Shown: positions 1 to 54,909 of the stretch, piece by piece | How positions within the stretch are numbered: the first letter of the stretch is position 1 | Layout: every line of letters starts with the position of its first letter | From: an uncultured Candidatus Pelagibacter sp. | GTDB lineage: Bacteria > Pseudomonadota > Alphaproteobacteria > Pelagibacterales > Pelagibacteraceae | DNA: 54,909 nucleotides | NCBI GenBank assembly: GCA_913030805.1 | Contig: CAJWDL010000007.1 | Coordinates: 1 to 54,909 of the forward strand | Direction of reading: 5' to 3' | Notes under the pieces: model-generated | What the model was told of the DNA's origin: nothing | Databases searched by the model: none | The model's input: the letters and a program-made list of their open reading frames with translations, nothing else | Position numbers and translations under genes: made by a program

Positions 1-131
1 GAAGGGTAAGGAAACATTTCCAGGCAATAAAATTTTTTTTTATTTTTTTTTATTGAAGTTTTGAAACTTTTTTTTTCTTTCCATATTTTCTGCCATTTTT
101 CTTCGGCAGTTTTAAAGTTATATCTCTGCAT
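1..131 (-). CDS. leuS: Leucyl-tRNA synthetase, N-terminal fragment (cut by window edge)
   Basis: Charges tRNA-Leu with leucine in the cytoplasm. Only the first 43 residues lie in the window; the gene runs off the left edge. Reading the minus strand from the ATG at 131 gives an N-terminus containing [17 protein letters not shown] and ending at CLEMFPYP. The latter is the LeuRS nucleotide-binding region around the HIGH motif, normally followed by SG. It lies 30 nt downstream of the DUF3576 lipoprotein gene on the same strand, a common alphaproteobacterial pairing, so the two are probably cotranscribed. The identification is firm despite the short fragment. Confidence 0.9.
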
Positions 132-161
132 TCACTTATTTGATTATAATTTCGAAAATTA

Positions 162-722
162 TTAGTTATTTCCGTGTTTCTTAATATATTCTTCTCTGTT
201 TTTTTCGTATTTTCCTTTTTCAAGCAATGTAGCTGTTTTTAGAATTGCTAATTTTACCTCCTCTTCCAAAGTTGACTTAATTTTGGCCGTTGTGCATTGC
301 TGAAATTTATTACAGATTCTTTTGTGGATAATTACAGAAAGACCATCTGCCCTGATCTCGTTAGATAAAAATCTTACTGTGATTTTAATTGCCTCATCAT
401 TTGAGGTTCCTTCACTGTACCATTCTGTTATAATAATTCCTCCCGAGTAATCTACGTTTGCAAGAGGCAGAAAATCCAAAACTTCTAATGAAGCCCTCCA
501 TAACTCATTGGAGGATGCGAATTCAAAATTTGTGCTGCCTTTTCCCATTGCTTTTCCAAGGCTAAATCCTCTTCCTTCCTCAATAGCTTGTTGAACCCTT
601 TCATCAACATTGGGGCTTACTTTCCTGGCATCGCTTGGTTGGAATATTCCACAAGAAGTTAGCAAAAAAGATAGTAAAAACAAAATCGGTAAAATCGGTT
701 TTATTAAATTAGGACCAGTCAT
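162..722 (-). CDS. DUF3576-family lipoprotein
   Basis: 186-residue predicted lipoprotein of the DUF3576 family, whose molecular function is unknown. It starts with a hydrophobic signal (residues 8-23) ending in a lipobox LLTSC with lipidated Cys24. The body contains the family-like stretch NELWRASLEVLDFLPLANVDYSGG followed by IITEWY, and two further cysteines (ICNKFQQC). The gene sits directly upstream of leuS, the usual alphaproteobacterial neighbourhood, and may share its transcript. A role in the outer membrane or periplasm is inferred from the lipobox only. The start at 722 is favoured because it gives a complete signal peptide; the Shine-Dalgarno (GAAAG) is weak. Confidence 0.85.
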   Translation of the reverse strand: MTGPNLIKPILPILFLLSFLLTSCGIFQPSDARKVSPNVDERVQQAIEEGRGFSLGKAMGKGSTNFEFASSNELWRASLEVLDFLPLANVDYSGGIIITEWYSEGTSNDEAIKITVRFLSNEIRADGLSVIIHKRICNKFQQCTTAKIKSTLEEEVKLAILKTATLLEKGKYEKNREEYIKKHGNN

Positions 723-981
723 TTTTTTCTTTCAATACGCAGGTTGATACAAATATCAAATGAATCTAACTTTAATACAACTTTTACATTAATAAAATCT
801 TAGTTAACTTAAAAAATAGCGAATTTATTATGTTTATTAATGTTCACTCCTAGTGACATTTTTACAACATTTGCAAATAATATAGTATTTATTGAATTTT
901 TTTTAGTTAGGTAACTGTAGTTCGTGATATTTGTGCACTATTCATAATAATTAATTATTACAATAAAAAGGAGAAAAATTT
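723..981. promoter_or_regulatory. Divergent regulatory region between lipoprotein gene and porins
   Basis: A 259-nt gap, long for this compact window, with no convincing ORF. It must hold the promoters for the minus-strand lipoprotein/leuS unit and the plus-strand porin pair. Visible signals are a strong Shine-Dalgarno AAGGAG at 968-973 eight bases before the porin ATG, an inverted repeat TTGATA-CAAA-TATCAA at 744-759, and a second, AGTTA-GG-TAACT, at 905-916. The last two could be operators but are short enough to occur by chance at this base composition. No -35/-10 pair stands out clearly. Confidence 0.5.
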
Positions 982-1965
982 ATGGATAGATTTAAAAAAA
1001 TAGGTCTTTCAGCTCTTGCTGGAACGCTGGCGACATTATCTGCTGCTGAAGCAGGTTCGTTGTCGGTTTCTGGTAGTGCCGAAGTATCTTATGTTCAACG
1101 TGATAGCGATGAAGTAACAGGTAACCCTATTGGTATGAACAAAAACATTGGGTTCGATGGTTCGGGTGAATTAGACAACGGCTGGACAGTTAGTATCTCT
1201 CATGATCTTACTGATGCAGGTGCGTGGTCTTCTTCAGCGCTTACTATAGGTATGGGATCATTAGGAACCCTTATAATTGACCAGTCAGCAGGCAAAGACA
1301 TGGGAAGCGCACTTGATAACGTTGTGCCAACTGCTTTTGAAGAAGCTGATGCTGGTATGGCTACAGGTCTGGTTCTTAGTGGTGGCGCAATTGATGATGA
1401 TGGATCGATTGTCTATAAACTACCTGTATTTTCAGGAGCACAAATTGGATTTGCTTACCAACCAAGAAGTGGAGCTGGTAGTAATGCTGATGGTGGTACT
1501 TCAGGAAATGCTACTGACACTCAAGGTGAAGGATTTGAGTGGGCAGTTGACTGGAGTCCAGAAATGGTGCCTGGTCTTAGAGTTGGTGGTGCTGTAGGAA
1601 AATGTAGTGATTGCGGTGCTGGAACCAAAGATACTGATGAAGAGACATGGTTTGCAACATATGCATATGGTCCTTTATCAATTGGTTATCAAGTTGTTGA
1701 TGAAGATAATGGTACGAATACATTTGACACAGACATTTACGGCGTTTCGTTCAATGTAAATGATGCGTTATCTGTATCTTACCAATATGGTGAAACTGAT
1801 GGATCAGCTGCTACGTACACTACTGCAGAGTTCAGAGGAATTTCTGCTGCTTACAACATTGGTCCAATGGCTATTAAGTTCACTGATAACTCAGGGAAGA
1901 ACATTAATGGAGCAGCAACCGATGATGATGACAATAGAGAGCTAAACTTATCGATGTCATTTTAA
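982..1965 (+). CDS. Outer-membrane porin, first of a tandem pair
   Basis: 327-residue porin-like beta-barrel, expected to let small solutes across the outer membrane. Residues 1-25 form a signal peptide (ALAGTLATLSAAEAG). The mature part has alternating beta-strand patterning rich in Gly, Asp, Ser and aromatic residues, and ends NLSMSF; a terminal Phe is the classic outer-membrane assembly signal. The N-terminal block SVSGSAEVSYVQRD...DEVTGNPIGMNKNIGF resembles Gram-negative porins. A strong AAGGAG precedes the ATG. Base use looks visibly more GC-rich than neighbours, as expected of a highly expressed gene. Unusually for a porin it has two cysteines, C208 and C211, as CSDC. The substrate cannot be told from sequence. 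Confidence 0.85.
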   Translation: MDRFKKIGLSALAGTLATLSAAEAGSLSVSGSAEVSYVQRDSDEVTGNPIGMNKNIGFDGSGELDNGWTVSISHDLTDAGAWSSSALTIGMGSLGTLIIDQSAGKDMGSALDNVVPTAFEEADAGMATGLVLSGGAIDDDGSIVYKLPVFSGAQIGFAYQPRSGAGSNADGGTSGNATDTQGEGFEWAVDWSPEMVPGLRVGGAVGKCSDCGAGTKDTDEETWFATYAYGPLSIGYQVVDEDNGTNTFDTDIYGVSFNVNDALSVSYQYGETDGSAATYTTAEFRGISAAYNIGPMAIKFTDNSGKNINGAATDDDDNRELNLSMSF

Positions 1966-1999
1966 TTTAACATAAAAAATGGAAAGGAGTGTATTTTTT

Positions 2000-3181
2000 A
2001 TGAATAAATTAAAAAACATTGGTATATCGGCTCTTGCTGGAACGCTGGTATCTTTATCTGCTGCACAGGCAGGTGGAGTGTCGGTTTCTGGAGCTTATGA
2101 ACTAAGTTATACAAAGCTAGATCATGACGAGGTCACTGGTAACCCATTAGGAATGAAGAAGAATATTTCTTTTGGTGCTGGTGGTGATCTTTCTGATGGT
2201 GGCGGTGTAACATGGTCGACAAATATTGGAATGACTGATGCATTTGGTCTGTCTAGCGCAAGTATGGCTATAAACATGGGTGGTATTGCGACCCTAACTT
2301 ATGATTCTGGAGGCGGAGGTACAGGCGCGAATGCGGTTGATAATATTGTACCAACGGCTTGGGAAGAAGTAGACTATGGTTTTGCAACCGGAATATCTGA
2401 TGTTGGAGCAGTTTCAGCTACCAAGGGTGTGGTTACTTTAGGAGTTAAGGCACCTGTTGCTGGTACTGGATTTTCAGTATCCTATGCTAACAGAATGGGA
2501 TCAGATCATGTGGCTGACGGTGCTACCGGAGGTGTTGCTATTTCACCTGGATACTCAGGCGTAGATGTAGTTGTTGATTTAGTAGACTATGATGCAGCCC
2601 ATTTCGGTTTAAGATGGGGTGTAGCTGGTCAGATGGAATTGCATGAAGTTACTTGTAAGCGTAATAATAGTGCCATGAGAGATTCGGGTGGTGAATTTGC
2701 TTCATGCCAAGATGGTGTCAAGCATAATCCGTATGCTGGTAGCATGTTTTACAAAATGCAGTTGGGTCCTTTACATTTAGGAACTCAGGCAACGTTTAAG
2801 AACCATGCAACAACCAAGGCTACTGCAATCATGAACACAAGATCGGTTGTAGGTGGTGCTGCGTTAGTATTTGGCGACACTCTGTCTCTTAGTTATGGTT
2901 ATGCGCGTGATAAATATAGATACAATGACCGTAATAGAGGTCTTGCAACGATGGTAGGAACTGAAGCACAAGATGGACTTTTCGGTCATGATCAACTTGG
3001 TGGCGATGAAAATGAGTATGTAACACAAAGGTATCATGGCTGGTCTGCAGCACTGAACTTAGGTCCTGTAGCTTTAAAAGGAACTCACAACCATGTTAGA
3101 GCGGTGGGTCAAGGTGCTCACACCAGTATATACGCAGAAGGTGATACGCATTCTGAACTAAATCTATCTATTGCGTTTTAA
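2000..3181 (+). CDS. Outer-membrane porin, second of a tandem pair
   Basis: 393-residue paralogue of the preceding porin, 34 nt downstream. The two share the signal-peptide region (ISALAGTLVSLSAAQAG against LSALAGTLATLSAAEAG), the block DEVTGNPxGMxKNI and the ending ELNLSxxF. Start chosen at 2000 rather than the in-frame ATG at 1979 because GGAAAGGAG at 1981-1989 is a good Shine-Dalgarno for 2000 and the upstream extension spoils the signal peptide. It is longer than porin 1, the extra length lying in loop-like segments. It contains a cysteine pair, C219 and C236, 16 residues apart, suggesting a disulfide-closed external loop. The gene is followed by a strong terminator, so the pair probably forms one transcription unit. 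Confidence 0.85.
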   Translation: MNKLKNIGISALAGTLVSLSAAQAGGVSVSGAYELSYTKLDHDEVTGNPLGMKKNISFGAGGDLSDGGGVTWSTNIGMTDAFGLSSASMAINMGGIATLTYDSGGGGTGANAVDNIVPTAWEEVDYGFATGISDVGAVSATKGVVTLGVKAPVAGTGFSVSYANRMGSDHVADGATGGVAISPGYSGVDVVVDLVDYDAAHFGLRWGVAGQMELHEVTCKRNNSAMRDSGGEFASCQDGVKHNPYAGSMFYKMQLGPLHLGTQATFKNHATTKATAIMNTRSVVGGAALVFGDTLSLSYGYARDKYRYNDRNRGLATMVGTEAQDGLFGHDQLGGDENEYVTQRYHGWSAALNLGPVALKGTHNHVRAVGQGAHTSIYAEGDTHSELNLSIAF

Positions 3182-3199
3182 GAGCTAAATTAAACAAAT

Positions 3200-3769
3200 T
3201 TATAAAAACCGGCCTAAATTTTTAGGCCGGTTTTTTTTTAGGAAGCTTATTCCAGCCATTCCATAGATATTCAGCATTTTTAAAGTATTTATATTTTTTT
3301 TTCTTATTCCTCCCAAAGCAATAAACTTTCTCCTATACTTGAGAGTCAATAATCCAAATCTGCAGATCCCCAAATATTTTCTACTCTTTTCAATTCTAAA
3401 TACGGGCGATAAAAATATTGCCTCACACCCCTGGTCTATTTTTTTTTTAATTTCCATTTGATCATGGGCTGACCCGATAATTTTAAAGTTTTTGCCTAGA
3501 CTTGCTCTACTCAAAGTTATTCTTTTATTGAATGAGGGTATATAAATTCCATCAGTTTTAAATTTAATTGCCAATCTTAGATTGTTTGAAATATAAAATT
3601 TGAATTTTTTTTTATTGCAACATGATCTTAACTTACAGATATCACTTTCATTTTGTTTTTTTGAATAATTTCTGTAAATTATTCCCAAATCTGTGATATC
3701 ATTTTTTAAAATATTTTTCTCGTATTTATCAACAAACAAAAAATATTTTGGTAACTTATTTTTATGCAT
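3200..3769 (-). CDS. ThiE/TenI-like protein, catalytic residues degenerate
   Basis: 189-residue protein resembling the thiamine-phosphate synthase/TenI fold (TIM barrel). Supporting segments are LPKYFLFVD near the N-terminus, IIGSAHDQMEIKKKIDQGC, AIFLSPVF (matching the GPxFxT region of ThiE) and FIALGGI near the C-terminus (matching the GGI phosphate-binding turn). Several expected ThiE residues are missing: the IND(R) segment reads ISNN, and the GxHLGQxD segment reads GIYIPS. It may therefore be a TenI-like or non-catalytic relative rather than a true ThiE. Its last codons run through the terminator hairpin at 3205-3234. Its start codon abuts the yggS start in the palindrome ATGCAT, so its promoter must lie inside yggS. 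Confidence 0.7.
   Translation of the reverse strand: MHKNKLPKYFLFVDKYEKNILKNDITDLGIIYRNYSKKQNESDICKLRSCCNKKKFKFYISNNLRLAIKFKTDGIYIPSFNKRITLSRASLGKNFKIIGSAHDQMEIKKKIDQGCEAIFLSPVFRIEKSRKYLGICRFGLLTLKYRRKFIALGGIRKKNINTLKMLNIYGMAGISFLKKNRPKNLGRFL
3205..3239. terminator. Strong intrinsic terminator of the porin operon, bidirectional in form
   Basis: A perfect 14-bp inverted repeat, AAAACCGGCCTAAA (3205-3218) and TTTAGGCCGGTTTT (3221-3234), with a 2-nt centre, followed on the plus strand by a run of T to 3239. It ends porin transcription. On the minus strand it is preceded by A residues and followed by TTTTTATAA, so it can also terminate the convergent ThiE-like gene. Its minus-strand sequence lies inside that gene's coding region. 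Confidence 0.9.
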
Positions 3770-4435
3770 AATGCTGTTGAAAGATTAATGGCGATTCAAT
3801 CCGAAATCAAAGAACTTTTAATAAAAAATAATTCACAAAACAAAGACCTTAATATTATTATTATCTGTAAAACCTTTTCCATCGATAAAATATTACCGTT
3901 AATTGATGCCGGCCATGTCCATTTTGGCGAAAATAAAATCCAGGAAGCAGAATTAAAATGGAAAGAAGTTAAAGAAAAACATCCAAATATTAGGTTACAC
4001 ATGGTCGGCAAGTTACAGACAAATAAGGTCAAGGCAGCCTTAAATGTTTTTGATTATATTCATTCGGTTGATAATTATAGATTAGGTGAAAAAATTGTTA
4101 AATATGAAAAAGAACTGAACAAAAAGATCAAAATCTTTGTCCAGGTCAATGTTGGAGAGGAATCTCAAAAAAGTGGCATCAGTCCAAAAAATGTAAATCA
4201 GTTTGTAAACCATTGTAAGAACAGTCTTTCACTGAATATAATCGGACTGATGTGCTTACCGCCAATAGACGATAATCCAGAAAAATATTTTTTGCATTTA
4301 AATCAACTCAGGAATCAAACGGATCTCTGTCATTTAAGCATGGGCATGTCCAATGACTATCAAACTGCAACAAAATGTGGATCAACGTTTTTAAGAATTG
4401 GTTCAAAAATTTTAGGTGAAAGAAATACCCGCTAG
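3764..4435 (+). CDS. YggS/PROSC-family PLP-homeostasis protein
   Basis: 223-residue pyridoxal-phosphate-binding protein of the YggS/PLPBP family, which controls PLP levels and amino/keto-acid balance but has no known catalytic activity. The PLP lysine is in ICKTFS (canonical VSKTxP). Further family segments are HFGENKIQEAELKW, HMVGKLQTNKVK, HSVDN, VNVGEESQKSG, and the C-terminal LSMGMSNDYQTA...GSTFLRIGSKILGER. Start at 3764 gives the usual AVERLMAIQSEI helix; a later ATG at 3788 would remove part of it. The start is head-to-head with the ThiE-like gene, and the 3' end overlaps the L,D-transpeptidase gene by 4 nt. Confidence 0.9.
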   Translation: MHNAVERLMAIQSEIKELLIKNNSQNKDLNIIIICKTFSIDKILPLIDAGHVHFGENKIQEAELKWKEVKEKHPNIRLHMVGKLQTNKVKAALNVFDYIHSVDNYRLGEKIVKYEKELNKKIKIFVQVNVGEESQKSGISPKNVNQFVNHCKNSLSLNIIGLMCLPPIDDNPEKYFLHLNQLRNQTDLCHLSMGMSNDYQTATKCGSTFLRIGSKILGERNTR

Positions 4436-4923
4436 CCAATTTTCATTTTGTCCGATGATTTGATGTATCTTGCTAAAGTCAAAAAATCTTTGATGCTGAT
4501 AGCTATACAGCCAGCCGTTGGTTTATAATTTTGAGTCAAATGTAAAAAAATTGCGCTACCTCTATGGGGGATTGCTGGATTTGTGTTGTAATTAATAGCA
4601 ATCAATGCATCATATTTATGATCTTTTCTAAATAGTTTTTCACCTTTTTTTTTGGAATTTAAATCGAATTCTTTATTATATTTTCTGTCATTTGGATCGT
4701 TACACCAGCCCACGTATTTTTTTATTACTTTGCATTTTAGGCGGGTTTCTATTTTTTTAATCCGGTCAGACCGATAATAAAGTTTTCCCAAAGAAAAAAT
4801 CCCCCGTGGAGTGGTTTTATCACCTTCTTTTTTATTTTTTTTTATTCCCAATTTACCTAAAACGCATCTAAATCGAAATTTTTTAAAAATCAAATCTCCA
4901 TTTTTTTTTATTTTTATCAACAT
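4432..4923 (-). CDS. L,D-transpeptidase (YkuD-type) family protein
   Basis: About 163 residues when started at the ATG at 4923 (MLIKIKKNGDL). It carries the YkuD-type signature: an upstream His in IPHRGSAIFLH and the catalytic Cys in PTAGCIAIS. The family makes 3-3 peptidoglycan cross-links or attaches proteins to peptidoglycan. GDKTTPRGIFSLG is the typical substrate-side segment. The open frame extends to 5154, but those extra residues run antisense to the divergent regulator and look random, so the short start is preferred. No clear signal peptide is present with this start, which is odd for a periplasmic enzyme and leaves export unexplained. Its ATG overlaps the other-strand ATG at 4922. 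Confidence 0.8.
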   Translation of the reverse strand: MLIKIKKNGDLIFKKFRFRCVLGKLGIKKNKKEGDKTTPRGIFSLGKLYYRSDRIKKIETRLKCKVIKKYVGWCNDPNDRKYNKEFDLNSKKKGEKLFRKDHKYDALIAINYNTNPAIPHRGSAIFLHLTQNYKPTAGCIAISIKDFLTLARYIKSSDKMKIG

Positions 4924-4939
4924 GATGTATAGTCTTAAG

Positions 4940-5584
4940 ATGAAAAATATCACATTGAACATTATAGGACAAAGAATTTTAGCTGATGTTCTTAAAGAAA
5001 AAGAAGTTATTATAAAGATGAATATTTTATTTTTTGAAAATTTAAACGATTGTCTAAAAAATATTAAGGATAATATCATAAAAAATATTATAGTTACCCA
5101 TCTTTCTAATTTTGAATCAATCGAACAATCCAACTTTAAAATTGACAATCTCATTTTTTATTTAACCAGTAAAAAAAATAATATAAATATCAAAACAAAA
5201 TTTCAAAAATATGAATTAATTTACTGCCCTTTTGATTTAAATAACTTTATGGAGAAAATAAATTTAGCATGTATTAAATCCAGATTTGCAATTAATTCAA
5301 AAGTTGAGCTTTTAAATTACACAATTAATCTGAATGCCAGAGAGATTATTGCCGGTCAAAATAAATTAAAATTGACAGAACGTGAAAAAGATTTTTTACT
5401 GTTTCTTAAAAATTCCAAGGAACCCCAGACGATAAGAAATATTCTCGAATCGGTTTGGAGATATTCTAAGGGAATGGAAACCCATACGGTTGAGACCCAT
5501 GTTCACCGATTAAGAAAAAAGTTTTTAGATTCTTTTAATGACAATAATTTTATTAAAAATAATAAAAAAGGCTATTATATTTAG
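4940..5584 (+). CDS. Winged-helix (OmpR/PhoB-type) regulator with degenerate receiver domain
   Basis: About 214 residues from the ATG at 4940 (MKNITLNIIG); ATGs at 4922 and 4925 are alternatives, and the open frame to 4811 is a shadow. The C-terminal third is a winged-helix DNA-binding domain: LTEREKDFLLFL, then an effector helix region with ETHTVETHVHRLRKKF and the wing KNNKKGYYI. The N-terminal half is about receiver-domain size but reads IVTHLSNF where the phospho-accepting Asp would be expected, so it is probably not phosphorylated normally. No sensor kinase gene is adjacent. It is divergent from the L,D-transpeptidase gene, which is an obvious candidate target, though this is only inferred from position. 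Confidence 0.75.
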   Translation: MKNITLNIIGQRILADVLKEKEVIIKMNILFFENLNDCLKNIKDNIIKNIIVTHLSNFESIEQSNFKIDNLIFYLTSKKNNINIKTKFQKYELIYCPFDLNNFMEKINLACIKSRFAINSKVELLNYTINLNAREIIAGQNKLKLTEREKDFLLFLKNSKEPQTIRNILESVWRYSKGMETHTVETHVHRLRKKFLDSFNDNNFIKNNKKGYYI

Positions 5585-5692
5585 ATGGGTCGAAGAAATC
5601 CAATAGCAAAAGACTTGTACTCTTCAAAATACAAAAAGAAAATTGTAAAACCTAAAAAAGGTAAAGGAAGTTTTAGAAGAAAAAAAAAATAA
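5585..5692 (+). CDS. arfA: ArfA-like alternative ribosome-rescue factor (35 aa)
   Basis: A 35-residue, very basic ORF whose ATG directly follows the stop of the winged-helix regulator (TAG then ATG), so translation is probably coupled. Its core YKKKIVKPKKGKGSFRRK aligns without gaps to the E. coli ArfA core FRQRVEKNKKGKGSYMRK: KKGKGS is identical and most other positions are conservative. ArfA enters the A site of ribosomes stalled on messages lacking a stop codon and recruits RF2. The protein is shorter than E. coli ArfA, lacking the C-terminal part that is dispensable there. A small basic ribosomal-type protein is the main alternative. The 3' end is 2 nt from the convergent kinase gene. Confidence 0.7.
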   Translation: MGRRNPIAKDLYSSKYKKKIVKPKKGKGSFRRKKK

Positions 5693-5694
5693 TA

Positions 5695-6624
5695 CTAGTT
5701 TAGTCTAGCTCCAATTTTTTGAATAATTTTTGAAGCCATTTCATTTCCTTTTTCAAGACTTTCCTTTATTGATAATTTATTAACATAGCCGTGTAAAAAA
5801 CCTGCCGCAAAAAGATCACCAGCTCCAGTTAAATCAACAATTTTTAAATCTTTTTGACTATCGCATTCAATTACTTCATTTTTTTGTATTGCAAGACTTC
5901 CTTTTTCACCACGAGTAATAACAATTAGTTTTCCAATTTGTTTGCTAAATGAAATTACTTCATCAAAATTTTTGGCATCAATTAAAGATAAAATTTCTAG
6001 TTCATTGGCGAATGTAATGTCTAATTTATTATTTACTAAATCCAAAAAACTTTTTTTATGACGATTAACACAAAACTTATCTGATAATGTCATTGCAGTT
6101 TTTTTGGAGACATTTATAGCTTTATTAAAAGCATTTCTAGGTTCGCCCTCATCCCACAAATAACCTTCTAGAAAAACTATCTCACTATTTTTAACTGCAT
6201 TTTCATCAATATCTTTATCACTAACTTTTCCAGCTATACCCAAAAAAGTACACATGGTTCTCTCAGAATCCGGAGTAATTAAAATTAAACAAGTTCCCGT
6301 TGGTATTGTTTCTTCTTTTTTTTGATAACAATATTTTACCTTTTCACTTACTAAACTTTTTTCGTATTCATCACCTAATTCGTCATTATTTACCTTTCCA
6401 ATGAAGGAAACCGGATTTCCTAATTGTGATAACCCAACTATAGAATTTGCAACAGAACCACCTGCCATTGTTTCTTCAATATTCAAATTTGATAATAACT
6501 TTTTAAATTCGGTCTCATCAACAAGTTTCATGGTGCTTTTTGCAAGATTATTTTCAGATAAAAAACTTACTTCTACTTTGCAAATTACATCAATTATAGC
6601 ATTTCCAATTCCCAGTACTTTCAT
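5695..6624 (-). CDS. PfkB-family sugar/nucleoside kinase (adenosine kinase-like)
   Basis: 309-residue PfkB/ribokinase-fold kinase. The N-terminal strand is VLGIGNAIIDVICKV, followed by the AGGSVANSIVGLSQLG substrate-site segment and the C-terminal signature DLTGAGDLFAAGFLHGY, with its catalytic Asp and anion hole. The LSDKFCVNRHKKSF and ITRGEKGSLAI stretches fit the adenosine kinase-like branch common in Alphaproteobacteria, but substrate choice (adenosine, ribose or another sugar) cannot be fixed by eye. Its ATG overlaps the nth stop by one base, so it is the last gene of the grpE-dnaK-dnaJ-dapB-nth run. Confidence 0.85.
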   Translation of the reverse strand: MKVLGIGNAIIDVICKVEVSFLSENNLAKSTMKLVDETEFKKLLSNLNIEETMAGGSVANSIVGLSQLGNPVSFIGKVNNDELGDEYEKSLVSEKVKYCYQKKEETIPTGTCLILITPDSERTMCTFLGIAGKVSDKDIDENAVKNSEIVFLEGYLWDEGEPRNAFNKAINVSKKTAMTLSDKFCVNRHKKSFLDLVNNKLDITFANELEILSLIDAKNFDEVISFSKQIGKLIVITRGEKGSLAIQKNEVIECDSQKDLKIVDLTGAGDLFAAGFLHGYVNKLSIKESLEKGNEMASKIIQKIGARLN

Positions 6625-7256
6625 CAGAGTTCCTTTTTACTATATTTACAATATTTGACTATGACACATTTCTTACATGATGGTGTCCTTGATTTGCAAG
6701 TATATCTTCCATGCAAAAGCAATAAGTGATGTGAGTCTTTTAAATATTTTTTTGGAACTACATTGTATAGTGCTCGTTCTACCTGATCCGGATTTTTACC
6801 AGGAGCCAACCCAGTTCTGTTGCTAACTCTAAATATGTGAGTATCAACCGCAATAGTTGAAAACCCAAAACCTTCATTTAAAACTACATTTGCAGTCTTT
6901 CTTCCTACTCCTGGAAGAGCAAGTAAATCATCAAAATTTTTTGGAACTTTTCCATTATGTTTTTCAATCAATTGTTTGGATAATAAATAAACACTTTTGG
7001 CTTTATTTCTAAAAAGACCAATGCTTTTAATTAATTTTTCTATCTTTTTTCTTCCTAATTTAGCAAAATGCCAAGGATTATTATACTTTGGATAAATATT
7101 TTTAGTTACGTTATTAACATTAACATCAGTACACTGGGCAGACAAAACAACAGAAAGCAAAAGAGTAAATTTATTTTTGTATTTAAGGTCGCTTTTAGGA
7201 TTTTTTATTATTTTACTTAGATTTTTAAAAAGAGAATTTATTTTCCCTGATTTCAT
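6624..7256 (-). CDS. nth: Endonuclease III (DNA glycosylase/AP lyase)
   Basis: 210-residue base-excision repair enzyme that removes oxidised pyrimidines and cuts the abasic site. Visible are the helix-hairpin-helix region LLALPGVGRKTANVVLNEGFG, including the catalytic Lys of the hairpin (GVGRKTA), the catalytic Asp in IAVDTHIFRVSNR, and the C-terminal [4Fe-4S] ligands with spacing C-x6-C-x2-C-x5-C (CKSRTPSCKKCVIVKYC). Length is typical. Its ATG overlaps the dapB stop in ATGA, so the two are translationally coupled. Confidence 0.95.
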   Translation of the reverse strand: MKSGKINSLFKNLSKIIKNPKSDLKYKNKFTLLLSVVLSAQCTDVNVNNVTKNIYPKYNNPWHFAKLGRKKIEKLIKSIGLFRNKAKSVYLLSKQLIEKHNGKVPKNFDDLLALPGVGRKTANVVLNEGFGFSTIAVDTHIFRVSNRTGLAPGKNPDQVERALYNVVPKKYLKDSHHLLLLHGRYTCKSRTPSCKKCVIVKYCKYSKKEL

Positions 7257-8029
7257 TTAAAATTCAAGACGTTTCTCATTGAATAAAGACCAGGTTTTTT
7301 GCCCATTAACCATTTTGCTGCAGTTAATGCACCTTCAGAATAAAGGGCCCTGTCAAAGGCTTCATGATCCAAGGTGATAGTTTCTTTTCCGCTTGAAAAT
7401 AAAACTTTATGGTTTCCTACAATTTCACCTTTTCTAATTGAATTAAAATTAATTTTTTTACTGTAAGGAAAAATCTTTTTATTCAAATATTTTTTTCCCA
7501 TTAAATTATAAAAATCCTTATTTTTTCCTGTCGCAATACCTTTTCCAAGCATTAGGGCAGTTCCTGATGGGTGATCTTTTTTGTGTTTATGGTGCACTTC
7601 AAAAACTTTGCTTAAAAAATTATTTCCAAGTGATTTGGATGCTATTTCAGTCAAATACATTAACAAGTTTATTCCTAAACTCATATTGCCAGCTTTAAGT
7701 ATTGGAATCTTTTTTGAATATTTTTTAATTAAATTTTCCTCTTTTTTAGAGAATCCAGTTGTTCCAATAACCACCTTTTTTTTTAATTTTGATGCAATTT
7801 TTAAAACTTCCAATGTACATTTTGGAATTGTAAAATCTATAATTACATTTGCATTTTTAAATGCAGACGCTGAATTTAATTGAGGTCTTAAACCAGATGT
7901 TTTTTTATTGACCAGCCTGTCTTCTGTAACAGAAACTAGTTTAAAATTTCTTGCACCTCTGGAAGATTTTACAAGTTGCTGTCCCATTTTTCCAAAACAT
8001 CCAGTAATGGTTAGTTTAATTTTGTTCAT
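7253..8029 (-). CDS. dapB: 4-hydroxy-tetrahydrodipicolinate reductase
   Basis: 258-residue NAD(P)H-dependent enzyme of the diaminopimelate/lysine pathway. Visible are the Rossmann start ITGCFGKMGQQLV, the cofactor segment VVIGTTGFSKKE, the catalytic segment EVHHKHKKDHPSGTALMLG, and the C-terminal LDHEAFDRALYSEGALTAAKWL. It follows dnaJ with no spacer, as in several streamlined alphaproteobacteria. Its products feed LysA, encoded at 48339-49568, and peptidoglycan synthesis. Confidence 0.95.
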   Translation of the reverse strand: MNKIKLTITGCFGKMGQQLVKSSRGARNFKLVSVTEDRLVNKKTSGLRPQLNSASAFKNANVIIDFTIPKCTLEVLKIASKLKKKVVIGTTGFSKKEENLIKKYSKKIPILKAGNMSLGINLLMYLTEIASKSLGNNFLSKVFEVHHKHKKDHPSGTALMLGKGIATGKNKDFYNLMGKKYLNKKIFPYSKKINFNSIRKGEIVGNHKVLFSSGKETITLDHEAFDRALYSEGALTAAKWLMGKKPGLYSMRNVLNFK

Positions 8030-9172
8030 TTAATTTTTCCAAAAATTCCTAGCTTTTTCAAAGAAATTTTTAATATTAGGCGTTGTTTTATTATTTTCAA
8101 GAGTCCTAAATTTTTCTAAAAGTTCTTTTTGTTCTTTGTTCAAAGAAATTGGTACTTCCGTTGTTACTCTAATATATAAGTCACCATAATCTCCACTTCT
8201 CATTATTGGCATACCTTTGTCTCTCAATCTAAATTGTTTACCTGTCTGAGTTCCTGCAGGAATTTTAACCTTTGCTTTTCCTCCGCCAATAGTCGGAACT
8301 TCTAAAATAGTTCCAAGTGCTGCGTCAGTTATTGATATCGGAAATTCAAAAAAAAGATTTTCCTCCGATCTTTTGAAAATATCATGAGAATTAACATTTA
8401 TAAAAATATATAAGTCTCCGTTAGAACTTCCTTTTACTCCAGCCTCACCTTTGCCAGAAATTCTAATTCTTGTTCCATCATCGACTCCCTTGGGAATGGT
8501 AACTGATAATTTTTTGTAAGTTTGTTTTTTTCCTATGCCCCTGCAATTTTTACATGGATTAGAAATTTCTTCACCTGAGCCTCCACATTGAGGGCAGGTT
8601 TGTTGAACCGTGAAAAAACCTTGATTGGACCTAACCTGACCATGTCCATCACAAGCAGAACATTCACCAGGATTGGATCCTGGCTCGGAACCGTGGCCAT
8701 TACACCTGTCGCATTTCTCAGATGACGAATATTTAATTTCTTGTTTTTTTCCTGAATATGCATCTTCTAAAGATACTGTTAAATCGTATCTTAAGTCCGC
8801 ACCTCTATTTTCAGATTGTCTTTGTCTACCACTCCTTCTGCCTCCACCAAAACCATCGAAAAAATCATCAAAAATATCCGATCCAAAAATGTCGGAAAAT
8901 GCGTTGGTAAAATCAAAGTTTGCAAATCCACCTCTTCCACCCGCTCCATCAAAAGCTGCATGACCAAATTGATCGTAGTTTTGCCTTCGTTCTTTGTTAG
9001 ACAAAACATGATAGGCTTCGCTTGCTTCTTTGAATTTTTCTTCTGAAGTTTTATCACCTTTGTTTTTGTCCGGATGATATTTTAAAGCTAATTTTCTGTA
9101 AGCTTTTTTTATTGCTTCTTGTGGTGTAGATTTACCAACTCCCAAGACCTCATAATAATCTCTTTTTGCCAT
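8030..9172 (-). CDS. dnaJ: Chaperone DnaJ (Hsp40)
   Basis: 380-residue co-chaperone that stimulates the DnaK ATPase and delivers substrates. Domains in order: J domain (about 1-70) with the HPD motif in YHPDKNKGD; a Gly/Phe-rich linker ([11 protein letters not shown] onward); a zinc domain with four CxxCxGxG repeats ([32 protein letters not shown]); and C-terminal substrate-binding domains ([19 protein letters not shown]). It lies 33 nt after dnaK and abuts dapB. Confidence 0.97.
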
Positions 9173-9205
9173 ATAAACTTTTTAGACAATCGTTGTTTGT
9201 AGGCC

Positions 9206-11149
9206 TTAGGCTCTCTTTTCTTTATCTTTATCCTTAGTTTTATCTTCTTTTACTTCTTCAAAATCCGCATCAACAACATTATCATTTTTGTTTTCACTTT
9301 GAGTTTCTTTGTTTGTATCTTTCGCATTTTGAGCATTAGTATTTTGCTGGCTTTTATAAACTGCTTCACCCAACTTCATTGAAGCTTGAACTAATTCTTG
9401 AGTTTTTTTCTTAATTTCTTCTGTATCGGTTCCTTTCAATACATTTCTTAAGTTCGCAGACGCCGTTTCAATCGCCTTTTTTTCGGCATCAGAAATTTTA
9501 CTTCCATGTTCCTTTAAACTTTTTTCTGTTGTATGTAACATTGTATCGGCTTGGTTTCTTGCGTCCACAGATTCTCTTTTTTTCTTATCTGCTTCTTTAT
9601 TAGCTTCAGCTTCTTTAACCATTTTATTAATATCTTCTTCATTTAATCCACCTGAAGCTTGAATTTGAATTTTTTGTTCTTTTCCTGTGCCTTTATCCTT
9701 GGCAGAAACACTAACGATTCCATTAGCGTCAATATCAAAGGTTACTTCAATTTGAGGCACTCCTCTCGGGGCATTTGGAATTCCTACCAACTCAAAATTT
9801 CCTAACAATTTATTATCTGTAGCCATTTCTCTTTCACCCTGCATAACCCTAATTGATACTGCCGGCTGATTATCTTCTGCAGTAGAAAATACCTGACTTT
9901 TTTTTGTTGGAATTGTTGTGTTTTTCTCAATTAATTTTGTTGAAACCCCACCTAAAGTTTCTATACCAAGAGAAAGTGGAGTTACATCTAAAAGAAGAAC
10001 ATCTTTAACATCACCTTGCAAGACACCTGCCTGTATTGCGGCTCCCATTGCAACAACTTCGTCGGGGTTTACGCTCTTGTTTGGCTCTTTGCCAAAAAAG
10101 TTTTTAACTTCCTCCGTAACTTTTGGCATTCTTGTCATTCCGCCAACTAATACTACTTCGTTAATTTCTGCCGCACTTAATCCGGCATCTTTCAAAGCAG
10201 TTTTACATGGGGGCAGCGTTCTTTTTATCAAATTTTCTACAAGCGCTTCTAATTTTGCTCTTGTAAATTTAAAGTTAATATGTTTTGGTCCGGTTTTGTC
10301 CGCCGTGATAAAAGGAAGATTAACTTCCGTTTGTGTTGCAGACGAAAGTTCTATTTTTGCTTTTTCTGCAGCTTCCTTTAAACGTTGCAAGGCCAATTTA
10401 TCAGTCCTTAAATCAATTCCGTTTTCTTTCTTAAATTCATTTAGCAAGTAGTCTACGATAGTATTGTCAAAATCTTCACCACCTAAAAAAGTGTCTCCAT
10501 TAGTTGATTTTACTTCAAAGACTCCATCACCTATTTCCAAAATAGAAACATCGAATGTTCCACCTCCCAAGTCATAGACAGCAATTTTTTTACCACCTTT
10601 TTTATCCAAACCATATGCAAGAGAAGCTGCTGTCGGTTCGTTAATGATTCTTAAAACTTCAAGACCTGCAATTTTTCCTGCATCTTTCGTCGCTTGTCTT
10701 TGGGAGTCATTAAAATATGCAGGAACAGTTATGACGGCTTTTGTAACCTCTTGACCAAGATATTTTTCAGCTGTCTCTTTCATCTTTTGTAAAATAAAAG
10801 CAGATATTTGTGAAGGGGAATATTTTTCTCCTCTTGATTCTATCCAGGCATCATTATTATCAGCTTTAATAATTTTAAATGGAGCCGTTTGAATATCTTT
10901 TTTTACATTGGGATCATCAAAATTTCTGCCCATTAATCTCTTAACCGCGAAAATAGTATTTTCCGGATTTGTAACGGCCTGTCTTTTTGCAGGTTGACCA
11001 ACTAATTTTTCTTTATTTTCACCAAATGCTACTATCGAAGGTGTTGTTCTAGTTCCTTCAGCATTTTCCAAAACCTTAGCCTGCGTTCCTTCCATAATGG
11101 CAACACAAGAATTAGTGGTTCCTAAATCTATTCCTATAACTCTGCTCAT
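9206..11149 (-). CDS. dnaK: Chaperone DnaK (Hsp70)
   Basis: 647-residue Hsp70. The ATPase domain opens with [15 protein letters not shown] and includes [37 protein letters not shown] and [13 protein letters not shown]. The substrate-binding domain follows [18 protein letters not shown], then a helical lid and a charged C-terminal tail rich in Asp, Glu and Lys. The Shine-Dalgarno AAAAGGAT (11158-11165 on the other strand) is good. A strongly matching alphaproteobacterial RpoH promoter lies in the 57-nt gap after grpE, so dnaK can be induced independently of grpE. Confidence 0.98.
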
Positions 11150-11167
11150 AATTATTTATCCTTTTGC

Positions 11168-11198
11168 CCTATATAGGTGTTATTTTTAACACTACAAG
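11168..11198 (-). promoter_or_regulatory. Heat-shock (RpoH/sigma32) promoter of dnaK
   Basis: On the minus strand the gap between grpE and dnaK contains CTTG (11198-11195), a 17-nt spacer, then CCTATATAGG (11177-11168). The alphaproteobacterial RpoH consensus is CTTG-N17/18-CYTATNTNNG; every fixed position matches. The expected start near 11164 would give a short leader carrying the Shine-Dalgarno AAGGAT before the dnaK ATG at 11149. The spacer contains an inverted repeat GTGTTA-TTTT-TAACAC (11177-11192), and the -10 element is itself a 10-bp palindrome, so a repressor-type overlap cannot be excluded. Confidence 0.75.
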
Positions 11199-11206
11199 TT
11201 CGACAA

Positions 11207-11845
11207 TTATTTTTTGCTGTCATGATTATCCTTGTTTTCTTGATCTTTTTTAACATCTTCATTTTTAAATCTTGTAACGCCCACAAGAGAAGGTCTTAAA
11301 AGTCTATCTTTCATTGTGTATCCTTTTTGAATTTCTTGAACAACAGTTCCGGACTCTTTTGAAGTATCATCAATTTCAAGCATTGCCTGGTGAAAATTTG
11401 GATCAAATTTATTATTTTTGCAAATAATTTGTTTAATATTATTTCTTTTAAAAATAGAAATTAAATCTTTTTCTAATATTTCAAAGGATTCTAATATTTT
11501 TGAAAAGTCTTTATTTTCTTTAAATTTTTTATTATTTGCAAAAGTTGTTCTTGCTCTTTCTAAATTATCGATTAATGCAAGCGACTCCTTTGCAAATGCA
11601 AATCCTCCAAATTCAAAAGCTTCTTCTCTTTCTTTTTCGAATCTTCTTCTCTGATTTTCCATTTCGGCTAGTGTTCTGAGGACCTTTTCTTCTAGCTCCT
11701 TTACTTTTTTGCCACTCGACTCTTCTTTATTTTTTTCATCTTGAATTTTATCTTTTTCAATAACGACATCAGCATCTTTTTCACTTTGAGGATTCTTGCT
11801 TTGATCTTGCTTTAAATCTGATTCGTTTTTTTCTTCTACTTTCAT
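11207..11845 (-). CDS. grpE: Nucleotide exchange factor GrpE
   Basis: 212-residue DnaK cofactor that releases ADP. The first 60 or so residues are a charged Lys/Glu/Asp-rich coil; then come the long helix LAEMENQRRRFEKEREEAFEFGG, the four-helix region with LALIDNLERA, and the C-terminal beta domain with FDPNFHQAMLEIDD and VVQEIQKGYTMKDRLLRPSLVGV. It is the first gene of the grpE-dnaK-dnaJ cluster. No Shine-Dalgarno is visible before the ATG at 11845. Confidence 0.95.
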   Translation of the reverse strand: MKVEEKNESDLKQDQSKNPQSEKDADVVIEKDKIQDEKNKEESSGKKVKELEEKVLRTLAEMENQRRRFEKEREEAFEFGGFAFAKESLALIDNLERARTTFANNKKFKENKDFSKILESFEILEKDLISIFKRNNIKQIICKNNKFDPNFHQAMLEIDDTSKESGTVVQEIQKGYTMKDRLLRPSLVGVTRFKNEDVKKDQENKDNHDSKK

Positions 11846-11853
11846 ATATATGC

Positions 11854-11882
11854 TATATGGTTAAATAATTTTAAAATTCCAG
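11854..11882 (-). promoter_or_regulatory. Candidate grpE promoter giving a near-leaderless transcript
   Basis: The minus strand upstream of grpE reads CTGGAA (11882-11877), 16 nt, then CCATATA (11860-11854). This resembles the enterobacterial sigma32 pattern CTTGAA/CCATNT with one -35 mismatch, but not the alphaproteobacterial consensus that fits dnaK. A start about seven bases downstream would fall within a few bases of the grpE ATG at 11845. That would agree with the absence of a Shine-Dalgarno. Weak evidence from one site. Confidence 0.35.
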
Positions 11883-11888
11883 TGTTTC

Positions 11889-12497
11889 ATGAAAAAAATT
11901 GATAAAATAATTGTGGGCACACATAATAATGGAAAATTTAAGGAAATTTGTGATTTATTGTCTGTAAATATTACCAAAATATCTCCAAAAGATTTAAATT
12001 TGCCCAGCCCCAATGAAATAGGAAGTACTTTTAAAGAAAACTCAAAAATTAAAGCAGAGTATTTTGCAAAAAAAGCAAATTTAATTGCAATTTCAGACGA
12101 TTCTGGCCTGATGATAGATCTGTTATCTGGTGCGCCAGGAATTTATTCTTCGAGATGGGCAGGCCCCACAAACGATTTTAACGTTGCTATCGAAAAGGTT
12201 TATAATGAATTGAAAAAGGTTGAATTTGAGCGAAATAAAAGAAAAGAAATAGTTGCAAAATTTATTTCCTGTTTAACTGTTTGTTGGCCTAATGGAAAAT
12301 TTATTTCAAGTACTGGAATAGTTGAAGGCAGAATATCTGAAACAAAAAAAGGAACCAATGGATTTGGTTATGATCCTATATTTATTCCTCATGGGTATCA
12401 CAAAACATTTGGAGAATTAAAATTACAAGAAAAACTTAAAATAGATCATAGGTCAAAGGCTTTTTTAAAAATTTCAAATTTATTTATTGATTTTTAA
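11889..12497 (+). CDS. rdgB: RdgB/HAM1 non-canonical purine NTP pyrophosphatase
   Basis: 202-residue enzyme that hydrolyses dITP, ITP and XTP to the monophosphate, keeping deaminated purines out of DNA and RNA. Family motifs: GTHNNGKFKEI at the N-terminus, KAEYFAKKANLIAISDDSGL with the metal-binding acidic residues, GAPGIYSSRWAG, and GTNGFGYDPIFIPHGYHKTFGEL. Divergent from grpE with a 43-bp gap. The 3' end overlaps the convergent PBP-activator gene by 18 nt. Confidence 0.95.
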   Translation: MKKIDKIIVGTHNNGKFKEICDLLSVNITKISPKDLNLPSPNEIGSTFKENSKIKAEYFAKKANLIAISDDSGLMIDLLSGAPGIYSSRWAGPTNDFNVAIEKVYNELKKVEFERNKRKEIVAKFISCLTVCWPNGKFISSTGIVEGRISETKKGTNGFGYDPIFIPHGYHKTFGELKLQEKLKIDHRSKAFLKISNLFIDF

Positions 12498-13835
12498 AAA
12501 TTTGCCATCAAACACTTGATAGATATCTAGTTTATGAGTAACTATTTTGTCTTCAAATGAAAATTTACCGATTTCTCCAATGTAAGATTTTTTATTAAAA
12601 ATATTTTTTTTCAAATCATTTCCTTGAACTTTGTTTATGTAATAAATTAAACCTAATATATCATATGATAAAATCGAAATTTGTGATGGATATTTATTGT
12701 AATTTTTAAAGTAAGTTTCTTTAAATTTAGAATAATTAGTCAAATTAATAGATGGAAAATAAATTTGATTTGTCGAGTTTTCTTTAAGTATAGTTTCATC
12801 AAACCATTGATTTAATGTAATAAATTTAATATCTTGAGCTGTTACGTCAGAAAATGAAAAAGAGTTGGTCATACTTTTTAAATTTTCACCAAAATTTGCA
12901 ATTATCACAGAATCAAAGTCAACTTCTCCAAGGGTGTATTTTTTTTTTAGATTTTTTAATTCTTCCTTATTTATTCGATTATCTAATGAAATAGCGTATT
13001 TTTTTTTTAGATTTTCTAGCTCTTCTCTATTTATTTGTGCATCTAAAAGGGTGTATTTTTTTTTTAGATTTTTTAATTCTTTCTCACTTGATACTACAGA
13101 ATTCAAATCAACTTCTCCAAGGGTGTATTTTTTTTTTAGATTTTTTAATTCTTCTTCTTTTTCTAAAATTTCTATTCTCTTTTCTACAAACTCTATTATC
13201 TTTTCTAATTTTTTCTTTCTTTCGTCATAAGCTGTAATCTGTTTAATTTGAGATGTTAATTTATCTGGTTTAACATCATAGGAGTAAATATTCATAAATT
13301 CATATTTTGATTTAACTAAGGCATTTCTTAATTCATCTTCAAAATTTGACTTAGGCACAAGGACTATTGTTTTATTTAAATTTTCTTTTTTAATAAAATC
13401 AACAATTGCATTAATTTGAGAATTTGCATTTATACCTATTGTAATTACGTTTCTTGGAATTGTTGTGGTTTTATTACTCAAAGATAAAAAAGTTAGATTT
13501 TGAACTTCTCCGAGATAAATCAAATTTTGATGAAAAATTGGACCAATCACCATTTGAATTCCTTCCTTTTCCAATTTTCTAGCAGCAAACAGAGTTTTTT
13601 CTGGATTTGAATAGTTATCTTTTGGAAAAATTTCTATTTGATCGTTATTTATTTTAGATAAAGCAAGTCTTATAGAATTGAGAACTGATTTTCCAATTTC
13701 TTGGTGTCTTCCTGAAAGTGGGACGATTAGCCCAACTTTCAAAATACCTTCGTCTGATTTTGCCTCCTTTGCAAGACAATAGAAATTGGATAAACTTAGG
13801 TAAATTATTGAAGCAAGAAGTAAAATAAATTTCAT
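12480..13835 (-). CDS. PBP activator-like periplasmic protein (LpoA/type I periplasmic-binding fold) with internal repeats
   Basis: 451 residues. A signal peptide (MKFILLLASIIYLSLSNFYCLA) is followed by a two-lobed periplasmic-binding fold: LKVGLIVPLSGRHQEIGKSVLNSIRLAL, GIQMVIGPIF and later YPSQISILSYDILGLIYYI. Alphaproteobacteria have such proteins, annotated as penicillin-binding protein activators, divergent from rsmI, exactly as here (29-nt gap). The unusual part is residues about 215-310, where a Lys/Glu-rich block carries four copies of the motif LKNLKKKY (one variant LENLKKKYAI) in a predicted coiled-coil insertion between the lobes. No lipobox is seen, so it is probably soluble periplasmic. 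Function is inferred from fold and neighbourhood. Confidence 0.75.
   Translation of the reverse strand: MKFILLLASIIYLSLSNFYCLAKEAKSDEGILKVGLIVPLSGRHQEIGKSVLNSIRLALSKINNDQIEIFPKDNYSNPEKTLFAARKLEKEGIQMVIGPIFHQNLIYLGEVQNLTFLSLSNKTTTIPRNVITIGINANSQINAIVDFIKKENLNKTIVLVPKSNFEDELRNALVKSKYEFMNIYSYDVKPDKLTSQIKQITAYDERKKKLEKIIEFVEKRIEILEKEEELKNLKKKYTLGEVDLNSVVSSEKELKNLKKKYTLLDAQINREELENLKKKYAISLDNRINKEELKNLKKKYTLGEVDFDSVIIANFGENLKSMTNSFSFSDVTAQDIKFITLNQWFDETILKENSTNQIYFPSINLTNYSKFKETYFKNYNKYPSQISILSYDILGLIYYINKVQGNDLKKNIFNKKSYIGEIGKFSFEDKIVTHKLDIYQVFDGKFLKINK
12915..13165 (-). repeat. Four-copy in-frame repeat array inside the PBP activator gene
   Basis: Four copies of a segment whose plus strand contains GTATTTTTTTTTTAGATTTT, the GTA starting at 12936, 12996, 13053 and 13125. 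Spacings are 60, 57 and 72 nt, all multiples of three. Copies 1 and 4 share a longer flank (CTTCTCCAAGGGT). On the coding strand each unit encodes LKKKY (Tyr at residues 300, 280, 261 and 237) and contains a run of ten A. The repeats are imperfect between cores, so the array looks like an old expansion with a recently homogenised core. Confidence 0.9.
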
Positions 13836-13864
13836 AAGACTTTAAACTATTATATTAATCTAAA

Positions 13865-14734
13865 ATGCAGTTTTCATCTAAAAAAAATATAGATAAAAAA
13901 CAGAAAATTGAACAAGGGCTTTATGTTGTATCGAGCCCTATAGGTAATTTACAGGACATAACTTTAAGGGCAATTTATATTTTAAAAAATTCGGAATTAA
14001 TTTTATGTGAAGATACTAGAACTTCTATAAAATTACTAAAAAAATTTAATATCAACACAAAAATGATATCATATCACAAATTTAACGAAAAAAAGCGTTC
14101 AGGGAAAATAATTCAACTGATAAAAAATAATAAAATTGTGTCTTTGATATCAGATGCTGGTACTCCTGTAATTTCTGATCCAGGTATGATTTTGATAAAT
14201 GAGTGTATTAAAAATAATATTGTACTCCATCCTATACCAGGACCATCGGCAGTAACTTCAGCCCTAAGTATTAGCGGATTTAATGAAAAATTTCTATTTT
14301 ATGGATTTTTGCCAAATTCAGAGAGCCAAATAAAAAATGAAATTAAAAATTTATGTGATTTTCCTTATTCAATTATTTTTTTCGTTTCTTCCAATAAAAT
14401 AAACAAAGTAATCAAAATTTTTAAAATGTTTTTTTCTGAAAGAAAAATCATGATAGCAAAAGAAATGACTAAAATTTATGAAAGCTTTATTAGAAATGAT
14501 GTAAATTCATTAGATGTATCAAAATATAATCTCAAAGGAGAATTAACTGTAGTGATTTCTAATAAATTAAATGTAAAAAAAAAGAGTTTAAATCAATTAG
14601 CCGAATCGGTTAAAAACGAAATAAAACTTATGCTTAAAAAATATAGCAATAAAGATGTGTCAAATTTCATATCCAAAAGAGAAAAAATTTCCAAAAAAAT
14701 AATTTACGATTATTGTATAAGTTTAAAAAAATGA
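13865..14734 (+). CDS. rsmI: 16S rRNA (cytidine1402-2'-O)-methyltransferase
   Basis: 289-residue SAM-dependent methyltransferase of the tetrapyrrole-methylase fold that modifies C1402 in the ribosomal P site. Motifs: GLYVVSSPIGNLQDITLRAI, LILCEDTRTS, ISDAGTPVISDPG and HPIPGPSAVTSALSISGF. Divergent from the PBP-activator gene. The stop overlaps the start of the BON lipoprotein gene as ATGA. The usual downstream yraN is absent here. Confidence 0.95.
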   Translation: MQFSSKKNIDKKQKIEQGLYVVSSPIGNLQDITLRAIYILKNSELILCEDTRTSIKLLKKFNINTKMISYHKFNEKKRSGKIIQLIKNNKIVSLISDAGTPVISDPGMILINECIKNNIVLHPIPGPSAVTSALSISGFNEKFLFYGFLPNSESQIKNEIKNLCDFPYSIIFFVSSNKINKVIKIFKMFFSERKIMIAKEMTKIYESFIRNDVNSLDVSKYNLKGELTVVISNKLNVKKKSLNQLAESVKNEIKLMLKKYSNKDVSNFISKREKISKKIIYDYCISLKK

Positions 14735-15321
14735 AAAAAGTTACTTTATTAATAATTTTACTATTAATTTTTTCCGGTTGCGCAGGAGAGGGATCGAGAG
14801 GATTTTTCGGTCGAGGAGTTAATATTGCGATGGATCCAAGAACACTTGGAACACAAATAGACGATTCTATCATGCAACAAAATTTATTGGCTAGGTTGGT
14901 GTTAACTAATAAAAAGCATTTTCTTAAAATAAGCGTTAAGGTTTTGGACGGGAGAATTTTTTTGACAGGTAAGGTGGATGAACCTGAAGAAAAACTTCAA
15001 ATTACAAAGTTAGCGTGGGAAACCAAAGGAGCAAGATCAGTTAAAAATGATATAAAAATAAAAGAAGAATTCAATTTTAAAGTTTCAGCAAAAGATGTAT
15101 TGATAACTTCCCAATTAAGAGTTGCAATGATTCTTGATAAAGAGATAAAAAATTCAAATTATAAAATCGATACATATAAAAAAAAAATTTATATATATGG
15201 AATAGCTTATAATGAAAAAGAAAGAAGGAAAGTAATTAATGAGGCAAAGGAAGTTTTGGATGTAGAGGGTGTCATAGCAAGTATTTTGCTTGTTGAAGAT
15301 TTAAGCAGGCAAAGTAACTAA
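14731..15321 (+). CDS. BON-domain lipoprotein
   Basis: 196 residues from the ATG at 14731, which overlaps the rsmI stop in ATGA. A signal peptide ends in lipobox FSGC with Cys17. Two BON domains follow (roughly residues 45-110 and 115-190), with ISVKVLDGRIFLTGKVDEPEEKLQITKLAWE and KIDTYKKKIYIYGIAYNEKERRKVINEA. BON proteins such as OsmY and DolP bind phospholipid or maintain outer-membrane integrity; DolP is likewise encoded near rsmI. Outer-membrane location is inferred from the lipobox. The 3' end overlaps the convergent malic enzyme gene by 4 nt. Confidence 0.88.
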   Translation: MKKVTLLIILLLIFSGCAGEGSRGFFGRGVNIAMDPRTLGTQIDDSIMQQNLLARLVLTNKKHFLKISVKVLDGRIFLTGKVDEPEEKLQITKLAWETKGARSVKNDIKIKEEFNFKVSAKDVLITSQLRVAMILDKEIKNSNYKIDTYKKKIYIYGIAYNEKERRKVINEAKEVLDVEGVIASILLVEDLSRQSN

Positions 15322-17606
15322 TTCTTTTTTTTATAATCAATAACCTCGGAAGAATAGGCGGCAACCGACGCTAGATTTAATATATCAGAAGTAGAAGATC
15401 TTAACGGAGCAATTTCAATTGGCTGTCCTAGTCCTACTAGAAATGGTCCAATAATTTTTACTCCGCCCAATGTTTTCATTAGTTTCAATGAAATTGCAGC
15501 ACTATGTATTGCTGGCATAATTAAAATATTGGCATCACCTACAATTTCTGAGAAAGGATAAAGTTCTTTATATTCTTCATTCAATGCAACATCTGGCTGC
15601 ATTTCTCCATCAAATTTAAAATCAACTTTTTTGTTTTGCAATATTTCGACAGCATCTCTTATATGTTTTGTTCTCTGAGTCATGGGTATTCCAAAAGTTG
15701 AGTGGGACAGGAAAGCTACTTTAGGATCAAAACCAAATAATTTTGCTACTCTTGCAGAAGAAATTGCTATTCTAGATAGTTGTTCAGCACTGGGATATTC
15801 ATGAACAGTTGTATCTGCAATAAATACGGTTTTATTTTTACTAACCATCATATTTAGACCAAAAAGTATTTCATCTGGCCTGGGATCAACTACATTATTG
15901 ATTTTATTCAAAGTTTCTGAATAACGTCTGGTATTTCCAGTTACCATTGCGTCCGCATCACCGCATGCGACCATACAAGATCCCCAGGTAACTCTGTCGT
16001 TTCTTATTAATCTATCACAATCCCTTCGCAAAAGTCCTTCGCGCTTACATCTGTTATAGAGAAATTGAGCGTATTTCTCTCTTTTGATTTTGTCTGTTGA
16101 GTTTGTTACTTCTAATCCATAATTTTCATCCAAACCTATTTCATGTAACCTTTCTTTTACTTTGTCATCTTTTCCCACTAAAATTGGTATTCCCAATCCG
16201 CTATTTTTAAAAGCGATGGCTGCTTTTAACGTATTTTCATCTTCACCTTCAGCAAAAATAATTCTTTTTTGAGTTTTTTTGATCAGTGAATTAATACCTT
16301 GCATTATAGATACCGAAGGATCTAATCTTTGTTTTAATTGTTCTTTGTAAATTTCAAAATTTTCAATTTTTTTTCTTGCTACTCCGCTTTCCATTGCTGC
16401 TTTTGCTACAGCGGCTGGTATTACACTAATTAATCTTGGATCAAAAGTTGAAGGAATAATATATTCTTTTCCATAGTGTGGTCTTTCTCCTCCCATGGCA
16501 GCAACAACTTCGTCAGGCACATCCGCTTTTGCGAGCGTTGCAATTGCACGGGCAGCTGCTACTTTCATTTCCTCATTGATTGTTTTTGCTCGCACATCTA
16601 AAGCTCCCCTAAAAATATAAGGAAAACCAATTATGTTATTTACTTGATTTGGATAATCGGATCTTCCTGTTGCCACAATAGCATCGTCTCTCACTTCTTT
16701 AACATCTTCAGGTTTAATTTCGGGATCGGGATTTGCACAAGCAAAAATTATTGGATTTTTTGCCATTTTTTTAACCATATCTTTAGTAAGCACGTCTTTT
16801 GAGGATAATCCTAGGAACACATCCGCTCCTTTAATTGCATCATCGAGTGTTCTAGCTTTTGTATCGATGGCATGCTTTAATTTCCATTGACCCATGTTAT
16901 CTCTTCTCTTATGCAGAACTCCCTTCCTATCAAGCATGGTTACATTTTCATTTGGGGTGCCGTTGCTTTTAATAAGATTAGTACAAGCAATCGCTGACGC
17001 ACCGGCTCCGTTAACAACAACTTTTATATCTTTAACGGATTTACCAAATATATCCAAGCCGCTAATTAAAGCCGCTAAAGTGATTATTGCTGTACCGTGT
17101 TGATCATCGTGGAATACAGGAATATCTAATGTCTCTCTCAATTTTTTTTCTATAATAAAACAATTGGGGGCCGCTATATCTTCTAAGTTAATACCTCCAA
17201 AACTTTTTCCAAATTTTGTTATGCTATTTACAATTTCATCAGGATCTGAAGAATCTATTTCCAAATCAATAGCATCTATATCAGCGAAACGTTTAAATAA
17301 TACTGCCTTACCTTCCATAACAGGTTTAGAGGCCAAGGCACCTAGATTGCCTAGGCCAAGTATTGCTGAGCCATTACTAATTACTGCTACAAGGTTTCCT
17401 TTGGTTGTATAGTCGTAAGCTGCATCAGGGTTTTCTGCTATTACTTTTACCGGAGCCGCTACCCCAGGAGAATAAGCAAGTGCCAGATCTCTTTTTGTTG
17501 TCATTGGCTTTGAAGAGATGATTTCAATTTTTCCAGATTTTCCAGTGTTATGAAAATCTAACGCCTCTCGATCAGTATATTTATCTATTTTTGACTTTTT
17601 CTTCAT
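15318..17606 (-). CDS. maeB: NADP-dependent malic enzyme with C-terminal phosphotransacetylase-like domain
   Basis: 762-residue MaeB-type enzyme that oxidatively decarboxylates malate to pyruvate, giving NADPH. The N-terminal malic domain (to about residue 425) has LALAYSPGVAAPV, FHDDQHGTAIITLAALI, and the nucleotide-binding VVNGAGASAIACTNLI. A phosphotransacetylase-like domain fills the rest (KRIIFAEGEDENTLKAAIAF, ILFGLNMMVSKNKTVFIADTTV, GVKIIGPFLVGLGQPIEI). In characterised MaeB enzymes this second domain is regulatory, sensing acetyl-CoA, rather than catalytic. Full length. Divergent from murJ with a 52-nt gap. Confidence 0.95.
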   Translation of the reverse strand: MKKKSKIDKYTDREALDFHNTGKSGKIEIISSKPMTTKRDLALAYSPGVAAPVKVIAENPDAAYDYTTKGNLVAVISNGSAILGLGNLGALASKPVMEGKAVLFKRFADIDAIDLEIDSSDPDEIVNSITKFGKSFGGINLEDIAAPNCFIIEKKLRETLDIPVFHDDQHGTAIITLAALISGLDIFGKSVKDIKVVVNGAGASAIACTNLIKSNGTPNENVTMLDRKGVLHKRRDNMGQWKLKHAIDTKARTLDDAIKGADVFLGLSSKDVLTKDMVKKMAKNPIIFACANPDPEIKPEDVKEVRDDAIVATGRSDYPNQVNNIIGFPYIFRGALDVRAKTINEEMKVAAARAIATLAKADVPDEVVAAMGGERPHYGKEYIIPSTFDPRLISVIPAAVAKAAMESGVARKKIENFEIYKEQLKQRLDPSVSIMQGINSLIKKTQKRIIFAEGEDENTLKAAIAFKNSGLGIPILVGKDDKVKERLHEIGLDENYGLEVTNSTDKIKREKYAQFLYNRCKREGLLRRDCDRLIRNDRVTWGSCMVACGDADAMVTGNTRRYSETLNKINNVVDPRPDEILFGLNMMVSKNKTVFIADTTVHEYPSAEQLSRIAISSARVAKLFGFDPKVAFLSHSTFGIPMTQRTKHIRDAVEILQNKKVDFKFDGEMQPDVALNEEYKELYPFSEIVGDANILIMPAIHSAAISLKLMKTLGGVKIIGPFLVGLGQPIEIAPLRSSTSDILNLASVAAYSSEVIDYKKKN

Positions 17607-17658
17607 TTTAAAAGTGAATATCTTGTAATTGTCACAATATTAAGGCTTATATGTCAAG

Positions 17659-19185
17659 ATGAACTTAATAGCTTCCACCTCTACATTTAGTTTTTTTACA
17701 TTAATTAGCAGGGTGCTTGGTTATATAAGAGATATATTAATTGCGATTTTCTTGGGCACCAGTCTTTTTGCAGATGCTTTTTTTGTCGCATTCAGACTAC
17801 CAAATACATTTAGAAGACTATTTGCTGAAGGAACATTTAATGCAGCTTTCATTCCAAGCTTTGCAGGAACATTAGTAGAAGATAAAGAAAAAGCCGATCA
17901 TTTTGCAAGAAACGTATTTAATTTACTTTTTATTATTTTGTTGCTCCTTGTCTTAATAGCAGAAATTTTTATGCCTCAGTTAATTTATTTAATCGCACCA
18001 GGATTTTACAAAGATCCTGAAAAATTAAAACTTGCAATAAATTTGAGCAGAATCACCTTTCCATTTTTATTTTTTATTTGTCTGGCATCCTTTTTTTCTG
18101 CAATACTTAATTCGTATAATAAATTTGCAGCCGCAGCAGCTGCACCAATTATATTAAATGTGATTTTGATTGGATCACTATTTTTTTCAAAATGGATTAA
18201 CATATCGGAAGTTTTCACACTATCCTACGCTGTATCTTTTGCGGGATTATTGCAATTTTTAATTTTACTATTTTTTGTTAGAAAAAATTTTAAACTAATT
18301 TTAAATATAAAGGTAAAAATAGACGATAAAATAAAATTTTTTTTCCAAAAATTAATTCCAAGTATTTTTTCATCAGGTGTAACCCAAATTAATATTTTAG
18401 TTGGAACTATAATTGCTTCATTTCAGGCAGGCGCGGTTTCTTACCTTTATTATGCAGACAGAGTTTATCAAATAAACCTTGCTGTTGCTGGAATAGCTGT
18501 TGGAACAGTAATGCTTCCAGAATTATCCAAACATGTAAAAAATAATAGTAATGATTTGATTACCAATTTACAAAATAGGGCCTTAGAACTTTGTTTATTT
18601 TTGTCTATACCAGCCGGAACCGCTTTGGTTTTAGCATCAGAAGAAATTGTTACATCGCTATTTGGATATGGTTCTTTCGATTACGAAAGTGTAACTAATA
18701 CCGCGATCGCACTTACTTTTTTTGCATTTGGTGTACCTGCTTTTTCAATATTAAAAATTTTTTCAAATTTCTTCTTCGCAAGAAATAATACTAAATTACC
18801 TTTTTACCTATCGGTTATATCTGTAATATTAAATATTTTAATAAGCGTATTATTCTTCAGCAAGCTCGGTTTTGTCATAATACCGATAGCAACCTCGATT
18901 TCTTCTTGGATTAATGTTGCTTTACATTTTTATTTTATAAAAAAACAGAATTTACATAATTTTGATAGAATATTTATTTATAAATTTCCTCGTATGATAT
19001 TTTCTACTGTTGTAATGGGAACAATATTATATCTCACTCTAGGTTTTTTCTCTGATAAATTTGACTATAATGAAAGTTGGAAAATTGTTTATTTATTTAT
19101 TATAGTAAGTGTTAATTTGTTAATTTATTTTTTTGTTTCAAGTTTTTTAGGGGCTTTTAAGTTAAAGGATATTAAACCAAGATAG
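17659..19185 (+). CDS. murJ: Lipid II flippase MurJ
   Basis: 508-residue polytopic inner-membrane protein, about 13-14 hydrophobic segments, that flips the peptidoglycan precursor lipid II. Family segments: STFSFFTLISRVLGYIRD, ADAFFVAFRLPNTFRRLFAEG, FNAAFIPSF (the conserved Arg-rich cytoplasmic stretch), and GVTQINILVGTIIASFQAGAVSYLYYADRV. Followed 12 nt later by trpS on the same strand. Confidence 0.95.
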   Translation: MNLIASTSTFSFFTLISRVLGYIRDILIAIFLGTSLFADAFFVAFRLPNTFRRLFAEGTFNAAFIPSFAGTLVEDKEKADHFARNVFNLLFIILLLLVLIAEIFMPQLIYLIAPGFYKDPEKLKLAINLSRITFPFLFFICLASFFSAILNSYNKFAAAAAAPIILNVILIGSLFFSKWINISEVFTLSYAVSFAGLLQFLILLFFVRKNFKLILNIKVKIDDKIKFFFQKLIPSIFSSGVTQINILVGTIIASFQAGAVSYLYYADRVYQINLAVAGIAVGTVMLPELSKHVKNNSNDLITNLQNRALELCLFLSIPAGTALVLASEEIVTSLFGYGSFDYESVTNTAIALTFFAFGVPAFSILKIFSNFFFARNNTKLPFYLSVISVILNILISVLFFSKLGFVIIPIATSISSWINVALHFYFIKKQNLHNFDRIFIYKFPRMIFSTVVMGTILYLTLGFFSDKFDYNESWKIVYLFIIVSVNLLIYFFVSSFLGAFKLKDIKPR

Positions 19186-19196
19186 TTTTTTTATAT

Positions 19197-20207
19197 ATGA
19201 AAAAAAAAAGAGTGTTTTCAGGAGTTCAGCCAACTGGAAATTTACATTTAGGAAATTATTTAGGTGCGATAAAAAACTTTGTTAACTTACAAAGCGATAA
19301 TGATTGCATATATTGTGTTGTTGATTTGCACGCTATAACAATTAAATATAAACCTGAAGAACTTAGGTTAAATACTTTGGAAATTATTGCTAGTTTTCTT
19401 GCAGCAGGTTTGGATTATAAAAAAAGTATTTTATTTAATCAATCAAGCGTAAGTGCACACGCAGAATTTGCCTGGATATTAAACAGTGTTTCAAGAATTG
19501 GTTGGATGAATAGAATGACGCAATTTAAGGAAAAAGCCGGAGAAGACAAAGAAAATGCCAGCGTAGGCCTTTTCGTTTATCCTACATTAATGGCAGCTGA
19601 TATACTTTTATATGACGCAACCCATGTCCCAGTTGGAGAAGACCAAAAACAACACTTAGAGCTTACTAGAGATATTGCCCAAAAATTTAACAATGATTTT
19701 AATACTGAGGGCTTTCTGACAATTCCTGAGCCTTTAATACAAAGAGAATTTTCTAGAATAATGAGTTTAAGAGATGGAAAGAAAAAAATGAGCAAATCTG
19801 AATCTTCTGATCAAAGCAGGATAAATTTAAAAGACGACAAGGATATAATTGCTCAAAAAATAAAAAAAGCAAAAACAGATAGTTTGCCGATTCCTTCAAA
19901 CAAATCCGAATTTCATTCAAGGACTGAAGCAGAGAATTTAATAAATATATATCAAAGTGTTAGCGGGAGCAGTTTGGAAAACGTGCTAAAAGACTTTGGA
20001 GGTAAAAATTTTTCATTATTAAAAGAAAAACTTACAGAAATATTAATAGAAAAAATTTGCCCCATTGGTGATGAGATTAATAAATTACTAAAAGATCAAA
20101 AATATCTTAAATCAGTACTAAAAGAAGGCAACTTGAAAGCGAATGAAATGGCTAACAGTAAATTAGATAAAATTTATAATGAAATTGGTATATTAAATGT
20201 TGATTAA
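19197..20207 (+). CDS. trpS: Tryptophanyl-tRNA synthetase
   Basis: 336-residue class I synthetase charging tRNA-Trp. The HIGH-type motif is in SGVQPTGNLHLGNYLGAI, the KMSKS loop in KKMSKSESSDQSRINL, and VGEDQKQHLELTRDIAQKFN is the typical middle segment. Length is normal. murJ-trpS is an arrangement seen in many alphaproteobacteria. Confidence 0.97.
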   Translation: MKKKRVFSGVQPTGNLHLGNYLGAIKNFVNLQSDNDCIYCVVDLHAITIKYKPEELRLNTLEIIASFLAAGLDYKKSILFNQSSVSAHAEFAWILNSVSRIGWMNRMTQFKEKAGEDKENASVGLFVYPTLMAADILLYDATHVPVGEDQKQHLELTRDIAQKFNNDFNTEGFLTIPEPLIQREFSRIMSLRDGKKKMSKSESSDQSRINLKDDKDIIAQKIKKAKTDSLPIPSNKSEFHSRTEAENLINIYQSVSGSSLENVLKDFGGKNFSLLKEKLTEILIEKICPIGDEINKLLKDQKYLKSVLKEGNLKANEMANSKLDKIYNEIGILNVD

Positions 20208-20268
20208 AATCAAAAATAAAATTTGTAATTTAATTAACCTGTTATTTTGTATATAAAACTTAATTACA

Positions 20269-20820
20269 ATGTATTTACAAACAGAAGAAACTCCAAATCC
20301 AAATACTCTGAAGTTTTTACCAGGGAAAATTGTATCCGAAGTTGGCTCAGTTGAATTTACGGCCAAGGAACAGACAGAGAATAGATTAATTAGAGACATA
20401 TTATCAATTAAGGAAGTTAATATGGTTTTTTTAGGTTCGGATTTTATAACTGTAAAAAAAACTGATCAAATTTTATGGAAAGAAATTAAACCGAAAATAA
20501 TTTCTCTTATCAATGAATATTATTTAAATGATAACATTAGTATTTTAGATAAAAATTACCTTAAACAAAAATCAAATGACGAAGAATTGAATGACGAAGT
20601 GGTAAAAAAAATAATTAATATTCTTGACGAAAAGGTTAGGCCTGCTGTGGCAAGAGATGGAGGAGATATAAAATTTAAATCTTTCGACAATGGACTTGTG
20701 AGAGTTGAATTGCAGGGAAGTTGTTCGGGATGCCCAAGCTCTGCAATGACATTAAAGCAAGGTGTTCAAAATCTTTTATGTCATTATGTGCCCGAAGTTA
20801 AAAGTGTAAAAGCTGTGTAA
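20269..20820 (+). CDS. NifU-type Fe-S cluster carrier (Nfu family)
   Basis: 183 residues. The N-terminal Nfu domain (1 to about 86) opens MYLQTEETPNPNTLKFLPG. The C-terminal NifU domain (about 108-183) has VRPAVARDGGDIKF and the CxxC cluster ligand in LQGSCSGCPSSAMTLKQGV. It matches the mitochondrial NFU1/bacterial Nfu type that carries [4Fe-4S] clusters to target enzymes. The 61-nt gap after trpS contains TATAAA-like sequence and may carry a promoter, but no clear -35 is visible. Confidence 0.93.
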   Translation: MYLQTEETPNPNTLKFLPGKIVSEVGSVEFTAKEQTENRLIRDILSIKEVNMVFLGSDFITVKKTDQILWKEIKPKIISLINEYYLNDNISILDKNYLKQKSNDEELNDEVVKKIINILDEKVRPAVARDGGDIKFKSFDNGLVRVELQGSCSGCPSSAMTLKQGVQNLLCHYVPEVKSVKAV

Positions 20821-20844
20821 GATAAAAAGTAAGAAAATATATCA

Positions 20845-22065
20845 ATGAGCTATAGAAAACAACTAATTCAATTAGCTAAATTTTATGGAATAGTAGAAAT
20901 TAAAAACTATTTTAAGGGCGCTAAAAGATTAACAACTTCTCAAATAGAACTTATTTTAATAAAGAATAATATTAAACTTCCGTCAAAAAAAATTTCATCA
21001 AGTTTGGGACGTTTAATAATTTTTAAAGATAAATATTTAAGACAGCCATTTTATGTTGCGGTTGTTGTAGCAATCGTTATAGGTTTTTTTGGTGGAGCAC
21101 CTTATTTGATAAATGTTTTTCACAAAGTAGATTATAATTTATGGAAAGATAAAGATAAAATTGCCAAACACAAAAATGATACCATTGATGAAATTTTAAA
21201 AAAGAATGAAATAAAATCATACAAAAAAGATGAAAATTTTGTAGTAAGTGAAAAAATAATAATAAAAAAAGATAATTTAATCGAAAATACAATAAGCTTA
21301 GATGCTTCAGTCGTTTCTTCCTTATTTGAAGATCTAAATTATGATTTATCTAAAATCAGAAAAGGTAAGAAAGTTAAACCATTTTATATTTCTTTGCTTC
21401 CCAAGGATCTATCTTTAATTGAAGATGTTAGAGAAAGAAAAGAATTATTTATTAAAATAATTCTTCCACTAATTTTGCAAGAAAATGAAAAAATTGAAAA
21501 AGATAGAAAAAAATTGTTTAGGCTACTTGCAAAAAAATCCAACACCAAAGGAGAGAAAGACTGGTTAAAATGGAAATTTAAAGAATACAAAATAAAAAAT
21601 CGTGATATTTCAGAGTTAAAAATAAGAATGGATATTGTTCCAGTGTCCTTAGCCATTGCTCAAGCAGCGATAGAAAGTGGATGGGGAACTTCAAGATTTG
21701 CATTGGAAGGTAATGCATTATATGGGCAGTGGACATGGTCTGATAAGGGTTTGAAACCTTTGAAAAATGTTGATGGTGATCATAAAGTTATGCACTTTAA
21801 GATTCTTACGGCATCAATTAAAGCTTACAAGAAAAATTTAAATACCCATAGCGGTTATATAGAATTTAGAGAAGCAAGAGCAAAATTAAGAAACCTAAAT
21901 GAAAGAGTAACAGGATTAAAATTAACTCAATATTTAGATAAATATTCAGCTACAGGAATGGAATACACAAAAAAATTAGAATTAACAATTAAAAAAAATT
22001 CACTTTCAGATTTTGAAAATGCAAAACTTTTGTCTACTGGTTTGAGAAAAGAAATTAAACTTTAA
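20845..22065 (+). CDS. Bax-like glucosaminidase-domain protein with membrane anchor
   Basis: 406 residues. Residues 1-65 are basic and helical (MSYRKQLIQLAKFYGIVEIK), then one transmembrane helix at about 70-92 (YVAVVVAIVIGFFGGAPYLI), a Lys-rich linker, and a C-terminal glucosaminidase domain with LAIAQAAIESGWGTSRFA, containing the catalytic Glu, and NALYGQWTW. Related Bax proteins cleave glycan strands of peptidoglycan, but activity here is inferred. The N-terminal basic region would be cytoplasmic. Convergent with a polysaccharide deacetylase 9 nt away, so both wall-active proteins are neighbours. Confidence 0.82.
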   Translation: MSYRKQLIQLAKFYGIVEIKNYFKGAKRLTTSQIELILIKNNIKLPSKKISSSLGRLIIFKDKYLRQPFYVAVVVAIVIGFFGGAPYLINVFHKVDYNLWKDKDKIAKHKNDTIDEILKKNEIKSYKKDENFVVSEKIIIKKDNLIENTISLDASVVSSLFEDLNYDLSKIRKGKKVKPFYISLLPKDLSLIEDVRERKELFIKIILPLILQENEKIEKDRKKLFRLLAKKSNTKGEKDWLKWKFKEYKIKNRDISELKIRMDIVPVSLAIAQAAIESGWGTSRFALEGNALYGQWTWSDKGLKPLKNVDGDHKVMHFKILTASIKAYKKNLNTHSGYIEFREARAKLRNLNERVTGLKLTQYLDKYSATGMEYTKKLELTIKKNSLSDFENAKLLSTGLRKEIKL

Positions 22066-22074
22066 ACATTAAAC

Positions 22075-23127
22075 TTAATATTCAGAAATAACATATTGAA
22101 TTCCTAGCCATCTCCATCCATTTTTGTCATTGAGAGAACAATTAATTCTTCCTCTTTCGGTAGTAAATTTTTCTTCAAAATTTATTGTTAGTATATTTTC
22201 TTCTCCTAATATTGTTTTGGAATCTCTCCATCTGTTCCCCTCGTTGGAGAAACAATTGATGTTTTTTAAATTTTTTTGATTTTCAAAAAATACAACCTTT
22301 AATTTTGGGGGATTTTCACTTTTTTGTAGATATCTATTTTCAGGATAAATTCCTTTGTAGGGAAATGGAAGTAAATCTATAATAAATTTAAATCGATCCA
22401 AATTTCCATATTTTTCGTTAATAGGAAATCTTGGAAGTTCCAAATAATTTTTTGTACCATCAATTACTCCGGAATGCTGACCAAATGCAATATTAAAATT
22501 TAAATTTGATAAGATCTTTTTAAAATCATTACTGTATTCTCCAAAAGGATAAGAAAAATAGCTTGGGCTATGACCCAATTTTTTTTCAAATAATGCAATA
22601 GCTTGATTTAAATCATTAATGATTTGATTATTTGTTTCATCAACTAGATATTTATGAGTATGACTGTGATTTCCAATAATTCCTAGGCCACTTTTTTCGA
22701 TTTCTTTTATCTGTTCCCAATTCATATAACCTTTTTTTCCAACATACGCTGTTGAAATAAATAATATAAATGGAATATTTTTCTTTTTTAAGATGGGCCA
22801 TGCATTATCATAAAAGGATTGAAATCCATCATCTATAGTAAGTAAAATTTTTTTTACTTCATTAGGTTTCGAGATTTCTTCGTTAAAATTTTTTGGATGT
22901 AAAAAATTTATTTTAAGATTTTCTATAATATTAATTTGCTCTTTGAATATATCCATTTGGATGTTCGTGGAGGGATATTTATGTTCATCGAAACGGTGAT
23001 ACATGAGTGCAATAATTCCCTTATCAAACTCAAAATATCTGTTATTTTCACTATAAGAATTTGAATTTAAAAATATAATAATTAATAAATATGCCAAAAT
23101 GAATTTCTTAGTCATTGATGGAGCCAC
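22075..23127 (-). CDS. Polysaccharide deacetylase (NodB-type)
   Basis: 350 residues, or 346 from the second ATG at 23115 (MTKKFILAYLL). A signal peptide ends near SNSYS. The NodB domain has the first metal Asp pair in LLTIDDGFQSFYDNAWPIL, the His pair in IIGNHSHTHKYL, and FSYPFGEYSNDFKKIL. Enzymes of this family remove N- or O-acetyl groups from peptidoglycan or extracellular polysaccharide; the substrate is unknown here. About 110 C-terminal residues beyond the domain match nothing I recognise. The start overlaps the divergent tsaB start region by 17-29 nt. Confidence 0.85.
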   Translation of the reverse strand: MAPSMTKKFILAYLLIIIFLNSNSYSENNRYFEFDKGIIALMYHRFDEHKYPSTNIQMDIFKEQINIIENLKINFLHPKNFNEEISKPNEVKKILLTIDDGFQSFYDNAWPILKKKNIPFILFISTAYVGKKGYMNWEQIKEIEKSGLGIIGNHSHTHKYLVDETNNQIINDLNQAIALFEKKLGHSPSYFSYPFGEYSNDFKKILSNLNFNIAFGQHSGVIDGTKNYLELPRFPINEKYGNLDRFKFIIDLLPFPYKGIYPENRYLQKSENPPKLKVVFFENQKNLKNINCFSNEGNRWRDSKTILGEENILTINFEEKFTTERGRINCSLNDKNGWRWLGIQYVISEY

Positions 23128-23476
23128 GGATAAAATTTGTTTTTTTTCGCACTATAACAATAATTCTTATAATAAATCTTTTGAAAGTAGTAAAAATAAT
23201 TATGAAAAATTTTCTATTTTGTTATTTGGTTTTTTAAACCAAAATAATATTAATTTAAGCAAAATAAGCCATTTATTTGTAAATCAAGGACCTGGGAGTT
23301 TCTCTGGAATCAGAACTTCAATCGCGGTAGCAAAAGGTTTAACTATTACAAATAAAATAAATTTATATGGATTTAATTCTCGCGATTTAAAAGACATGAA
23401 TTATATGAATATTGTTTTTTTGTATGAAAAGGGACATTTAACAAAAAATTTGATTAAACCACTCTATATAAGTTAG
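23099..23476 (+). CDS. tsaB: TsaB, half-length (N-terminal domain only)
   Basis: 125 residues against roughly 200-230 for typical TsaB, which partners TsaD and TsaE in making t6A37 in tRNAs. Present are the first strand NFLVIDGATDKICFF and the diagnostic GPGSFSGIRTSIAVAKGL. It then stops at TAG 23474-23476, where a second ASKHA-type lobe would be expected. No continuation is seen in another frame before fur at 23494, and rimI, its usual follower, is absent. It could be a minimal functional TsaB keeping the TsaD-contacting lobe, or a decaying gene. The start overlaps the divergent deacetylase. Confidence 0.75.
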   Translation: MNFLVIDGATDKICFFSHYNNNSYNKSFESSKNNYEKFSILLFGFLNQNNINLSKISHLFVNQGPGSFSGIRTSIAVAKGLTITNKINLYGFNSRDLKDMNYMNIVFLYEKGHLTKNLIKPLYIS

Positions 23477-23493
23477 AATATATTTAGAAAAAG

Positions 23494-23904
23494 ATGACAA
23501 CTAGCATAGAAGAAAGATGTAAGCAAAAAAATGTAAAGTTAACCAATCAAAGGAAAATAATCGCACAGATTATGACAAATTCTTATGACCATCCTAACGT
23601 TGATGAGTTATACAAGGAAGTTTCTAAAATTGATCCGAAGATTAGTATTGCAACTGTTTATAGGACAGTAAAACTTTTCGAAGAGGCAGGAATAATAACT
23701 AAACACGATTTTAGGGGAGAAAAAGCAAGGTATGAAAAACTAGCAGAAAGTCATCATGATCATTTGATTGATGTTCAATCTGGAGAAATAGTTGAATTTA
23801 TAGATGAAGAAATTGAAAAACTTCAAAAAAAAATAGCTGAAAAATTAGGTTATCAGATAGTGGATCATAGATTAGAACTTTATGGTATTAAAAAAAAAAA
23901 ATAG
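23494..23904 (+). CDS. fur: Fur-family metal-responsive regulator (Fur/Mur)
   Basis: 136-residue repressor. N-terminal winged helix with LTNQRKIIAQIM, HPNVDELYKEVSKIDPKISIATVYRTVKLFEEAG, then the dimerisation domain with the regulatory metal site segment ESHHDHLIDV. It lacks the C-terminal CxxC zinc motif of E. coli Fur, typical of alphaproteobacterial Fur/Mur, which may sense manganese or iron. It ends in a Lys run. Followed 7 nt later by miaB. Confidence 0.9.
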   Translation: MTTSIEERCKQKNVKLTNQRKIIAQIMTNSYDHPNVDELYKEVSKIDPKISIATVYRTVKLFEEAGIITKHDFRGEKARYEKLAESHHDHLIDVQSGEIVEFIDEEIEKLQKKIAEKLGYQIVDHRLELYGIKKKK

Positions 23905-23911
23905 ATTTTAA

Positions 23912-25249
23912 TTGTCAAAAAAAATTTTCATAAAAACTTTTGGATGTCAAATGAACGAATACGATTCAAATCGTATTATAGATTTAGTTAAATTGATTGG
24001 GTACGAGAAAACAAACAATCAAATCGATGCAGATTGTTGTATTTTGAATACTTGTCACATAAGAAGTAAAGCTACAGAAAAAGTCTATTCTGAAATTGGT
24101 AGGATAAAAAAAAATTTCAAAAATGCTAAAAAACCCTTAGTTATAGTTGCTGGGTGTGTAGCTCAAGCAGAGTCAGAAGAAATGTTAGAACGAGATCCCT
24201 ATATTGATATGATAATAGGTCCTCAGTCCTATCATGAAATTAACGATAAAATTTTAAATTATTTTAGAGAAAACAAAAAAATTAATTTGACTGAATTTAA
24301 TGTTACTAAAAAATTTGATAAACTAGAAAAAATAAAAAATAATAATAGTAAAATTTCAAATTTCTTAACTATTCAAGAAGGTTGCGATAAATTCTGTAAT
24401 TTTTGTGTTGTGCCTTATACTAGAGGACCAGAGTATTCGAGACCTTTTGAGCAAATAATCAATGAAGCAAAAAACCTGGTAGAAAATGGATCTAAAGAGA
24501 TTATCTTATTGGGACAAAATGTTAATGCATATCATTTCATATCAGATGGTAAAGAATATAAATTATCAAATTTATTGTTAGAATTAGAAAAAATTAAAGA
24601 TCTTGTTCGAGTAAGATTTACCACTTCGCATCCCAAAGATATGACAAAGGATTTAATTGATTGTTTTAATAATTGTTCAAAACTTATGCCCTTTCTACAT
24701 TTACCTGTGCAAAGTGGATCAGATAAAATTTTAAAGCTCATGAATAGAAAACATGATATAAGATTTTATTATTCAATTATTGAAAAATTAAAAAAAATTA
24801 ACTCTAATATAGATTTTTCAAGTGATTTTATCATAGGATATTCTGAAGAAGATGAAGGGGATTTTGAAAAAACTATGAATTTAGTAAAAAAAATTGAATT
24901 TACTAATTCTTATTCATTTATTTTTAGTGCAAGACCAGGTACGCCGGCTGCAAAATTACAAAAAATTAATAACGATGTTACAAAAAATAGACTCAAAATA
25001 ATTCAGAACCAACTCTTTAATTTACAACTGAATAAAAATAAGGAATTAGAAGAAAAAAAAATTGAAATTTTGGTTGAAAATAAATTAAAAAGTCAAAATA
25101 GTTTTTTTGGAAGAACTAGAAAAATGACTCCAGTTATATTTGAATCAACATCATGTAATCCTGGTGATCTGATTCAGGTTGAAATTATTTCTTCAAATCA
25201 AAATAATTTATTTGGTAAACATATAGAGAATAAATTTAAAGCAGCGTAA
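23912..25249 (+). CDS. miaB: tRNA-2-methylthio-N6-dimethylallyladenosine synthase
   Basis: 445-residue radical-SAM enzyme that adds methylthio to i6A37 of tRNAs. The auxiliary cluster cysteines are in TFGCQMNEYDS, LNTCHIRSKATEK and VAGCVAQ; the radical-SAM cluster is in EGCDKFCNFCVVPYTRG. A C-terminal TRAM domain closes the protein. The start is a TTG at 23912, since the family N-terminus begins immediately (SKKIFIKTFGC) and no ATG lies nearby. Confidence 0.95.
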   Translation: MSKKIFIKTFGCQMNEYDSNRIIDLVKLIGYEKTNNQIDADCCILNTCHIRSKATEKVYSEIGRIKKNFKNAKKPLVIVAGCVAQAESEEMLERDPYIDMIIGPQSYHEINDKILNYFRENKKINLTEFNVTKKFDKLEKIKNNNSKISNFLTIQEGCDKFCNFCVVPYTRGPEYSRPFEQIINEAKNLVENGSKEIILLGQNVNAYHFISDGKEYKLSNLLLELEKIKDLVRVRFTTSHPKDMTKDLIDCFNNCSKLMPFLHLPVQSGSDKILKLMNRKHDIRFYYSIIEKLKKINSNIDFSSDFIIGYSEEDEGDFEKTMNLVKKIEFTNSYSFIFSARPGTPAAKLQKINNDVTKNRLKIIQNQLFNLQLNKNKELEEKKIEILVENKLKSQNSFFGRTRKMTPVIFESTSCNPGDLIQVEIISSNQNNLFGKHIENKFKAA

Positions 25250-25253
25250 TATT

Positions 25254-26261
25254 ATGAAAAAATATAATTTAAACATAATTAGAAAAGATTTAAAAATAGT
25301 TTACTCTGACAATGATTCAATTAGTTTGGTTTTTCAAGATAACAATATTTTAAAGGGTGTGGTCGGTGAACTTGACTCAAATCTAAAGGAGTTAGAGAAA
25401 CTAAGTAGATCAAATATTTATTTTCGTGGCAACTCTATTGTAATAAAAGGAGATCAAAAATCAAATGAACTAGTTAGAAAAGCTGTAGAGTTTCTAACTC
25501 ATCAGTTTAAAACTTATGGCACGATAGAAAAAAAAGATATAATTTCATCCATGGATAAATTTATGATGAATGAAAAAAATAATAAAAATTTACATCAATT
25601 GGATTATATAATTAAGACACCTAAACGGACTGTAATTCCAAGATCAAAGAAACAAAAGGATTATATTAGGGCTTTAAAAGAAAGCGATATAGTAATCTCC
25701 AATGGACCAGCGGGGACGGGAAAAACATATTTAGCGGTTGCAATTGCACTAACCATGCTTCTTGAAAAAAAAATTGATAGGATTATTTTATCAAGACCGG
25801 CAGTTGAAGCGGGAGAAAGATTGGGATTCTTGCCCGGAGATATGAGAGATAAGGTCGACCCATATCTTAGACCCTTATATGATTCCCTTTATGATTTATT
25901 AGATTATGAAAAAATACAAAAAAAACTGGAGATTGGCGACATCGAAATAGCACCCGTGGCTTTCATGAGAGGAAGAACATTAAAAAATTCCTTTGCAATC
26001 CTCGATGAAGCACAAAATGCCACCGATACTCAAATCAAAATGTTTTTAACTCGAATAGGAGAAAACTCAAAAATTGTTGTAAATGGAGATTCCTCACAAA
26101 TTGATTTAATAAATAAAAACCACTCAGGATTGCTTAGATCAAAAGATTTATTAAAAAATTTAAACGAAATATCCGTAGTAGATTTTGACCATACCGATGT
26201 TGTGAGACATCCATTAGTTACTAAAATTGTAAAAGCATACGATGAATTCAAAAATGATTAA
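25254..26261 (+). CDS. phoH: PhoH-like ATPase/nuclease partner of YbeY
   Basis: 335-residue P-loop protein. Walker A in SNGPAGTGKTYLAVAIAL, Walker B in FAILDEAQNAT, and the PhoH signature RIILSRPAVEAGERLGFLPGDM. The N-terminus has a KH-like segment. Its role is not settled; it is usually linked to RNA metabolism because it is encoded next to ybeY, as here. Its end overlaps the ybeY start by 8 nt. Confidence 0.92.
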   Translation: MKKYNLNIIRKDLKIVYSDNDSISLVFQDNNILKGVVGELDSNLKELEKLSRSNIYFRGNSIVIKGDQKSNELVRKAVEFLTHQFKTYGTIEKKDIISSMDKFMMNEKNNKNLHQLDYIIKTPKRTVIPRSKKQKDYIRALKESDIVISNGPAGTGKTYLAVAIALTMLLEKKIDRIILSRPAVEAGERLGFLPGDMRDKVDPYLRPLYDSLYDLLDYEKIQKKLEIGDIEIAPVAFMRGRTLKNSFAILDEAQNATDTQIKMFLTRIGENSKIVVNGDSSQIDLINKNHSGLLRSKDLLKNLNEISVVDFDHTDVVRHPLVTKIVKAYDEFKND

Positions 26262-26706
26262 TGCCGATGTGGTTGTAGAAAATAAATTATGGAACAAAAA
26301 AATTAAAAGTCCAAGTAAATATATTAAAAAAAAAATCAAAAAAATATTTAAATTCAATTCAATAAAAAGAAGACGTTTTTCATTGACAATTTTGTTAACC
26401 GACAATTCTAAAATGAAATATTTAAATAAAAAATTTAGAAATAAAAACAAAATAACAGATGTTTTATCTTTTCCAAATTTGGAACCTGCTGATTTAAAAA
26501 AAAAAATCAATACAGAAATTTATTTGGGAGATATCGCTTTAAGCTATGAGATAATAAACAGAAAATCAAAGGATAGCAATTTCAATCTGGAATTTGATAA
26601 AATGTGGATTCACGGATACTTGCATTTGTTAGGATATAATCATAAAAAATTTAAAGATTATAAAATAATGAAAAGAACGGAAAATAAGATTTTAAAAATA
26701 CTTTAA
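26254..26706 (+). CDS. ybeY: Endoribonuclease YbeY (16S rRNA maturation)
   Basis: 150 residues from the ATG at 26254 (MINADVVVENKLW); an ATG at 26242 lies deeper inside phoH and is less likely. Metal-binding motif HGYLHLLGYNH, where the usual HGxLHLxGYDH Asp is Asn. LTDNSKMKYLNKKFRNKNKITDVLSFP is the other family block. It acts in 16S rRNA 3' processing and ribosome quality control. Normally a CBS-domain CorC gene follows; here lnt follows directly. Confidence 0.92.
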   Translation: MINADVVVENKLWNKKIKSPSKYIKKKIKKIFKFNSIKRRRFSLTILLTDNSKMKYLNKKFRNKNKITDVLSFPNLEPADLKKKINTEIYLGDIALSYEIINRKSKDSNFNLEFDKMWIHGYLHLLGYNHKKFKDYKIMKRTENKILKIL

Positions 26707-26716
26707 TAAAATAGTC

Positions 26717-28303
26717 TTGAACAAAATATTTATAAATAAAAATTATATTTTTTTTTTTATTCCTTTTATTTTGGGTTTTTTAACTTCTTTCACTTTTTCA
26801 CCTTATAACCTAATTTTTATAAATTTTTTAACTTTTCCTGCCCTTCTATATCTTTTAAATGTTGGAAAAAAATTCAAATTAAATAATAAATATTTTTTTC
26901 TTATAGGATGGTTATTTGGTTTTGGTTATTTTTTGAGCGGTCTGTATTGGATTTCAATTTCTCTAACCTACGAAGAAATATTTAGATATTTAATTCCTTT
27001 TGCAGTTATTTTGGTTCCGGCTTTTCTGGCAATTTTTTATGGTATAGGTACATTAATACTAAAAAAATTTGTTTCTAAAAAAATAAGTTTTATTTTATTT
27101 TTTTCGCTACTTATCTCAATTTTAGAATTTATACGTGGAAATATATTAAGTGGTTTTCCATGGAATCTAATTGCATACAGCTGGTCATGGTCTTTAGAAA
27201 TAATCCAAGTCATTTCTATCATTGGAACTTATTCATTGAATTTAATATCTTTAACTATTTTTTCCTTACCTTTTATTTTATTTGTTAAAACAAAATATAA
27301 TAAAAAATATTTGTTTTTTTCTTTTTTCCTAATTCTTTTTGCTATTAATTATTTATATGGATTTAAAGTTTTGTCACAACCTAGAGAACAAAATATAGAG
27401 GAACATGATTTTGTAATAAAAATAATATCACCAAATATCGATTTAAAAGAATTTCTTAAAAGTGAAAATAATGACCTAATAATTAAAAAATTGATAGAAT
27501 TAAGCAATCCACAAGCTGACCAAAAAACCATCTTCATTTGGCCAGAAGGAATGTTTCCATCTATATATTTAAGTGAGATAAAAAAATATCATAAAATATT
27601 TTCTGAGGTATTTTCAAATTTACATTTAATTATTTTAGGAATTAATAATTTGGAATATCAAAATAATGTTGAAAATGTTTATAATTCTTTAGCGATCGTA
27701 GATAACAATTTAAATCTAATCAGCAGTTATAAAAAAAATAAACTTGTACCTTTTGGGGAATTTTTGCCAATGGAGAAATATTTTCAGAAAATAGGATTAA
27801 AAAAAATTACGCATGGATATAAATCCTTTTCCAAGGGCAAACAAAGAAATGTAATAAATATTAATAATAAATTTTATAATATTAAATTATTACCTCTAAT
27901 ATGTTATGAAATAATCTATCCAGGTAAAATTAATATTAAAAAGCAAAATGTAGATTTAATTACGAATATTTCAGAAGACGGTTGGTTTGGCAACTCAATA
28001 GGTCCCTATCAACATTTTAATAAGGCAATTTATAGGGCGATCGAAGAAGGCAATTATATTGCAAGGTCTGCCAATAATGGAATTTCAGCTTTTATAAATC
28101 CCAATGGAAGAATATTGCAAAAAATAAAACTTAATGACACAGGTACAATCGAAGCGAGTTTACCAAAGTATAAAAATAAAACAATTTTTTCAAAATATGG
28201 AAATAAAGTTTTTGCAATTATAATTATTTTATATATTTTGTTAATTTTTTACTTTAAAAAAGTTGAAAAAAATGAAGAAAAAAAATTATCTTTTTACAAG
28301 TGA
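26717..28303 (+). CDS. lnt: Apolipoprotein N-acyltransferase
   Basis: 528 residues, inner membrane. Five to seven hydrophobic segments fill the first 215 residues; the nitrilase-type catalytic domain follows with Glu in [10 protein letters not shown], Lys in [14 protein letters not shown] and Cys in [12 protein letters not shown]. It adds the third acyl chain to lipoproteins, such as those at 162-722, 14731-15321 and 49575-49691. The start is TTG at 26717 with no nearby ATG. The 3' end overlaps metK by 32 nt in another frame. Confidence 0.93.
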
Positions 28304-29435
28304 ATCTGTTTCCGAAGGTCATCCGGACAAAGTTTGCGATCGTATATCTGATATGGTTGTTGATACTTATTTAGCAAAAGAACCTTTTTCAAGAGTGGCG
28401 TGTGAAACTCTAACAACAACCAATAAAGTAGTTTTGGCAGGAGAGACAAGAGGACCAGAAATAAAAAAAGATGAGTTAACACAAAAAGTTAGAGAATGTA
28501 TTAAAGATATTGGATATGAGCAAAAAGGATTTCATTGGAAAAATTCTAATATTGAAATTTGTCTACATTCTCAATCATCAGACATTGCTATGGGAGTTGA
28601 TTCAAAAGGAAACAAAGATGAAGGAGCCGGAGATCAAGGTATAATGTTTGGTTATGCATGTAATGAAACAGAAAGTTTAATGCCAGCACCAATCTATTAT
28701 TCCCATAAAATATTAGAATTAATGGCAGCTGATAGAAAAAAAGGTATTGTAAATAAATTGGAACCAGATTCAAAAAGTCAAGTTACAATGATGTATGAAA
28801 ATGGAATGCCAACAAAAGTAAAATCAGTTGTAATTTCCACTCAACATTCTTCAGATGTTAATCAATCTCAGGTTAGGGAAATTGTTCGTCCGTATTTAGC
28901 AAAATCGTTCTCAAAGGAATTATTATCAGGATTAAAGGAAGAGGAATTTTATGTAAATCCTACAGGCCAATTTATTATTGGTGGACCCGATGGAGATTCA
29001 GGTTTAACAGGAAGAAAAATTATAGTTGATACTTACGGTGGAGCTGCTCCCCATGGTGGAGGAGCTTTTTCTGGAAAGGATCCAAGTAAAGTTGATAGAT
29101 CAGCTGCATATGCCGCAAGATATATTGCAAAAAATATTGTTGCTTCAAAAATTACTAATAAATGTTTAATTCAACTTGCATATGCTATTGGAGTATCTAA
29201 ACCTTTATCAATCTATGTTGATCTTTTTGATAAAGATGAAGAAAAAACTAAATATGTGGAAAATGTAATAAAAAATAATTTTGACTTGAGTCCAAGAGGT
29301 ATCAGGGAAATGTTAAGCCTAAATAAACCCATATATGAATGTACCGCAGCATATGGTCATTTTGGAAGAAAACCTGGGGCGAATGGTTCTTTTTCTTGGG
29401 AAAAAACTGATAAAAAAGATCTTTTTAGCAAGTAG
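28272..29435 (+). CDS. metK: S-adenosylmethionine synthetase
   Basis: 387 residues, making SAM from methionine and ATP. Motifs: [53 protein letters not shown] and [19 protein letters not shown]. The ATG at 28272 is chosen; a TTG at 28263 in frame is possible. It starts inside the lnt 3' end, so its translation is probably coupled. No SAM riboswitch fits upstream because no leader exists. Followed by a terminator at 29491. Confidence 0.97.
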
Positions 29436-29438
29436 AAC

Positions 29439-29466
29439 TTGAAAAATTAATTAAATTTTATATATT
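29439..29466 (+). promoter_or_regulatory. Candidate sigma70-type promoter of the nusA operon
   Basis: TTGAAA (29439-29444), 16 nt, TATATT (29461-29466). It lies in the metK-nusA gap and upstream of the hairpin at 29491-29510, so transcripts from it would begin near 29473 and carry that hairpin in the nusA leader. In sequence this AT-rich the match may be chance. Confidence 0.4.
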
Positions 29467-29490
29467 CACACTACATTGTTGAAATTTCAA

Positions 29491-29516
29491 AAATGGGCTT
29501 AGGCCCATTTTTTTTT
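29491..29516 (+). terminator. Intrinsic terminator between metK and nusA, possibly an attenuator
   Basis: Stem AAATGGGC (29491-29498), loop TTAG, stem GCCCATTT (29503-29510), with a T run to 29516. Clear intrinsic terminator geometry, 8-bp stem with a GC core. It can end metK transcription. Because a possible promoter lies upstream and nusA begins 13 nt downstream, it may instead attenuate nusA. Confidence 0.85.
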
Positions 29517-29529
29517 GGGAATAATAAAA

Positions 29530-31077
29530 ATGTTAAATCAAAGATCAGATAAACTTGAGCTTATTAGAATTGCAGAAGCAGTTGCTTTAGAAAAAGCCAT
29601 TGATAAAGATCTAATTTTATCATCAATGGAATCGGGAATAGAAAAAGCAGCGAAATCTAGATTTGGACTTGAAAATAATATCAAGGTTACAATTGATAGA
29701 TCAACTGGAAATATTGACATATATCGAGTGTTGATGGTTACTGAAAATCCTACTAATCATAATACTGAAATTTCATTAGCCGAGGCAAAAAAAATTAGTA
29801 AAAAAAACATAGGCAAAAAAGTTGGTGATGAAATATTAGAAACTCTTCCCACATTTGATTTTGGAAGAATTGCAGCACAAACGGCTAAACAGGTTATTAC
29901 TCAAAATGTTCGTGAGGCTGAAAGGGAAAGACAATATAATGATTTCAAAGATAAAAAAGATCAAATTTTAAGTGGAATTGTAAAAAGATTAGAATTTGGA
30001 AATGTAATAGTTGATCTTGGAAAAACCGAAGGAATAATCAGAAAAGATGAGATGATACCTAGAGAAAATATTAAAACGGGAGATAGGGTTAAGGCCTACT
30101 GTTATGATGTTAGAAGAGAAACTAGAGGACAACAAATTTTTTTGTCTAGAGGCAATCCAAAATTTATGGAAAAATTATTTTTACAAGAAGTTCCTGAAAT
30201 ATATGATGGTCTAATTGAGATAAAATCTTCAGCTAGAGATCCAGGGAGCAGAGCTAAAATTTGCGTAAATGCTAAAGATACCTCTCTAGATCCTGTTGGG
30301 GCATGCGTTGGTATGAGAGGAAGTAGAGTTCAGGCTGTTGTTAATGAATTACAAGGTGAAAAAATAGATATAGTACATTGGTCTGAGGATCCGTCTGTGT
30401 TAGTAGTTAATGCATTATCACCCGCAGAAATACAAAAAGTCATAATAGATAATAATTATAGAAAACTTGATGTAATTTTAGATGAGGAAAATTTAAGCAA
30501 AGCTATAGGACGTAAGGGGCAAAACGTAAGATTAGCATCAAAATTAATGGATTATGAAATAAATATTTTAACTGAAAAAGAAGAGTCAGAACGCAGACAA
30601 ATAGAATTTAAGGAAAAAACAGATAATTTGGTAAAAAATTTAGAACTTGATGAAACCTTGGGACAATTACTTGTTGCTGAGGGATATTCATCAATAGAAG
30701 ACATAGAACAAACCAGCGTTGATAAACTTACCAAGATTGAAGGAATAGATGAAAAAACAGCGAAAGAGCTAATTGATAGAGCTAAGGAATTTTTAAAAAA
30801 AGATGCTGAAGAAATATCAGAAAAAATTAAAGAATTAGGCGTAGCCGAAGATTTAATTAATCTTAAAGGTTTAACACAGGGTATGCTAGTGACACTAGGT
30901 GAGCAAAAAATATTAAACCTAAAAGATTTTGCCGAACTAGCTTCAGATGAACTTACCGGCGGTTATGATATTATCAAGAGTGAAAAAGTTAAAATTAAAG
31001 GTTATCTAGAGGATTTTGCTTTAACGAAAAAAGAAGCGGATGATTTAATAATGAGTGCAAGAAATATAGTTTATTAA
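29530..31077 (+). CDS. nusA: Transcription termination/antitermination factor NusA
   Basis: 515 residues from the ATG at 29530. The N-terminal RNA-polymerase-binding domain (1 to about 125) starts LNQRSDKLELIRIAEAVALEKAIDK; then an S1 domain (SGIVKRLEFGNVIVDLG), KH1 and KH2 (VGACVGMRGSRVQAVVNEL, KAIGRKGQNVRLASKL), and two C-terminal helix-hairpin-helix acidic repeats. It heads the nusA-infB-rbfA-rpsO-pnp operon. rimP, which normally precedes it, is not present here. The open frame extends to a TTG at 29515 inside the terminator T run, an unlikely start. Confidence 0.96.
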   Translation: MLNQRSDKLELIRIAEAVALEKAIDKDLILSSMESGIEKAAKSRFGLENNIKVTIDRSTGNIDIYRVLMVTENPTNHNTEISLAEAKKISKKNIGKKVGDEILETLPTFDFGRIAAQTAKQVITQNVREAERERQYNDFKDKKDQILSGIVKRLEFGNVIVDLGKTEGIIRKDEMIPRENIKTGDRVKAYCYDVRRETRGQQIFLSRGNPKFMEKLFLQEVPEIYDGLIEIKSSARDPGSRAKICVNAKDTSLDPVGACVGMRGSRVQAVVNELQGEKIDIVHWSEDPSVLVVNALSPAEIQKVIIDNNYRKLDVILDEENLSKAIGRKGQNVRLASKLMDYEINILTEKEESERRQIEFKEKTDNLVKNLELDETLGQLLVAEGYSSIEDIEQTSVDKLTKIEGIDEKTAKELIDRAKEFLKKDAEEISEKIKELGVAEDLINLKGLTQGMLVTLGEQKILNLKDFAELASDELTGGYDIIKSEKVKIKGYLEDFALTKKEADDLIMSARNIVY

Positions 31078-31086
31078 GTAATTATT

Positions 31087-33306
31087 ATGGAAAAGAAAAG
31101 TTTTAAGAAAAAATTGACTTTATCGGTATCAAGTTTAACTAAAAATAAATCTGATAAAATTAGATATGCAAAAAGCCAGAATGAAAATGCAGTAATAATT
31201 GAAAAAAAAAATATTAGAACAGGATTTATGAAAGTGAATCAACAATTTAGTAGAGATCAGATTAAATCCGGCACCAAAACTGGTAAAATTTTTAATAAAG
31301 ATTTAAATTTAATTAATAAAGATTTTGAAAAAAGAAAACTTGCAGAACAAAAAGCCACAAAAAGAGTTAAGGGACAAGCTGTTGCAGAAAAAGTAATCAA
31401 GGGTAAATCAATTGTTAAAAAAAGAGAGTACAAACTAACCCTTTCAAGAGCTTTAAATGAAGATAACCTTGGATTTAAATCTAGAAGCTTGGCATCTATT
31501 AAGAGAGCAAAAAGAAAAGAAAATATTGCAATCTCTAAAGATACATTACTGGAAAATGATAAACCTATAGTCAGAAATGTTAATGTACCAAAAGTAATAA
31601 CGATACAAAAATTAGCAAACAAAATGACCGAACAAGCCAGCAGTCTCATTAAACACCTTTTAAGCATGGGTGTAACAGCAACAATAAATCACTCAATTGA
31701 TGCAGACACGGCTGAGTACTTGATAAAAGAATTTGGACACAATCCTATAAGAGAAGAAAAAATTGATATAAAAATTGATAAAACTTCATTGTCACTTGAG
31801 GCAGATTTAAGAAAAAGAGCTCCAATCGTAACGGTAATGGGCCATGTAGATCATGGAAAAACATCTTTATTAGATGCAATTAGAGATACCGATGTTGTTT
31901 CTGGAGAACATGGTGGTATTACCCAGCATATAGGCGCATATCAAATAAATATGAATAATGAAAAAATTACGTTTATTGATACCCCGGGTCATGCCGCATT
32001 TACTGAAATGAGAGCAAGAGGATCAAAATTGACGGATATTGTAGTTTTAGTTGTTGCCGCAGATGATGGAGTTAAACCTCAAACTGTAGAAGCAATAAAG
32101 CATGCAAAAGCAGCAAAAGCACCTATTGTAGTTGCAATAACTAAGTGTGATTTATATGAGGCAAATTCACAAAATGTAAAAAATCAATTATTGGAGCATG
32201 AATTAATAGCTGAAGAACTTAGTGGAGATACTTTGTTTTCAGAAGTTTCTTCAAAAACAAAAAAAAATTTGGATAAAATTAAAGAAAATATTTTACTTCA
32301 ATCAGAATTGCTTGATTTAAAAGCAGATTATAAGAGCAAAGCTTCCGGAGTAATATTGGAATCAAAAATTGACGCAGGTAGAGGTCCAGTTTCTACAGTG
32401 ATTATAATTAATGGGACTTTAAAAAAAGGCGATTATTTTGTTAGTGGACCAACTTGGGGAAAAATTAGAGCCTTAATAAACGATAAAGGTATTACAATTG
32501 AACAGGCGACACCCTCTACTCCAGTAGAAATTCTAGGAATGAACGAGCCTGCTAAAGCGGGAGATGATTTTATTGTTGTAGAAAATGAAAATAAAGCAAA
32601 AGAGATAAACAGATATAGAAAAGAGAATTTACAATCAGAAAAAAACTCATTAGTTTTTGCTACACAAGATTCTGCCTTTAAAGATAATAAGATCAATGAA
32701 TTAAATATTATCATTAAATCAGATGTTCAAGGATCAAGCGAAGCAATTAAAACTGCTATTCTAAATATTAAGAATGAAGAAGTTTTACCAAAAATAATTC
32801 ATGCTGATATAGGACTAATAACCGAAACTGATGTTTTATTAGCAAGGGCATCAAATGCTGTTCTAGTTGCATTCAATGTAAGAGCAAGCAAAGAAGCAAA
32901 AAAAATGGCAGAACAAAATAAAATAGAGATAAAATATTTTAATATAATTTATGAAGTTTTAGATTTTATAAAATCTAAATTATCAGGAATGCTGAGGCCT
33001 AGTATTGAGGAACAGATAACTGGTTCAGCAGAAGTCATGGAAATATTTAAGGTTTCAAAATTTGGAAAAGTTGCTGGATCTAAAGTTATGGAGGGAGAAA
33101 TAGCCTTAAATTCAAATGCTAGATTAATAAGAGATGGCAATATAGTGTACACTGGAAAAATTAGCAGCATTTATAGAGAAAAAAACGCAGCAAAAGAAGT
33201 TGCTGCAGGATTGGAGTGCGGAATTATTTTGAAAGATTTTGCAGATTATAAAGAAAAAGATATTATTGAAGCATTTAGTGTAACAACATCTGAGAGAAAA
33301 ATTTAA
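31087..33306 (+). CDS. infB: Translation initiation factor IF-2
   Basis: 739 residues, short for the family because the N-terminal region is reduced to about 150 Lys-rich residues. GTPase motifs: VTVMGHVDHGKTSLLDAIR (G1), GGITQHIGAY (G2), FIDTPGHAAFTEMRARG (G3), and ITKCD as G4, where most bacteria have NKxD; the Thr variant is tolerated in GTPases. Domains II-IV follow. It is 10 nt after nusA, and the usual ylxR gene between them is missing. Confidence 0.97.
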   Translation: MEKKSFKKKLTLSVSSLTKNKSDKIRYAKSQNENAVIIEKKNIRTGFMKVNQQFSRDQIKSGTKTGKIFNKDLNLINKDFEKRKLAEQKATKRVKGQAVAEKVIKGKSIVKKREYKLTLSRALNEDNLGFKSRSLASIKRAKRKENIAISKDTLLENDKPIVRNVNVPKVITIQKLANKMTEQASSLIKHLLSMGVTATINHSIDADTAEYLIKEFGHNPIREEKIDIKIDKTSLSLEADLRKRAPIVTVMGHVDHGKTSLLDAIRDTDVVSGEHGGITQHIGAYQINMNNEKITFIDTPGHAAFTEMRARGSKLTDIVVLVVAADDGVKPQTVEAIKHAKAAKAPIVVAITKCDLYEANSQNVKNQLLEHELIAEELSGDTLFSEVSSKTKKNLDKIKENILLQSELLDLKADYKSKASGVILESKIDAGRGPVSTVIIINGTLKKGDYFVSGPTWGKIRALINDKGITIEQATPSTPVEILGMNEPAKAGDDFIVVENENKAKEINRYRKENLQSEKNSLVFATQDSAFKDNKINELNIIIKSDVQGSSEAIKTAILNIKNEEVLPKIIHADIGLITETDVLLARASNAVLVAFNVRASKEAKKMAEQNKIEIKYFNIIYEVLDFIKSKLSGMLRPSIEEQITGSAEVMEIFKVSKFGKVAGSKVMEGEIALNSNARLIRDGNIVYTGKISSIYREKNAAKEVAAGLECGIILKDFADYKEKDIIEAFSVTTSERKI

Positions 33307-33689
33307 TGAAAAGAAATAATAATAACCAATTTTCTCAAAGACAGTTAAGAGTCGGAGAAATGATTAAACAATCTTTGGGTCAAATATTTATAAGAGGGGA
33401 AGCTAAAGTACCAACCTTGGAAACAAATAATATTACCGTTACAGAAGTAAGAATGAGTCCGGATTTAAAAAGTGCCAGGGCTTATATTATGCCATTAGGA
33501 GGAAAAGACCTGGATAAGACAGTAGACTTGTTAACTGATTTCTCACATCTTGTTAGAAAGGCTTTAGCAAAAAAAATTCACATGAAATTTTTACCTAAAA
33601 TTTCATTTATAAGTGATAAATCTTTTGATTATGCAGAAAAGATAGAAAAATTAATAAAGGAATCGCGTAGATATAAATATGGAAAATAA
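33306..33689 (+). CDS. rbfA: Ribosome-binding factor A
   Basis: 127-residue KH-fold protein needed for 30S maturation and 16S 5' processing. FSQRQLRVGEMIKQSLGQIF at the N-terminus, ITVTEVRMSPDLKSARAYIMPLGG and MKFLPKISFISDKSFDYAEKI are the family blocks. The stop of infB and the start of rbfA overlap as TAATG. The 3' end overlaps rpsO by 11 nt; truB, usually next, is missing. Confidence 0.95.
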   Translation: MKRNNNNQFSQRQLRVGEMIKQSLGQIFIRGEAKVPTLETNNITVTEVRMSPDLKSARAYIMPLGGKDLDKTVDLLTDFSHLVRKALAKKIHMKFLPKISFISDKSFDYAEKIEKLIKESRRYKYGK

Positions 33690-33939
33690 TAAGAAAAGTG
33701 TGATTAATTCACTAGCAATAAATGAAAAGGATACGGGATCATCGGAAATCCAAATTGGATTATTAACGCAGAAAATAGACAAACTTTCAAAGCATTTTAA
33801 AAAATCTAAAAAAGATAAGCATTCAGCTCTTGGTTTACTAAAAGCTATAAATAGAAGAAAAAGATTACTTGAATACTTAAAGAATCATAATGTTGATTCT
33901 TATAACAATATATTAGGCAAATTAAATTTAAGGAAATAA
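33679..33939 (+). CDS. rpsO: 30S ribosomal protein S15
   Basis: 86 residues. DTGSSEIQIGLLTQKIDKLSKHFK, KDKHSALGLLKAINRRKRLLEYLK and YNNILGKLNLRK are characteristic of S15, a primary 16S-binding protein of the platform. Sits between rbfA (overlap 11 nt) and pnp (no spacer), the common bacterial rpsO-pnp pair. Confidence 0.97.
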   Translation: MENNKKSVINSLAINEKDTGSSEIQIGLLTQKIDKLSKHFKKSKKDKHSALGLLKAINRRKRLLEYLKNHNVDSYNNILGKLNLRK

Positions 33940-36009
33940 ATGTTTAAAATTTACAAAGAAGAAATCGAATTAGATGGTAAAAAAATTATACTAGAAACAG
34001 GCAGGATAGCGCGCCAAGCTGACGGAGCTGTAATTGCTACTTGTGGCGAAACCGTTGTTATTTCAACAGTAGTTGGTGCAAAAAAAGTTAATCCTGACAC
34101 AGATTATTTTCCACTGCAGGTTAATTATCAAGAAAAATACTATGCAGCCGGAAAAATACCAGGAGGCTATTTTAAAAGAGAAGCAAGGCCAACCGAATCT
34201 GAAACTTTAATTTCAAGATTAATTGATAGACCTATTCGTCCATTATTTCCAGAAGGTTTTAGAAATGAGGTACAAGTTTTACCTACAGTATTGTCTTATG
34301 ATAAAGAAAATGAAACGGACATATTATCGATAATAGCATCATCAGCTGCTTTAGCGATATCAGGTTTGCCCTTTCAAGAACCTATAGCAGCTTCAAGAGT
34401 AGGCTATATAAAAAATGAATATGTTTTGAACCCATCAAAAGATCAATTAAAAGAATCAAAATTAGACCTAGTTGTGGCAGGAACAAAAGATGCTGTTTTG
34501 ATGGTTGAATCTGAAACATCAGGCCTAACGGAGAAACAAATGTTAGATGCAGTTAAATTTGGGCATGAAAAATTTATTCCAGCAATAAAAGCAATAGAAT
34601 CGCTTGCTAAAAAATGCGCAAAGGAAGCATGGATAGTAGAAAAAAAAGATTATACTAGTTTACAAGATAAGATTTCAAAAGAATTAACAAAAGATTTAGA
34701 AAAAGCTTTTTCCGAAAAAGATAAGAAAAGAAGGTCTGAACTTATTAGTTTAGCAACCAAAAAATGTAAGTCTTTATTTGAAGGAGATGAAACTTATTCA
34801 GAATTAGAAATATCCTTGCAGTTAAAAAATTTAGAAAAAAGCATAGTAAGGGGACAGGTGCTTAAAACCAAAAAAAGAATTGACGGCAGAGGTTTGTCCG
34901 ATGTTAGGCCTATAAAATGTGAAGTTGGCGTTTTGCCAAGAACTCATGGATCTGCTTTATTTACTAGAGGAGAAACACAAGCGTTAGTTACTACAACTTT
35001 AGGAACATCGGATGATGAACAAAGAATAGAAAGTCTTGAAGGACAAAAAAGAGTAAGCTTTATGTTACACTATAATTTTCCACCTTTTTCAGTTGGTGAA
35101 ACAGGTAGGATAGGAACAGGAAGAAGAGAAGTGGGGCATGGAAAACTAGCTTGGAGAGCTTTAAAATCTTCATTACCCGAGAACGAAAAGTTTCCCTACA
35201 CTATAAGAATAGTATCAGAAATAACCGAATCAAATGGATCTTCATCAATGGCAACGGTTTGTGGAGCTTCTTTAGCTCTCATGGATGCTGCCGTTCCTAT
35301 AGCTGATCCAGTTGCTGGAATAGCAATGGGTTTAATAAAAGAAAAAGATGAATTTTTAGTGTTGTCGGATATTTTAGGAGATGAAGATCATTTAGGTGAT
35401 ATGGATTTTAAAGTTGCAGGCACAAAAGATGGCATTACCTCGCTACAAATGGATATAAAAATTACTGGAATTACCTTTGAAATTATGGAGCAAGCATTAA
35501 ATCAAGCAAAAGAAGGTAGGGCACATATTTTGCAAGAGATGAACAAAACTATCAAATCATCAAGGAAGGAAGTTTCTAAACATACCCCAAAAATCGAAAC
35601 TGTTATGGTTGATAAAAAAGATATAGCTGCCGTTATAGGCAAAGGTGGAGCTACAATTAGAGAAATTGTTGAACTATCTGGTGCTAAAGTAGATGTTAAG
35701 GATACAGGTGAAGTTACAATTGCCGCACCAGATGTAGAATCAAGAAATAAAGCAATGGAAATGGTAAAAAACATAGTTGCAAAACCTGAGATGGGTAAAG
35801 TTTATAAAGGCAAAGTTATAAAAATTATGGAATTTGGAGCATTTGTTAATTTTTTGGGGAAACAAGATGGTCTTGTGCATATCTCTCAACTAGCGTCTAA
35901 ACGAGTTAAAAAAGTAAAGGATGTAGTAAAAGAAGGTGATGAAGTTTCAGTCAAAGTTATTGGGTTTGATAGAGGAAAAATTAAACTTTCAATGAAAGAA
36001 GCCGTCTAG
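33940..36009 (+). CDS. pnp: Polyribonucleotide nucleotidyltransferase (PNPase)
   Basis: 689-residue 3'-5' phosphorolytic exoribonuclease. First RNase PH domain at about 10-145, an all-helical linker, a second RNase PH domain ([49 protein letters not shown]), then KH ([15 protein letters not shown]) and S1 ([27 protein letters not shown]). Starts immediately after the rpsO stop. Convergent with fabI, 2 nt away, with no visible terminator between them. Confidence 0.97.
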
Positions 36010-36011
36010 AA

Positions 36012-36797
36012 TTAAGTCATATTTTGTGGGTTAGGCATGCCAACTTTATTGTATCCGGCATCAACGTAGTGGATTTCACCAGTAACGGCAGCAGCCAAGT
36101 CGCTCAATAAATACAAGGCTGAACCGCCAACATCATTGATATCTACGTTTCTTTTCAAGAGAGAGTGATCTTCATTCCATTTATATAAAAATTTAGCATC
36201 ACCTATCGCAGAGGCAGCCAATGTTTTTATTGGCCCAGCACTTATTGCATTTATTCTTATTCCTTTTGATCCAAGATCCTTTGCAAGATATTTTACGCTA
36301 CTTTCTAATGCTGCCTTACAAACTCCCATAACATTGTAGTTTGGAATTACCTTAGAAGACTCATATGTTAAAGTTAACATGCTTGAACCTTTGTTCATAA
36401 TTTTCGAAGCTTCTTTTGCTACTTCTGTAAATGAAAAACACGAAATTAACATGCTCCTTAAAAAATTTTCTCTGGATGTATTTAAATATTCTCCAGAAAG
36501 TTCTGATCTTTCAGAGAAAGCAATTGCATGAACAACAAAATCTAAATTTTCCCATTTATTTTTAATATCATTAAAAGTTCTTATTATATCTTCCTTTTTT
36601 TCTACATCACAACTTAGTACAAAAGTAGATTTCAAAGATTCTGCTAATGGAACTACTCTTTTTTTTAAGGCATCACCCAAGTAAGTAAATGCAAGATTAG
36701 CACCATGCTCTGATAATTTTTTTGCTATTCCCCAAGCAATGGATCGATCATTAGCAATACCCATTATTAGTCCTTTTTTGTTTTTTAGTAATGACAT
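36012..36797 (-). CDS. fabI: Enoyl-[acyl-carrier-protein] reductase (NADH)
   Basis: 261-residue short-chain dehydrogenase-type enzyme for the last step of each fatty acid elongation cycle. GIANDRSIAWGIAKKLSEHGANLAFTYLG is the FabI cofactor start, and the Tyr-x6-Lys pair is in YNVMGVCKAALE, preceded by LTLTYESSKVIPNY. Last gene of the fabA-fabB-fabI operon, 13 nt after fabB. Confidence 0.96.
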   Translation of the reverse strand: MSLLKNKKGLIMGIANDRSIAWGIAKKLSEHGANLAFTYLGDALKKRVVPLAESLKSTFVLSCDVEKKEDIIRTFNDIKNKWENLDFVVHAIAFSERSELSGEYLNTSRENFLRSMLISCFSFTEVAKEASKIMNKGSSMLTLTYESSKVIPNYNVMGVCKAALESSVKYLAKDLGSKGIRINAISAGPIKTLAASAIGDAKFLYKWNEDHSLLKRNVDINDVGGSALYLLSDLAAAVTGEIHYVDAGYNKVGMPNPQNMT

Positions 36798-36810
36798 TCG
36801 ATTATTTAAA

Positions 36811-38028
36811 TTAATCTAATTTTTCAAAAATTAATGTTGCATTGGTTCCACCGAAACCAAAACTATTAGACATTACACTATTTAGTTCTTTATCTTTTTC
36901 AATCTTTGTTACAATTGGAAAATTTTTTGCTTTTTCATCCATATTTTCTATATTTGCGGATGCTGATATAAATTTATTTTCCATCATAAGTAAACAATAT
37001 ATTGCCTCTTGAACTCCTGTTGCTCCCAAAGAATGACCCGTTAATGATTTTGTTGAGCTAATTTTGGGAATATTTTCTTTAAATGTATCCTTAATGGCTT
37101 CAAGTTCTTTTATATCTCCAACTGGTGTTGAGGTACCGTGAGTATTAATATAGTCGAGTTTGTTTCTAGCAGTCTTTAATGCCATATTCATACATCTAGT
37201 AGCTCCTTCGCCAGATGGTTGAACCATGTCATATCCATCCGAGGTAGCTCCATAACCGGTTAATTCTGCATAAATTTTTGCTCCTCTTGCTTTTGCATGC
37301 TCGTATTCTTCTAGAACAACAGCTCCACCGCCACCCGAAATTACAAATCCATCTCTATTTGCGTCATAGGGTCTCGAAGCTTTTTGAGGCGTACTATTAT
37401 ATTTTGATGACAGTGCTGGCATTGCATCAAACATAGATGATAAAGCCCAGTCTAATTCCTCACCACCACCAGCAAATACTATATCTTGTTTTCCCAATTG
37501 AATAAGCTCCATTCCATTCCCAATACAATGTGCGCTTGTTGAACAAGCCGAACTTATTGAATAGTTTACTCCTTTTATCTTAAATGGAACAGCAAGTGTT
37601 GCAGAGCATGTACTAGCCATTGTTCTTGGAACTATATAAGGGCCCATTCTTTTGGGTGCAGATTTTCTTGTGGCGTCTACTGCATAAACCACGTTTTTTA
37701 TTGAAGGACCTCCTGATCCCATTACAATTCCAGTTTTTTCATTGCTAATATCTTTTTCTTCTAAACCAGATTCTTTTATTGCCTCTTTTAATGCAATAAA
37801 ATTAAACGCAGAGCCTTCACCCATAAATCTTTTTTGTCTTCTATCGATATGTTCATCCAAATTTAAATTTTTTATTGTTCCGGCAACCTGACTTCTAAAA
37901 TTATATTTTTTTTGATCTTCAGAAAATACGATTCCTGATTTTGTATTAAGCAAAGATTCCAACGCCTCATCTTTGTTATTTCCAATACAAGAAACTATAC
38001 CCAAACCAGTTACAACTACTTTTCTCAT
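36811..38028 (-). CDS. fabB: 3-oxoacyl-[acyl-carrier-protein] synthase I (FabB-type)
   Basis: 405-residue condensing enzyme. The active Cys is in [15 protein letters not shown], the His residues in [12 protein letters not shown] and [11 protein letters not shown], and [15 protein letters not shown] closes the protein. Adjacent to fabA, its partner in unsaturated fatty acid synthesis, with 2 nt between them. Confidence 0.96.
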
Positions 38029-38030
38029 AA

Positions 38031-38534
38031 TTATTTAAACAACCCAACTTTTAAGTTTTCAGCTTCATATATTTTACTATCATCTGCAAACAAATTTCCA
38101 TTGGCTAAACCGACTACCGTACCTTCTTTTTTTATAATTCTTTTTATATTTATTTCATAAATTGCTTTATTGACTTTTTTCAATACTTCACCAGAAAATT
38201 TGACACTATTAACCCCAAGCGCTCTTCCTTTTCCAGGTTCACCTAGCCATCCAAGAAAAAAACCTACTAGCTGCCACATCGCATCTAAACCAAGACATCC
38301 TGGCATAACAGGATCTTCCATAAAGTGGCAATCAAAAAACCAAAGATCTTTTTTTATATCAAGTTCTGCTTTTACAAAACCTTTTTTGAAATTACCTTCG
38401 TTTTCGGTAATTTCCGTTATTCTGTCAAACATAAGCAAAGGAGGTAATGGCAATTTTGCATTTCCTTTTCCAAAAAGTTTACCTTTTCCACAATCGATTA
38501 ATTCTTGATAATTGTAATTTTTTTTTTTAATCAT
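38031..38534 (-). CDS. fabA: 3-hydroxydecanoyl-ACP dehydratase/isomerase
   Basis: 167 residues. The catalytic His and Asp lie in [22 protein letters not shown]-terminus [14 protein letters not shown] and C-terminus [12 protein letters not shown] match the family end to end. Introduces the cis double bond for unsaturated fatty acids. First gene of the minus-strand fab operon. A TATACT at 38537-38542 on the minus strand resembles a -10 but is too close to the ATG for this start. The usual alphaproteobacterial neighbour irr is absent. Confidence 0.96.
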
Positions 38535-38551
38535 TTAGTATAACCTAGCAC

Positions 38552-38579
38552 TTGATTTAGAAGTTTTATTATATATATT
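38552..38579 (+). promoter_or_regulatory. Candidate promoter of the peroxiredoxin gene
   Basis: TTGATT (38552-38557), 16 nt, TATATT (38574-38579) in the 50-bp gap between fabA and the peroxiredoxin. The expected start falls at about the ATG (38585 or 38588), implying a leaderless message; no Shine-Dalgarno is present, in agreement. AT-rich context makes the match only suggestive. Confidence 0.4.
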
Positions 38580-38584
38580 AGTTT

Positions 38585-39148
38585 ATGATGTTAAGTGAAA
38601 CTAAAAAAGTACCTACCGTTTTGTTTAAAATTCGCAAAGAGGTTTCGGGAAAGAGCCAAGAGGGAACGCGAACCCCACCAGAAATATGCAAAGCAGGAAC
38701 TTGGATAGATCAATCAACAGATGATTTTTTTTTACAAAAAAAGGTAATAGTTTTTTCTTTGCCAGGCGCCTTTACACCAACATGTTCATCACAGCAATTA
38801 CCAGGATTTGATGAAAAATTTAATGAATTTAATAAATATGGCATTGATGCAATATATTGTATTTCGGTTAATGATTCCTTTGTTATGAATGCTTGGGCAG
38901 AATATCAAAATATAAAAAATGTTAAAATGATACCAGATGGAAGTGGAACATTTACTAAAGAAATGGGCATGCTAATTAACAAAGAACATCTGGGGTTTGG
39001 TCACCGTTCATGGAGATATGCCATGATAGTAAATAACGGCATTATTGAAAAAATGTTTATAGAACCAGGAAAAAATAATACAGGTGAAGATGAAGACCCA
39101 TATGGGGAAACATCTCCAGAAAATATATTAAAATTCTTAAAAAATTAA
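38585..39148 (+). CDS. Prx5-type peroxiredoxin
   Basis: 187-residue thiol peroxidase of the Prx5/hybrid class, reducing peroxides with glutathione or glutaredoxin. The peroxidatic Cys67 is in FSLPGAFTPTCSSQQLPGF; GHRSWRYAMIVNNGIIEKMFIEPG is the family C-terminal segment. It starts about 20 residues earlier than usual members, with the stretch EVSGKSQEGTRTPPE. Starts ATGATG; either codon is possible. Sits where irr is found in larger alphaproteobacteria. Confidence 0.9.
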   Translation: MMLSETKKVPTVLFKIRKEVSGKSQEGTRTPPEICKAGTWIDQSTDDFFLQKKVIVFSLPGAFTPTCSSQQLPGFDEKFNEFNKYGIDAIYCISVNDSFVMNAWAEYQNIKNVKMIPDGSGTFTKEMGMLINKEHLGFGHRSWRYAMIVNNGIIEKMFIEPGKNNTGEDEDPYGETSPENILKFLKN

Positions 39149-39181
39149 CAAAAAAAATCTACTTCTAAAAAGTTTTGTTAA
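39145..39181. terminator. Weak convergent terminator after the peroxiredoxin
   Basis: TTAACAAAA (39145-39153) and TTTTGTTAA (39173-39181) form a 9-bp perfect inverted repeat around a 19-nt loop, spanning the stops of both convergent genes. AT-rich, so the stem is weak. Confidence 0.4.
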
Positions 39182-39642
39182 AAATTTCCCCATAAATAAT
39201 TTTTAAAAATCCAACCCTTATAATCATTAGTTATAATTTTACACCAATCTTCTTTACATTTTTTTACAATAACTATTTTACCTTTTTCTAATTTAGCCAT
39301 GGGCTGCGAATAAATGTTTGGTTTTTTAAAGATAATAGATAAATTATGAATGTTTATGGCTGATTTTTTTTTTGATAATTGAGAGACGTGAATCCAACCA
39401 TTGTTATTTTTTAAATCGGTTATTTTTCTAAAATTATCTTTGTTATCAATAATCTTTATAGGTAAATATTTTTTTTTGTAAATAAATTTAACTGGATATT
39501 CAAAAGAAGGTCCTTGCCTTACTTTTACTCTATTATATTTTAAAGTTAAAAAATAATCTTTCTCACTACCCAGTATGTCGTTAATTAATAAAATATTAAA
39601 AAAAGAAATTAGAATCAAAAATTTTATTTTTCTATTTATCAC
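39178..39642 (-). CDS. Secreted bacterial SH3-domain protein
   Basis: 154 residues with an N-terminal signal peptide (FLILISFFNILLINDILG) and two SH3-like repeats. The first has LKYNRVKVRQGPSFEYPV and NGWIHVSQL; the second has KKPNIYSQPMAKLEKGKIVIVKKC and WCKIITNDYKGWIFKNYLWG. Such proteins are common in alphaproteobacteria and probably bind peptidoglycan, but function is unknown. Its start overlaps the moeB/thiF-like gene by 11 nt. Confidence 0.85.
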   Translation of the reverse strand: MINRKIKFLILISFFNILLINDILGSEKDYFLTLKYNRVKVRQGPSFEYPVKFIYKKKYLPIKIIDNKDNFRKITDLKNNNGWIHVSQLSKKKSAINIHNLSIIFKKPNIYSQPMAKLEKGKIVIVKKCKEDWCKIITNDYKGWIFKNYLWGNF

Positions 39643-40381
39643 AAATACAATTTTTTTTCTTTGTTATTTTCGCTTTTCTAAAATTTAGATCAAGGGAATT
39701 AATAATTAACATGTATCCACAAAGAGAATTTCCAATATTTAATATTTCCTTAACAACTTCATTTGCTTGAATGCTTCCAACAATTCCAGCCAATGTACCT
39801 AGAATTCCATCAATTTCACAGTTTAGTAATTGATCAGACGGATATGTTTGAAAAAAACATCTTAAACATGGAGATTTATTATTGTGAAAATTGAATGTAA
39901 ATATTTGTCCATCAAATTTATTAATAGCACCAGTAATTAATATTTTTTTGTTTTTAGCTGCATAATCATTAATTAAAAATTTTGTTTTAAAATTATCACT
40001 TCCATCAACTAATACTGGGTATTTTTTGGCAATCTTGTCGATATTGTTATGATCCAATTTTTTTTGATAATAAGAAACATTAATATCTGAGTTGATTTTT
40101 TTAATCTTTTGGCCTGCTATTTTTGATTTTTGTTTTTTTAGATCACCCGTTTCAAATAATATTTGTCTATGAAGATTTGATAAATCTACTTTATCATGAT
40201 CTATTATGCCGATGTTGCCGATTCCTAATGCAGCAAGATAAATTAAAACAGGTGAGCCAAGACCACCTGCCCCTACAACTAAAACCTTTGAATTTAAAAG
40301 TTTTTTTTGACCAATGGGACCTATTTTTTTTAGCACCATTTGCCTAGAATATCTTTTAATTTGTTTTTCAGTTAATTTCAT
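39632..40381 (-). CDS. ThiF/MoeB-family adenylyltransferase
   Basis: 249 residues from the ATG at 40381 (MKLTEKQIKRYSRQM); the open frame upstream is a shadow of dut. KVLVVGAGGLGSPVLIYLAALG is the nucleotide site, DKVDLSNLHRQILF the magnesium/ATP segment, and PCLRCFFQ plus the terminal NCICDK the zinc ligands. It adenylates the C-terminus of a ThiS- or MoaD-type carrier for thiamine, molybdopterin or thiouridine synthesis; which cannot be told here. Confidence 0.9.
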   Translation of the reverse strand: MKLTEKQIKRYSRQMVLKKIGPIGQKKLLNSKVLVVGAGGLGSPVLIYLAALGIGNIGIIDHDKVDLSNLHRQILFETGDLKKQKSKIAGQKIKKINSDINVSYYQKKLDHNNIDKIAKKYPVLVDGSDNFKTKFLINDYAAKNKKILITGAINKFDGQIFTFNFHNNKSPCLRCFFQTYPSDQLLNCEIDGILGTLAGIVGSIQANEVVKEILNIGNSLCGYMLIINSLDLNFRKAKITKKKNCICDK

Positions 40382-40394
40382 CGTGAAGTTTAAA

Positions 40395-40832
40395 TTATTT
40401 GTCAGTTGAACCAAAACCACCTTTTCCTCTAACGGTTTCGGGTAAACTTTCTGCTTCTTCAAGTTCAACTTTAATGATTGGACAGACAATCATTTGAGCA
40501 ATTCTATCATTTTTTTTTATTTCAAAAATATCTTTTCCAAGATTAATTAGAATTATTTTGATTTCACCTCTATAGTCCGAATCAATTGTGCCAGGTGTAT
40601 TTAGGACACTAATTCCATTTTTTGCGGCCAATCCAGATCTAGGTCTTATTTGTATCTCATATTGTTCTGGGATAGCTACCATTATACCAGTAGAAATTAT
40701 TTTTTTTTCACCTGGCAACATCTTTACTGTTTGCTCAACATTAGCCATAAGATCCATTCCTGATGAACCATCAGTTTTATATTCAGGTAAAATAATATTT
40801 TTTTGAAGTTTTTTAATCAACAATTTAACCAT
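40395..40832 (-). CDS. dut: dUTP pyrophosphatase
   Basis: 145-residue trimeric dUTPase. Motifs: DGSSGMDLMAN (1), RPRSGLAAKNGI (2), NTPGTIDSDYRGEIKIILIN (3), NDRIAQMIVCP (4) and GKGGFGSTDK (5). Prevents uracil incorporation into DNA and supplies dUMP for thymidylate. Lies between coaBC and the ThiF-like gene, as in many alphaproteobacteria. Confidence 0.97.
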   Translation of the reverse strand: MVKLLIKKLQKNIILPEYKTDGSSGMDLMANVEQTVKMLPGEKKIISTGIMVAIPEQYEIQIRPRSGLAAKNGISVLNTPGTIDSDYRGEIKIILINLGKDIFEIKKNDRIAQMIVCPIIKVELEEAESLPETVRGKGGFGSTDK

Positions 40833-40838
40833 AGATGG

Positions 40839-42053
40839 CTAGGTATTGAAGTTTTCGAGTATTCTTTTGGTAATCTCTTCGGCTATTTCAGATTTTTTTC
40901 TTTTTGAAATTAACTCGTTTTTTTTATCTTTATCTTTATAAATTATTGAAACTTCATTAAAATCTGAGTCAAAACCAATGTCAGATTTTGATACGTCATT
41001 TGCAATTATCCAATCACAGTATTTTTTTGAAATCTTTGCTTCAGCATTTTCAATAACATTATTTGTTTCAGCAGCAAAACCAATAACTAGCTTAGGCCTC
41101 AAAGAATTATGAGTAGATAAATAGCTCAATATATCTCTATTTTTTTCCAGCTCTAAGTTAATTTTATCTTGTTTCTTAATTTTATTTTTTTGAAATTTAG
41201 ATATTTTAAAATCACCTACGGCAGCAGCACATACCGCTATATCTGCTGGAAGATTTTTTTTTGCTTCTTCATACATTTCTTCTGCAGTATTAATTTTTAT
41301 TAATTTCAAATTTTTTAAATCAGACAAATTGGTTGGACCGGTAATAAGAGTTGTTTCCACTCCTCTTTTTAATAGAGATTGTGCTATCTCATAACCTTGT
41401 TTTCCACTTGAATTGTTAGAAATATATCTTACGGAATCAATATATTCCCTTGTCGGACCTGAAGTTACAATTGCTTTGAGCTTCTTTTTTGAAATTTCTT
41501 TTTGTTTAGAAAAAAAGTTATTCAAAAATTCAATAATTTTTGTTGGTTCCGACATTTTACCTTTACCATATTCTCCGCACGCCATTTCTCCAATCTCAGG
41601 TCCCACGCAAAGATAGCCATAATTTAATAATTTGGAGACATTTTCTTGTGTTGCTTGGTGCATCCACATTCTTACATTCATTGCAGGTACCAAAATTACT
41701 TTTTTATCTGAAGCTAGAACTAGAGTTGATGCCAAATCTTCGGCATTTCCGTAAGAGAATTTTGAAATTGAGTTTGCTGTTGCAGGAGCTACTAATATTA
41801 CATCGCACCATCTGGAGAGTGTAATATGGTCCATTTCTGCTTCGCTATCAGAATCAAATAATTCTTCATATACTTTATTCTGAGTTAAGGATGTAATTGA
41901 TAATGGTGTTACAAATTCCTTCCCGCTCTTAGTTAAAACTGTTTTTATTTCGGATCCATTATTTTTTAATAAACGAATTAGTTCAAGACTTTTGTAAGCT
42001 GCAATCCCACCAGTTATTATCAATATTATTTTTTTACTTTTTAAGTAATTCAT
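40839..42053 (-). CDS. coaBC: Bifunctional phosphopantothenoylcysteine decarboxylase/synthetase
   Basis: 404 residues. The CoaC flavoprotein half (1 to about 185) has ITGGIAAYKSLELIRLLKNNG, MDHITLSRWCDVILVAPATANS with the catalytic His, and VPAMNVRMW. The CoaB half has VTSGPTREYIDSVRYISNNSSGKQG and ADIAVCAAAVGDFK. Two steps of coenzyme A synthesis. 5 nt downstream of ubiB. Confidence 0.96.
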   Translation of the reverse strand: MNYLKSKKIILIITGGIAAYKSLELIRLLKNNGSEIKTVLTKSGKEFVTPLSITSLTQNKVYEELFDSDSEAEMDHITLSRWCDVILVAPATANSISKFSYGNAEDLASTLVLASDKKVILVPAMNVRMWMHQATQENVSKLLNYGYLCVGPEIGEMACGEYGKGKMSEPTKIIEFLNNFFSKQKEISKKKLKAIVTSGPTREYIDSVRYISNNSSGKQGYEIAQSLLKRGVETTLITGPTNLSDLKNLKLIKINTAEEMYEEAKKNLPADIAVCAAAVGDFKISKFQKNKIKKQDKINLELEKNRDILSYLSTHNSLRPKLVIGFAAETNNVIENAEAKISKKYCDWIIANDVSKSDIGFDSDFNEVSIIYKDKDKKNELISKRKKSEIAEEITKRILENFNT

Positions 42054-42058
42054 TTTGT

Positions 42059-43627
42059 TTATTTGAATACCAATAGTAGAAAAATTACAAGAACTAAAAA
42101 GGCAGATATCAAGTTATTTCTAAACAATTTTATTTTTAGTTCTTCTTCCTTTAAGGAATAATACGAGGCGGAGTTAGGAGACAGTTTATCCTCTGCAACG
42201 ACTGTTAATGCTTCACTGGCTTTATCCATTATTTTTGGTAACTCCGGAATTCTTTTTAATATCTCAGATGCATTTTCTATTTTTTCGCTTATTTTATTAA
42301 GCGGATCTTTCGTTTCTTTTAGCCAGGTTTCCAGTATTGGTTTTGATACATTCCAAATATTAGTGTTAGGGTCTAATCTTCGTGCTACACCCTCTACAAC
42401 AACCATAGTTTTTTGAAGAAGTAAAAGTTGAGGTTGCGTTTGCATATCAAATTTTTCTGTATTATCGAATAATTGTTTTAATAGTTTACCACCAGATATG
42501 TCTTTTACTGATTGACCAAAAATTGGTTCACCAATGGACCTTAGTGATTGAGCAAATTCATCGACAGAAAATTTTTTTGATATCAAACCAGCTATAAAAT
42601 GAACTTCTGCAACCTTTTTATAATCTCTATTGATAAAGCCGTATAAAATTTCAGCCAAATATCTACGGTTTAGTTTATCTAATCTACCCATAATTCCAAA
42701 ATCTACTGTAACTATGTCACCATTCTTATTTATAAAAATATTACCTTGATGCATGTCCGCATGAAAAAAACCATCTCTAACTGCTTGTCTTAAGAAATGT
42801 TGTATTAGATTTTTGGATATTTTTTTTGTATCGATTCCACTTTTTGTAAGTTTTTCAGTTTCTCTAATTGGAATACCTTCAATTTTATCTAATGTGAGTA
42901 TCTTTTGAGTAGTAAAGTTCCAGTAAATTTTTGGCACAATGAATCCAATATCATTTTTTGTATTCTCATATAATTCATTTGCGGCGGCAGCCTCGAATCG
43001 CAAATCCATCTCTATATTTGTAATTTCTTTGAGCAAGTAAACGATTTCAATTAACCGCAGTCTTTTTGTCTTTTTTACTGTACTTTCAATAATATAGGCT
43101 AATAGCATGAGAGCATCTAATTCTTCATTGAAAATTTTTTGAATTGAAGGTCTCAGTATTTTTATTGCAACTTCTTTTTCAACGCCATTATTTTTTATTT
43201 TTGCAAAATGTACTTGCGCTATAGAAGCAGCAGCAATGGGCTCACTAAATTCATGGATGTTTTGGATAGTTTTTTCTCCAAATTCTTTTTTTAATATCAA
43301 AGAAGCTTCAGTTTTGTTGAAAGGAGGAAGCTTATCCTGGAGTTTTTCTAAATCTTTTGCTAATTTTTCTCCAATAATATCGGGTCTTGTAGCCAAAAAC
43401 TGACCAAGCTTAATAAATGTTGTGCCCATTTCCTGTAATGAGGAACATAATTTTTGACCTGAACTTTCATTTTTTTTTTGCGCTTCTTTTTTTACGCTAA
43501 AACCTAAAATAAAGAAAAAAATTTTAATTAATATCGGTGGGTTATATATTTCTGAGATTGAGTTGATTACACCAGATTTAGCTAATTTCCTTCCAATCTT
43601 AAATAATAAAAAAGTTTTTTTAAACAT
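42059..43627 (-). CDS. ubiB: UbiB, ABC1/ADCK-type ubiquinone biosynthesis ATPase
   Basis: 522 residues from the ATG at 43627 (MFKKTFLLFKIG); a TTG at 43642 would overlap ubiE. The KxGQ signature is in GTTFIKLGQFLATRPDIIG, the ADCK Ala-rich loop in AAASIAQVHFA, the kinase-like residues in HADMHQGNIF and VDFGIMGRL. A hydrophobic C-terminal helix (LISAFLVLVIFLLLV) anchors it to the inner membrane. Supports aerobic ubiquinone synthesis. Confidence 0.95.
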   Translation of the reverse strand: MFKKTFLLFKIGRKLAKSGVINSISEIYNPPILIKIFFFILGFSVKKEAQKKNESSGQKLCSSLQEMGTTFIKLGQFLATRPDIIGEKLAKDLEKLQDKLPPFNKTEASLILKKEFGEKTIQNIHEFSEPIAAASIAQVHFAKIKNNGVEKEVAIKILRPSIQKIFNEELDALMLLAYIIESTVKKTKRLRLIEIVYLLKEITNIEMDLRFEAAAANELYENTKNDIGFIVPKIYWNFTTQKILTLDKIEGIPIRETEKLTKSGIDTKKISKNLIQHFLRQAVRDGFFHADMHQGNIFINKNGDIVTVDFGIMGRLDKLNRRYLAEILYGFINRDYKKVAEVHFIAGLISKKFSVDEFAQSLRSIGEPIFGQSVKDISGGKLLKQLFDNTEKFDMQTQPQLLLLQKTMVVVEGVARRLDPNTNIWNVSKPILETWLKETKDPLNKISEKIENASEILKRIPELPKIMDKASEALTVVAEDKLSPNSASYYSLKEEELKIKLFRNNLISAFLVLVIFLLLVFK

Positions 43628-43629
43628 GA

Positions 43630-44334
43630 TTATATTTTCCAACCAGAGTGAATTGCAACGATTCCACCACTAAGACTTCTATATTCAGATTTATAAAAAT
43701 TATTTTTTTTCATTAAATCGATTAATTCTTCCTGGTTATAAAAATTTTTTATACTTTTAACCAAGTATTCGTAAGGTTGTTCATCTCCAACCACAATATT
43801 TCCGATTTTTGGAATACTTTTCGAGTAAAAATCATATAATTTTTTAAAGTTATAGTTTTTAATTTTCGAAAATTCTAAACATATAAATCTTCCTCCAGGT
43901 TTTAATACTCGGCATGCTTCTTGCAAAACACGGTTTATATTATTTGTATTTCTCAATCCAAAACTAATAGAATAATAATCAAAATAGTTATCTTTAAAAC
44001 TTAGTTTTTCAGCACTGTCCAAATACCATTTTATATTATTATATTTGGCAAGTTTTTTTTTGGCAATTTCCATCATTTTTGAATTTGGATCTACGGCATA
44101 TACCGTTCCTTTATTTTTTATATATTTAAGAAATAATTTTGCAATATCTCCGGTTCCCGAAGACATATCTAGTAAAACTGTATTCTTATTAGGGGAAAGC
44201 CAGCTAATCATTTGTTTTTTCCATAATCTATGCGAACCTAAAGACATAATGTCATTCATTAAGTCATATTTATCAAAAACCTTATTAAATACCTTTTGAA
44301 CCAACTTTTTTTTTTCAGCGATATTAGATTTCAT
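43630..44334 (-). CDS. ubiE: Ubiquinone/menaquinone C-methyltransferase
   Basis: 234-residue SAM methyltransferase. N-terminus VFNKVFDKYDLMNDIMSLGSHRLWKKQM, SAM site LLDMSSGTGDIAKLFL, and YYSISFGLRNTNNINRVLQEACRVLKPGGRFICLEFSK are the UbiE signatures. Upstream of ubiB by 2 nt. mutM, which usually sits between rpsT and ubiE in alphaproteobacteria, is absent. Confidence 0.96.
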   Translation of the reverse strand: MKSNIAEKKKLVQKVFNKVFDKYDLMNDIMSLGSHRLWKKQMISWLSPNKNTVLLDMSSGTGDIAKLFLKYIKNKGTVYAVDPNSKMMEIAKKKLAKYNNIKWYLDSAEKLSFKDNYFDYYSISFGLRNTNNINRVLQEACRVLKPGGRFICLEFSKIKNYNFKKLYDFYSKSIPKIGNIVVGDEQPYEYLVKSIKNFYNQEELIDLMKKNNFYKSEYRSLSGGIVAIHSGWKI

Positions 44335-44493
44335 GGTTAATTTTTTTGTTAAAAAATATTTTTTTTGATATTATATAATATTTTTATGCTCTAATTAACA
44401 GAAGTTGAGGTCTTAAAGCGACAATGTCAGGCCTAATGATAGCAAATATTCATTGACCAAAACACATGTAAAGGTTATATAACTTTTCCTTTT
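44335..44493 (+). promoter_or_regulatory. rpsT promoter and structured leader
   Basis: A 159-nt gap between divergent ubiE and rpsT. It holds a 14-bp palindrome ATATTATATAATAT (44368-44381) that includes a TATAAT -10, then a hairpin AGGTCT (44408-44413) with AGGCCT (44429-44434) closing an inner GAC-AAT-GTC, then a second hairpin AAAGGTT-ATAT-AACTTTT (44470-44487) seven bases before the rpsT ATG. The second hairpin takes up the only Shine-Dalgarno-like bases (AAAGG). This looks like a ribosomal-protein leader that could let S20 control its own translation, an inference from structure only. Confidence 0.5.
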
Positions 44494-44754
44494 ATGCCTA
44501 ATACGAAATCTGCCATTCAAAGAGTTAGAAAAGTTAATAAACAGACTTCTGTGAATAGAATTAGAAAAAACAAGTACAGATCTATTATTAAGGAGATTAG
44601 TTTATTAATAGCCGCAAAGAAGAAAAAAGAAGCAGTTAAATTATTGCCAAAATTCAATTCCCAATTAATGAAAATAGCCAAAGTGGGAGTCATAAAAAGG
44701 CAAACCGCGTCAAGAAAAATATCAAGACTTACAAAAAAGATTAGTAAACTTTAG
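44494..44754 (+). CDS. rpsT: 30S ribosomal protein S20
   Basis: 86 residues, basic helical protein. MPNTKSAIQRVRKVNKQTSVNR, KKKEAVKLLPKFNSQLMKIAKVGVIKRQTASRKISRL is the characteristic end. Binds the bottom of 16S rRNA. Upstream of dnaA on the same strand, the classic alphaproteobacterial rpsT-dnaA pair. No Shine-Dalgarno immediately before the ATG. Confidence 0.97.
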   Translation: MPNTKSAIQRVRKVNKQTSVNRIRKNKYRSIIKEISLLIAAKKKKEAVKLLPKFNSQLMKIAKVGVIKRQTASRKISRLTKKISKL

Positions 44755-45050
44755 AAAACTTCAATTTTGAGTTGATCAACTTTTAAGATTAATATTAATT
44801 TTATAAGTGAATCTAAAATATATTTTATCTAAATAAATTAATATTTTTATAAATTAATCTATATGTAGTTACCCATAGGCTTCATAAATGATTTGCAAAT
44901 TTAGAAAATAGAAAATAATTCTATTGAAAATTTAAACACTTTTAAGTTTAATTTTCTATCCTAGATTTTATTTTATTTTAGTTAAAAAAAATTTATAGTT
45001 GCTTTAATTCTGTAACGATATTAAAAAAACTAAAATAAAATTTTCAATTC
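44755..45050. promoter_or_regulatory. rpsT-dnaA intergenic region
   Basis: A 296-nt, about 80 percent AT gap with no ORF I can support. Inverted repeats seen are AGTTGATCAACT (44770-44781, followed by a short T run and possibly the rpsT terminator), AATAGAA-AATAA-TTCTATT (44907-44925), and ATTTTATTTTAGTT (44970-44983) with AACTAAAATAAAAT (45028-45041) flanking 44 nt before dnaA. No canonical DnaA box (TTATNCACA) was found; the closest is TTACCCATA at 44869-44877. It must contain the dnaA promoter. It is not possible to call oriC from it. Confidence 0.45.
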
Positions 45051-46481
45051 ATGAAAAAAAATATTTCTACGCAAGAAAATAATATTTCTTCAAATTTACA
45101 ATATTTGGATTGGACAACTATTTGTAAAGAGATAGAGGCTAAACTTGGAAAAGATATTTATGAAAGTTGGATAAAAAAACTTAAATTGGTTGAAGAATTT
45201 CAACACTATTTGGTGCTTTCATCTCCAACTAGATTTATTAGAGATTGGGTAGTTTCAAGATATATTGATAAGATATTAGAAATTATAAAGTTATATAAAA
45301 AAACAATAAGTAAAATTGATTTTATTATTGAATCGGAAATAAGTGTAAATAGTAACAATGTTTCAGATAAAAATATTAAAATTGTAAAAGATTATAAAAC
45401 ATCCAATGTTAGTTTTATTGAAGATTCTCCAATCAATTATTCTCGTTTAGATCCAAACAAAAATTTTGAAAAATTTGTTGTAGGTAAAAGCAATAATCTT
45501 GCTTATCAGGCCTCACAAAAGGTTTGCGAACAAATTGCCCATTACAATCCGTTATTTATTTATGGAGGAATCGGCATGGGTAAAACTCATTTGTTAAATG
45601 CAATTGGACTAAAAATGAAAGAAAATAATAAAATTATGTTCATCTCAGCTGAGAGATTTATGTATCGTTTTATTAGATCTATTCGAAATAATGAAATGGT
45701 AAAATTCAAAGACTTATTTAGAAAACCAGATCTATTCATTATAGACGATATACAATTTATAATTGGCAAAGAAGTAATGCAGGAAGAATTTTTTCATACT
45801 TTTAATGCTTTAATTGATAAAGGATCTCAAATAGTTATTTCATCAGATAGAGCCCCTATAAAATTAACTAAAATTCAAGAGAGAATAAAATCCCGTTTTT
45901 CTGGCGGGTTAGTGGTTGATATTCAACGATCAGATTTTGATTTAAGATTAAGCATTTTGAAAAATAAAGTAAATGAAATAAAAAAATCTTTTTCCGATAT
46001 AATTGAACCAGACGAAAATTTGTTAAATTTTATTGCTTCCGAAATGAAAATTAATATCCGAGAAACTATAGGTGCGCTAAACAGAATAATATCTTTTAGC
46101 AGAATATATAATAAATCTCCATCAGTTTCAGAAAGTAAAATAATCTTAAAAGATTTGATAAACAATTTACAAAATTATGTCACAATTGAAAATATTATAA
46201 AAACAGTTTGCGATTATTATAAAATAAATGTTCGCGAAATGCTTTCACAAAGAAGATCAAGATATTTGGTTAGACCGAGACAAATTGCAATGTATTTAAC
46301 AAAAAATTTAACCACAAAATCTTTGCCAGACATTGGAAGAGAGTTTGCTGGCCGAGATCACACAACGGTTATTCACTCTGTTAAAACTATTGACAAATTA
46401 AGAAGCAGAGATGAGGAGATGAGTAAAGCAATAGAAAAACTAAAAAATAAGATACTATATAAAAATTACGATGAAGTTTAA
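45051..46481 (+). CDS. dnaA: Chromosomal replication initiator DnaA
   Basis: 476 residues. Domain I (LDWTTICKEIEAKLGKDIYESWIKKL), a linker, AAA+ domain with Walker A GGIGMGKTHLLNA (about 172-184) and Walker B LFIIDDIQFI, and the DNA-binding domain IV signature GREFAGRDHTTVIHSVKTI. Binds oriC and opens the duplex. The 3' end overlaps dnaN by 11 nt. Confidence 0.97.
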   Translation: MKKNISTQENNISSNLQYLDWTTICKEIEAKLGKDIYESWIKKLKLVEEFQHYLVLSSPTRFIRDWVVSRYIDKILEIIKLYKKTISKIDFIIESEISVNSNNVSDKNIKIVKDYKTSNVSFIEDSPINYSRLDPNKNFEKFVVGKSNNLAYQASQKVCEQIAHYNPLFIYGGIGMGKTHLLNAIGLKMKENNKIMFISAERFMYRFIRSIRNNEMVKFKDLFRKPDLFIIDDIQFIIGKEVMQEEFFHTFNALIDKGSQIVISSDRAPIKLTKIQERIKSRFSGGLVVDIQRSDFDLRLSILKNKVNEIKKSFSDIIEPDENLLNFIASEMKINIRETIGALNRIISFSRIYNKSPSVSESKIILKDLINNLQNYVTIENIIKTVCDYYKINVREMLSQRRSRYLVRPRQIAMYLTKNLTTKSLPDIGREFAGRDHTTVIHSVKTIDKLRSRDEEMSKAIEKLKNKILYKNYDEV

Positions 46482-47583
46482 TGTAAGCAGGGATCAACTT
46501 TTAAAATCTTTAAACTATTGTCAAGGTGTTATAGAAAAAAGAAGCACATTACCAATATTGACCAATGTATTGATTGAAGCTAAAAATTCGTCTATAAAAA
46601 TTACCGCAACTGATCTTGATTTAATTTTTATAAATTTAACAAACAACATTAAAATAGATACTGAGGGGAGCACAACAACCTCTGCTTCAGTTATTTATGA
46701 TATTGTTAGAAAATTACCATCAGGTAGTGAAATAAATTTCAATTTAGTAAATGAAAATAAACTTCAATTAGAATCAGAAAAATCAAAATTTAATTTATTA
46801 TGTTTAAGTCCAAAAGATTTCCCCCTTGTTGATGAAAATTTTAATGATAATGAGTTTACGATTGATTCTAAATCAATGTTGAAATTGCTTAACAGGTCAA
46901 AATTTTCGATTTCAAATGATGAAACGAGACATTATCTTAATGGTGTTTTCTTGCATCAAACAGAGCATGATAAAAATTATTTTCTTACTGCAGCAGCAAC
47001 CGATGGTCACCGAATGTCTATTTCAAAAACAAAGCTAAACTCAAAAATAAATTTTGAATCTATAATTCTTCCAAAAAAAACGATTTATCAATTAGTTGCA
47101 TTGCTGGAAGATCAGGAAGTGATAATAAAAATCTGTAATATAAAATCAAAAATAAAATTTGAATTTAATAACAGTATATTAATTTCCAAATTAATTGATG
47201 GAAAATTTCCGAATTATGCACAGGTGATACCAACAACTAATGAAAAAAAATTAGAGATAAATCTAAATAATTTTTTAAGTTCGGTAGATAGAGTGGCCTC
47301 AGTCTCGACAGATAAAAAAGAGGGTGTAAAATTCCAATTGTTGAAGGATATATTAAAATTATCAGTTAATAATCCTAATAGTGGAGATGGAAGTGAAACT
47401 TTAGAAGTAAAATTTGATTACGAATTAAATATTAGCTTTAACTCCAAGTATCTTATCGATGTGGCTTCACAAATCAATGGAGAAAAAATTATATTCTACT
47501 TAAATGAGACAGCCTCTCCAGCTTTAATTAAAGATCCAGTGGATAAAGATAGCATATTTGTCATTATGCCTATGAAAGCATAA
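46471..47583 (+). CDS. dnaN: DNA polymerase III beta subunit (sliding clamp)
   Basis: 370 residues. MKFNVSRDQLLKSLNYCQGVIEKRSTLPILTNV, ATDGHRMSIS in the middle and FVIMPMKA at the C-terminus are typical. Clamps the polymerase to DNA. recF, usually next, is not found downstream; the next gene is convergent plsC. Confidence 0.97.
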   Translation: MKFNVSRDQLLKSLNYCQGVIEKRSTLPILTNVLIEAKNSSIKITATDLDLIFINLTNNIKIDTEGSTTTSASVIYDIVRKLPSGSEINFNLVNENKLQLESEKSKFNLLCLSPKDFPLVDENFNDNEFTIDSKSMLKLLNRSKFSISNDETRHYLNGVFLHQTEHDKNYFLTAAATDGHRMSISKTKLNSKINFESIILPKKTIYQLVALLEDQEVIIKICNIKSKIKFEFNNSILISKLIDGKFPNYAQVIPTTNEKKLEINLNNFLSSVDRVASVSTDKKEGVKFQLLKDILKLSVNNPNSGDGSETLEVKFDYELNISFNSKYLIDVASQINGEKIIFYLNETASPALIKDPVDKDSIFVIMPMKA

Positions 47584-47584
47584 C

Positions 47585-47622
47585 ATAAGATATAATATTT
47601 TTTTTGATATAAATTATCTTAT
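47585..47622. terminator. Weak hairpin between dnaN and plsC
   Basis: ATAAGATA (47585-47592) and TATCTTAT (47615-47622), 8-bp perfect arms around a 22-nt loop containing a T8 run, spanning the plsC stop. Possible convergent terminator; weak stem. Confidence 0.3.
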
Positions 47623-48321
47623 TGTGTTCATTTCGTCGTAAATTTTTTTTTCTAATATTTTTAAAAAAACTTCCCTTCCTATTCCTGGTTCAATAGGTTG
47701 TAAAAAAGATATTGTTATTTTACCTGGATACTTTAGAAATCCAATTTTTGGCCAAACTTTACCTGAGTTTAAAGCTACGGGAACACAAGGAATATTGAGG
47801 GCCTCGTATATTCTCCCAGCTCCCTTTTTAAAAGGTAGCCGTTCTTCAAATTTTGCTCTTGTCCCTTGGGGAAATATTAAAAGTGGCCTATTTTCGTTTT
47901 TAACTATGTTTGCAATTTTGTCGAAAAAACTAAGATTATCCTTTGTGGTTGTGTCTCTAATAATTTCTATCGATTTAATTTTTTTTAAGTAAAGTCCAAA
48001 CAATGGTATTTTTAAAAGTTCTTTTTTTAATATAAATACTGGGTAGTCAAGAATACTTTGAAGTGCAAAAGTTTCAAACATTGATTGGTGCGCTGATGCC
48101 ACAAAATATTTTTTTGTTTTTGGAATATTTTCTGTTCCTTTAAATTCTACTTTTGTACCCAAAAAAAATCTCACAATAAAAACTACGTAGTGTCCTAAAA
48201 ATTTTCCAAAAAATAAAGCAAATTTGGAAGGCATTAATAATGTTGGAATGGCTATTAAAAATACAAAAACTATTCCCGTATATAAAAAAAGATTAAATAT
48301 TAGCGATCTTATTAGTAACAT
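47614..48321 (-). CDS. plsC: 1-acyl-sn-glycerol-3-phosphate acyltransferase
   Basis: 235-residue inner-membrane acyltransferase making phosphatidic acid. The catalytic block is AHQSMFETFAL, an HX4E version of the usual HX4D that is common in alphaproteobacterial PlsC. FPQGTRAKFEERLPFKKGAGRIYEAL and CVPVALNSGKVWP are the substrate-site blocks. An N-terminal hydrophobic helix spans about residues 8-30. Last gene of argH-lptM-lysA-plsC, 17 nt after lysA. Confidence 0.92.
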   Translation of the reverse strand: MLLIRSLIFNLFLYTGIVFVFLIAIPTLLMPSKFALFFGKFLGHYVVFIVRFFLGTKVEFKGTENIPKTKKYFVASAHQSMFETFALQSILDYPVFILKKELLKIPLFGLYLKKIKSIEIIRDTTTKDNLSFFDKIANIVKNENRPLLIFPQGTRAKFEERLPFKKGAGRIYEALNIPCVPVALNSGKVWPKIGFLKYPGKITISFLQPIEPGIGREVFLKILEKKIYDEMNTIR

Positions 48322-48338
48322 TTGATTTAGGTTGTATA

Positions 48339-49568
48339 TTAGTTTTTGAGTAAATTTTCTAAACTTTGTCTTTTTCTAATTAGCTTATGATTTGATCCAG
48401 TTACCATAACTTCGGCAGCCGTAGGTCTTATATTGTAATTCGAAGATAAAGACATTCCATAGGCACCAACATGAGTCAAACCTACATAGTCTCCTTCTTT
48501 GACTTTTACAAATCCTTTTTGGTTATAAAATTTATCAGAACTTTCACAAATTGGTCCCACAAATTCAATATTTCCAGCTAATCTTTTACTTGTTTTTTTA
48601 AGGGGCATTATTTGATGTTTTGCATTATATAAAGCTGGTCTCATTAAATCATTCATCCCCGCGTCTAAAATAATAAATTTTTTGTCAGCACTTTTTTTAA
48701 TATAAAGAATTTTTGAAATTAGCAGACCAGCATTTCCGACAATTACTCTACCCGGTTCAAAAATTATTTTAGCATTTTTATTTTTCATAAATTTTTCAAC
48801 TAATTTTGAATATTTTTTCAAATTTAGTTTTTTTTCTTTATTGGAGTAAGAAATGCCCATACCCCCACCCAAATCTATAAATTTAAAATCTATTTTTATT
48901 CTTTTAATTAGTTTATCTAATGTAGATAACATATTTTTAAATGGTTTAATGTTTGTTATTTGACTTCCAATATGTACGCTCAACCCTTCTAATTTTAAGT
49001 TTTTCATTTTTTGAATTTTTTTACAAAGATTTATACAATCGCCATAAAGCAGACCAAATTTTTCGTTCTTGCTACCCGTCGATATTTTTTTATGTGTATT
49101 TCCGCTTATATTAGGATTTAATCTTATTCCAATAGAAGTTTTTTTGGATAGTTTTTTTGAAACTTTATTGATCAGAATAGCTTCGCTTTCTGATTCCACA
49201 TTAATTAAAAGTATTTTTTTTTTTACTGCTTTACTTATTTCTTCCTCTGTTTTTCCAACACCAGAAAAAACAATTTTTTTAGAATTAATACCAACTTTTA
49301 TCGCTTTTAGTAGTTCTCCAATAGATACCACGTCAGCACCAGATCCAATTTTTCTTAACTCTCTTAGCAAAGTTAGATTTGAATTAGATTTTACCGAAAA
49401 ACATATAATTGGTTTAATATTTTTAAATATATTATTAAACCTTAAAAAATTATTCTTTAATTGTGCAAGTGAATAACAATAAAAAGGGGTTTTATATTTT
49501 TTTGCAAGCCTAAGAGCAGATATATTTTCAACACAAAGGCTATCACTCCTGAATCGAATAAAATTCAT
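48339..49568 (-). CDS. lysA: Diaminopimelate decarboxylase
   Basis: 409-residue PLP enzyme converting meso-diaminopimelate to lysine. The PLP lysine is K60 in CFSVKSNSN; HIGSQI, FIDLGGGMGI and IFEPGRVIVGNAG are conserved, and GPICESSDKF carries the active-site Cys. Completes the pathway that includes dapB at 7253-8029. Confidence 0.96.
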   Translation of the reverse strand: MNFIRFRSDSLCVENISALRLAKKYKTPFYCYSLAQLKNNFLRFNNIFKNIKPIICFSVKSNSNLTLLRELRKIGSGADVVSIGELLKAIKVGINSKKIVFSGVGKTEEEISKAVKKKILLINVESESEAILINKVSKKLSKKTSIGIRLNPNISGNTHKKISTGSKNEKFGLLYGDCINLCKKIQKMKNLKLEGLSVHIGSQITNIKPFKNMLSTLDKLIKRIKIDFKFIDLGGGMGISYSNKEKKLNLKKYSKLVEKFMKNKNAKIIFEPGRVIVGNAGLLISKILYIKKSADKKFIILDAGMNDLMRPALYNAKHQIMPLKKTSKRLAGNIEFVGPICESSDKFYNQKGFVKVKEGDYVGLTHVGAYGMSLSSNYNIRPTAAEVMVTGSNHKLIRKRQSLENLLKN

Positions 49569-49574
49569 TATTTA

Positions 49575-49691
49575 TTAAATTATTTGTATTATATTATTTT
49601 TATAATTAAATGATTTATACTTTGGATCATCTTTTTTTCCACACGAAAAACAAATTACAGCAATTATTGTTATTACAAAGAATATTCTCAT
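49575..49691 (-). CDS. lptM: LptM-like small lipoprotein (38 aa)
   Basis: 38 residues. The ATG overlaps the argH stop in ATGA, giving strong coupling. Residues 1-16 are a hydrophobic signal (MRIFFVITIIAVICFS) with a lipobox ending in Cys17, then GKKDDPKY. A tiny lipoprotein between argH and lysA is the normal gammaproteobacterial and alphaproteobacterial arrangement, and in E. coli LptM stabilises the LPS-transport protein LptD. The function here is inferred from position and lipobox. Too short for most gene finders. Confidence 0.75.
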   Translation of the reverse strand: MRIFFVITIIAVICFSCGKKDDPKYKSFNYKNNIIQII

Positions 49692-51079
49692 AATTTAAAC
49701 TCCTTCTTCAATTTTGATAGTACCGTTTTTATATTTTTTATAGAAGTTCCACCATATGATGTTTTCAAATTTACTGAATTTTTAACGTTAAAAACTTTCA
49801 TTACATCTTTATTTAAATCTTTTTTTACCTTTTTTATCTCATCCATGTTTAGTTCGTCTAATTTCTTCTTATTTTTTTCAGCATAATCTACAATTTTTCC
49901 AGAAATTTTATAAGCTTCTCTAAAGGAGAGATTTTTTTTCTGAACAAGATAATCAGCAAAGTCAGTTGCAGTCGTATAACCACTATTTGCAAGAGATAAC
50001 ATTCTTTGTTTGTTTGAATTTAAATTTTTAATTAATTCATTGGCAATTAAAATGGATTCCTTTAACACATCATAACTATCAAAAACCAAAGCTTTATCTT
50101 CTTGCATATCTTTATAGTATGAGAGTGGCAGACCTTTCATGGTTGTTAGCATTGCTTGTAAATTTCCAAAGTTTTTACCGGCTCTACCCCTAATTAATTC
50201 AGCAGGATCTGGATTTTTCTTTTGAGGCATTATTGAAGATCCAGTTAATATCGTGTCATTAAAATTAATTAAATTAAAAATATCTGAATTCCAAACAATC
50301 AAATCTTCGGCAAGTCTGGATATGTGCGTAGCGCAAATAGCAGCTGAGGATAAAAAATCTAAAACGAAATCTCTGTCAGATACGGTATCAATTGAGTTTG
50401 AAGTTGGTTTTTTAAAACCTAATTTTCTTGATGTAAAATTTCTATCTATATTATATGAAGTGCCAGCCAAAGCAGCCACTCCCAAAGGACACTCATCTAA
50501 GTTTGTAATATTATTGGAAAACCTTTTTTTATCTCTTTTGAAGATTTCAACGTAAGCCAATAAATAATGTGCAAAAGAAATTGGTTGAGCATTTTTAAGA
50601 TGTGTAAAACCAGGCATTATTGTTTGAATATTGCTTTCTGATTTTTTTAAAAAACTTTTAATCAAATTATCCAAATTTTTAACTACATTGATTGATGATT
50701 TTTTTATCCATAGCTTAAAATCTGTAATTACCTGATCATTTCTTGATCTTGCAATATGTAAATAGCCAGCATCTTTTCCAATAATTGAAAAAAGTCGTTT
50801 TTCGATGTTTAAATGAATATCTTCATATTTTTTACTGAAAGAAAACTTACCTTTATTAATTTCAGTTTTAATTTTTTTTAGACCATCAATTATTTTTTTG
50901 CCTCTTTTTTTGTTAATTATTTTTTGTTTGACTAACATTTGAGTGTGCACGATTGATCCCAAAATATCTTCTTCAAATAATCTTTTATCAGTGTCAATTG
51001 ACGCTCCAATTTGTTCAAAAATTTTTGAAGTAGAGTTTTTAAATCTTGCACCCCAGACTGTACTATTTCTATTTTTCAT
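49688..51079 (-). CDS. argH: Argininosuccinate lyase
   Basis: 463 residues from the ATG at 51079 (MKNRNSTVWGARF); the ATG at 51097 adds six residues and is an alternative. Signature GSSIMPQKKNPDPAELIRGRAGK, plus HIARSRNDQVITDFKLW and MPGFTHLKNAQPISFAHY. Last step of arginine synthesis. First gene of argH-lptM-lysA-plsC. Confidence 0.96.
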   Translation of the reverse strand: MKNRNSTVWGARFKNSTSKIFEQIGASIDTDKRLFEEDILGSIVHTQMLVKQKIINKKRGKKIIDGLKKIKTEINKGKFSFSKKYEDIHLNIEKRLFSIIGKDAGYLHIARSRNDQVITDFKLWIKKSSINVVKNLDNLIKSFLKKSESNIQTIMPGFTHLKNAQPISFAHYLLAYVEIFKRDKKRFSNNITNLDECPLGVAALAGTSYNIDRNFTSRKLGFKKPTSNSIDTVSDRDFVLDFLSSAAICATHISRLAEDLIVWNSDIFNLINFNDTILTGSSIMPQKKNPDPAELIRGRAGKNFGNLQAMLTTMKGLPLSYYKDMQEDKALVFDSYDVLKESILIANELIKNLNSNKQRMLSLANSGYTTATDFADYLVQKKNLSFREAYKISGKIVDYAEKNKKKLDELNMDEIKKVKKDLNKDVMKVFNVKNSVNLKTSYGGTSIKNIKTVLSKLKKEFKL

Positions 51080-51172
51080 ATGCTTTTTACTTTTCATATG
51101 TTAAGTATTTGTTTTTTATGTCAAAATCAATTGATTTTAGAGATGAGAAATTTTTTAAATGCTTGTTAAACT

Positions 51173-51829
51173 ATGACTAAATATATTTTTGATGTAACAT
51201 CTTTTTCATCATTTTCAAAAAATGAACCAAAACAAATTATTATTTTATGTCATGGTTATGGCGGGGATGGCCAAGATATAAGCGCTCTTGCTCTTAACTG
51301 GAGAAGGTTTTTACCGGATGCTGTATTTTTGTGTCCAAATGCTCCGGAAGTTTGTGCAGTGAATCCATTCGGCTATCAATGGTTTGATATGGCTGTAGAA
51401 AATGATGAAACGATCCTCGAGAAATCACTGGTAGCTGAAAAAAAACTCAATACTTTTTTGGATCAAGTTCTTGATGATTATCAACTGGATATAACAAATC
51501 TTGCATTGGTTGGTTTTAGCCAAGGCTCTATGATGATTATTCAGACCGCACTTAAAAAAAAAGAGCAGATTAATTGTTTGGTTGCGTATTCTGGAAAAAT
51601 AATTAATAAGCAACATCTATCTGGAAATATTGTTTCAAAGCCAAAAATATTTTTAATGCATGGTGATAAAGATACAATTATATCACCCAGCCATTTACTA
51701 GAGAGCAAAGAATTTTTGGTTCAACAGAGTTTGAAAATTAAAACTAAACTTTTTAAAAATTGTGAACATAAAATATCTGTTGAAGGCTTAAGTCTTGGAT
51801 TAGAATTTCTAAGAAAAAATCTTTTATAA
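51173..51829 (+). CDS. Phospholipase/carboxylesterase family alpha/beta hydrolase
   Basis: 218 residues. The oxyanion start is IILCHGYGGDGQDISALAL, the nucleophile Ser is in LALVGFSQGSMMIIQTAL, the Asp in LMHGDKDTIISP, and the His in KNCEHKISVEGL. Belongs to the short-chain carboxylesterase/acyl-protein thioesterase family; substrate unknown. Divergent from argH. Confidence 0.9.
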   Translation: MTKYIFDVTSFSSFSKNEPKQIIILCHGYGGDGQDISALALNWRRFLPDAVFLCPNAPEVCAVNPFGYQWFDMAVENDETILEKSLVAEKKLNTFLDQVLDDYQLDITNLALVGFSQGSMMIIQTALKKKEQINCLVAYSGKIINKQHLSGNIVSKPKIFLMHGDKDTIISPSHLLESKEFLVQQSLKIKTKLFKNCEHKISVEGLSLGLEFLRKNLL

Positions 51830-51893
51830 ATGAAATAATATTATTACAAAACTATCCCTTGAAATGTTTCTTAGTATCGGCTAACTTATTTGC

Positions 51894-52463
51894 ATGATTA
51901 TAGCAGCCTCAGAAACAGTTCCGCTGGAGAAATGTCCAGCGTTGGTTTTAAATGCTGATTTTAGACCTTTAAGTTATTATCCGCTGTCATTGTGGTGTTG
52001 GCAGGATGCTATTAAGTCTGTTTTTCTTCGAAGAGTAAGTATTGTATCGAATTATAAAAGGAAAGTAAGAAGTCCTTCACTTGAAATGAATTTACCAAGC
52101 GTAATTGCGCTAAAAAATTTTATTAAACCTTCAGAGCATCCAAATTTTACTAGATTTAATGTGTTTCTAAGAGATAAATTTACTTGTCAGTATTGTGGAG
52201 ATAAAAAAGATTTAACTTTTGATCACTTGTTGCCAAAATCTAAGGGAGGACTAACTAACTGGGAGAATGTTGTTACAGCTTGTTCGGTTTGTAATGTTAA
52301 AAAAGGAGGTAGTCTGCATCCCACGTCTGGAATGAAATTATTTAGAAAACCCTTTATACCAACAGAGAATGATTTGCACCAAAATGGTAGAAATTTTCCA
52401 CCAAATTTTTTGCATGAGAGTTGGATGGATTATTTATATTGGGATGTTGAACTGGAACCATAA
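51894..52463 (+). CDS. HNH endonuclease family protein
   Basis: 189 residues. The HNH domain runs from about residue 95: CQYCGDKKDLTFDHLLPKSKGGLTNWENVVTACSVCNVKKGG, with paired CxxC zinc sites around the HNH core. N-terminal ALVLNADFRPLSYYPLSLWCWQDAIK is the typical alphaproteobacterial version of this family, a chromosomal housekeeping gene rather than a mobile-element nuclease. The cellular role is unknown. The 3' end overlaps DsbB by 34 nt. Confidence 0.88.
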   Translation: MIIAASETVPLEKCPALVLNADFRPLSYYPLSLWCWQDAIKSVFLRRVSIVSNYKRKVRSPSLEMNLPSVIALKNFIKPSEHPNFTRFNVFLRDKFTCQYCGDKKDLTFDHLLPKSKGGLTNWENVVTACSVCNVKKGGSLHPTSGMKLFRKPFIPTENDLHQNGRNFPPNFLHESWMDYLYWDVELEP

Positions 52464-52933
52464 TTAAAAAATAATTTTAAAAAAATAATACTTAATACAA
52501 CAGATAAAATAGTATTAATAGCTGCAAGCGATAGTCCTAATATTCTAAAAGTTACATCTTTACAGCTTACGATATTTTTATTTAGTTCTTTAAGTAGACT
52601 TTCTTTAGATAAAATTTTTAACTGGCTTTCTACATTACAAACAAAAGATTCATCAAAAAAACTTTGTTCAATTCCAAAGTGATAAAATGCAAGCAATGTA
52701 CTAATCATAAAGATTAAAAATAATATCAATAAGGTGATTTTTTCATATTTCTTAAAAAAGAATATTTTAATCATTAATAGAACGGAAAGAAAATAGGGAA
52801 TTCGTTCATAAAGACAAAGACCGCATGGTTTATGATCCAGAACATATTCAATTATTAACGCAGAAATAATTGAGAGTAAAATTATGAAAAAAATAATAAT
52901 TAAAATTATATTGTTTTTTTTATTTAACATCAT
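52430..52933 (-). CDS. DsbB-family disulfide bond formation protein
   Basis: 167 residues, four hydrophobic segments. The first periplasmic pair is C37-GL-C40 (HKPCGLCLYERIPY) and the second C99 and C124, matching the two redox pairs of DsbB. It reoxidises DsbA with quinone. A membrane oxidase of periplasmic thiols fits the cysteine pairs seen in the porins at 982-3181. Its stop lies inside the HNH gene; the start overlaps the DedA/YqaA stop in ATGA, so the latter is upstream. Confidence 0.85.
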   Translation of the reverse strand: MMLNKKNNIILIIIFFIILLSIISALIIEYVLDHKPCGLCLYERIPYFLSVLLMIKIFFFKKYEKITLLILFLIFMISTLLAFYHFGIEQSFFDESFVCNVESQLKILSKESLLKELNKNIVSCKDVTFRILGLSLAAINTILSVVLSIIFLKLFFNYGSSSTSQYK

Positions 52934-53532
52934 TTATTCATTATTAAAAAATAAACTATTGCACATAATAAAATTACTACCACGGCAATTGTGAATGCCC
53001 ATTTGCCAGCTTTTTTTTCCATAAAGGGACTTATCTTTGAGCCAAATTTATTTGTTAGAAATGCGACTAAAAAAAATCTTAAACCTCTGGTAAAAACACA
53101 AGTAAAAATAAAAGTGAAGATATTATAATGTATAAATCCACTAGTGATTGTTAATATTTTAAATGGTAGAGGAGTAAATCCGGCAACAAATAAAAGCCCA
53201 AACCAGGAAAACATGCCTTCTTTACTTGAGAACATTTCTTTTAATACGTTTACATTTTCATAGCCGTAAAATTGAAAAATTTTATAACCAATTTCATTAA
53301 AAAAAATATATCCTATTAAATATCCAAACAGACCACCTAAGACAGAAAATATAGTTGCGATTAAAGTTATTTTAATAAATTGTTGTTTTTTTGCGACAAC
53401 CATGGGAATAATCATCACATCGGGAGGTATTGGAAAAAAGGAGCTTTCTATAAAAGAAATAAAAGCTAAAGCAAAACTAGCATATTTTCGACCACCCCAA
53501 TACACACATTTATCAAATAATTTTTTGATCAT
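52930..53532 (-). CDS. YqaA/DedA (VTT-domain) membrane protein
   Basis: 200 residues with about four to five hydrophobic segments and the SNARE-associated (VTT) signature FIESSFFPIPPDVMIIPMVVA, then GGLFGYLIGYIFF and LLFVAGFTPLPFKILTITSGF. DedA-type proteins help maintain membrane potential or lipid scrambling; the precise role here is unknown. Upstream partner of the dsbB gene, overlap of 4 nt. Confidence 0.88.
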   Translation of the reverse strand: MIKKLFDKCVYWGGRKYASFALAFISFIESSFFPIPPDVMIIPMVVAKKQQFIKITLIATIFSVLGGLFGYLIGYIFFNEIGYKIFQFYGYENVNVLKEMFSSKEGMFSWFGLLFVAGFTPLPFKILTITSGFIHYNIFTFIFTCVFTRGLRFFLVAFLTNKFGSKISPFMEKKAGKWAFTIAVVVILLCAIVYFLIMNK

Positions 53533-53575
53533 TTCTACGTTTTAAATTAGTTTAATTGATTTGGTAAAAAATATC

Positions 53576-54909
53576 ATGATATTTGAAGAAAAAATTAAAG
53601 AAGCAATCCAATATTATAATTTAGGTAACTTTTTAAAAGCAGAAAGTCTAGTTAAACGTTTACTTACAAGAAACCCAAAAGATTACCAATTGTGCAATAT
53701 TTATGGATTAATTTTATTAAAACTTCGTAAAACGGAGGGGGCAATTAGTTATTTTCAAAAGTCTATTCATATCAAATCAAATTTTTTTGAAGCACATTTT
53801 AACTTATTAAAATCACTTTATAATTTAAAGAAATACGATGAAGCAATTTTACAGTCAAAAAAATGCTTAAAAATTAATTCGAAATCAATAGGCACACTAC
53901 TATTACTCGGAAACTTGTATAACAAATTAAATCAGGACAAAAAATCCGAAAAATATTTTCATGAAATACTAAAAATTAATTCGAAAGATAGTAATGCATA
54001 CTACAGTCTGGGTAATTTATATAAAAAAAAAGTAGATTATGAAAAGGCTATTGATAATTATAAGCTTGCAATTAAATTTAATGAAAATTATTTTGCATCC
54101 TACAATAATTTGGGTACTTTGTACCAAGAAATAGGGAAATTTGACCTAGCTATATTAAACTTTAAATCCGTAATCAAAATAAATCCTAACTTTTCCGGAG
54201 CATATCAAAATTATTTATTTTGTTTAAATTTTAGTGAATATTTTGATTTAAATCTTTATTTTGAACTGGTGCAAAAATTCAAACAAAGCTTATCTAAGAT
54301 TGATTTAGATAAAATAAGTAAATTTCCAAAAATAAAAAAGACAGATAAAAAAATTAGAATTGGATTTATATCAGGAGATTACGGGAATCACCCTGTAAGT
54401 CATTACCTGTTAAATACAATAAAGCATATAAGTGACAAAAAATTTGAATTAATAGCTTATTCAAACTCAAATAGAATAGATGAAATAACTTTGGAACTTA
54501 AAAAAAGATTTAATGTCTGGAGAAAAATTAATCATTTAAGTGAAGCAGAAGTGATTAATTTAATTAAAAAAGACTCAGTGGATATTTTATTTGATCTTTC
54601 TGGTCATACTGCAAAAAATAGATTATCAATTTTTGTAAATAAAGCTGCGCCTGTTCAAGTAACCTGGTTAGGTTATAATGCATCTACCGGACTTAAAGAA
54701 ATAGATTATATAATAGTAGATCCACATGTTGTGCCACTGAGCGATCAAAAATATTTTGCTGAAAAAATTTTTCAATTACCAGATACTTTTCAATGTATTT
54801 CAATAAATGACGATATTAAAATAGATCACAGTGGCTACCAAGATAAAAAAAATGTTACTTTTGGAAGTTTTAATAATCTATCTAAAATAAATGACAATGT
54901 AATAAATAT
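53576..54909 (+). CDS. TPR-containing O-GlcNAc transferase-like glycosyltransferase (3' end beyond the window)
   Basis: Open from the ATG at 53576 to the right edge, 444 codons. About six or seven TPR units run from residue 1 to about 220 (YYSLGNLYKKKVDYEKAIDNYK, SYNNLGTLYQEIGKFDLAILNFK). Then the Glyco_transf_41/SPINDLY domain starts with KIRIGFISGDYGNHPVSHYLL, whose HPVSH matches the active-site region of O-GlcNAc transferase, followed by ILFDLSGHTAKNRLSIF and APVQVTWLGYNASTGL. It probably glycosylates proteins or surface sugars with nucleotide-sugar donors; acceptor unknown. Divergent from YqaA, with a 43-nt gap. Confidence 0.9.
   Translation, partial: MIFEEKIKEAIQYYNLGNFLKAESLVKRLLTRNPKDYQLCNIYGLILLKLRKTEGAISYFQKSIHIKSNFFEAHFNLLKSLYNLKKYDEAILQSKKCLKINSKSIGTLLLLGNLYNKLNQDKKSEKYFHEILKINSKDSNAYYSLGNLYKKKVDYEKAIDNYKLAIKFNENYFASYNNLGTLYQEIGKFDLAILNFKSVIKINPNFSGAYQNYLFCLNFSEYFDLNLYFELVQKFKQSLSKIDLDKISKFPKIKKTDKKIRIGFISGDYGNHPVSHYLLNTIKHISDKKFELIAYSNSNRIDEITLELKKRFNVWRKINHLSEAEVINLIKKDSVDILFDLSGHTAKNRLSIFVNKAAPVQVTWLGYNASTGLKEIDYIIVDPHVVPLSDQKYFAEKIFQLPDTFQCISINDDIKIDHSGYQDKKNVTFGSFNNLSKINDNVIN

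Follow-up and report, generated by a model that had tools for sequence, protein, structure and literature searches.

The nusA locus and its leader

The window, meaning the whole 54,909-nt stretch of DNA analysed here, is contig 7 in a draft genome of 33 contigs from an uncultured Candidatus Pelagibacter sp., a member of SAR11 (Pelagibacterales) whose named relatives belong to the Pelagibacteraceae. Downstream of metK lie nusA, infB, rbfA, rpsO and pnp, and the spacer ahead of nusA carries a promoter-like pair of boxes and a hairpin with a T-run (Table 1). A sequence-only reading of this DNA had described the boxes as TTGAAA-16-TATATT and the hairpin with its T-run as lying 13 nt before nusA. 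Every one of these elements was found where it had been placed, and the stem consists of ten perfect base pairs. Domain profile searches indicated that the NusA of the window retains its N-terminal, S1 and KH domains. Of 111 records, 78 have an SD-like core in this spacer.

Two tRNA-modification genes beside the operon vary among the relatives. Among 41 Pelagibacterales, TruB_N is present in 20 and a strong TrmB match (E below 1e-12) in 21; apart from G023 these are the same genomes. Both are absent from the draft genome of the window and from the single-contig relatives G007 and G020. The sites concerned in the window are the rbfA/rpsO junction (33679-33689) and the metK-nusA spacer (29436-29529). 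The two genes may have been lost together.

Table 1. Features of the metK-nusA region, in coordinates of the window
Feature	Position	Strand	Basis and remarks
metK, upstream neighbour	28272-29435	+	TIGR01034, 479 bits (translation of bases 28293-29432); start codon from sequence reading
TTGAAA, -35-like	29439-29444	+	Sequence; TTGAA 94-100% conserved in 85 unique rows
TATATT, -10-like	29461-29466	+	Sequence; 91-99% conserved in 85 unique rows; 16-nt spacer from TTGAAA
Putative transcription start (A, 7 nt past the -10)	29473	+	96% conserved; from sequence and conservation
Imperfect dyad CATTGTTGAAA/TTTCAAAAATG, weak candidate alternative hairpin	29474-29495	+	Overlaps 5' arm of terminator
Terminator-like hairpin (GGGC-TTAG-GCCC core) with T9, predicted rimP-leader-type nusA attenuator	29489-29516	+	
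Stem arms AAAAATGGGC / GCCCATTTTT, loop TTAG	29489-29498 / 29503-29512	+	Inverted repeat, 100% complementary
T-run of nine	29508-29516	+	nusA ATG at 29530, 13 nt downstream
GGGA, weak ribosome-binding-like sequence	29517-29520	+	Abuts T-run
nusA	29530-31077	+	TIGR01953, 391 bits; NusA_N, S1, KH_5 and HHH_5 above cut-offs
infB	31087-33306	+	TIGR00487, 706.8 bits
rbfA	33306-33689	+	TIGR00082, 67.4 bits
rpsO	33679-33939	+	TIGR00952, 103.4 bits
pnp	33940-36009	+	TIGR03591, 1035 bits

Taken by itself, the hairpin folds at −13.4 kcal/mol (z −2.34), and 3 of 200 shuffled sequences did equally well. The complete 94-nt metK-nusA spacer is less striking, with a z of −1.76 and 13 of 200 shuffles equally good. 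A generic terminator scan of 16 kb returned 7 sites against 7.3 expected and did not list the nusA hairpin, in our opinion because half of the T-run is taken up in pairing with the A-tract. Under a strict definition (hairpin plus T7) terminators are rare in the two relatives sampled, with 3 per 300 kb in G007 and 5 in G020, all on one strand. Near 141244 of the joined G007 stretch (L148-L162), one such strict terminator follows a Lys/Arg-rich coding end, and an identical stem-loop is found in G020 (L163-L177).

Conservation of the hairpin and promoter in Pelagibacterales

Both elements named in the sequence-only reading are conserved in relatives. Of 148 genomes sampled from the order, 139 include the nusA start and could be judged, and the hairpin stands before nusA in every one of them. 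A covariance model identified 118, to which direct reading added 5 family-1 variants and 16 genomes of family 2. Outside the 139 stand two genomes in which the nusA start is missing (G112 and G202) and seven without a nusA match. Owing to its different loop, family 2 is shifted by one column in alignment A1; the covariance model was therefore built from 33 family-1 rows only, and it does not find family 2. Every one of the 118 model matches falls on the strand of nusA, 8-24 nt ahead of it. No genome has more than one match at E ≤ 0.001, a first-look result obtained with 48 candidates scored per genome under strict filters. Additionally, across 600 kb from two relatives the strong model matches are the two nusA sites only.

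At each of the 109 distinct places that cover the nusA start (L003 does not and was dropped), a GGG..CCC hairpin with a long T-run comes immediately before nusA, at 8-24 nt from its ATG. The 111 records include the window's own site three times. Among the 41 Pelagibacterales genomes, any that lacked a nusA match were left out, as were the fragments in G002 and G017. Loci L032-L111 may overlap with the G genomes, so these counts are not independent of those of the order sample and are not to be added to them.

With nine places fetched later, GGG..CCC is found in 118 of 118 places, and the T-run is exactly nine in 117 and ten in the remaining one. Because T-runs of other lengths, from 6 upward, are common in the two sampled relatives, a length of nine is probably held by selection. 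The RNA-DNA hybrid held within the polymerase is of roughly this length.

The stem differs between the two families. The inner C-G pair occurs in all 102 family-1 places and in none of the 16 family-2 places, which have T-G (11), T-A (3), A-G (1) or A-T (1). Another pair is changed on both sides, being A-U in 96 of 97 main family-1 places and G-C in 16 of 16 family-2 places, and the family-2 stems at nusA are of the GTGGG..CCC type (16 genomes). Within family 1, no double changes occur in the stem among 54 rows and covariation is silent there. Five family-1 variant places have lost the pair beneath the core but keep GGGC/GCCC, suggesting that this sequence itself matters and is recognised. An upstream ORF beginning at an ATG within the family-1 stem was rejected on reading; family 2 mostly has GTG GGT TAA at that position.

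In one genome the promoter pair is not above chance, as 76 promoter-like sites were found in this A+T-rich DNA against 81.4 expected; among the sites listed, 13 score at least 10 of 12, including TTGAAA-16-TATATT. It counts as above chance because it is conserved in relatives. In 85 unique metK-nusA spacer rows the conserved blocks are TTGAA, TATATT, ACATT past the presumed start, and the hairpin. The two-box pattern fits 84 of 92 spacers, and the other 8 have TTGAAAA with no second box at that spacing. Inspection by eye of 16 family-2 sequences found TTGATT in all 16 and TGTATA in 15. Four loci (L007, L009, L010 and L012) have AAGTTACCTGG in place of ACATT.TTGAA in the leader upstream of the hairpin. 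Between the T-run and the ATG we saw no promoter on reading, and the 8-24 nt there leave no room for a separate one. The sole other promoter-like site listed near the hairpin, TTCACA-18-AAAAAT, scores 9 of 12. A literature search for SAR11 start-site and 3'-end data gave nothing on the point by title and abstract.

Relation of the hairpin to metK and rimP

In 92 of 109 places metK is immediately upstream, and the hairpin should there also end metK transcripts. In 16 loci, from family 2 and some family-1 genera, 683-851 nt separate metK from nusA, and the hairpin remains at nusA. The intervening gene is TrmB (PF02390) in the three loci tested, and all 21 strong TrmB matches lie less than 200 nt upstream of nusA. 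Since the hairpin accompanies nusA, and not metK, when trmB comes between the two genes, it is, as judged from gene order, not simply a metK terminator.

The sequence-only reading had raised the alternative of a plain metK terminator with nusA read from another start; readthrough would be a further route to nusA. One part of this stands: since metK transcripts should end at the hairpin wherever metK adjoins, the terminator and attenuator readings are mutually compatible in those genomes. Another start could be sought in TTCACA-18-AAAAAT, a weak pair whose transcripts would begin within the hairpin itself. As a full account we consider this alternative to have hardly any chance, given that the hairpin keeps to nusA past trmB, that a conserved promoter lies between metK and the hairpin, that the T-run ends just 8-24 nt from the ATG, and that other members of the class carry a terminator of this type ahead of rimP-nusA.

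At 30 of 30 loci examined in other Alphaproteobacteria, the gene after rimP is nusA. RimP was found in 51 of the 57 genomes of a class sample that includes the window's own genome, while a profile search (PF02576) detected it in 0 of 41 Pelagibacterales and in 0 of the 23 that are at least 90% complete. Literature on RimP loss in SAR11 was searched for, with nothing on the point by title and abstract. We screened the other Alphaproteobacteria with a hairpin detector because the covariance model matched them poorly, giving 5 weak matches (E 0.12-0.79) in 35 loci. Of 50 class loci, 30 have a GGG..CCC terminator ahead of rimP, against a mean of 0.25 and a maximum of 1 in 20 shuffles. The 50 represent the 51 rimP-bearing class genomes with G084 left out; 20 of them have no strict hairpin, and three of the 50 (L132, L205 and L207) end at a contig end. 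The base pair adjoining GGG in these orders is usually T-A, T-G or C-G (28 of 30). Between rimP and nusA, such a terminator was found in 0 of 30 loci.

Thirty such leaders before rimP recall the rimP-leader, a short predicted attenuator with a conserved GGGc..gCCC stem and no larger sensor that lies before rimP-nusA-infB (Naville & Gautheret 2010, PMC2965389). That report calls it the most ubiquitous transcription attenuator of its survey. On the description given there, the SAR11 leader shares the GGG..CCC stem, the U-stretch, the nearness to the first gene and the nusA-infB operon. The published form shows no clear antiterminator; in SAR11 a weak dyad occurs in part of family 1. It differs in that rimP is missing, the hairpin abuts nusA, the base of the stem is A/T and the T-run is nearly always nine. 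The general form has the terminator 4-130 nt before the first operon gene; in SAR11 it lies 8-24 nt before nusA. Thus, on sequence, the SAR11 leader is a variant of this known attenuator type, and not a plain member, since its first gene is not rimP.

Rfam models describe the hairpin less well. At the gathering score no match was obtained in the window, and hence no known riboswitch or RNA family; at a permissive threshold there were 25 matches, every one below its cut-off, including rimP and L20 leader models. RF01770, the gammaproteobacterial rimP leader, has a 3' hairpin (UGGGC..GCCC with a U-tract) that aligns to the window hairpin, at 18.1 bits against a cut-off of 47 and with the upstream hairpin of the model falling on bases that are unpaired here. 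This match is not specific: RF01770 reaches 17.9 bits on the opposite strand, and at this site the L20 leader model does better, with 21.1 bits. The comparative evidence in Alphaproteobacteria links the hairpin to the rimP-leader more strongly than the RF01770 score does.

The simplest history would be that SAR11 lost rimP and retained the leader, which now adjoins nusA. Among five rimP-less genomes of other families, the leader was found before nusA in G065 only and in none of the other four. G065 (L146), a single-contig genome in which RimP was not detected, carries GGTGGG-TTAT-CCCGCC with nine T ahead of nusA, and is a possible second case of a leader retained without rimP.

Candidate mechanism of the nusA leader

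The suggestion that the nusA leader holds an attenuator is thus supported, though not proven: promoter and hairpin are conserved together before nusA, and the stem matches the rimP-leader. We infer the start site, termination in vivo and the role of NusA as effector from the sequence. RNA polymerase would start at the conserved promoter, at about 29473, and within some 42 nt would meet an intrinsic terminator made of the GGGC-loop-GCCC stem and nine U. A fraction of polymerases, perhaps most, would stop there, and those reading through would transcribe nusA-infB-rbfA-rpsO-pnp. Bound to the polymerase and to the emerging hairpin, NusA would make termination more frequent, such that high NusA turns its own operon down and low NusA releases it. 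An antiterminator would not be required.

NusA was judged the best candidate for the rimP-leader when both RimP and NusA were considered (PMC2965389). The leader persists in SAR11 where RimP is not detected, which disfavours RimP as effector. The nusA leader of B. subtilis also carries an intrinsic terminator, in its case with NusA feedback through stimulated termination (Mondal 2016, as reviewed in PMC12288461); in SAR11 the terminator is recognised from sequence and its dependence on NusA is a prediction. Additionally, E. coli NusA is reported to repress its own nusA-infB operon (Plumbridge 1985 and Nakamura 1985, as cited in PMC2965389), a parallel to the self-control proposed here. The main text of two Pelagibacter RNA surveys contains no occurrence of nusA (PMC2704228, PMC6429828).

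Because RimP is undetected and the B. subtilis leader is NusA-stimulated, we favour NusA feedback, and NusA self-control appears to be the best-supported reading on sequence and analogy. A rimP-leader-type transcription attenuator directly before nusA, with feedback by NusA, is in our judgement a reasonably probable account. More tentatively, and with some doubt, we suggest that the effector is not RimP but probably NusA reading GGGC/GCCC itself, and that in SAR11, whose strict hairpin terminators seem to be very few, the leader would be the main set-point for NusA, IF2, RbfA, S15 and PNPase.

A real premature terminator could also set the level of the operon by constant readthrough, with no feedback from NusA. 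The stem is fairly strong, at a mean of −11.6 kcal/mol when the A/U tract is included and −8.3 for the core alone; together with the U9 this would suit such a fixed ratio, as would the finding that no leader sequence upstream of the hairpin is common to all lineages. Indeed, because the stem and U9 look canonical and not weak, a strong dependence on NusA is not obvious. The reported control in B. subtilis and the five variants that keep GGGC/GCCC without the pair below point the other way, and we regard a fixed ratio as rather unlikely.

The dyad CATT.TTGA..TCAA.AATG, which overlaps the 5' arm of the terminator, could form an antiterminator in a two-state switch answering another signal. We examined it in 54 rows that share one leader type, selected out of 80 distinct metK-adjacent rows. 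In these, 92% of cells pair, dropping to 37-67% when the partner is slid by 1-3 columns, and in the window the dyad folds at −4.1 kcal/mol. Against this, shuffling also gives 92%, no double changes occur, the dyad reaches −3 kcal/mol or lower in just 51 of 92, and several genera and family 2 have different leader sequences. With no covariation in the 54 family-1 rows, this is a weak dyad in part of family 1 only, and a switch of this kind seems very unlikely.

Lastly, the hairpin may not terminate transcription, and could instead protect or process the 5' end of the mRNA, or the short terminated RNA could work in trans. The hairpin does sit in the 5' UTR, and a discrete RNA of ~42 nt is predicted. 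The near-fixed tract of nine T is what would be expected of a terminator and not of a stability element, and we likewise give such a role little credence.

Under the favoured reading of NusA feedback, the SAR11 leader would represent a minimal version of the rimP-leader, with one hairpin in about 42 nt. An order that keeps the leader without detectable RimP amounts to a natural experiment, one that favours NusA as the effector. If this is true, SAR11 bacteria, with their small genomes, retain feedback control over the core of transcription and translation.
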